From IMG/VR virus record IMGVR_UViG_3300036861_000294, positions 1 through 27,945 of that record: a DNA stretch of 27,945 bases, one strand, 5' to 3'. The stretch comes from a virus. The notes under the pieces are model-generated. The model did no database searches. It was not told the DNA's origin and saw nothing but the letters and a program-made list of their open reading frames with translations. Both the position numbers and the translations under genes were made by a program. Below are positions 1-27,945 of this stretch, in pieces; positions within the stretch are counted from its first letter, which is position 1; the number at the start of each line of letters is the position of its first letter.

Positions 1-99
1 CAGATTCGCAAGATCGCGTGTTGCGGCATTCGTTCCGCCACCGCCACCGCCGCCGCCACCAAAACTCCCACCGCCACCGCCCGGTCCGCGTCGTAGCAT
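1..99 (-). CDS. Glycine-rich phage protein, N-terminus only (cut by window edge)
   Basis: The first 33 codons of a minus-strand gene are visible; the rest lies outside the window. The start ATG is at 97-99, one base after the stop of the upstream gene (101-103), and GGGGAAAT lies just before it as a ribosome site. The visible protein is MLRRGP followed by two long glycine runs broken by SF, then TNAATRDLANL. Glycine-rich linkers of this kind occur in phage tail and virion proteins, and the gene is the next member of the virion operon, so a structural role is likely. No domain can be identified from this piece. Confidence 0.6.
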   Translation of the reverse strand, partial: MLRRGPGGGGGSFGGGGGGGGGTNAATRDLANL

Positions 100-100
100 G

Positions 101-511
101 TTATTTCCCCTGATAGAAGATTAGAAGTGTGAGTTCATCGCCCGATGCAACGTTGGCGGTTGTCAGGATAATGTCTCCGACAAAACCTACGGCTGCGCTG
201 GAGATTGTTCTTCCTTCGCTTGCCCCAAGCGTAAAGTCAGCAACGTCCACCATGCTCGAATCGCTTTGACCCTCGAACGTGTAGATCAAAACATGGGTTG
301 TCGCGTCGAACTCCACTTTGGCCTCAATGTCGCCATTCAGCGTGGCCTTGATTGCTAGAACCTTTACAACTGTTGGTGCCGGCGCAAGCGTAGAGATGTC
401 CACAATGACGGAATTTGTGAAATTGTCGGCTGTAGTCCATTCTGCCCGCCAGTACGTCATCCCTCGCGTTCCGTCCCATTGAGTCCATGTGTCCGGTGTT
501 GGCGTCGCCAT
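101..511 (-). CDS. Hypothetical virion-module protein, 136 aa
   Basis: I do not recognise this family. The protein is rich in Thr, Val, Ala and alternating hydrophobic residues, with no charged helices, which suggests an all-beta fold like phage head decoration or tail proteins. It has no signal peptide, membrane segment or cysteines. The ATG at 509-511 has a clear AAGGAGA site seven bases upstream, so the start is secure. It follows the sulfotransferase-like gene by 9 bases and precedes the glycine-rich gene by one base, so all three are probably on one late transcript. Function as a minor structural protein is inferred from position and composition only. Confidence 0.7.
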   Translation of the reverse strand: MATPTPDTWTQWDGTRGMTYWRAEWTTADNFTNSVIVDISTLAPAPTVVKVLAIKATLNGDIEAKVEFDATTHVLIYTFEGQSDSSMVDVADFTLGASEGRTISSAAVGFVGDIILTTANVASGDELTLLIFYQGK

Positions 512-520
512 TTCTTCTCC

Positions 521-1114
521 TTATGTTGCTGGAACTTCTGAAACTCTTTTCGATTGGTCTACTGCCGTCGCTGCCTTTTCCGCATCAATCGGCCAGTGAA
601 CCGCAATCGTCTTGAAGCACTTCTGCGGATTCGCTACGATGTATTCCCCGGCCAAAATCAGGAAATCAATGTTGCCGCGCTCGGAAGCATCGTGGATTGT
701 CGAAGCTAAAATGCGGTCATAGAGCTTTGCAGAAAATGGAATCTCGTCCTCGCCATCCCTGTACACCATTTCCTTACCGAAAAACCGTCGGTAGGAATCC
801 ATGATGTCTTCGGGATCGCGCGTCATAAGAATCACTTTGTAACGGCCCTCCCACTGTGGAAGTGGAATATACCCGTAGTGGCAAAGCATTTTGATGCACT
901 TGCCGGAAAACGCTCGCGGGTCGGCGAAAAGCTGCTGTCTCTGTTCCCGCGACATCTCGCGCAAACCGCGAGCGTCCGGCATTTCTTCTGTGGCCTCCGC
1001 GTAAACACATTCCATTCCGCCAGCCTCCATGCACTGCATCATCATGGACGTGAAACTCCGCATGCATCCGCTGATGACGTAAATCGGCTTAGGCGGCAAC
1101 GCCACTTTCCTCAA
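521..1114 (-). CDS. Sulfotransferase-like P-loop protein
   Basis: This 197-residue protein resembles PAPS-dependent sulfotransferases, which move a sulfuryl group from PAPS to a hydroxyl or amine. Two family signatures are visible. Residues 13-24 (VISGCMRSFTSM) match the 5'-phosphosulfate loop usually written GxPRSGTT. Residues 97-112 (MTRDPEDIMDSYRRFF) match the 3'-phosphate motif (RDPrDvxxSyyxF). A C-terminal WPIDAEKA segment fits the usual end of the fold. It is shorter than typical enzymes (about 250-300 aa), so it is a minimal version. The start is uncertain: the longest form uses TTG at 1112-1114, overlapping the previous gene by 26 bases; GTG at 1103-1105 is an alternative. Its place among virion genes suggests modification of a virion component or host surface glycan, which is inference. 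Confidence 0.7.
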   Translation of the reverse strand: MRKVALPPKPIYVISGCMRSFTSMMMQCMEAGGMECVYAEATEEMPDARGLREMSREQRQQLFADPRAFSGKCIKMLCHYGYIPLPQWEGRYKVILMTRDPEDIMDSYRRFFGKEMVYRDGEDEIPFSAKLYDRILASTIHDASERGNIDFLILAGEYIVANPQKCFKTIAVHWPIDAEKAATAVDQSKRVSEVPAT

Positions 1115-1295
1115 CTGATTTCACGTTGTCCTGGCCCTCATAAGGTTTCAGGCACGCTGAAGCCTCTTTCAAAATGGCTTCGCACGCCTGCATCTTGCGA
1201 CGCAGGAACTTGCGCTCTGCGTCCACATTGGAAAACGCAACAGCCAAGTCCCTGCATCGCTTTCTCAGGTACGCTAGTTCCTGTTCAGGCGTCAT
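1089..1295 (-). CDS. Small coiled-coil protein, 68 aa
   Basis: A short, strongly charged helical protein (TPEQELAYLRKRC, then DAERKFLRRKMQACEAILKEA) with heptad-like spacing of Leu, Ala and Val, so a coiled coil over about residues 5-50 is likely. The ATG at 1293-1295 starts three bases after the stop of the beta-helix gene, so translation is probably coupled; no strong ribosome site is present. Its end overlaps the start of the sulfotransferase-like gene by 26 bases. I do not recognise a family. A role as a small virion, chaperone or accessory protein is possible but not shown. Confidence 0.6.
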   Translation of the reverse strand: MTPEQELAYLRKRCRDLAVAFSNVDAERKFLRRKMQACEAILKEASACLKPYEGQDNVKSVEESGVAA

Positions 1296-1298
1296 CGG

Positions 1299-2255
1299 TT
1301 AAGCATCCGTTGACTGCGTGGTATTGATCGGCATTGCGATTTCGCCGGCCAGGTTTACGACCAGAATCGCAGAGCCGCTCGTGAGGCCAGAAGCGCCGCC
1401 GCCGAACAGAACGAAGGTCGCTCCAGTGATAGCTTCGGTGATGTTTGCTGCGTTGTCGTTGACGCGGATTTGGATTCGCGGCCCAATCATTCCTGTCGAG
1501 GCAGTAATAGTGTCAATCAGGAAGATGTCAGCCGCGTTCTGTGTCCGCGCCGCACAGTCGTGAACTTCGAGGTCAGTCGTGGCCGTGGTGCGAACATCAA
1601 TCACGCCAACAGCGAAGTTTCCGTCGAAACGGCAATCATGAATGTGGATTCTGTCGCCGCCGACAAGGGCAATCGCTGCATTTGTTCCAGCAGCGGTCGC
1701 ACCGTCCCAGCGCAGGCCGGAAATTTCCAGCCTGTTAGCTGCGGCCGTTGTCAGAATCCCATCCGTACATTGCCCGGTAACGTCGCGATACTCGACATTT
1801 ACGATTTTGCAATCCGCAGCGGACACGGTGATAACCGCAACGATTGCGTCTACCCCGCCAGTCAGAAGAACATTGTCTAACCGGCAATCAGCGGCAGACA
1901 TGGCGATGGTCGAGCCAGTCGCGTTCAGGTTGAACGTCGGGCGCGTTGCACCATTGCCAAGACCGATAACCGACACGCCGGCGACATCAATGCCGATGTC
2001 TGAGGCCGTAACGGTTTCTGCATGGCCGGGCATCACATAAATTATGTCGCCTCGATTCGCCACACACTGGCTTACTGCATAGTCCAACGTAGAGAAGGGA
2101 GTCAGCGGAGATTTCCCGTCGTTGCCATCGGAACCGCCGATGCCGCCCGGTGCGACAACTGTATTGCTGACGTAATAGACCTGCCCTGTCGTCAATCCGG
2201 GTGGCGGACCGATGAAAGAGTTAGCCTTACAAACGTCGAAACTTGATACGCCCAT
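1299..2255 (-). CDS. Right-handed beta-helix virion protein
   Basis: This 318-residue protein has the look of a single-stranded right-handed beta-helix. Repeating short strands with stacked Ile/Val/Leu and Asn turns run from about residue 60 to 270 (for example ADCRLDNVLLTGG, ADCKIVNVEYRDV, DRIHIHDCRFDG, TDLEVHDCAAR). The N-terminal piece around residues 38-75 (GGSDGNDGKSPLTPFSTL, then RGDIIYVMPGHAE) is a common opening in phage beta-helix proteins. Such proteins are tailspikes, fibres or head-attached proteins, and some cut polysaccharides; no catalytic residues can be assigned. ATG at 2253-2255 is preceded by AGAGGA at good spacing. It lies just downstream of the major capsid gene, so a head fibre or surface protein is plausible. 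Confidence 0.75.
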   Translation of the reverse strand: MGVSSFDVCKANSFIGPPPGLTTGQVYYVSNTVVAPGGIGGSDGNDGKSPLTPFSTLDYAVSQCVANRGDIIYVMPGHAETVTASDIGIDVAGVSVIGLGNGATRPTFNLNATGSTIAMSAADCRLDNVLLTGGVDAIVAVITVSAADCKIVNVEYRDVTGQCTDGILTTAAANRLEISGLRWDGATAAGTNAAIALVGGDRIHIHDCRFDGNFAVGVIDVRTTATTDLEVHDCAARTQNAADIFLIDTITASTGMIGPRIQIRVNDNAANITEAITGATFVLFGGGASGLTSGSAILVVNLAGEIAMPINTTQSTDA

Positions 2256-2326
2256 TTTGTCCTCTAAGGTTTTCTCCTGCTACCCGTCCCGCCCAAGCGG
2301 ATTCTATGAGTAGCAATAGAGAATTT

Positions 2327-2350
2327 TCTGGTCTTTGCTCAGAGACCAGA
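2327..2350. terminator. Stem-loop after the major capsid gene
   Basis: TCTGGTCT (2327-2334) and AGACCAGA (2343-2350) form a perfect 8-base-pair stem with an 8-base loop, in the only sizeable gap (2256-2369) of this part of the operon. No run of T follows on the minus strand, so it is not a classic intrinsic terminator. It may be a weak terminator or an mRNA end-stabilising hairpin that lifts capsid-gene expression over the genes after it. Confidence 0.4.
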
Positions 2351-2369
2351 AGAACTGTCTTGCGAAACA

Positions 2370-3305
2370 TCACGCGCCTGGCGATCCGTACACGCCCACG
2401 CCGTTGTTGACCCAATCAACATCGAACCTTCCCCACGCGGCGGTCTTTAGTGTCCGCGTCTCAAAGTCCACATCATTGAGCACGGTCAGTTTTTCCCTTT
2501 CGAGGAAAACTAAGCCATGATCTTGCTTCGGACCGACAAGCGTCCATGCGTCGGTGTCCGTAAGATAGTTGCAGACCTTTATTTTTGAGAGCGTGCCCTG
2601 CCCATAGTAATCAGGAGTCACGTTGGTAGCTCGGTTCGCTGTGTCCGGGCGGTCAGTTGACTTCAGCACTTCCGCGACTTCCCAATACAAATCTGGAGGA
2701 ATCACCACTTGCTCTGGCATAAGGTTCAGCCGCTTCCCGCGCCCGTCACGGAAATTCTGGAAATCAATGAACGCCGTGCGCAGGGAAGTGATGCTGAAAT
2801 CCGCCGCAGTTGCAAGTGTGTTGCGGAAGGTCGAACCGTCCTCATGCAAGTGCGCGGTAGAGAAAAGAACCACTCCGTCCGGCCCTAGGAATGAGGAGTT
2901 GTAGCCATTGTTGATGATGTCCGCTGACAGGATGTTGCGCGATTCCGTCCAGCCCCACCCCAAATCCGAGGCTTGGTCGGAGAACACGCCCTTGCGATCG
3001 TCGTCCATCGCAATTTTCGTAACCTTGAAACCGAGAGAATACTGAAGCGGTGTCAAGGTTTTATCGAAACCTTGGAGCGCGGAATCGTAAGTTACTGCCG
3101 AACCTTCGTCGGTTTCCACGAAGACTCCGAAGTTGGCCTTGCTGGTGAATTGCTCGTTAGCCTGGTCGGTCGTCTCCACGCGAAACACGTCAGCAAACCA
3201 TTCTGGGCGACGCTTCGTTCCACTGGAAATAATCTGGCGCAAAAACGCCAATGCAGCAGTAGAACTGAATACGTCTGGGAAAGCTGCACGAGTCATTGTT
3301 GGCAT
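2370..3305 (-). CDS. Major capsid protein, Mu gpT-like
   Basis: This 311-residue protein matches the Mu gpT type of HK97-fold major head subunit. The recognisable parts are the central block at about residues 142-166 (PDGVVLFSTAHLHEDG then FRNTLAT), the helix and RGKRLNLMPEQVVIPPDL region at 189-206, VLKSTDRPDTANRATN at 213-228, and a C-terminal WTLVGPKQDHGLVFLEREKL segment. In the mature shell hundreds of copies form the icosahedral lattice. The ATG at 3303-3305 directly follows the stop of the decoration-like gene (TAAATG), with only a weak ribosome site; a second ATG three codons in is possible. No N-terminal propeptide is obvious, in keeping with a separate scaffold gene upstream. Confidence 0.88.
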   Translation of the reverse strand: MPTMTRAAFPDVFSSTAALAFLRQIISSGTKRRPEWFADVFRVETTDQANEQFTSKANFGVFVETDEGSAVTYDSALQGFDKTLTPLQYSLGFKVTKIAMDDDRKGVFSDQASDLGWGWTESRNILSADIINNGYNSSFLGPDGVVLFSTAHLHEDGSTFRNTLATAADFSITSLRTAFIDFQNFRDGRGKRLNLMPEQVVIPPDLYWEVAEVLKSTDRPDTANRATNVTPDYYGQGTLSKIKVCNYLTDTDAWTLVGPKQDHGLVFLEREKLTVLNDVDFETRTLKTAAWGRFDVDWVNNGVGVYGSPGA

Positions 3306-3830
3306 TTAGGTTCCCGCCTTTGCTTCCGCGATGTCCAGTTCCAGCAGCGTGCAGAACCAGCGCGAAGATGCTGAGGCCACGGTGTTGTCCACTCGCGGGG
3401 AAGGACGCAGCAGGCGGGCCGTCAATGTCGCGGTCGTAGCCGCCGTACTGGAATCGAGCATCATCTGAGAAAGTCCGGTGCTGGTATTCGCGGCGGCAAC
3501 GATTGCCGAACAGTTCAGACCTTCCGAGGCTGCCGCGATGGAGCCGCCAACGCTGTCTTCCTCTGCCACGCAGACCGTGGTGTGGTTGACGTGAACAGTG
3601 TCCACGTTGCCCAGCGTGGAGGCGGCCACGAAATTCAGCGCAATGCCCCACACTGGGTCGTTATTGTCGTATTGCTCGATGGTGCGCGCGGCTCCGGTGG
3701 GTGTTACCAAGTCAAACCTCCCCACAGCGGTTCCGTCCGCGGCGGCGTGAATCATCTTTTCGATGTATTCTCCGCCACCCATCAGGTTCGCGACGGGCTT
3801 GAACCCGTCGGGATGTGATACGTTTGCCAA
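3306..3830 (-). CDS. Probable capsid decoration or stabilisation protein
   Basis: The 174-residue protein begins MANVSHPDGFKPVANLMGGG and has the layout of small proteins often encoded next to phage capsid genes (opening NPxGFxPV, then a beta-barrel with DGTAVGRFDLV and DPVWGIALNF segments). It is Ala/Thr/Val-rich and probably all beta. A strong AAGGAGG site precedes ATG at 3828-3830, which suits a protein made in large amounts. It ends one base before the major capsid ATG. Decoration of the capsid is inferred from position and fold-like features; no direct motif proves it. Confidence 0.65.
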   Translation of the reverse strand: MANVSHPDGFKPVANLMGGGEYIEKMIHAAADGTAVGRFDLVTPTGAARTIEQYDNNDPVWGIALNFVAASTLGNVDTVHVNHTTVCVAEEDSVGGSIAAASEGLNCSAIVAAANTSTGLSQMMLDSSTAATTATLTARLLRPSPRVDNTVASASSRWFCTLLELDIAEAKAGT

Positions 3831-3847
3831 GTTTCCTCCTTGTAGAT

Positions 3848-4171
3848 TTACTCAGCCTTCTTTGCGCGCCCGAACGGAGTACCGCGATACTGAGCCGCTT
3901 TCGCTATCGCTTTCTCCGAACAGGCAATACAAAGAAGACTGAATGAGTTGGCGAGAACATCCCAGTGGATGTACGCGCCAATCTCAATGGCCTGGTGACA
4001 TTCCATGCAGTGTTTCTTGTCCTTTATCGTCTCCAGACCAAATTCTCCGCCCCAGCTTTTCTCTCTCGCTGCAAGGCAGTGGGAACATAAACCGGCAAGA
4101 AGCTCGCTCGGCAAAAGACTTCGCGAGCAGGTCTTACAACGCACGCGAACGAGTTGTGGCACAGTGCTCAT
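3848..4171 (-). CDS. Zinc-finger-type small protein, 107 aa
   Basis: Four cysteine pairs are visible: CKTC (about residues 12-15), CSHC (29-32), CMEC (55-58) and CIAC (80-83). They suggest two zinc-binding knuckle units, one formed by the first two pairs and one by the last two. The C-terminus is basic. Start ATG at 4169-4171 overlaps the stop of the upstream gene in an ATGA junction, so translation is coupled. No specific family is recognised. Its place between scaffold-like and capsid genes is unusual for a nucleic-acid-binding protein, so it may be a regulatory protein carried in the late operon. Confidence 0.65.
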   Translation of the reverse strand: MSTVPQLVRVRCKTCSRSLLPSELLAGLCSHCLAAREKSWGGEFGLETIKDKKHCMECHQAIEIGAYIHWDVLANSFSLLCIACSEKAIAKAAQYRGTPFGRAKKAE

Positions 4172-4866
4172 TTTGCGAACGAATAGACCCGATTTTTCTT
4201 GCGGTCTTCAATCTCTTTCCTGGCTACCTCGCGTGCTTCCTCGCGGCTCATTCCTCTAGTTCCACCGCCCCCAATTACAACGCGACCGCCAAACTTCAGT
4301 TTCGTTCTTGGGCGAACGCCAACAACAATTCCAGCTTCCGCACCGGCGGGGATTCCCATCTTTTCCATCTCTTCCTGAGAAATGTTCTGAGATAGATGGA
4401 GTTCCAGCGCACTTTGCTGTCGAGCGCGGATGTTTGCATTGGATTTTTCAGACACAGAATCACGGTAACGCTGCGCTCGTTCCTTCGGCATCGCGCATAG
4501 GAACATATCGTTCCCGCGCGTTACGCCTTGCGGGTGCTCGCTGTCCTGGAACGTTTGCCAGCCGTGATAGTTTTTCCCGAACTTGTCCCACTTCTGCCTT
4601 GATACGTAGCGGAAAGCAAGGTCAGGATATTTATTCTGGATTGTCTTCGGCACGTGCATGGGCGAAACTTCAGCGTTGTGCTCCCAATCGTCCAGTTCTC
4701 CGGGCGTAGCTTGGTAAACGAATTTAGCAAGTGCTTCGCCCTGCATGGCTTCTGGCAGCTTTTCTCGAACTACCTCGACTTCCGGTTGTTCCTTCTTCGG
4801 CCAGCCGCCCTTGGGCATTCCGCGTCGCTTCTTGGGGATTTCAGCCGTTTGTGTAATGTCGCTCAT
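4168..4866 (-). CDS. Hypothetical head-module protein, 232 aa
   Basis: I do not recognise this family. The N-terminus is basic and Pro/Gly-rich (PKKRRGMPKGGWPKKE), the middle is mixed (KWDKFGKNYHGWQTFQDSEH), and the C-terminus is a charged helix rich in Arg, Glu and Lys. The start at 4864-4866 (MSDITQT) is chosen over an upstream in-frame ATG because AAGAGGAGC lies seven bases before it and it forms an ATGA overlap with the preceding gene. A glycine-rich stretch (GGRVVIGGGGTRG) sits near the end. Position next to the scaffold candidate suggests a role in head assembly, such as an internal or maturation protein, but nothing in the sequence proves this. Confidence 0.65.
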   Translation of the reverse strand: MSDITQTAEIPKKRRGMPKGGWPKKEQPEVEVVREKLPEAMQGEALAKFVYQATPGELDDWEHNAEVSPMHVPKTIQNKYPDLAFRYVSRQKWDKFGKNYHGWQTFQDSEHPQGVTRGNDMFLCAMPKERAQRYRDSVSEKSNANIRARQQSALELHLSQNISQEEMEKMGIPAGAEAGIVVGVRPRTKLKFGGRVVIGGGGTRGMSREEAREVARKEIEDRKKNRVYSFAK

Positions 4867-5729
4867 CGAGTTTGCTCCTCTTGAAGTATTCGTGCGGCAA
4901 CGGCTGTTTTCCCGCCCCACATTCCTGCCGGCCCGGTGTCATAGGCGATTTCCGCCGCTTCACGGAAGGCTTTCTGTCCTTCCGCCGAGAACGGGTCAAG
5001 TTTTCGCCCATACGCCGTGCGGAAATCAGCGATGTTCTGCGCATCGGCCATGAATGTCTTGATGTATTCCTCTTTCGACTTCGGCTGTTGCGGCACAGGA
5101 CCGCGTGTTCCGGGCAGACTGGCATTGTTTTTCAAGGCTTCCTCCGCCTCTTGCCGCGCCTTCTCCGCGTCGGCCTGTGATCCTGCCGCCTTGCGTCGCG
5201 CCAGCACGACATTCTTAGCCGCAGCGACGGCGTGTTCCTGTTTCAAAACGTCTGGAGCAGAAGACCACAGCCGGTTCGTCGCCAGCGCCGCGTACTGTTT
5301 CTGCGCTTCTGCGAGAATTTCCTGATCCTGCAATTCGCTTTGCACGCTGGCTTGAGACATAATTTCGTCACCAACTCTTCGTGCTTCGCGCTGCGCAAGT
5401 CTCGGAACGATCCGCTTGAATCCTGTGCGGATGAGTTTCTGCACATCTGGCGTGAAATCCTTCTCCACTGCCAGATATTCAGGGTCGTTGAACATTTCGT
5501 CCTGCTCGTCGGCGACCGGAGCAGGATTCTGTGGCGCTTGCCGCTGTCCGAGTGCGACTTGGTACGCTTGGTTCAATCGCTGTTCCTCTGCGAGTTTCCT
5601 TGCATTCTCCGCAGCTACCTGCCGCCACGGAACCCCGCGCTCGTCCTTATCCTCCACCGGAGGCGGTGTTTCCGGTGGCGGTGCTGGCGGCGTTTCCGCC
5701 GCTGGCGGTGTGATTACTTCGTCTGACAT
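4863..5729 (-). CDS. Probable capsid scaffolding protein
   Basis: The 288-residue protein starts with a proline- and glutamate-rich disordered tail (MSDEVITPPAAETPPAPPPE) followed by long charged helices with coiled-coil character (about residues 35-65 and 100-205). It ends with a compact segment (DPFSAEGQKAFREAAEIAYD). This makeup is typical of phage scaffolding proteins, which guide procapsid assembly and then leave. It lies between the portal and major capsid genes, the usual scaffold position. A strong GAGGAGGG site precedes ATG at 5727-5729. No serine-protease or nuclease motif is visible. The call rests on composition and gene order, not on a conserved motif. Confidence 0.6.
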   Translation of the reverse strand: MSDEVITPPAAETPPAPPPETPPPVEDKDERGVPWRQVAAENARKLAEEQRLNQAYQVALGQRQAPQNPAPVADEQDEMFNDPEYLAVEKDFTPDVQKLIRTGFKRIVPRLAQREARRVGDEIMSQASVQSELQDQEILAEAQKQYAALATNRLWSSAPDVLKQEHAVAAAKNVVLARRKAAGSQADAEKARQEAEEALKNNASLPGTRGPVPQQPKSKEEYIKTFMADAQNIADFRTAYGRKLDPFSAEGQKAFREAAEIAYDTGPAGMWGGKTAVAARILQEEQTR

Positions 5730-5741
5730 TTTCCCTCCTCA

Positions 5742-5776
5742 TTGTTCACGGCTTGTTCACGCGGTGCCGACCCGCG
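5742..5776. repeat. Direct repeat and hairpin before the scaffold gene
   Basis: TTGTTCACG occurs twice, at 5742-5750 and 5753-5761, an 11-base period. It is followed by a 5-base-pair hairpin (CGCGG 5760-5764, CCGCG 5772-5776). Both lie in the 57-base gap between the small basic protein gene and the scaffold candidate, one of the few open gaps in the head operon, just upstream of a strong ribosome site. They could bind a regulator or mark an mRNA processing site. Confidence 0.35.
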
Positions 5777-5786
5777 GAGTAGGGTG

Positions 5787-6059
5787 CTACATTCGCTTTC
5801 GCGGGCGCTTTCCGCTCGCGATAATTCCGAAAAGTCCGCGCTGCTTTTTGCTCAGCGGCTTGCCGTGCACCGTGCCGTGGTGCAGCATTTCCCGCGCTTT
5901 CGCTGGGGATGGCGGGTCGCACATATCCTTTTCATGGCCCTTCATGCATTCCGCGACGTGCGGATGCTCGACCATCGTCATTTTTTCGTCGTGCCGCTTG
6001 ACGTGGTACATCTTTCCGCCCCCCTGATATTTCATCGAAAATGAACTCGTCATGGTCAT
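5787..6059 (-). CDS. Small basic phage protein, 90 aa
   Basis: A His-, Met- and Lys-rich protein with MYHVKRHDEKMTMVEHPHVAEC and a C-terminal stretch PLSKKQRGLFGIIASGKRP. The last segment (PLSKKQRxLFGxIASG) recurs in small phage proteins encoded near portal genes, but no function is known to me. ATG at 6057-6059 overlaps the previous stop (ATGA); a second ATG two codons in is possible. The His, Cys and Met residues could bind metal. It is most likely a DNA-binding or head accessory protein; this is a guess from charge and place. Confidence 0.6.
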   Translation of the reverse strand: MTMTSSFSMKYQGGGKMYHVKRHDEKMTMVEHPHVAECMKGHEKDMCDPPSPAKAREMLHHGTVHGKPLSKKQRGLFGIIASGKRPRKRM

Positions 6060-6292
6060 CGAATCTTCGTCACCGGCGTACCGCCAGAATCAATCACCCG
6101 TTCCAGTTCCGCAGGAAGTCCCGCAATGATTCGCAATTTGTCTCTCGCGCCGACCGCTTTGCCATGCTCGAACGGCTCTCCGTTCTCAATATCCTTGTCG
6201 GCCTGTTCCAGCATTTTCACGATGCGCTCCGTAATCTCCTGCCACGCCAGATTCGCTTTCAAATCATTCAGGTCGGCCTTTGAATATTTCAT
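6056..6292 (-). CDS. Small helical phage protein downstream of portal, 78 aa
   Basis: A mostly helical protein (KYSKADLNDLKANLAWQEI, then ERIVKMLEQADKDIENGEPF) ending in VIDSGGTPVTKIR. The start ATG at 6290-6292 overlaps the portal stop (ATGA) and has GGGAGG and AAGG upstream, so translation follows the portal. Proteins of this size and pattern often sit directly after phage portals, but I know of no assigned role. No membrane segment or cysteine is present. Confidence 0.65.
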   Translation of the reverse strand: MKYSKADLNDLKANLAWQEITERIVKMLEQADKDIENGEPFEHGKAVGARDKLRIIAGLPAELERVIDSGGTPVTKIR

Positions 6293-8523
6293 CCTTGCGG
6301 CCCTCCCTGATTCAGCAGACCGCCAAGTTGACTTCTCAGATTCGCCAGCAGGTCAGGCGGTGCACCGGCGTTCACGTTGCCTTGCTGCTCCGGCTGGAAT
6401 GTCGGAACAATTTGACTTCCTTTCCCGTTTTGCGCACCCATCGCGTTCATCCCCGCCAGTACACCTTGCTTCATGGCTTGTTGGTGCTCTGCGATATGCG
6501 CACGCAATCTGCCCACGGAGCCAGGCGCAACGCTCTCTACCTCGACAACTTGCCCCGTGAGCGGATGCTGTACTGTGCTCGCTTCAATCCTCGCCGCAAG
6601 GTCTTCGTGAATCGCGATATGCGCGGCGTGGTTGTCCATCGGATTGATGTGTATGGTTTCTCCCTGAATCAGCCGCACGTTTTCATCTTCCGGCTTCTCC
6701 GGCGGAGCCATCGCTTCCACGTCGGGCATGAGTTTGGCAACATCGGGATGCCCCAGCTTGACCGCGATTTTCTTCACCAGCAGCATCAGCGGTTGCGGAA
6801 GTTTCATTTGCAGGAGAATCGTCAGCAGTTGCATGGTTTCCTGCATCCGCTGCGCGCGATTGGAAACCATCGTTACCGGCCCGATATCGAAGTCGTAGTT
6901 CCCCTGCATGTCCTCTTCGGTCATCGTGTCGCCGGGGTCTTCCTCGGTCACGCGGAAAAAGACAGGCTTTGCCAGCCAACGCTTGTCCATCTCCCAAATG
7001 CGCTGCAACATCTCGCGCATGGATTCGCGTTCCAGACGAATGCCCAAAAGCAAATTGACGTTGCTTTCTCCCTGCAAAATTTGCTGCTGTCCAAGAGTTC
7101 GAGGAGCGTTCGGCTGCGAAGATTGCCTGCCAAGTTGAGGGTCGGTAACGGCAGTTACGCGCTCCGCGAAGGAAAGAAGCATATTCATCAACAGGACGTA
7201 GGGGCCGAGTTGAATCTGTCCGAGGTTAACGACATTGACGCCGTTCGCGTTCGCGGTAGGAACTGCTGTCCACGGCTCAATCTTGTGGCTGTCCGGCCTG
7301 TAGCCGCTACTAGGCTCATAGAAAATCACTGGGCCAATAGAGCCAGCACCAGCATCCATCGCAAGTTGATGCAGTGCATCCATCTCGTTGTTCATCGGCT
7401 CCAGCGTTTCGCAGTCGCCGATGCCCCAAATCTTGTTCACATCACGCGTCGCCTGCGAAACAATGAACGGCCTACGTCCATCAGGAAAAATGTCAATCAG
7501 CCGGCACGCGCCGAGAATGAGTGACAAATCGGGCTGGTAGAACACAACGACTTCGGTTGTGCGTCGGTCACCTTCCGGCTTTTTCTCTGTCACGCCCAGG
7601 CGGTATTTTCCAATCCAGTTGTGAACGAGAATTTCTTCTTCGCGTCCCTGCGGAACGGAAGGCAAGCCTTCCTGCGCCTTTTTTTCTTCGGTGATTTCGC
7701 GTTCTTGCCCGGTAATGTTCTGGTCGGGATGGCCCGTCTCCGCCAGATGGCGAAGCTGCTTCCAGTTATCTTCATCATCCAGAACTTTAGAATCCAGTTT
7801 TCCTTCCGCCGCCATGTCCAGCATTTCGTCCGTGGTCAGTTTCAGGATGCGGATGAAGTGGTCGCAATCAAGGTTTTTGGCGTTCGCGGGGAAAATCCAG
7901 TCTTCAAGATTCTCAACAATCAGGTCCGGCCCGTCGTACTCCGTCACTTCCACTTCACGAATTTCAATCTTCTGCGGCTGTTCTTGCATGACCACCGTAG
8001 GCAATCCGGTAGTCTGGTCGGTACTCTGTACTGGAATAGGTTCTTGCGGCACGGCGACGGGCTTCTTCACCGTGCGCTTTTTAGTCACCCAGGGTAAATA
8101 CCCGATGGTCGTTCCGAAGATTCTTTTTTGCAGCAGGTAGTCATATAACTTCGTGTAGAGTTTGAGCGATTGCTTGCTGCGCCAGTTAATCCACTTCTTG
8201 ACTTTTTCAACGCGCGCTACGTCGCTCTTGCCCACTGGGTTTACAGAGATTTCGCTTTCTTCACCCAGGAGCGCATCCAGTTCTTTAGCGAGGATGGCCT
8301 TGATAATCCACAGACAGAGCGGAATGGAAAAGTTGCATTTCTCCTGATTCGGGAATCCGTTCGTTTCCATCGCGTTCCGCCACAGCCTGTACCAGCGTTT
8401 CATCGCGAGATTGCGGTTTTCGTAATCGGCGGAATCGTCCTGATAATCGTCGCGGATCTGCGCCTTGAGCCGTTCCTTGTCGGCGTCGCTGAGTTTCAGT
8501 TGTGCGCACTTCGGCTGCGGCAT
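6289..8523 (-). CDS. Phage portal protein, 744 aa
   Basis: The portal forms the dodecameric ring at one capsid vertex through which DNA enters and to which the tail attaches. The protein is long, as in P22-type portals. Visible features are the N-terminal helical wing (about residues 34-90, with NRNLAMKRWYRLWRNAM and IIKAILAKELDALLG), a central region around residues 195-215 (EYDGPDLIVENLEDWIFPAN), a long crown helix region, and a Gln/Gly/Pro-rich C-terminal tail. It follows the large terminase gene with a one-base TAATG overlap, the standard order. Residues 150-190 form a proline- and charge-rich insertion. The Mu-type capsid protein downstream belongs with a different portal family in Mu itself, so the module is mosaic. 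Confidence 0.85.
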   Translation of the reverse strand: MPQPKCAQLKLSDADKERLKAQIRDDYQDDSADYENRNLAMKRWYRLWRNAMETNGFPNQEKCNFSIPLCLWIIKAILAKELDALLGEESEISVNPVGKSDVARVEKVKKWINWRSKQSLKLYTKLYDYLLQKRIFGTTIGYLPWVTKKRTVKKPVAVPQEPIPVQSTDQTTGLPTVVMQEQPQKIEIREVEVTEYDGPDLIVENLEDWIFPANAKNLDCDHFIRILKLTTDEMLDMAAEGKLDSKVLDDEDNWKQLRHLAETGHPDQNITGQEREITEEKKAQEGLPSVPQGREEEILVHNWIGKYRLGVTEKKPEGDRRTTEVVVFYQPDLSLILGACRLIDIFPDGRRPFIVSQATRDVNKIWGIGDCETLEPMNNEMDALHQLAMDAGAGSIGPVIFYEPSSGYRPDSHKIEPWTAVPTANANGVNVVNLGQIQLGPYVLLMNMLLSFAERVTAVTDPQLGRQSSQPNAPRTLGQQQILQGESNVNLLLGIRLERESMREMLQRIWEMDKRWLAKPVFFRVTEEDPGDTMTEEDMQGNYDFDIGPVTMVSNRAQRMQETMQLLTILLQMKLPQPLMLLVKKIAVKLGHPDVAKLMPDVEAMAPPEKPEDENVRLIQGETIHINPMDNHAAHIAIHEDLAARIEASTVQHPLTGQVVEVESVAPGSVGRLRAHIAEHQQAMKQGVLAGMNAMGAQNGKGSQIVPTFQPEQQGNVNAGAPPDLLANLRSQLGGLLNQGGPQG

Positions 8524-10229
8524 TAACGCGCCCTCTGCTGGTAATGCTCAATCAGTGTTTTTGCTTGGTGGTACTTCACGGTCCTGGGAACAGAAACATC
8601 GAGTTCCGCGCGGCCAGTCATCGGCGGTGCCACGACAGTCATCTCACGCGCAATCGCCAGGCTGAAAACTCGGTCGTCTTTGCGCCCGTTCCCAGCTTCG
8701 ATTCGTCCATCGGGCTTCACGACAAACGACCGCAACTCATCGAGCGTTTCCGAGGAATTGACAAGAACTTCTCCGGCACGCAGCGCCATGTCCAGATTGC
8801 TCATCAGGGTTTTGCGGTTTGCCTTCGTGGTTCGCCAGCCAAGTTTCGTCGTCGGTCGCCGCGTAGATTCGTCCATCACCTGCTGCCGATAGAGCAAGTG
8901 ATCGGGGTAATTCTCCGACTTCATCGTTTCTAGAACGTGTAGTCCGTATCCTGCGTTGGATTCAATACCGACGAAAGCGTTGTTGTACCATCTTCCCAAA
9001 ATGGCGTTCTGCTTCCCAAACTCGTCAGGCGTGAGTTTGCCGTGTAGCTGACAAACCTGTTCCCCGGTAGTCCGGTCGAGGACATCGGTGGATGAATTGT
9101 CACGAGTATCCGAGGCTGGTGCGCCGTCAATTTCGATTCCTTCGGCCACGTCTGAGCCAAGAACATAATGACTGGAGGGCTTGGGCCGCGCCCAGACCCG
9201 GAGTGCGCCGTGGGGATTGGGAACAAAACGGATTTCTTCGCGGCCTGCAAGGTCTTCCACGATGCGGAGTTCACCGCAGGTGGCAGGCGATGTCTCGATT
9301 TGCTCCAGCGTCGGAACATGGAAGAAAGCGTTGCCAGAAGTTCGGAAGGCTTCTTGCGCATTGGAAGGGTATTGCTCCTTGAATTTTTCTTCGTCCTTGT
9401 CGCATTTGTTGATGATAGTCAGACGCCGCCACTCGATTTGTTCCGGCTCCAGCTCGTAGCGAGAGATAAGTTTCTTTTCATCGTCGGTGAGCCTGGCAAG
9501 ATATTGCTCGCGCGGCATCGGAAGAGGGGCGCGGTATTCGTCCTGCCAGAACCAGGGCACGAAGATTTTCTCGTAACTGGTGTCCTGCGCGTGCCATTGG
9601 TCGTAAAACCAGCCGGACATTCCGTTGGCGACGGATTCCACGATAATGATTGAGTCCGGCGTGTCGGGGATGGAGTTCAACAGCCCAGCGCGAGCGTCGT
9701 CCGTCCCTTCGGGCCATCGAGAAACTTCTGTGAGATGCAGTCCGCGAAGCGTGTAGGAGTGGCCAGCGGCAGACTTTCCCGCCGTTTCAATTACAATCCT
9801 CCCGCCGTGCGGCTCGGAGAATTTGATTTCCTTGCGGTTGCTTGCGTCCGTCGGAAGTTTTTTCTGCTCGTCTTTCGGCAGGTAGAAGTAGAACTTGTCC
9901 GTGATGCCGAAAATGTGCTCGGACGAATCGAGGTCCAGAGAAACCGTCATGTAAACATCGGGATGAAAGCGGCAGTTGTGAAAAAGATTCGCAGCGGCAT
10001 GAGTGGAGATTCCGCCCTGCCGGTATTTCAAAACGAGAATACGAACGGGCTTTTTCTGCCGACGCTGCTCATCAACGGCTCCCTGAATCTTCCTCTGGGC
10101 CTTATTCATCAGGAAGGGAACCATCTTCCCGGTTACTTTGTCTCTGATTTTCAGGCAATCCTTGAAATACACTTCCGGTTTTGCCTTCCACACGGCTTCT
10201 TTGATCGCGGAAAGTTTGGACTTGTCCAT
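8523..10229 (-). CDS. terL: Terminase large subunit (TerL)
   Basis: This 568-residue protein is the DNA-packaging motor and headful or site nuclease. The ATPase half shows a Walker A-like motif at residues 68-76 (KYRQGGIST), a Walker B region at 164-168 (LHLTE, with Thr where Asp is usual) and a coupling motif near 194-203 (IIIVESVANG). The nuclease half shows the RNase H-like acidic residues: Asp360 in LGSD, Glu423 in GIES, and Asp518-Asp519 near the end. Length is normal for the family. ATG at 10227-10229 is three bases from the upstream stop. Its stop overlaps the portal start. It works with the small subunit and portal. Confidence 0.93.
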   Translation of the reverse strand: MDKSKLSAIKEAVWKAKPEVYFKDCLKIRDKVTGKMVPFLMNKAQRKIQGAVDEQRRQKKPVRILVLKYRQGGISTHAAANLFHNCRFHPDVYMTVSLDLDSSEHIFGITDKFYFYLPKDEQKKLPTDASNRKEIKFSEPHGGRIVIETAGKSAAGHSYTLRGLHLTEVSRWPEGTDDARAGLLNSIPDTPDSIIIVESVANGMSGWFYDQWHAQDTSYEKIFVPWFWQDEYRAPLPMPREQYLARLTDDEKKLISRYELEPEQIEWRRLTIINKCDKDEEKFKEQYPSNAQEAFRTSGNAFFHVPTLEQIETSPATCGELRIVEDLAGREEIRFVPNPHGALRVWARPKPSSHYVLGSDVAEGIEIDGAPASDTRDNSSTDVLDRTTGEQVCQLHGKLTPDEFGKQNAILGRWYNNAFVGIESNAGYGLHVLETMKSENYPDHLLYRQQVMDESTRRPTTKLGWRTTKANRKTLMSNLDMALRAGEVLVNSSETLDELRSFVVKPDGRIEAGNGRKDDRVFSLAIAREMTVVAPPMTGRAELDVSVPRTVKYHQAKTLIEHYQQRAR

Positions 10230-10232
10230 CAG

Positions 10233-10502
10233 TTATTCGTTTTCCACCGGAAGAAACACGCCGCCGCCCATTGAGCGAACGACGCGCTGCGCGCCGTCAA
10301 CTTCTTTCAGCGTGGCTTGGCAAACTTCACAGAGTTGACCAACACTGCCGTCGGAGAACGTGTGTGTGACGGTCGCTTTTCCGCAATGCTCGTTTGGCGA
10401 TGAGACTTTTGCTTCTGCTGCGGGAGATGTCTCAGCGGGAGTTGATTTTACTTTTCGCGCTCTGGGCTTTTTCTCGGAGGCTGTTTTCTTTTTGGCGGTC
10501 AT
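10233..10502 (-). CDS. Small basic protein with a putative zinc knuckle, 89 aa
   Basis: The N-terminal 35 residues are Lys/Ala/Pro-rich and likely disordered (TAKKKTASEKKPRARKVKST). The rest has His39, Cys40, Cys58 and Cys61 (NEHCGKA and LCEVCQ), which could hold one zinc ion. AAGGAG lies six bases before the ATG at 10500-10502, so the start is secure. It lies between the small and large terminase genes and may bind DNA during packaging. I do not recognise the family. Confidence 0.65.
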   Translation of the reverse strand: MTAKKKTASEKKPRARKVKSTPAETSPAAEAKVSSPNEHCGKATVTHTFSDGSVGQLCEVCQATLKEVDGAQRVVRSMGGGVFLPVENE

Positions 10503-10513
10503 GTCGTTCTCCT

Positions 10514-11188
10514 TCAGGCCTTTTTCTGCGACGCGATGGCTTCCAGTTCCTTCGCGGTTAGGCCTAGGCCTTTAAGTTGCAGCCCATACTCAATGATTTT
10601 GTCTGCATCCCAGTCGCTTTCCGTGGAAGGCTCAGTTTCAATACCGACCGTTTGTTTGGGCTTTGACTTTCCGTATTCCAGCGCAACCTGAATGGCTTTG
10701 ACCGACTGACCCTCGCGCCCAGTGAGTAGCGCATTTCGCAGAAGTTCCTTGAGGAAAAATTCGTCCTTGTTCTGCACGAACCAGTCGTACACTTTCGGTT
10801 TTGGGTCGGGCAACGCGCGATATTCCTCCATCCATTTTTCCCAGTGTTTCTCAAATTCGTCAGGAGTCATGGCGCGGCGGCGGGTGCGCGGACGAAGATT
10901 GTTTACGCGCCTGTTGATCGCCCAGTTCTTTCTGAATTGCGGATGCTTCAGGCGCACCCAGCACATCCCCTGCTGTTCTGTTGGGCCGCCGGGCATGAGA
11001 TCGCCTTCTTCGCCGGGCGTAAAATCAACGCCCTTCGCTTCCAGATTCGCTTTGTCCTGATTGGAAAGCGGGATTCCTGAATATCCGTAGAAGCCAGACT
11101 CGGAAGGAACGCCCCTTAGCGGCTTGAGGGATGACTTTCGCTTAGGTGTGGCTGGCGTGACACAATCCGGCGGCTGGTACTCGTCCAC
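10514..11188 (-). CDS. terS: Probable terminase small subunit
   Basis: The 224-residue protein sits directly upstream of TerL. Its second half resembles terminase small subunits: helical, with FLKELLRNALLTGREGQSVK followed by AIQVALEYGKSKPKQTVGIE, the usual GDxxAIxxxLxxxGKPKQ pattern near the end of the DNA-binding or oligomer core. A basic patch (NNLRPRTRRRAMTP) could bind the packaging site. The only usable start is GTG at 11186-11188, since an in-frame stop lies 18 bases upstream. No ribosome site precedes it; a promoter places the transcript start at about this codon. The N-terminal 60 residues are Pro/Gly-rich and not typical of the family. Confidence 0.65.
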   Translation of the reverse strand: MDEYQPPDCVTPATPKRKSSLKPLRGVPSESGFYGYSGIPLSNQDKANLEAKGVDFTPGEEGDLMPGGPTEQQGMCWVRLKHPQFRKNWAINRRVNNLRPRTRRRAMTPDEFEKHWEKWMEEYRALPDPKPKVYDWFVQNKDEFFLKELLRNALLTGREGQSVKAIQVALEYGKSKPKQTVGIETEPSTESDWDADKIIEYGLQLKGLGLTAKELEAIASQKKA

Positions 11189-11194
11189 GCGGAG

Positions 11195-11223
11195 AGTAGA
11201 ATCCTAAATTTAATGGTTGTCAA
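11195..11223 (-). promoter_or_regulatory. Promoter of the packaging/head operon
   Basis: On the minus strand, TTGACA (11218-11223) is separated by exactly 17 bases from TCTACT (11195-11200), a good sigma-70-type match. The expected start of transcription, about seven bases downstream, falls on the GTG start codon of the small terminase gene at 11188. This predicts a leaderless message, consistent with the lack of a ribosome site. Confidence 0.6.
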
Positions 11224-11224
11224 G

Positions 11225-11243
11225 AGAAAAGTGTGTCTTTTCT
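11225..11243. promoter_or_regulatory. Inverted repeat next to the head-operon promoter
   Basis: AGAAAAG (11225-11231) and CTTTTCT (11237-11243) form a perfect 7-base inverted repeat with a 5-base centre. It lies one base upstream of the TTGACA box of the head-operon promoter. It could be an operator for an activator or repressor, or the hairpin of a terminator for the genes to its right; no T-run follows. Confidence 0.4.
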
Positions 11244-11280
11244 GCAACACAGACTGTGGTTATTCTGAAACACTGTCCGG

Positions 11281-11490
11281 TTATGGGATTTTAAGTCCCG
11301 AAATCGAGACAGTTCCTCCGATGATGAGTTCATCCGATTTGCAGCTCTCGCAGTAGGGAAGCTCCCAGTGCTTGTGTCCACCAAGCTCTTGGTTCCAGCG
11401 ACCGAGGCTTAGCCTTCCGCTATCATCAATCTCAGCCCAGTGGTCAATGATGATGCACCCGCATTTTTCACATTGGAGGACGATTTTCAT
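11281..11490 (-). CDS. Zinc-ribbon-type small protein, 69 aa
   Basis: The protein has two cysteine pairs, CEKCGC (residues 7-12) and CESC (47-50), separated by 34 residues, the layout of a small zinc ribbon. It starts MKIVLQCEKCGCIIID and ends TVSISGLKIP. AGAGGA lies seven bases before ATG at 11488-11490, supporting the start. It is one of a run of small cysteine-pair proteins between the control region and the terminase operon. Such proteins usually bind nucleic acid or other proteins; the target is unknown. Confidence 0.65.
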   Translation of the reverse strand: MKIVLQCEKCGCIIIDHWAEIDDSGRLSLGRWNQELGGHKHWELPYCESCKSDELIIGGTVSISGLKIP

Positions 11491-11505
11491 GGTTCATCCT
11501 CTCAT

Positions 11506-11742
11506 TCAGCGACTAACATGGACAATAGCGTCTGGGAACATCTTGAAGTGTTTGAGGGCGTCTTCCAGCCACGGTAGCGCGTGCTTTGCTAGGCCCCATC
11601 CATTGGCAGCATTTAATTTTTCATACTCCACGAAATTGGCTTCCATGTCGGCAACACCGCGCTCTAAAACCTCAATATATTCACGCGCAAGGTGGCCTTC
11701 ACTCTCATAAAGGGCATCGTGAACGCCAGCCTTTAACCACAT
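11506..11742 (-). CDS. Conserved phage protein, visible frame from the only ATG (probably N-terminally truncated)
   Basis: The 78 residues (MWLKAGVHDALYESEGHLAR through NAANGWGLAKHALPWLEDAL to FPDAIVHVSR) match from memory a small phage protein family in which NITxNVxPMW precedes the GV..A segment, with NGWG in the middle and VSR at the end. In this frame the conserved NITHNVQP continues upstream of the ATG at 11740-11742, back to a stop at 11851-11853, with no start codon. So the true gene probably begins at 11860 in another frame and is shifted. No ribosome site precedes 11742, so this ATG is unlikely to be the native start. The function of the family is not known to me. Confidence 0.55.
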   Translation of the reverse strand: MWLKAGVHDALYESEGHLAREYIEVLERGVADMEANFVEYEKLNAANGWGLAKHALPWLEDALKHFKMFPDAIVHVSR

Positions 11743-11860
11743 CGGCTGGACATTGTGGGTGATGTTTCGCGACCAAACTTCGTCGCCGCGTTTACAGTGC
11801 TTGCAATAATTCGTGACAAGGTAGAGAGCATTTGTTGCAACGGAAAAGCTTTATCACCAT
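11743..11860 (-). pseudogene. Displaced N-terminal part of the gene at 11506-11742 (apparent +1 frameshift)
   Basis: ATG at 11858-11860 has a strong GGAGGAG site five bases upstream and opens MVIKLFRCNKCSLPCHELLQ before stopping at TAA. In the other frame the same stretch encodes YCKHCKRGDEVWSRNITHNV, which joins in frame to the conserved protein that follows. One base too many, for example in the TTTT run at 11844-11847, would explain it. It may be a sequencing error, a real mutation, or a programmed shift. No classic slippery site is visible. Confidence 0.5.
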
Positions 11861-11894
11861 CGCCGCTCCTCCGCCATCTCAGGGGTGTCGTTTG

Positions 11895-12047
11895 TCACCA
11901 TTCTGCCCAAACCTCAATTGAGTCGTGCTTCTCTATGGCGTCCGGCCACCGGTGGAACTCCCGAATCCAGTAGGTGAAAAACCACACCCCAGGCCTTCGC
12001 CAAGAGGCTCCAAACTTGGGTGACCTGTAAAAAGTCTCTGAGGTCAT
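11895..12047 (-). CDS. Small Trp-rich phage protein, 50 aa
   Basis: An ATG at 12045-12047 opens a 50-codon frame ending with TGA at 11895-11897. The protein starts MTSETFYRSPKFGASWRRPG and ends with HRWPDAIEKHDSIEVWAEW. It has seven tryptophans and several aromatic residues, a composition unlikely by chance, and resembles small phage proteins ending in WPDAIExxDxIEVWxEW. No good ribosome site is present; coupling to the upstream gene, which ends 25 bases before, is possible. A competing GTG frame at 11914-12063 has a better ribosome site but a less protein-like sequence. Confidence 0.5.
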   Translation of the reverse strand: MTSETFYRSPKFGASWRRPGVWFFTYWIREFHRWPDAIEKHDSIEVWAEW

Positions 12048-12071
12048 TTCGCGCGCCGCCCACTTATCCTT

Positions 12072-12320
12072 CTACGCAACTTCTGGTTCCTTCTCCGGTA
12101 CAGGCCGAATGCCAAAATCAACATTTTCCTGTGGGGCGAACGGCCCATGACCTTCCGGCTGCCTCTTTCTGTAATCGCGCCTTCCGCGTTCACCGCATTT
12201 GCAGCATATATATGCGTGGCGGTCACGAAGGTCATTGCCAATCAAATCCGTAAGGTTGCCGACGGAAAGGCTTCCATCAAGATAGATGCCGTTCTGATGC
12301 CAGCAATGTTCACAGTTCAT
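12072..12320 (-). CDS. Zinc-finger-type small protein, 82 aa
   Basis: MNCEHCWHQNGIYLDG opens the protein with CEHC, and CCKCGERG follows about 35 residues later, making a probable one-zinc ribbon; the C-terminal third is proline-rich and likely flexible. The start at 12318-12320 is chosen because AAAGGAGC lies just upstream and the codon forms an ATGA overlap with the preceding gene; an in-frame ATG 33 bases earlier lacks these. It is the second gene of the leftward transcript from the control region. CxHCWH openings are common in small phage proteins of unknown role. Confidence 0.65.
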   Translation of the reverse strand: MNCEHCWHQNGIYLDGSLSVGNLTDLIGNDLRDRHAYICCKCGERGRRDYRKRQPEGHGPFAPQENVDFGIRPVPEKEPEVA

Positions 12321-12583
12321 TTTGCTCCTTTTCGCGGCTTTGCTACCTTCCATTTGTCCTTAGGAAACATCATGTTCACTGATTTAGCCTTTTCCATTTT
12401 GATCTCGCCGCTCGCCTCAACGAACGGGGCAAACTCCTTTGGCGACGCCGTACTAGGTTGACTCCAGTACGGGGTCTTACACTTCCCACACCGCTTCGGG
12501 ATGTCGTCACCTGCCGCTACCCAAACGTTTCCACACTTGTCGCACTTGCACACAAGTTTCCCGAAAACAGTTTCATAAGCCAT
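12317..12583 (-). CDS. Zinc-ribbon protein, 88 aa, first gene of leftward unit
   Basis: The ribbon at about residues 12-43 (CKCDKCGNVWVAAGDD, then RCGKCKTPYWSQP) has two cysteine pairs and the CG..W and YW..P marks of small DNA- or protein-binding zinc ribbons. The C-terminus is basic (KDKWKVAKPRKGAK). A closely similar ribbon is encoded on the opposite strand at 14973-15149, so the two are paralogues. ATG at 12581-12583 starts two bases after the expected transcript start of the leftward promoter; an AAGGAG lies 14 bases upstream, rather far. As first gene after the control region it could be an early regulator. Confidence 0.7.
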   Translation of the reverse strand: MAYETVFGKLVCKCDKCGNVWVAAGDDIPKRCGKCKTPYWSQPSTASPKEFAPFVEASGEIKMEKAKSVNMMFPKDKWKVAKPRKGAK

Positions 12584-12591
12584 GCATCCAC

Positions 12592-12620
12592 GGTGTACTC
12601 CTTCGGTGTAACTCTGTCAA
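12592..12620 (-). promoter_or_regulatory. Leftward promoter with duplicated TACACC
   Basis: On the minus strand TTGACA (12615-12620) is followed after four bases by TACACC (12605-12610), seven bases, and TACACC again (12592-12597), the second copy at the -10 position with a 17-base spacer. The start codon begins eight bases later at 12583. The rightward promoter at 13353 has the same plan with GATACC. The -10 match is weak, so a phage activator may be needed. Confidence 0.5.
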
Positions 12621-12881
12621 GAAAATTCTGCACTATTGGTGCGAAAAGTCGGAGAAGGGAAGTTCTGAAAATGGCAGCGCTTGGTAATTGGAGCCTCAAT
12701 CTCATACGAGAAGGCCGGTGCCTCCTGCGCCCAGCCGGTAGCCTACTAACCGTGTCACGCCTGACACACTGTACTGTAAGCCTAGCGTTATCAACGTGTG
12801 GAAACTTGTCGGCAAATGTTCTGCAAATCGCCCGCGGATGCCTTGCAGCTCTGCCAGGTGGACCGCGAAAGAGCGTGAATC

Positions 12882-12900
12882 ATGGACAATTATTGTCCAT
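12882..12900. promoter_or_regulatory. Operator palindrome, copy 1
   Basis: ATGGACAATTATTGTCCAT is a perfect palindrome of two 9-base arms around one central T. A second copy with 16 of 19 matches lies at 13019-13037, and the half site ATGGACA recurs at 12918-12924. The size fits a dimeric repressor such as a helix-turn-helix protein. A possible promoter lies between the two copies. Confidence 0.65.
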
Positions 12901-12944
12901 CGTCGCTAGTACTACCTATGGACACAAATAATCACCTGTGTTTG

Positions 12945-12972
12945 CTTACACTTGCGCCTTGTGTCTGATAAT
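12945..12972 (+). promoter_or_regulatory. Possible rightward promoter between operators
   Basis: CTTACA (12945-12950), a 16-base spacer and GATAAT (12967-12972) match sigma-70 boxes moderately. The site sits between the two 19-base palindromes, where a repressor would control it. The transcript would run rightward with a leader of about 400 bases before the first gene at 13390, or may make a small RNA. Confidence 0.35.
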
Positions 12973-13018
12973 GTTAGAGTACGTAAACCTGTAAGTTGTT
13001 GATTATTCGTCGCCAGTA

Positions 13019-13037
13019 ATGGACATTTTTTGTCCGT
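13019..13037. promoter_or_regulatory. Operator palindrome, copy 2
   Basis: ATGGACATTTTTTGTCCGT matches copy 1 (12882-12900) at 16 of 19 positions, keeping both half-site cores GGACA and TGTCC at the same spacing. It lies about 45 bases downstream of the possible promoter at 12945-12972, suiting cooperative or roadblock repression. Confidence 0.6.
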
Positions 13038-13352
13038 ACTGGTACTTTACCCCTTTGTTCCTCTGTATGGGTACTAGAACTTCGATTCATTCTCGCGCGG
13101 AAATATCTCTTAACTCCATACGTGCTGGTTCTGAGATACGCTGTGGACCGCTCTGCGAGCGCGAGGAGCTGGGAAGCAAAGACAAAGGCTAGGGAGAGGC
13201 TGAGGAAGTTGATTCTCTTGCGCGGCGGGCGAGCGGGCGTAGAGCGTTTGAATATGCGGCGGATCTGCACGTGATTGGCGGTGGAGTTTCCAGTGCGGCG
13301 GCCAGGCGAAGAAAAGGCGAGTTACATTCTGCTGGTAGTACTCACTATTCGC

Positions 13353-13382
13353 TTGACAAGGGATACCAGGCAGGGATACCAT
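13353..13382 (+). promoter_or_regulatory. Rightward early promoter with duplicated GATACC
   Basis: TTGACA (13353-13358) is followed by GATACC (13362-13367) and GATACC (13375-13380), seven bases apart; the second copy, or the overlapping TACCAT (13377-13382), is at the -10 position. The expected transcript start falls at about 13389-13390, on the ATG of the first rightward gene. The layout mirrors the leftward promoter at 12592-12620. Confidence 0.55.
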
Positions 13383-13389
13383 ACGCGAC

Positions 13390-13593
13390 ATGGACAGGAA
13401 AGCAAAGTACGAGAAGATAATAGAAACGCTGAAGGGTGGCGGCGCGGTCATGGTTTGCACCTATACGCATGCGACGATTTTCAGCGCAAAACATATTGAG
13501 TGTTTCAAGCTGACAGAGAACGGGCTGTACGCACGATACGGTCGCCGCTGGGACTGCATAGACTTCGCTGGTCTCCGCTTCGGCCATCGGTAG
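13390..13593 (+). CDS. Conserved small phage protein, 67 aa, first gene of rightward unit
   Basis: The protein (MDRKAKYEKIIETLKGGGAV, ending RRWDCIDFAGLRFGHR) matches from memory a small phage family with a central TYTxxTxxxxKHxxxF segment and a GKRWDCIDF ending. It probably forms a small alpha/beta fold; no function is known. There is no ribosome site; the promoter predicts that the message starts at the ATG. The first seven bases, ATGGACA, equal the operator half site seen in the control region, so a repressor bound there might also affect this start. Confidence 0.75.
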   Translation: MDRKAKYEKIIETLKGGGAVMVCTYTHATIFSAKHIECFKLTENGLYARYGRRWDCIDFAGLRFGHR

Positions 13594-13628
13594 CGACGGG
13601 CGCGAGAAGCGCGGGAAGGGAAGCGACG

Positions 13629-13826
13629 ATGAAAAAACCCAAGATGCATGCAAGGTGCGGGCATGGGGAATATGTGGTACTTTGCGGCAGTGCGATTAGT
13701 GCCGGGCAATCCACCCCAGACCCGAAACTTGTAACTTGTAAGTCCTGTTTAACCTGGCTCACCTTTTATGAAGCCAAAAAGGCGGCAAACCCTGAGTATA
13801 ATCGGAATCTATCCCATGCAAACTAA
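13629..13826 (+). CDS. Small cysteine-containing protein, 65 aa
   Basis: Cysteines and a histidine in RCGHGEYVVLCG and TCKSCLTW could bind one zinc ion. The start at 13629 is chosen because GAAGGGAAG lies just upstream; an upstream in-frame ATG at 13500 would overlap the previous gene. A small GC-rich hairpin (13600-13612) precedes the ribosome site. The end overlaps the clamp-loader-like gene by 11 bases. No family is recognised. Confidence 0.6.
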   Translation: MKKPKMHARCGHGEYVVLCGSAISAGQSTPDPKLVTCKSCLTWLTFYEAKKAANPEYNRNLSHAN

Positions 13827-14454
13827 CTTCGCTTTTCCTCAATCTCTGACTGAGAAGTATCGCCCGGCGCGCGTGGCCGACTTTGTAGGCTTGGACAAGC
13901 CAAAGCGGATCTTCGCCAACTTCATTAAAGCGCCGCGGCCAACGTCCTTTGTATTTGTCGGGCCGTCTGGCACTGGCAAGACGACTATGGCCCTTGCCCT
14001 GTGCGCTGAATTAGCGGGCGAATTGCACCACATCCCCTCACAGAATTGCACCGCCGGCGCAATCGAGGACGTAGTACGCATGTGCTGGTACGTCCCGCGC
14101 GGGGGTCTGCAATCGTTTCACATCGTGCTCGTGGACGAAGCAGATCAAATGACGCCCCAGGCGCAGCTTGCGCTACTGTCTAAGCTGGACTCTACCGACG
14201 CGCCGCCGAATACCATCTTTATCTTTACCTGCAATTCTGTGGACCGCTTTCAAGATCGCTTTCTCTCGCGTTGTAAGGTGCTGGAATTTTCCTCTTATGG
14301 TATGGCCGGAGAACTTGTGCCGATGCTGGAAAGAATCTGGCACGCTGAGGGCGGGAATGGGAATTGCCCAAACTTGGCCCGGCTGGTAAAAGACAGCACC
14401 AACAACGCGCGAGAGGCTTTGAATCGGCTGGAATTGGCTTTGCTGGAAGCGTAG
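13816..14454 (+). CDS. Clamp-loader-like AAA+ ATPase
   Basis: The 212-residue protein has the order of DNA polymerase clamp-loader small subunits: EKYRP opening (13-17), Walker A GPSGTGKTT (49-57), Walker B VLVDEADQM (104-112), sensor 1 FTCN (137-140), the SRC arginine-finger motif (151-153) and a sensor 2-like NNAREALNRLE (196-206). Clamp loaders open sliding clamps and place them on primed DNA. It ends after the lid domain and lacks the C-terminal collar needed for the usual pentamer, which is roughly 100 residues longer, so it may act with host subunits. The start at 13816 (MQTNFAF) is preferred over 13768 since the longer form would overlap the previous gene by 59 bases. Confidence 0.82.
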   Translation: MQTNFAFPQSLTEKYRPARVADFVGLDKPKRIFANFIKAPRPTSFVFVGPSGTGKTTMALALCAELAGELHHIPSQNCTAGAIEDVVRMCWYVPRGGLQSFHIVLVDEADQMTPQAQLALLSKLDSTDAPPNTIFIFTCNSVDRFQDRFLSRCKVLEFSSYGMAGELVPMLERIWHAEGGNGNCPNLARLVKDSTNNAREALNRLELALLEA

Positions 14455-14488
14455 CGCGGGGACGCGGAACACGCGCAAGGGGGAGAAC

Positions 14489-14758
14489 ATGACAATCGCA
14501 AACGCAATTAAGAAGCTCGAACGGAATGGATGGAAGGTCACCCGCGGCGAGACGTACTACGTTGCCACCAAGCCCGGCGTGCGAGACTTGATCCAATTCC
14601 TGCCGAACGGCGAGGACAGGCCGGACAATGAAATAGTCTGCTTGCGCGTGCGTGCGCCGCATGATACCGACGAACTGCAAAGTGATTATTTCGGCGGCAT
14701 GTTCGTTGACTCGATGGCCCAAGCATTCCGGATGGCCGAGCGTGCGCAGCAGGTCTAG
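14489..14758 (+). CDS. Conserved small phage protein, 89 aa
   Basis: An alpha/beta protein beginning MTIANAIKKLERNGWKV with a middle NEIVCLRVRAPHDTDELQSD and an ending helix. Similar small proteins with the CxRVRxxxDxDExxSDYxGG pattern occur in phage early regions; no role is known to me. A strong AAGGGGGAG site precedes the ATG, and a small hairpin (14463-14475) lies just before that. It follows the clamp-loader-like gene by 34 bases and is likely cotranscribed. Confidence 0.68.
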   Translation: MTIANAIKKLERNGWKVTRGETYYVATKPGVRDLIQFLPNGEDRPDNEIVCLRVRAPHDTDELQSDYFGGMFVDSMAQAFRMAERAQQV

Positions 14759-14841
14759 CCTTGTCGCTGGCCGCCCGCGTGGACGGCTGGCGAGAAGTCT
14801 AGCGACACGCGCCGCACCTGGCGCAAAGGGAGGGAAAGGAA

Positions 14842-14976
14842 ATGACCGACAGACAGTCACTCGAATACGCTGAGACGCGCCTTGCTCTCGCGGCTGCGAT
14901 GGGCGACGGCGCGGAAGTCTCGAAATGGCGGGAGCACGTCGAATACTGGCGTGAGAAAGCACAGGGGGAAGCATGA
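14842..14976 (+). CDS. Small helical protein, 44 aa
   Basis: A 44-codon frame starts at ATG 14842 after GGGAGGGAAAGGA, a good ribosome site, and ends with TGA overlapping the next start (ATGA at 14973-14976). The protein (MTDRQSLEYAETRLALAAAM, then GDGAEVSKWREHVEYWREKA) looks like two short helices with Glu and Trp positions typical of real small phage proteins. Function unknown. Confidence 0.6.
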   Translation: MTDRQSLEYAETRLALAAAMGDGAEVSKWREHVEYWREKAQGEA

Positions 14977-15149
14977 CGCCGATCAAGAAGGTCAACCGCT
15001 ACGAATGCGAATGTACGCGCTGCGGCCACAAATGGATTGCGAAGGGCGACGCGCCGCCGATACGATGCGCGAGCCCCGCGTGCCGCTCGCCATACTGGCT
15101 GAATCCGCGCGAGAAGAAGACGACCGGAGAAAGCTCAAGTAACACTTGA
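14973..15149 (+). CDS. Zinc-ribbon protein, 58 aa, paralogue of the one at 12317-12583
   Basis: The ATG at 14973 overlaps the previous stop (ATGA) and opens 58 codons. The ribbon ECECTRCGHKWIAKGD then RCASPACRSPYWLNP has two cysteine pairs with CG..W and PYW..P marks. It aligns with the ribbon of the leftward gene at 12317-12583 across about 35 residues, so the phage carries two copies on opposite arms. The stop codon lies inside an inverted repeat (15134-15150). It could bind DNA or a host protein such as RNA polymerase; this is not shown. Confidence 0.62.
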   Translation: MTPIKKVNRYECECTRCGHKWIAKGDAPPIRCASPACRSPYWLNPREKKTTGESSSNT

Positions 15150-15150
15150 G
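15134..15150. terminator. Inverted repeat at the end of the first early unit
   Basis: CTCAAGT (15134-15140) and ACTTGAG (15144-15150) make a perfect 7-base arm hairpin with a 3-base loop, followed by ATAATTCTTT. It overlaps the end of the zinc-ribbon gene and lies just before the next promoter. A weak terminator is likely, or an operator for the regulator encoded next. Confidence 0.4.
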
Positions 15151-15180
15151 ATAATTCTTTCAGTAGCTTTCAGTTTTTGC

Positions 15181-15210
15181 TTGACAAGCACATGTATAGC
15201 ACAATAGAGT
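15181..15210 (+). promoter_or_regulatory. Promoter of the ribbon-helix-helix gene
   Basis: TTGACA (15181-15186) is followed by TAGAGT (15205-15210) after 18 bases, with the start codon six bases further at 15217, so the transcript probably starts at or next to the ATG. AGCACA occurs twice inside the spacer (15187-15192, 15198-15203; 11-base period), a possible site for autoregulation. There is no ribosome site. Confidence 0.55.
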
Positions 15211-15216
15211 GCGCCC

Positions 15217-15396
15217 ATGAGCGTCAGAAAACAACCGACCAAGCGTTACCGAATCCCGATCCTGATTGACCGGAACGAGCGCACCATGTTCCGCGAATTA
15301 GCGGCTAAGCGTGGCGTCACCGTCGCTGAGTTGGTACGGCAGCTTGTAGCAGAGGAGTCATCTCGCACTACATCATCCCCGGAACAAGCGGCCTAG
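15217..15396 (+). CDS. Ribbon-helix-helix transcription regulator, 59 aa
   Basis: The protein has the CopG/Arc plan: a basic N-terminus and beta strand (KRYRIPILIDRNE), helix 1 (ERTMFRELAAKRG), a turn, and helix 2 (TVAELVRQLVAEE). Such proteins dimerise through the strand, which inserts into the DNA major groove, and usually repress their own promoter. The gene stands alone behind its own promoter. Repeats lie in the promoter spacer, and an 11-base repeat flanks the gene (15151-15161 and 15466-15476). Start ATG at 15217 is the only one before the strand. It is a good candidate for control of the early genes. Confidence 0.72.
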   Translation: MSVRKQPTKRYRIPILIDRNERTMFRELAAKRGVTVAELVRQLVAEESSRTTSSPEQAA

Positions 15397-15718
15397 AAAT
15401 GGGAAACGTTGCAAAAACCCGCTTAAATCGCCTGTGTCGGCTAAGGTATACGAAAGTAAGTAATCATAATTCTTTCTGTAATCATCAATCTCTGGGCGGT
15501 GCGGCGCGTTCGCGTCGCGCAACAACTGGTGCGGTTAGCGACCGGCTTTGCCAGTTGGAAAATCGCAACCGTATTTCATGCATAAGTGAAGGCACCACCG
15601 AAAGAATCGGGAGTCAGCTAAAAAAGCAACACTGTGCCGATGTGCTGACAGCAGCCGCGATTGAAAAGAGCGTATCCCGTACATGCATGAACGGCGGGAA
15701 CCATCCCGCCACCGCCCA
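15397..15718. other. Gap with possible structured RNA and repeats (no supported gene)
   Basis: No convincing gene lies here on either strand; the long plus-strand frame across it is Ser/Cys/Arg-rich and looks like chance. The DNA holds GTAATCAT twice (15460-15467, 15478-15485), a copy of the 11-base repeat at 15466-15476, a GC-rich hairpin with a TTCG loop (15501-15520), and CAACTGG/CCAGTTG arms (15523-15529, 15551-15557) enclosing CGGT/ACCG. These may form a small structured RNA. Confidence 0.45.
15693..15710 (-). terminator. Hairpin after the minus-strand gene at 15719
   Basis: GGCGGGA (15693-15699) and TCCCGCC (15704-15710) form a perfect 7-base-pair stem with a 4-base loop, eight bases past the stop of the minus-strand gene. 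No T-run follows on that strand. It probably ends or stabilises the short antisense transcript so that it does not run into the regulator gene. Confidence 0.45.
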
Positions 15719-15952
15719 TCAATCTGCCGCCGCCAACTTCATCTGCACAGGTCGCGCTGCGAGCCGCCGCGTCTGGAAAAGAATCTCCGCGACTTCCGCC
15801 TGTACGAGCGCGGCGGTCAACTCCTCGACAATTTCCTTGCGTTCTTTTTCTAGGATGGCGGCGCGTTCCAGGCGGTGCATCCAGAAGCTACGCAGTTCTG
15901 AATCGGTGCAGCCGAGGAGGTATTCGAGTTCGGGCATGGGATTAGCGGCCAT
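15719..15952 (-). CDS. Small coiled-coil protein on the opposite strand, 77 aa
   Basis: A minus-strand gene inside an otherwise plus-strand arm. The protein has acidic and leucine-rich helices (MPELEYLLGCTDSELRSFWM, then LERAAILEKERKEIVEELTA) and a hydrophobic, Gln- and Arg-containing end. This pattern is far more protein-like than the overlapping plus frame. ATG at 15950-15952 has GGAG seven bases upstream; ATG five codons in is an alternative. A hairpin follows the gene. A lone gene against the main direction is often an accessory cargo gene, but no function is recognised. Confidence 0.6.
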   Translation of the reverse strand: MAANPMPELEYLLGCTDSELRSFWMHRLERAAILEKERKEIVEELTAALVQAEVAEILFQTRRLAARPVQMKLAAAD

Positions 15953-16076
15953 CGGTCGCTCCAGTGAGGGAATCGGGCGGGTGACGCCACTCTATGTCCG
16001 CAAGATTAGTTGGCGCAAGACAAACGGAAGGCGAAGCGCCGCGTACTGAGAGTAACGCGACGATAGCGAGGCGAAA

Positions 16077-16364
16077 ATGACGAGAGAGGAAGCTATCAAG
16101 ATGTACGACACGGGATGGTGGCAGCACGCTACGGATCAAGAAATCGTAGCCTTCCAGCTCTTCGAGGAAAAGCTTTGCATGCCATTTGGCCGTTTTCATG
16201 AGGCGGTGGAGAAGTGTTTGGAGCGCCCAGTATTCACGCACGAATTTGGGCTGGCACACGAGCAACTCAAGGCGGAATTTCTCAAGCAGCGGCCAAAGTC
16301 CACATTCGCTGAAATCATGGCGCTCATTCCCAAAGAGAAGCAAATCATCATCGCGGTGAAATGA
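16077..16364 (+). CDS. Conserved small phage protein, 95 aa
   Basis: The protein (MTREEAIKMYDTGWWQHATD, then EIVAFQLFEEKLCMPFGRFH and RPVFTHEFG) matches from memory a small phage family with the same opening and a conserved LCMPFxxFHxAVE core and THEF motif. It is mostly helical, with no known function. It starts a new block of plus-strand genes after the minus-strand gene; GAGGCG just before the ATG is a modest ribosome site, with a hairpin (CGCGT/ACGCG, 16040-16059) upstream. Confidence 0.75.
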   Translation: MTREEAIKMYDTGWWQHATDQEIVAFQLFEEKLCMPFGRFHEAVEKCLERPVFTHEFGLAHEQLKAEFLKQRPKSTFAEIMALIPKEKQIIIAVK

Positions 16365-16365
16365 C

Positions 16366-16791
16366 ATGGGAGAGTGGAGACGTCCATTCACGGTCAAGAT
16401 GAGCGAGCAGGAGCGGGCGAACCTGCTGCGCATCCACGATGCTCTCGCGCCGATGCACGAGAATCTTTCGCAGACGATTCGCTGGTGCGTCGCGCAAATG
16501 CACTTTCTGATTTTCACGCGTGGAATGTTGGCAGAGTTGGTCGCGGCGATTCAAGGCTTACAGCGTAGTTCTTTGTCAGACGCGGCGGCGCGCGCGGAGG
16601 AGCCGATTACCAAGCCGTCGCGAGTGGGGCGGCGCGTTGGCCTGAGCAGCAATGCGCCGCTTCGCTTCCTCGCTAATCGCCCAAGCGGTCGGGCCAGGGC
16701 GGGGGAGGCGGGGGAGGCGGGTATGGCACGGTTTATCACCCCCTTTCCTTCGCTTCATCTTCTCCCTGTGCGCGGCGGAGTGCAAGCATGA
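16366..16791 (+). CDS. Ribbon-helix-helix-like protein with low-complexity tail, 141 aa
   Basis: Residues 5-50 (RRPFTVKMSEQERANLLRIH, then NLSQTIRWCVAQMHFLI) have the strand-helix-helix plan of small ribbon-helix-helix DNA-binding proteins. The rest is Ala/Arg/Gly-rich, including AGEAGEAG encoded by a G-rich repeat (16691-16721), and is probably disordered. The gene ends in an ATGA overlap with the methyltransferase start at 16788, so it may regulate or be coupled to that gene. The start ATG at 16366 is one base past the previous stop. Confidence 0.6.
   Translation: MGEWRRPFTVKMSEQERANLLRIHDALAPMHENLSQTIRWCVAQMHFLIFTRGMLAELVAAIQGLQRSSLSDAAARAEEPITKPSRVGRRVGLSSNAPLRFLANRPSGRARAGEAGEAGMARFITPFPSLHLLPVRGGVQA
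16691..16721 (+). repeat. G-rich tandem repeat with quadruplex potential
   Basis: Five runs of three or more G fall within 31 bases, with GGGGGAGGC repeated in tandem. It encodes the AGEAGEAG stretch of the preceding protein. The coding strand could fold into a G-quadruplex shortly upstream of the methyltransferase start. Confidence 0.5.
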
Positions 16792-17507
16792 AAGTCTTAG
16801 ACCTTTTCTGCGGCGCGGGCGGCGCGGCGATGGGGCTGCATCGGGCCTGGCCGGACGCAGAGATTACTGGCGTGGACATCAACCCGCAACCGCGCTACCC
16901 GTTCACATTCATTCAGGCGGACGCAATGACCTTCCCACTCGAAGGGTACGACTTTATCTGGGCCAGCCCGCCATGCCAAGCATTTACGGCGTTGAAGACA
17001 ATGAAAAACGCCAAACCTCATGCAGACCTGTTGACGCCGACGCGAGAGCGTTTGCTTTCGCTCAATCACGGTTCCAAGTGGGTAATCGAAAACGTGCCCG
17101 GTGCGCCGCTGCAAAAAGGAAGTGTGCTGCTTTGCGGGACGATGTTTGGGCTTGGCATCCCGTCAGAGAACGCAGAATTGCGCCGACACAGATTCTTCGA
17201 AGCGAGTTTCGCTCTACTGACGCCGCCTTGTCAGCACGAAGCTGGAAGGGTCTGCGGAGTCTACGGCGGGCATGGGCGCGACCGACGCCGCACTGTGACA
17301 GTGGTGAGCAAACAGGGCGGCTACTCGCCGAAGACCGTTGGAGTTTACGGACATGCAGGGGCGCGCTCACGGCGCGACGGAACGCAGATGTTCAACACAA
17401 AGCAGCGCAAAGAGGCGATGGGCATTGACTGGATGAAAGACGCAGAACTTTCCCAAGCCATTCCGCCAGCGTACAGCGAGTTCATCGCCAAGCAGGTGCC
17501 GCTATGA
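16788..17507 (+). CDS. DNA cytosine-C5 methyltransferase
   Basis: The 239-residue enzyme transfers a methyl group from S-adenosylmethionine to carbon 5 of cytosine. Visible motifs in order: motif I DLFCGAGGAA (5-14), motif IV ASPPCQAFT with catalytic Cys63, motif VI ENV (101-103), motif VIII RRHRFFE (132-138), a motif IX-like region (202-216) and motif X AIPPAYSEFIAKQ (224-236). It is shorter than most bacterial enzymes (over 300 aa), with a small target-recognition region, as in phage solo methyltransferases that protect phage DNA from restriction. No restriction endonuclease partner is adjacent. ATG overlaps the preceding stop and the gene overlaps the membrane-protein start, both ATGA. Confidence 0.9.
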   Translation: MKVLDLFCGAGGAAMGLHRAWPDAEITGVDINPQPRYPFTFIQADAMTFPLEGYDFIWASPPCQAFTALKTMKNAKPHADLLTPTRERLLSLNHGSKWVIENVPGAPLQKGSVLLCGTMFGLGIPSENAELRRHRFFEASFALLTPPCQHEAGRVCGVYGGHGRDRRRTVTVVSKQGGYSPKTVGVYGHAGARSRRDGTQMFNTKQRKEAMGIDWMKDAELSQAIPPAYSEFIAKQVPL

Positions 17508-18244
17508 GGTACATCATCACCGCCGCGTGCGCGTGCGTGCTGCTGTTTCTGGGCGGCGCGATGGCGAAACTGCCAGCCAAGGCTTTGCCGCTATCCGCGT
17601 GGATATTCTTCGGCGTCCAGTTTATTGGGTGTGCTGCGGCGTTTTTGGGCTTGCAGCGGAAGCCGGTTACGAGCGGCGGCTATGCGATTTTCTATGTGGC
17701 GTCGCTCGCGGCAATGATTTGCTGTTCGGCCTTTGTGCTTGGCTGGTTTGAGCGGTTGATGCCAAGACCGCTCGTCGCGATTGTCGCTATTGGCGCATTC
17801 TTCATTTCCGCGGCTTTGTGTGCCGTCGCCTACTATCGGATTCTGGATATTTACAAAGGACAAGTCCCTTGGCAAACCACGCTAATTCTTTTCCAGTTTG
17901 CTGCGCTGCTTAGTTTTGGCTGTCAGGCCGTGGGCACATGGGCCTACGCGCAGCAAACCGAAACCGACCGCATCCTCACGCTTGGCCTTGGCGCGTACTG
18001 GTTTGCGATGTCCGCATGGACGCTGGCCTACACGGTTGAATCCGTACGCGGCAGAGAGCAATGGGACTTGTGGCAGCGACGGGCGGGCGTGTGGCCCGCG
18101 CTGATTGCCCTGGTCTGCTTCGCGTGGATTACCTACAGGTTTACGACGATTCAGGCGGAATTGAGCCGCGCGCCCTCGCAGGAGATGAACGAGACGGTGG
18201 CGGCGGAAGTTTCGGAGGCGCAGTGTGAAAGGAGTCAGCTATGA
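17504..18244 (+). CDS. Seven-helix integral membrane protein, 246 aa
   Basis: Seven hydrophobic segments are visible at about residues 3-20, 31-50, 60-81, 90-111, 125-147, 157-178 and 196-212. A short soluble tail follows (SRAPSQEMNETVAAEVSEAQ). The first segment could also act as a signal anchor. No transporter, holin or enzyme motif is recognised. ATG overlaps the methyltransferase stop, and its own stop overlaps the next gene's ATG, so it belongs to the early chain. A seven-helix protein is large for a phage early membrane protein; superinfection exclusion or membrane remodelling is possible but not shown. Confidence 0.65.
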   Translation: MRYIITAACACVLLFLGGAMAKLPAKALPLSAWIFFGVQFIGCAAAFLGLQRKPVTSGGYAIFYVASLAAMICCSAFVLGWFERLMPRPLVAIVAIGAFFISAALCAVAYYRILDIYKGQVPWQTTLILFQFAALLSFGCQAVGTWAYAQQTETDRILTLGLGAYWFAMSAWTLAYTVESVRGREQWDLWQRRAGVWPALIALVCFAWITYRFTTIQAELSRAPSQEMNETVAAEVSEAQCERSQL

Positions 18245-18576
18245 GCATCGCAGAAAGACGCTGCTGGTGTTGCTTGGCAGAATATGGTCATGGGTGCGTG
18301 CTAGGGCCAACCTGCAATTGCGCACAAACTCCAATTGATTCTATGTGTCCCTTGTGCGGGAAATGCCCTGAGCACTGCCAGCACAGCCGCGAAGATATTA
18401 TCCGCCACCACAAGAAAGTTCTGCACGAGCTTGCTCAACGAACGCTCCAAACGCCAAAGGCGATTGACTATCGCCTTTCCATGTCTGGCTGCCAAGCGCC
18501 GAAGGACGGTCGCATAACCACCAAAAAACCAAGCCTAGATGAATACGACGATACGGGGAGCGAGGAACGCTCATGA
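18241..18576 (+). CDS. Cysteine-rich protein, 111 aa
   Basis: Eleven cysteines fall in the first 50 residues (CWCC, CVLGPTCNC, CPLCGKCPEHC) and one more near the end, enough for two zinc sites. The rest is a charged helical tail with basic residues. ATG overlaps the membrane-protein stop. It opens the run of tiny cysteine-pair proteins. No family is recognised; nucleic-acid binding or host protein binding is a fair guess. Confidence 0.62.
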   Translation: MSIAERRCWCCLAEYGHGCVLGPTCNCAQTPIDSMCPLCGKCPEHCQHSREDIIRHHKKVLHELAQRTLQTPKAIDYRLSMSGCQAPKDGRITTKKPSLDEYDDTGSEERS

Positions 18577-18647
18577 CAGTGAACGTTGATCTGTCTAAGT
18601 GCGAGAAGCTCCCCATCAAATCGGCCACGTGCGGAGGGCAGCGATGA
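18573..18647 (+). CDS. Micro-protein in the ATGA chain, 24 aa
   Basis: A 24-codon frame runs from ATG 18573 to TGA 18647 and is linked at both ends by ATGA overlaps to its neighbours. That is the main support, since the pattern holds across the whole chain. The protein (MTVNVDLSKCEKLPIKSATC plus GGQR) has two cysteines. It could be a true micro-protein or simply a translational bridge that carries ribosomes to the next gene. Confidence 0.4.
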   Translation: MTVNVDLSKCEKLPIKSATCGGQR

Positions 18648-18802
18648 GCGTCTGCAATCGTTGCGGCGGCGACGGGGGAATCATCACCTGCCTAGATGAT
18701 ATTTGTCGCGGGCAGGGCTGGTGTATGCACGGCGACGGCGAACAAATGTGCCCAGAGTGTCAAGGGCTTGGCGAAGTCGGGCCGGAGGATTACGACGAAT
18801 GA
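18644..18802 (+). CDS. DnaJ-type zinc-finger small protein, 52 aa
   Basis: CNRCGGDG near the N-terminus and CPECQGLG near the end are two CxxCxGxG units as in the zinc-binding domain of DnaJ, with additional cysteines between (CLDDICRGQGWC). The rest of DnaJ is absent, so this is a stand-alone finger. The ATGA overlap at 18644 sets the start; an in-frame ATG at 18599 has no such support. It may bind unfolded or host proteins. Confidence 0.68.
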   Translation: MSVCNRCGGDGGIITCLDDICRGQGWCMHGDGEQMCPECQGLGEVGPEDYDE

Positions 18803-19065
18803 GCGACGCGCTGCAAGACTATTACGAATCCCGCGCCAATGCCTTTGTAGATTTCGCGGCGAACCCGCCAGATAGCCCCAAGCCTGTCCCTGAACGAGAC
18901 TCGCACACCGCAGAGCAATCGCCGCGAACCTTTTCAGAGAGCGACCGGAAAGCGTTGCGTGACTGGCTTTGTGCAATCCACTGGCTCGCACTGGACAAGA
19001 ACGACAGGTGCCGCGCAGAACGATTCGCGGCAGTGATTCGAGCGATCAAGAAAGGAACGCGATGA
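18799..19065 (+). CDS. Small hypothetical protein, 88 aa
   Basis: MSDALQDYYESRANAFVDF opens a charged helix, followed by a proline-rich linker and a helical end (SDRKALRDWLCAIHWLALDK). Start is set by the ATGA overlap at 18799-18802. No family recognised; it is one link in the early chain. The amphipathic C-terminal helix with Trp and Leu could bind a partner protein. Confidence 0.62.
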   Translation: MSDALQDYYESRANAFVDFAANPPDSPKPVPERDSHTAEQSPRTFSESDRKALRDWLCAIHWLALDKNDRCRAERFAAVIRAIKKGTR

Positions 19066-19253
19066 GCAGATGGACTCATGTAATTTGCGCGGAATGTTGG
19101 AATGCGAGAAATCCAGAACGCAAAGCTGTCGCGATGATATGCAGAGAGGAAGAAATCTGTTGCTACTGTGGGCGCAGGACAACTGACGGCCTGTACGTCC
19201 GCGATAACCCTGATGCACTCCCTTGCAAGGGCGAACATCCGGAGGCCGCATGA
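19062..19253 (+). CDS. Zinc-finger-type small protein, 63 aa
   Basis: Two cysteine pairs, CAEC (10-13) and CCYC (32-35), plus a late Cys in LPCKGEH give a probable zinc site. The layout C..CW..R.P......C..CG..T..GLYVRDNP is common in small actinophage and other phage proteins of unknown role. ATGA overlaps at both ends fix the start at 19062. Expressed with the chain. Confidence 0.68.
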   Translation: MSRWTHVICAECWNARNPERKAVAMICREEEICCYCGRRTTDGLYVRDNPDALPCKGEHPEAA

Positions 19254-19480
19254 CCATTCGCACAGCACACTTGGACAAAATGCGCGTCATCGTCGCGGAC
19301 GACCGGAAATCACTGGACAGCGAACTGGAAAAGTTCGAGCGTCGCTGGGAAGAAACGCGCAAGCGCCAAATGCTTTCTGAGTTTCAGCGGCGACCGCTGG
19401 CCTACGTTGTCTTGCGCGTGCTGGTTTACGCGGCGGCGGTGTGCGCGGCGGGATTATTTCTATGGGCGGTGAGCCGATGA
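19250..19480 (+). CDS. Small tail-anchored membrane protein, 76 aa
   Basis: The first half is a charged helix, likely a coiled coil (KSLDSELEKFERRWEETRKR), and the last 25 residues are one membrane span (AYVVLRVLVYAAAVCAAGLF) ending WAVSR. It should sit in the inner membrane with its N-terminus in the cytoplasm. ATGA overlaps fix the start at 19250. Function unknown; host takeover or exclusion roles are possible. Confidence 0.65.
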   Translation: MTIRTAHLDKMRVIVADDRKSLDSELEKFERRWEETRKRQMLSEFQRRPLAYVVLRVLVYAAAVCAAGLFLWAVSR

Positions 19481-19698
19481 GTCGCCGCTACCCAAAGGAA
19501 ATGCCTTGGAAACAAACGACGAGGGAAACATATCCGGGCTGCACTCATTGCCAGAAGTGCGGGCGCGAATTTGGACACAGGGAAGTTTACTGGCGACGGG
19601 AAATCAAAGTCAGCTATATGCGCGGCGACGATGAAGTTGAAATGCTTTGCGATGGCTGCAAGCGCGGAGGTGCCGCCGCACAGGAGCCGCCGCGATGA
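19477..19698 (+). CDS. Zinc-finger-type small protein, 73 aa
   Basis: CTHCQKCGREFG (22-33) and LCDGCKRG (57-64) give one probable zinc ribbon, with a basic N-terminus. Start ATG at 19477 is set by the ATGA overlap. No family recognised beyond the ribbon layout. It is another of the cysteine-pair proteins in this chain. Confidence 0.63.
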   Translation: MSRRYPKEMPWKQTTRETYPGCTHCQKCGREFGHREVYWRREIKVSYMRGDDEVEMLCDGCKRGGAAAQEPPR

Positions 19699-19883
19699 CC
19701 AACACCTTCAAGCCTGGCGAGCGCGTGCGCGTGACTCACAGGACTTGGCCGCGCGCCGGCGAAATCGGCGAAGTAGAAAGCGTCGGCGATGGGAATGTGG
19801 AAGTGGAATTTCTCGAAGACGACGGCAGCTTTTATGTGCTCTACCGCGCCGACGAGCTGGAGAAAGTTGAGGACACGAAATGA
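19695..19883 (+). CDS. Small SH3/KOW-like beta-barrel protein, 62 aa
   Basis: The sequence FKPGERVRVTHRTWPRAGEI with GxVxSVGDGNVEVEFLEDDG and a YRADELEKV end has the alternating pattern of a small SH3-like barrel as in KOW motifs, which bind RNA or protein. No cysteines. ATGA overlaps set the start at 19695. The target is unknown. Confidence 0.63.
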   Translation: MTNTFKPGERVRVTHRTWPRAGEIGEVESVGDGNVEVEFLEDDGSFYVLYRADELEKVEDTK

Positions 19884-20080
19884 CGAGCGAACACCTGAAG
19901 GTTCTTGTTGCCCGAAGCGCGGATGACAACGGAGAAGTTGTTGAGGTCACGGCGCTATTGGAAATCGCCTACCAACTGGCCGTGATGAACGAGCGGAACG
20001 CGGCGAGGGATGAACTTTGCAAAACTTTCGCGCTCACTAGTATGTCCGAGCCAAACGATGCGCCGCCGGTGCAACCATGA
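19880..20080 (+). CDS. Small hypothetical protein, 66 aa
   Basis: Starts MTSEHLKVLVARSADDNGEV with a likely strand, then a helix (EIAYQLAVMNERNAARDELC). No recognised motif. ATGA overlaps at both ends set its limits and place it in the early chain. Confidence 0.6.
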   Translation: MTSEHLKVLVARSADDNGEVVEVTALLEIAYQLAVMNERNAARDELCKTFALTSMSEPNDAPPVQP

Positions 20081-20280
20081 CGAACGACCGCATGTTCAAT
20101 CTTGACGCGCACGAAGAACTGCCCGGTTTTGGGGATGGCCAGCCGCGGGACTACCTGCGCGAAGCATGGGCCATTCTCCAAGGGCGCACATTGCTGCTGC
20201 CGACGAAAGAACATTTACAGGCGATGGGCGACCGCATCATCGAACTCAGCGCGGGACTCGCGCCAAAGGAGCAACAATGA
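20077..20280 (+). CDS. Small hypothetical protein, 67 aa
   Basis: Acidic N-terminus (MTNDRMFNLDAHEELPGFGD) followed by helices (REAWAILQGRTLLLPTKEHL). No recognised motif. ATGA overlaps at both ends. Likely translated by coupling. Confidence 0.6.
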   Translation: MTNDRMFNLDAHEELPGFGDGQPRDYLREAWAILQGRTLLLPTKEHLQAMGDRIIELSAGLAPKEQQ

Positions 20281-20672
20281 CACACAAAGAGTACGCCGAT
20301 TCTCTGAGAATGATTGCTGACTTTTTCGAGGCACATGAGGAGCTTCCGTTGCCGCATGACGCTGAAGTGTTTCCCATTTACAGCGTGAGCGACCGTGAGG
20401 ATTTACAACCTTGGCTACGCGCGCTAGGGAGCATTGAGAAACGCTTTGACGGCCACTGGTTCCGTCCGCGTCACAGATTCGGAACGATTGATTTGGAGCT
20501 GGTGCTTTACCGCGAGAATATCTGCCGCAGGGTCGTGAAGGGAGTGGAAACCGTTACCGTGCTTGAGGCTGACCCTGAAGCATTGAAAAAGGTTCCGATG
20601 CGCGAAGTCACGCGCGAGCAAGAAATTGTCGAGTGGGAATGCGACGAGCCTGTTCTACAGGAGCAATCGTGA
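20277..20672 (+). CDS. Hypothetical early protein, 131 aa
   Basis: An alpha/beta protein opening MTHKEYADSLRMIADFFEAH with a middle segment DGHWFRPRHRFGTIDLEL and a charged C-terminus. Similar openings (LRxIADFxExHExLPLP) occur in phage proteins of unknown function encoded near recombination genes. The start at 20277 forms an ATGA overlap; a longer frame from 20166 lacks support. It ends in a GTGA overlap with the Gp157-like gene. Confidence 0.65.
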   Translation: MTHKEYADSLRMIADFFEAHEELPLPHDAEVFPIYSVSDREDLQPWLRALGSIEKRFDGHWFRPRHRFGTIDLELVLYRENICRRVVKGVETVTVLEADPEALKKVPMREVTREQEIVEWECDEPVLQEQS

Positions 20673-21247
20673 GCGTCACGAAAAGTACGCTGCCAGATGA
20701 AATCAACAAGATTGAAAAGACGGTTGACGTTGTTTCGCGCTGCCGCAAGAGCGCGGATGAACTGGCCGGGAAGCTGTTTCAAGCCTTCGCCGCGAGCGTC
20801 GAGATGCAGGTCGCGCAAGGCGAAATCACACCGGGCGAACAGAGCGCGCTGATTCAGATCATCGAAGGCGCGGACTTGACTATCCGCGATGACGTGGGAA
20901 TCGCCATCAAGAAACTCATCGCAGAGGAAGAAACACTCAAGCAACTTGGCACGGCGGTCATTGAGAACGGCAAGTCTCGCGGGGCACTGGCCCGCCGACT
21001 GACATGGAGCATTCTTTCCTACATGCAGGACAAGGGCTACCGCGAAATCGCGGGAGAATTTACGCGCTTCAAAATCAAAAAGAATCCGGTGCGGCTGGTC
21101 ATCAACGAAACGCTCATTCCCGACGAATGGAAAAAGGACGAGATCAAGCGCGTGCCCGACCGCGCGAGAATCGAAGCCGCGCTCGACGCCGGAGAAGTGC
21201 TGGACTTCGCGCACTACGAGCAAGCCGAACGCTTGGAGGTCAAGTGA
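20669..21247 (+). CDS. Gp157-family phage protein
   Basis: The 192-residue protein resembles the Gp157 family (Siphovirus Gp157, named from a streptococcal phage resistance protein). It has long N-terminal helices (about residues 10-120), a LARRLTWSILSYMQDKGYRE segment, then the KIKKNPVRLVINETLIPDEW beta part and a VPDRARIEAALDAGE ending. These proteins commonly sit beside RecT or similar annealing genes and may help recombination or single-strand DNA handling; the biochemical role is unclear. The start is GTG at 20669 (GTGA overlap), with AGGAG five bases upstream. Confidence 0.72.
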   Translation: MSVTKSTLPDEINKIEKTVDVVSRCRKSADELAGKLFQAFAASVEMQVAQGEITPGEQSALIQIIEGADLTIRDDVGIAIKKLIAEEETLKQLGTAVIENGKSRGALARRLTWSILSYMQDKGYREIAGEFTRFKIKKNPVRLVINETLIPDEWKKDEIKRVPDRARIEAALDAGEVLDFAHYEQAERLEVK

Positions 21248-22401
21248 CGAGCGCGATAGTAAGCAACGCCAAAACGATTCAGACGAAGATTTTCACCAGC
21301 CGCGAGCAGCTAAACAAACTGCTTCCCGCTGGCCTCGATGTTGACCGCTTCATGCAGATCGCATGGGGCTTGGTACGGCAGAATCCCAAGCTACTTGAGT
21401 GTACGCCGGAGTCAATCATCTCTGGCATCGGCGCTGGCGCACAGCTTGGGCTTTCATTTGACCGCGTGCTTGGTCAAGCGTTTCTTGTGCCCTACTGGAA
21501 TGGAAAGGCGCGTTGCCGCGAGGCACAATTCCAGGTCGGCTTCCGCGGACTTTGCCAGCTTGCCTACCGCTCGGAACGCATCTCGGCTATCTGGGCCGAA
21601 ATCATCCACAAGGATGATACGTTTGAGGACGTGCGCGGCACAGAGCCCAAACTGCATCACGTCGTCAACCTCAAGGTGGACCGCGACAAATCGGAAGAAT
21701 GGCTCGGCGTGTACGCGGTTGGCAAGATGAAGGAAGGCTCGACCGTGTTCCGCGTGTTGAGCCGTTCGGACGTGTACGACCGCCGCGCGAAATCAAAGAC
21801 GTGGACGCGCGATCAAGAGAACAGGGCCAAAGCGGAAGCCGAAGGGAAGCTGTTTGAGCCTACGTCGCTTTGGAGCACGTTTGAAAAAGATATGTGGCTC
21901 AAGACGGCGATCCGGTCGCTGGCAAAGCTGCTACCCCAGTCAGCGGACGACCGCGACGCCATCCGCGCGGCCATTGAGGACGAGTACCGCGACGCAGGTG
22001 TTGACCTGCCGACGCCGGAGTTACCAGCCGGGTCGGTAGAAGTCGAAACAGCCGCCCTTCCAGCCAAGAACGGCGGCAAAACGCCGCCTGAGGCATCCCA
22101 GCCACAGGAACGGCCATTCTGCACGCTTACTTGGCGCGAAGGCGGCAAGCAAGAGGTAGGTGTGCTCTCCAACGTTCCCTACGCGGTTTCCGAACAAAGC
22201 AAGTTCCGCGACTTGTTCACTAAGAGCGGGAAGGTTTGGTACATCCAGCCAACGGACTTCGCGGATGCGGTCGCGCTGTTTGACGATTGCGGGTTCGACC
22301 TACGACTTCCTCCAGAGGCCAGCGCGGACAGCGGAGCGGCAGTTGCTCCCCCTTCTGCCGCTCCGCGTGAGCCGGGCGTGGATGAGGAGATAGGAATTTA
22401 A
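21244..22401 (+). CDS. recT: RecT-family single-strand annealing protein
   Basis: RecT proteins coat single-stranded DNA and anneal it to complementary strands in phage recombination. The first 240 residues match the family: FMQIAWGLVRQNPKLLECTP, SIISGIGAGAQLGLSFD, LVPYWNGK, FQVGFRGLCQLAYRS, then HHVVNLKVDR, WSTFEKDMWLKTAIRSLAKL. The last 145 residues include a Pro/Ala linker and a small extra segment (about 290-352) not typical of RecT. The start is GTG at 21244, overlapping the Gp157-like stop, with GGAGG just upstream. No exonuclease partner (RecE/YqaJ) is visible in the window. Confidence 0.88.
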   Translation: MTSAIVSNAKTIQTKIFTSREQLNKLLPAGLDVDRFMQIAWGLVRQNPKLLECTPESIISGIGAGAQLGLSFDRVLGQAFLVPYWNGKARCREAQFQVGFRGLCQLAYRSERISAIWAEIIHKDDTFEDVRGTEPKLHHVVNLKVDRDKSEEWLGVYAVGKMKEGSTVFRVLSRSDVYDRRAKSKTWTRDQENRAKAEAEGKLFEPTSLWSTFEKDMWLKTAIRSLAKLLPQSADDRDAIRAAIEDEYRDAGVDLPTPELPAGSVEVETAALPAKNGGKTPPEASQPQERPFCTLTWREGGKQEVGVLSNVPYAVSEQSKFRDLFTKSGKVWYIQPTDFADAVALFDDCGFDLRLPPEASADSGAAVAPPSAAPREPGVDEEIGI

Positions 22402-22628
22402 TGCCCGACGCCGCAGAACAGACGCAGGAACAGCTTGACGCCGAATGGCCGCACATCTGCGATGTTTTCAAGATGAAGCGCATTCCAGCAGCACTTGCTG
22501 CGCTGATAGACCAGAACATGAAGCTCGCGGCGGCAAGAAGGCGCGTGAACCTGGAAGCGGGCGATACCTACGAGCGACGGACGGCTCGCCGGGTCGCCCT
22601 TTTGGAAATTATGGAGAAGTACAAATGA
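22401..22628 (+). CDS. Small helical protein after RecT, 75 aa
   Basis: All-helical, charged protein (MPDAAEQTQEQLDAEWPHIC, then LAALIDQNMKLAAARRRVNL). The ATG overlaps the RecT stop by one base (TAATG). It ends with an ATGA whose following frame stops after five codons, the one clear break in the overlap chain. It may act with RecT; unproven. Confidence 0.6.
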   Translation: MPDAAEQTQEQLDAEWPHICDVFKMKRIPAALAALIDQNMKLAAARRRVNLEAGDTYERRTARRVALLEIMEKYK

Positions 22629-22922
22629 GTTTCGCGTGCTGAGAAGCGCGTGAGAAGGCGGCGGCGCGGCGTGGAAGGACACGCAGCAAAGTGTGAGCGC
22701 CAAGCACGAGGCGGTTATAACGGCTCAGCGTGCATAAAGCCTGCACGGACGCTTAAGACTGCTGGCTGTGATGGCCGTTTACAGCGGATTAAACTCGAAC
22801 GAATGGATGCCGTAGGAGACCATTCGGGCGGCACATCAATTCTGCGTTGGGCTGCGGCTCACTGCTGAAGGCCCACGAGCGGGTATCAAGGCCCGCCGCC
22901 GCCGCTTACAAGGAGCAACTGA
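22629..22922. other. Gap with two hairpins and a doubtful small frame
   Basis: The ATGA chain breaks here: the next ATG (22625) stops after five codons. Two perfect hairpins occur, CGTGCA/TGCACG (22729-22734, 22742-22747) and CGAATGG/CCATTCG (22800-22806, 22820-22826). A 72-codon GTG frame (22650-22868) is Arg- and Cys-rich and has no ribosome site, so I do not call it. It may be a decayed gene or a structured RNA. A tRNA fold was tested and does not fit. Confidence 0.4.
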
Positions 22923-23087
22923 ATGACCTTCGAGCCAGGAATCCTATTCAGAACAGCGGCGGAAGTTTCCGGCTGGCTGCTGATGGCGTATGCGTTTTTG
23001 CTTGGCGCGAGACTCTTGCTGAAACATCTGGTGAGCGCCGGGCGCGACGCCTGGAAAGAGACGGCCATTTTGAAAGGGGGCGAATGA
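22923..23087 (+). CDS. Small single-span membrane protein, 54 aa
   Basis: A 54-codon frame starts at ATG 22923 with AAGGAG eight bases upstream, and ends in an ATGA overlap with the ATPase start. Residues 8-33 hold a membrane helix (TAAEVSGWLLMAYAFLLGAR) followed by basic and polar residues. The tight coupling to the HerA-like ATPase suggests it anchors or controls that ATPase at the membrane; this is inference. Confidence 0.55.
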   Translation: MTFEPGILFRTAAEVSGWLLMAYAFLLGARLLLKHLVSAGRDAWKETAILKGGE

Positions 23088-24478
23088 AAAAGCAACTTGA
23101 AATCGGCAGTTTGATGAGCGGCGCGAAATTCGCGCTGCCCTTGGATTTTGTTGTGCACACCGATGCCATCATTTCAATTCGCGGGTGGGGCAAGACAGTA
23201 CTGGCTACCGTGCTGGCTGAGGAGATGTGCGAGGCTGGGCTGCCGTGGATTGCGCTCGATCCTGTCCACGTCTGGTGGGGTTTGCGCGCGAATCCTGACG
23301 GTACGCCGGGCGGTTATCCGCTTGTGATTGTTGGCGGCGAACATGGCGACATTCCACTCGAAAAGGACATGGGCGCGAAGCTGGCTGACACGATTCTTTC
23401 AGAGAATTTTCCGTGCATCATTGACCTTCACCAAGAGTCAAAAAACACTTGGAGGAAATTCGTCGCTGACTTTTGCGACCGGCTTATGGAATTGCGGCCG
23501 GCCGTGCCGCGCCACATCTTCATCGAAGAAGCGCCGGAGTTTGTTCCACAAAAGCCGATGGGCGAGCAGAAGCGTTCGCTCGCGGCGGTTGACCGGCTCA
23601 TTCGTCTTGGCCGAAATAACGGCTATGGCGCGACGCTCATCTCGCAGCGATACGCCACGATTCAGAAAGACGTGCTCACGCAATGCGAGTCTCTTTTCGC
23701 TGGCCGGATGATTGGCAAGCCAGACCGCAAAGCCTGCGCCGAATGGATTGCGGAAGTCGTCGCCACACAGGAAACGCAGAAACAGGCAGACCGCTTTCTT
23801 GACTCGCTGGCCTCACTGGACAATGGCACAGGCTGGTTTTGGTCGCCACAGGTGTTTGACCTATTTCAGCAGGTGCGTATTCGCCCGCGCAAGACTTTCC
23901 ACCCTGGCGAAACCCGCAGCATCGGTGTCGTGCAAAAGCAAGTAACACTCTCCAACGTTTCAGAGTTCGTCGAAAGGTTCCGCAAGGCACTGGAAAAGAA
24001 ACCGCACGCGACACCCAAAGCATTCAGTCAAAAGGCAACCCCGATGGACAACGAAGAATTGCGTACCGAGGTTTTCGATTCGACGCAACAGGAAGCCGGA
24101 CGGCTGCGCGCTGAGAATGCGGAGTTGCATCGCAGGATTGGCGTGCTCAATTCGGTAATCGGTTCGCTGCGCCAGATTTTCGGGCCGCAATACGAGAGCC
24201 TGAAAAAGGTATTCACTGATCTTGACCAGCTCGCCGCGACCAACGGAAATGTGGGCGGGATTGATGCCGCTATTTTCGAGCAGTGGAAAACCAAGCTTGG
24301 GGCTGGCCCGGCGAAGTGCATTGACCGGCTCATCGAGCGCGGAGGACGCTGCTCGCGCCGCCAACTTCAAACGCTTACAGGCTACAGCGGACGCAGCATG
24401 ACAAATCACATCTCGACGCTCAATTCCAACGGCCTCATCCGAAAAGAGGGTGAAGACATCATTTTGCAGGTTCCATGA
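23084..24478 (+). CDS. HerA/DUF87-type ATPase with C-terminal winged helix
   Basis: The 464-residue protein carries an FtsK/HerA-like ATPase core: shortened Walker A RGWGKT (33-38), a DP.H..W segment (59-64), Walker B HIFIEEA (144-150), and a sensor-like LISQRYATI (185-193) typical of HerA (SQR/TQR). After the core come a coiled coil (325-365) and a C-terminal winged helix (about 415-460, RRQLQTLTGYSGRSMTNHIS). HerA-type proteins pump or translocate DNA in recombination or segregation; the winged helix may give DNA specificity. AAAGGGGG precedes the ATG at 23084, which also overlaps the tiny membrane protein; a longer frame from 22847 is rejected. Confidence 0.75.
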   Translation: MKKQLEIGSLMSGAKFALPLDFVVHTDAIISIRGWGKTVLATVLAEEMCEAGLPWIALDPVHVWWGLRANPDGTPGGYPLVIVGGEHGDIPLEKDMGAKLADTILSENFPCIIDLHQESKNTWRKFVADFCDRLMELRPAVPRHIFIEEAPEFVPQKPMGEQKRSLAAVDRLIRLGRNNGYGATLISQRYATIQKDVLTQCESLFAGRMIGKPDRKACAEWIAEVVATQETQKQADRFLDSLASLDNGTGWFWSPQVFDLFQQVRIRPRKTFHPGETRSIGVVQKQVTLSNVSEFVERFRKALEKKPHATPKAFSQKATPMDNEELRTEVFDSTQQEAGRLRAENAELHRRIGVLNSVIGSLRQIFGPQYESLKKVFTDLDQLAATNGNVGGIDAAIFEQWKTKLGAGPAKCIDRLIERGGRCSRRQLQTLTGYSGRSMTNHISTLNSNGLIRKEGEDIILQVP

Positions 24479-24861
24479 TGGCCGCTCTCTCCAAAGACCG
24501 CGAACGCACCGCCGCCGCCTACAAGAGCGGAGAATTTACGGACGCGAAGAAGCGCTCGCACTACACGCTGGACGGGCGAGTTTTCCTTTTCGGCGAGGAC
24601 AAAGAGCGACGGCGCATCGAGATATTTGAGCGCGACCGCTACCGCTGCAAGCTGAACATCTCCGGCTACTGCTGGCTCGTAGTCACGCTGCTAACCGGCG
24701 AGTGGCATCACGACCCGTCGCGCTCTAAAGGTGGCGACGACAGTTTGAAGGGCGGCCGTACTGCCTGTGGGCCATGCCATAGAGCATCCCACGTTCAGGT
24801 GCGGCTGGGAACGATACCGCTGCCGCCGCTGGAAACCTGGGAGCACGCGGGCGAGCCATGA
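24475..24861 (+). CDS. HNH endonuclease-like protein, 128 aa
   Basis: The motif core is EIFERDRYRCK, then C66 (SGYC), the His pair in GEWHHDPSRSKGGDDS (78-79), and ACGPCHRASH (97-106). This fits a zinc-supported HNH nuclease in which two cysteine pairs hold the fold. The usual Asn of the motif is not obvious (Ser at 90), so activity is uncertain. ATG overlaps the ATPase stop. Such nucleases may be homing or accessory enzymes, or help packaging; the position in the recombination block fits a DNA-processing role. Confidence 0.7.
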   Translation: MMAALSKDRERTAAAYKSGEFTDAKKRSHYTLDGRVFLFGEDKERRRIEIFERDRYRCKLNISGYCWLVVTLLTGEWHHDPSRSKGGDDSLKGGRTACGPCHRASHVQVRLGTIPLPPLETWEHAGEP

Positions 24862-25244
24862 AGGAAACTAGGAAAAAGGTCGGTCGCTACCATCTTGGCA
24901 TCCGCGACGTTGATTTGTATTGGCGGCGCGGCACGGGAGGAGATTTCGATTGTGCGGCGAAACCTGGCGGCTTAGCAGAGCTTGTCGTCGGAATTGACGC
25001 GGAGCATTGGGATGAAGTTGTCGCTGCATTACTCCACGAGGCGGAGGAAATGACGCTCACCGATCTTTGCTGCCGATTCAGACCGACACCGGATTATGGA
25101 GCTTCCCAAGGCGGCTACTTGTTCGTTCTCGACCACGAACAGTTTTGCGAGGCAATGGGGCGCGTAGCCGTGCTCGTCGCCGGGGCACTTCCGGCCCTAG
25201 CCGCCGCCTACAAAAAGAACAGAAAGCAGAGGCCGCGCCAATGA
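24858..25244 (+). CDS. Conserved phage protein with HEAxE motif, 128 aa
   Basis: The protein has an alpha/beta N-terminus (KVGRYHLGIRDVDLYWRRGT), a helix with LLHEAEEM (58-65) and a C-terminal helix (MGRVAVLVAGALPALAAAYK). Proteins with a W..VV..LLHEAxE core and a later FVLxHxxFxEAxxRV segment are frequent in phage genomes and have no known role to me. The HEAxE motif recalls metal-binding but is too short to call a protease. ATGA overlaps at both ends. Confidence 0.68.
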   Translation: MKETRKKVGRYHLGIRDVDLYWRRGTGGDFDCAAKPGGLAELVVGIDAEHWDEVVAALLHEAEEMTLTDLCCRFRPTPDYGASQGGYLFVLDHEQFCEAMGRVAVLVAGALPALAAAYKKNRKQRPRQ

Positions 25245-25681
25245 CCGCCGCCAAGAGCGATGCGATCAGCTTCACCGTGCCGGGCGCGGTTCCCCCTTCG
25301 GGCAACGAACTGCGCCGCAAGTATCGTCATTGGGCGGCGTATGCGCGGCTGCGCGACCAATGGGCGGATTGGATTCACGATGCGGCGTTAATCATCGAAC
25401 GGGAGAGACCAGACTTCCCAGAAATAACAAGTCGGCCATCCGACAAGCGGGACAGAAGGAAAGTCTCTGTGCAGGTTTGCCATTCGCGCGTTCGCAGGCT
25501 TGATGATGACAATCTTTCAAGTGGGCTAAAACCAATTTACGACGCCCTGCGGCTTGCTGGATTCATCGTGAACGACTCGCCAAGATGGATGGAGCAAGTC
25601 AAGCCGACGCAATCGCGCACGAAAGACCCTAAACAGGTGGGAACGACGATAACGATTGAGCCGCTTGAGCCGACGCGATGA
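25241..25681 (+). CDS. rusA: RusA-type Holliday junction resolvase
   Basis: The 146-residue protein has the RusA plan: FTVPGAVPPSGNELRRKY at the N-terminus, the acidic centre RRLDDDNLSSGLKPIYDALR with Asp88-Asp90 and Asp101, and the FIVNDSPRWMEQVK end with Asp112. RusA cuts four-way DNA junctions symmetrically and is common in phage recombination modules. Length is normal (about 120 aa in E. coli). Start ATG at 25241 (ATGA overlap) is chosen over a longer frame from 25067 that lies inside the previous gene. It probably resolves junctions made by RecT annealing or replication before packaging. Confidence 0.85.
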   Translation: MTAAKSDAISFTVPGAVPPSGNELRRKYRHWAAYARLRDQWADWIHDAALIIERERPDFPEITSRPSDKRDRRKVSVQVCHSRVRRLDDDNLSSGLKPIYDALRLAGFIVNDSPRWMEQVKPTQSRTKDPKQVGTTITIEPLEPTR

Positions 25682-25845
25682 AAACTCCGCTAACCTACAT
25701 GGAGCATGTGCTGGCGCAGATGAGCGGCGTCCGCGTTTCGCCCGTCGCTACCGAACGTGGCTGGTACACGAGCGCCGCACTGTATAAGCAGACGACCGAA
25801 TTTCTGGCGCGGGCGACGCGAAAAAAGGAACGACGGACGCGATGA
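25678..25845 (+). CDS. Small hypothetical protein, 55 aa
   Basis: A 55-codon frame with ATGA overlaps at both ends, starting MKTPLTYMEHVLAQMSGVRV and ending in a basic tail (TRKKERRTR). The two helices and basic end suggest nucleic-acid binding, but no family is recognised. Confidence 0.55.
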   Translation: MKTPLTYMEHVLAQMSGVRVSPVATERGWYTSAALYKQTTEFLARATRKKERRTR

Positions 25846-26006
25846 AGGAAAAACTAATTTGCTACGTTGACCGCGAGTTTATAAACGGCAAGCCAGGCAA
25901 AAGAAAGTGGCTGCTGCATGATGGCTCGGCGACCGTCAGCCTTACGAAGAATTGGAGGGGCGGGGAGCGCGTCATCGTAACAGTGCAGCGAAAGGAGCGG
26001 GAATGA
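25842..26006 (+). CDS. Small basic hypothetical protein, 54 aa
   Basis: A 54-codon frame with ATGA overlaps at both ends (MKEKLICYVDREFINGKPGK, then WRGGERVIVTVQRKERE). It looks like a small all-beta protein with many basic residues. No family recognised. Confidence 0.55.
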   Translation: MKEKLICYVDREFINGKPGKRKWLLHDGSATVSLTKNWRGGERVIVTVQRKERE

Positions 26007-26284
26007 GAATGTACGAGGTAGGCAAACCATGGTGCGTCTGGCACTACAACCGGCCGGATTGGGTCGCGATGATTCTCGGTGGACTGATTGAAGGCGAGTG
26101 CTTAATTTGCGGCGAGATAGAAAGATTGCATCTTGGCTGGTGGGCGATTTGGTTTCCTCCAAAGAGCCGCCATTTCCGCCATCCAAAGCGCGATGACTTT
26201 ATTTCGCGGCACATGCACACAGAGAAACAAAGGCAAAACAAGATTATGTGGGCACGACCATTAACAAATCCGTTTGGGCTATGA
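26003..26284 (+). CDS. Conserved phage protein with CxxC, 93 aa
   Basis: The protein has CLICGEIE (CxxC) in the middle, a Pro/Trp-rich part (WWAIWFPPKS) and a His-rich end (HPKRDDFISRHMHTEKQRQN), with a final WARPLTNP. Proteins with this CxxCG...PP...HPKRDxFxxxHAH layout are familiar in phage genomes; metal binding is likely, the role unknown. Start at 26003 is set by the ATGA overlap. Confidence 0.67.
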   Translation: MRMYEVGKPWCVWHYNRPDWVAMILGGLIEGECLICGEIERLHLGWWAIWFPPKSRHFRHPKRDDFISRHMHTEKQRQNKIMWARPLTNPFGL

Positions 26285-26610
26285 CCGCCGCTAATCAAAA
26301 CTCGTTCGCCTTTGAGCCGCCGCCCACGGAACGTGTGGACCAGGCTCGCGTGCGGCAGTGGGGCGACGCGCGGCGCACGACGCTACAGAAAAGGCCGACG
26401 CAATGTGAACGGATTCTTGAAGTGTTGCGCGACGCGAACGGCGAATGGGTTCCGCTTCCGAAGATTCTCGCGCTGGGGATCGCACAGTACAACGCCAGAA
26501 TCTTTCAGCTTCGCGCCGTCGGCCATAACATCGAGAACCGCACAGAGGAAGTGGACGGCGAAACACATTCCTGGTATCGGCTGGTGCGCGGTAACGGAGA
26601 AGTGGCGTGA
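26281..26610 (+). CDS. HTH_39-type winged-helix protein, 109 aa
   Basis: Residues 42-105 match a winged helix of the HTH_39 type: QCERILEVLRDANGEWVPLP, then LGIAQYNARIFQLRAVGHNI and GETHSWYRLV. The QYNARIxELR core and HSWYRL wing are hallmarks. The N-terminus is flexible. Such proteins occur in phage replication and recombination regions and probably bind DNA. The start is ATG 26281 (ATGA overlap); the stop overlaps the following GTG. Confidence 0.78.
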   Translation: MTAANQNSFAFEPPPTERVDQARVRQWGDARRTTLQKRPTQCERILEVLRDANGEWVPLPKILALGIAQYNARIFQLRAVGHNIENRTEEVDGETHSWYRLVRGNGEVA

Positions 26611-27401
26611 GCAAGAAACGAAAAGGCTTGTCTAAGAAGCTCCGGTTTGAGGTTTTCAAACGAGATAGTTTTGCCTGTCAGTACTGCGGGAAGAAAGCGC
26701 CTGATGTTCTCTTGGTTCTTGACCACATAACACCTGTCGCCGAGGGCGGAACAGACGACATTCTTAATCTGATTACAGCCTGTTTCGAATGCAATGCTGG
26801 CAAGGGCGCACGGCTGATTTCCGACCATTCCACGTTAAAGGTACAGCAGGAGCAATTGGCTAGGCTTAACGAAAAGCGCCTCCAGTTGGAGATGATGCTT
26901 CAATGGCGCAAAGAACTTGAACAATTGCAGGAAGTCTCAATCAAGGCTTTGTTCGACAGAATTGTTGAAGTTGGCGGTCCTAAATGGCGCCCGAATGAGC
27001 GCGGAGAAGCCTGTTTGCGAACTTGGCTTCGGAAGTTTTCTCTGGGCGAATTACTACAAGCTGCAGATACATCTTTCGCTCAATACAATCAGCAGGGAAC
27101 TAGGGAAAGTTGGGCCAAATCGTTTGATTACATTCCGAAGATCGCCGCCAATAACCGCAAATTCGCAGATGACCCAACCCTGAGAGATTTATATTACATT
27201 CGCGGGATACTTCGCAATCGCCTAAATTACTTGAACGAGTGGATGTGCCTTGACCTTCTGAAGGAAGCCAGAGAGGCCGGAGCGACAATTGCGAGCATGT
27301 ATGAAATGGCCAAGTCCGTCACGAAGTGGACTGAATTTCAACAAAGCATAGAAAAGTTCCTTGCAGGGCAGCAGAAGAAAGACAATCAAGATGCCGAATA
27401 G
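26607..27401 (+). CDS. HNH endonuclease with helical C-terminal domain, 264 aa
   Basis: Residues 13-66 are a classic HNH unit: FEVFKRDSFACQYCGKKAPD, VLDHITPVAEGG with His40, Asn54 in DILNLITACFECNAGKG, and Cys24/27/59/62 for zinc. All key residues are present, so it is probably active, unlike the less complete HNH at 24475. The remaining 200 residues are helical (LNEKRLQLEMMLQWRKELEQ and others) and may recognise DNA. The start is GTG 26607 (GTGA overlap). It could be a free-standing homing-type nuclease or a replication/recombination enzyme. Confidence 0.82.
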   Translation: MSKKRKGLSKKLRFEVFKRDSFACQYCGKKAPDVLLVLDHITPVAEGGTDDILNLITACFECNAGKGARLISDHSTLKVQQEQLARLNEKRLQLEMMLQWRKELEQLQEVSIKALFDRIVEVGGPKWRPNERGEACLRTWLRKFSLGELLQAADTSFAQYNQQGTRESWAKSFDYIPKIAANNRKFADDPTLRDLYYIRGILRNRLNYLNEWMCLDLLKEAREAGATIASMYEMAKSVTKWTEFQQSIEKFLAGQQKKDNQDAE

Positions 27402-27945
27402 ATTGGTCAATGGGGATTTGATCGGGACAAGCGCGGCCTTGCTTCGCGTTCATCCAGTGCGCTACCGGGCAGAGTTCGCTTTACTGCTGACTCTGTCTGA
27501 GGCAAACGGTGTTTTCGAATGCGACGCGGCGCTGATCTACCAAAGGCTTTACGTTCGCAACCGTCCAGACATTCTCGGACCTACCGATGTGGCCGACATG
27601 CTCGAAGCCTACTCAAAGGCCAAGATGCTTTTCCGCTGGGACGAAATGGACAAGACTTGGGGCCATTGGGTGAAGCAGGACAAGCCCGGGCGTTTGCCAT
27701 CGGAAAGTCGTCTCAAAACCGGACATCATGGCGTCGCGCCAGTCGGAGTTCCTAAAAAAGAACTCGAATCATGGCTAACCGAGCGGCTAACCAATGGTCA
27801 GCTAGGGTTGGGTGGGGTTGGGGTAGGGTTGGGTAGGGAAGTACTTAAACCTACGGCGGCTGCGCCGCCGCATATCCCTGTGGAAACTGTGGAAAAAGTC
27901 AAACCCCTACCCCCAGACCTACAAGCAGCGGCGAATCAGATGGAC
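27391..27945 (+). CDS. Replication-type phage protein, cut by window end (first 185 codons)
   Basis: The frame is open to the window edge. The N-terminal part (MPNRLVNGDLIGTSAALLRV, then YRAEFALLLTLSEANGVFEC, AKMLFRWDEMDKTWGHWVKQ and KPGRLPSESRL) matches phage proteins with a winged-helix-like domain often called replisome organisers or DnaD/DnaT-like. A Gly/Val/Leu linker (GLGGVGVGLG) follows, encoded by the G-rich repeat, then a proline-rich stretch. ATG at 27391 overlaps the HNH stop by 11 bases, and the Pro/Gly linker suggests a second domain beyond the edge. Replication initiation is inferred from the family pattern and position. Confidence 0.6.
   Translation, partial: MPNRLVNGDLIGTSAALLRVHPVRYRAEFALLLTLSEANGVFECDAALIYQRLYVRNRPDILGPTDVADMLEAYSKAKMLFRWDEMDKTWGHWVKQDKPGRLPSESRLKTGHHGVAPVGVPKKELESWLTERLTNGQLGLGGVGVGLGREVLKPTAAAPPHIPVETVEKVKPLPPDLQAAANQMD
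27803..27838 (+). repeat. Telomere-like G-rich repeat inside the replication-type gene
   Basis: TAGGGTTGGGT occurs twice (27803-27813, 27824-27834) around GGGGTTGGGG, giving seven runs of three or four G in 36 bases, a strong quadruplex motif. GGCTAACC also repeats just upstream (27773-27780, 27785-27792). In lambda-like phages the origin lies as repeats inside the initiator gene, so this could be an origin; it could equally be a glycine linker. Confidence 0.5.

Follow-up and report, generated by a model that had tools for sequence, protein, structure and literature searches.

Predicted leaderless or near-leaderless promoters with operator-like repeats in an uncultivated, probably acidobacterial phage

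Four genes of an uncultivated phage begin at nearly the same distance from the hexamer TTGACA, raising the question of whether their transcripts start at the start codon itself. In the window analyzed here, which is the whole IMG/VR record of 27,945 bases, the boxes lie exactly 35, 37, 37 and 36 nt before the starts at 11188 and 12583 (minus strand) and 13390 and 15217 (plus strand), as the initial annotation had reported (11223-11188=35, 12620-12583=37, 13390-13353=37, 15217-15181=36). Chance would explain this if a common promoter-like hexamer fell in intergenic DNA near arbitrary ORF starts, and TTGACA is indeed not enriched in the window (9 copies versus 14.4 expected in shuffles). Its placement argues otherwise: the probability that at least four of nine copies lie at such distances is 1.3e-4 when any ORF of at least 50 aa is counted and 6e-9 when called gene starts are counted, and random placement of four hexamers in the same intergenic gaps gave no four-of-four outcome in 10^6 trials. 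For the box positions, the earlier contention that the pattern is not expected by chance is thus borne out, and these statistics together with the conserved distances in relatives described below lead us to reject chance placement as very improbable.

Promoters 3 and 4 (at 13353 and 15181) each match the sigma-70 consensus at 10/12 positions and are the two best such matches in the 9-19 kb region. In promoter 3 (TTGACA-N18-TACCAT-N7-ATG), the -35 at 13353-13358 and the -10 at 13377-13382 (plus strand) precede by 7 nt the ATG of a 67-aa gene (13390-13593, plus strand), the predicted leaderless head of the clamp-loader unit, for which a homologue search found no match. An operator-like direct repeat of AGGGATACCA, two copies 13 bp apart (13359-13381, plus strand), overlies the spacer and -10, and both exact copies of GGGATACC in the window fall within it. 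There is no Shine-Dalgarno (SD)-led start near 13390, the next in-frame ATG being 60 nt on and the nearest SD-like stretch about 13 nt from that ATG. Promoter 4 (TTGACA-N18-TAGAGT-N6-ATG; -35 at 15181-15186 and -10 at 15205-15210, plus strand) follows a terminator-like hairpin with a T-rich tail (15134-15160, plus strand) and stands before a 59-aa ribbon-helix-helix (RHH)-like gene (15217-15396, plus strand), likewise predicted to be leaderless and with no SD-led start close by. The match of its product to RHH_10/RHH_1 is weak (E about 0.001-0.004), under the curated cut-off.

The two minus-strand genes are less clear. Promoter 2 (TTGACA-N17-TACACC-N8-ATG) combines a -35 at 12615-12620 with a possible weak -10, TACACC, at 12592-12597, which departs from the TANNNT pattern and lies within a direct repeat of TACACCG (two copies, 13 bp apart). 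The 88-aa zinc-ribbon-like gene behind it (12317-12583) has AAGGAG, within GAAGGAG, 14 nt upstream of its only in-frame start, and its leaderless reading is ambiguous. The -35-like TTGACA at 11218-11223 (minus strand) precedes a 224-aa gene with a GTG start (10514-11188, minus strand), a putative small terminase subunit (TerS) by virtue of its position upstream of the large subunit (TerL, 8523-10229). No TerS homologue was found in the viral contigs or phages searched, and L002, alone among the contigs in having a close TerL, breaks off within TerS. A second TerL-like PHROG match (phrog_2666, E 4e-14) is present at 22847-24478. The possible TerS -10s within 11193-11200 (minus strand), TCTACT (spacer 17) and TACTCT (spacer 19, 4 nt from the start), are weak; there is no TANNNT at a spacing of 16-18 nt, and neither hexamer is among the results of the sigma-70 match and promoter-plus-start scans. 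TerS belongs to a typically late module. A 5'-terminal GUG serves poorly as a start in E. coli yet is functional in some bacteria (PMC9031893), which bears on the GTG-started TerS. The -10 elements that the initial annotation had placed at 16-18 nt from the boxes are therefore found as TANNNT for 13390 and 15217 only, and not for 12583 or TerS.

Many internal genes carry SD sites of -8 to -12 kcal/mol at 3-8 nt, whereas the four box-led starts have -4.0 at 12 nt, -8.8 at 13 nt, -6.5 at 14 nt and -2.4 at 6 nt. SD strength and spacing together thus set these starts apart from most clear internal genes, and the earlier observation that they lack a well-placed ribosome site holds at all four, with 12583 ambiguous on account of its strong but distant GAAGGAG. 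The statement that four of four unit heads share the box was overstated, however, since 15952 (minus strand) and 16077 (plus strand) look like further unit heads and have SD-like sites without TTGACA, making the rule 4 of about 6 heads, or 3/5 if TerS, which may be internal to the leftward unit, is set aside. Codon statistics favor the annotated frame from all four starts, by a small margin for 13390 and 15217, and score the gaps as non-coding.

These features give some room to a second explanation, in which the TTGACA boxes are not active -35s and transcripts arrive from upstream, leaving the genes leadered with a weak or no SD. The weak -10s at 12583 and TerS, the use of SD sites by other heads, and the conservation of AAGGAG between the window and the related contigs L016/L198 are in its favor, and it is most likely for the zinc-ribbon gene and for TerS, the latter by read-through from 12583. 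The position statistics, the recurrence of a 35-38 nt distance in relatives, and the 14 nt between AAGGAG and the only in-frame start in the window count against it, and overall we regard it as possible but distinctly less probable than transcription from the boxes.

Comparison with related phages supports transcription from the boxes. For the right arm, the best relative is L004 (same contig as L195), which has a 97% identical clamp loader and in which the segment 13304-13394 is conserved at 90%; the match ends just past the ATG, with a different gene beyond. The TTGACA-to-ATG distance at promoter 3 is 36 nt in L004, with a spacer of 17 rather than 18, and the half-site is arranged there as an inverted repeat. 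At the place of promoter 4, L004 retains the hairpin and carries an RHH gene whose ATG lies 35 nt after TTGACA (36 in the window), the spacer having diverged. L004 also has a divergent leftward head with the arrangement TTGACA-N16-TATAAT-N9-GTG, whose product is a 393-aa protein. In L016/L198, which share TTGACA...AAGGAGTACACC with the window, the zinc-ribbon promoter is found again, at a distance of 39 nt. The initial annotation had proposed examining this distance in related phages, and it is kept for 13390 (36), 15217 (35) and 12583 (39). A match to TTGACA...AAGGAGTACACC in L197 seems to be chance, as it has no zinc-ribbon gene behind it. In three other viral contigs (L085, L090 and L091; clearest in L085 and L091), TTGACA and GTGTACAC-like repeats lie upstream of zinc-ribbon-like matches.

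The same distance emerges from relatives at large. In L005-L035, a set excluding the window and L004, ORF starts peak 34-38 nt after TTGACA (18 versus 7.5 expected), and TANNNT lies 5-8 nt upstream of 7/18 peak starts versus 4/149 elsewhere. A full-promoter scan that takes in the window and L195, with the start codon 4-9 nt past the -10, returned 16 cases versus 5.6 in shifted control windows. In the homologue pair L017/L021 the distance is kept (36/35 nt) with GTG and ATG swapped, and it is likewise kept in the pair L011/L005. Both the peak and the scan, like the distances kept in homologue pairs, speak against chance placement. Among the viral loci L036-L092, TANNNT-carrying starts number 11/28 versus 12/348, so the layout extends beyond this clade. 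At position 782 of L031, the clamp-loader gene itself has a GTG start 35 nt downstream of TTGACA, and TATACT stands at spacer 17.

L004 also raises the prospect of a dual start. Its promoter 3 sequence, ATGGAGGGAAACACAATG, has a predicted 5'-terminal ATG; an SD (GGAGGG) comes after it, and 15 nt on lies a second ATG in the same frame. The L004 gene may therefore have a short leader and depend on this SD; main protein synthesis would then begin at the downstream codon, the first AUG being minor or regulatory. A 5'-terminal AUG combined with an SD is known from E. coli mRNAs (PMC4965119), which the L004 gene resembles, whereas the window gene has no second SD-led start. The lack of such a start near 13390 or 15217, together with the coding score of codons 1-20 of the 13390 gene, makes a dual start unlikely in the window.

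The host, assigned through relatives only, is probably a member of the Acidobacteria. Among named genomes, an Acidobacteria MAG (G001) with two copies (64%) has the closest clamp loaders, together with a gp2 Acidobacteria MAG that has one (65%, partial); these matches locate related prophages in Acidobacteria. In G001, TTGACA-N16-18-TANNNT-N5-8-ATG occurs 16 times, compared with 1 for the reversed pattern and 3 with the ATG moved 20 nt downstream. Enrichment is confined to the full promoter pattern, the 34-38 nt peak after TTGACA alone in a 400-kb G001 sample being non-significant (10 versus 8.6). An N25-28 control in 60 Acidobacteria gave 423 versus 613 (rows summed) and is not a clean null because SD-led genes are caught by it. 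Leaderless genes have been predicted in 3/3 Acidobacteria genomes, averaging 13.3% (Zheng et al., PMC3160421).

The products behind these promoters suggest a better common factor than the start-up use originally proposed, namely small DNA-binding regulators behind operator-like repeats. RHH_1 scores above the curated cut-off in predicted leaderless genes of L004 and L007, a FitA-like RHH falls just below it in L022, and the L027 gene encodes an HTH_3 protein. Repeats lie over the spacer and -10 in L011 (TGTACCCAC), L017 (TGGTACAGTGCG) and, inverted, L022 (GTTACATCTGT). In L014, five GTAATAC direct repeats immediately precede the region in which an RHH-like gene similar to that of L011 starts, which suggests that a comparable layout there uses other operators. 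The 806-bp divergent non-coding gap of the window contains two near-identical palindromes 137 bp apart, ATGGACAATTATTGTCC (12882-12898) and ATGGACATTTTTTGTCC (13019-13035), which look like control-region operators, and a further half-site, TGGACACAAAT, at 12919. CopG, Arc and ParG types are autoregulated RHH repressors; as with these, a small RHH gene here directly follows its own repeat-bearing promoter, with the differences that the start is predicted to be leaderless and repressor binding is putative.

Taken together, we favor, with a probability of roughly 0.7, repressor-controlled, leaderless or near-leaderless sigma-70 promoters, a reading in which transcript 5' ends, leaderless translation and repressor binding are all inferred. 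The TTGACA at 13353, at 15181 and probably at 12620 would be the -35 of host sigma-70-type promoters with a -10 ending 6-8 nt upstream of the start codon. RNA polymerase would then start at the codon or within about 2 nt of it, and in the likely acidobacterial host translation would be initiated straight from the 5'-terminal AUG (or GUG). Since no leader intervenes, a phage DNA-binding protein could use repeats over the spacer and -10 as operators at the very beginning of the gene, comparable to the lambda PRM-cI layout. For 13390 and 15217 the proposal of leaderless units accordingly has good support, from the position of the -10, absence of an SD, the distance kept in relatives and the 35-38 nt peak; for 12583 it is plausible, for TerS, possibly a lesser case of such a promoter, it is weak, and it does not extend to all units as a rule.

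Phage genes without leaders have been described before: lambda cI is leaderless from PRM, and so is paaR2, which belongs to a cryptic prophage of E. coli O157:H7 (PMC8630535). The present genes would share with these a phage regulator, a transcript start at the start codon, an adjacent divergent promoter and, as candidates, operators in the control region, and by this analogy the repeats at the leaderless promoters would be repressor operators. They differ in that 5' ends and binding are predictions here, in that the regulators are RHH, HTH or zinc-ribbon-like, and in that several such heads occur per phage. Bacterial TA-led leaderless genes, in which TANNNT lies some 12 nt upstream of the start (PMC3160421), likewise lack an SD and have 5-8 nt between the -10 hexamer and the start codon, whereas the present ones belong to phages and possess a complete TTGACA -35.

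Related phages show the layout repeatedly, in many cases ahead of small DNA-binding regulators. We tentatively extend it to acidobacterial tailed phages as a group, which may place small RHH, HTH and zinc-ribbon regulators under self-repressed leaderless promoters, keep the promoter-plus-5'-AUG cassette while swapping the gene behind it, and tie the phage switch to 70S leaderless initiation. If so, the pattern TTGACA-N16-18-TANNNT-N5-8-start would be enough to annotate start codons and promoters of uncultivated acidobacterial phages without data beyond the sequence, and leaderless regulator genes, for which lambda cI and a few prophages are the main examples, would prove to be a design that recurs and not an exception.
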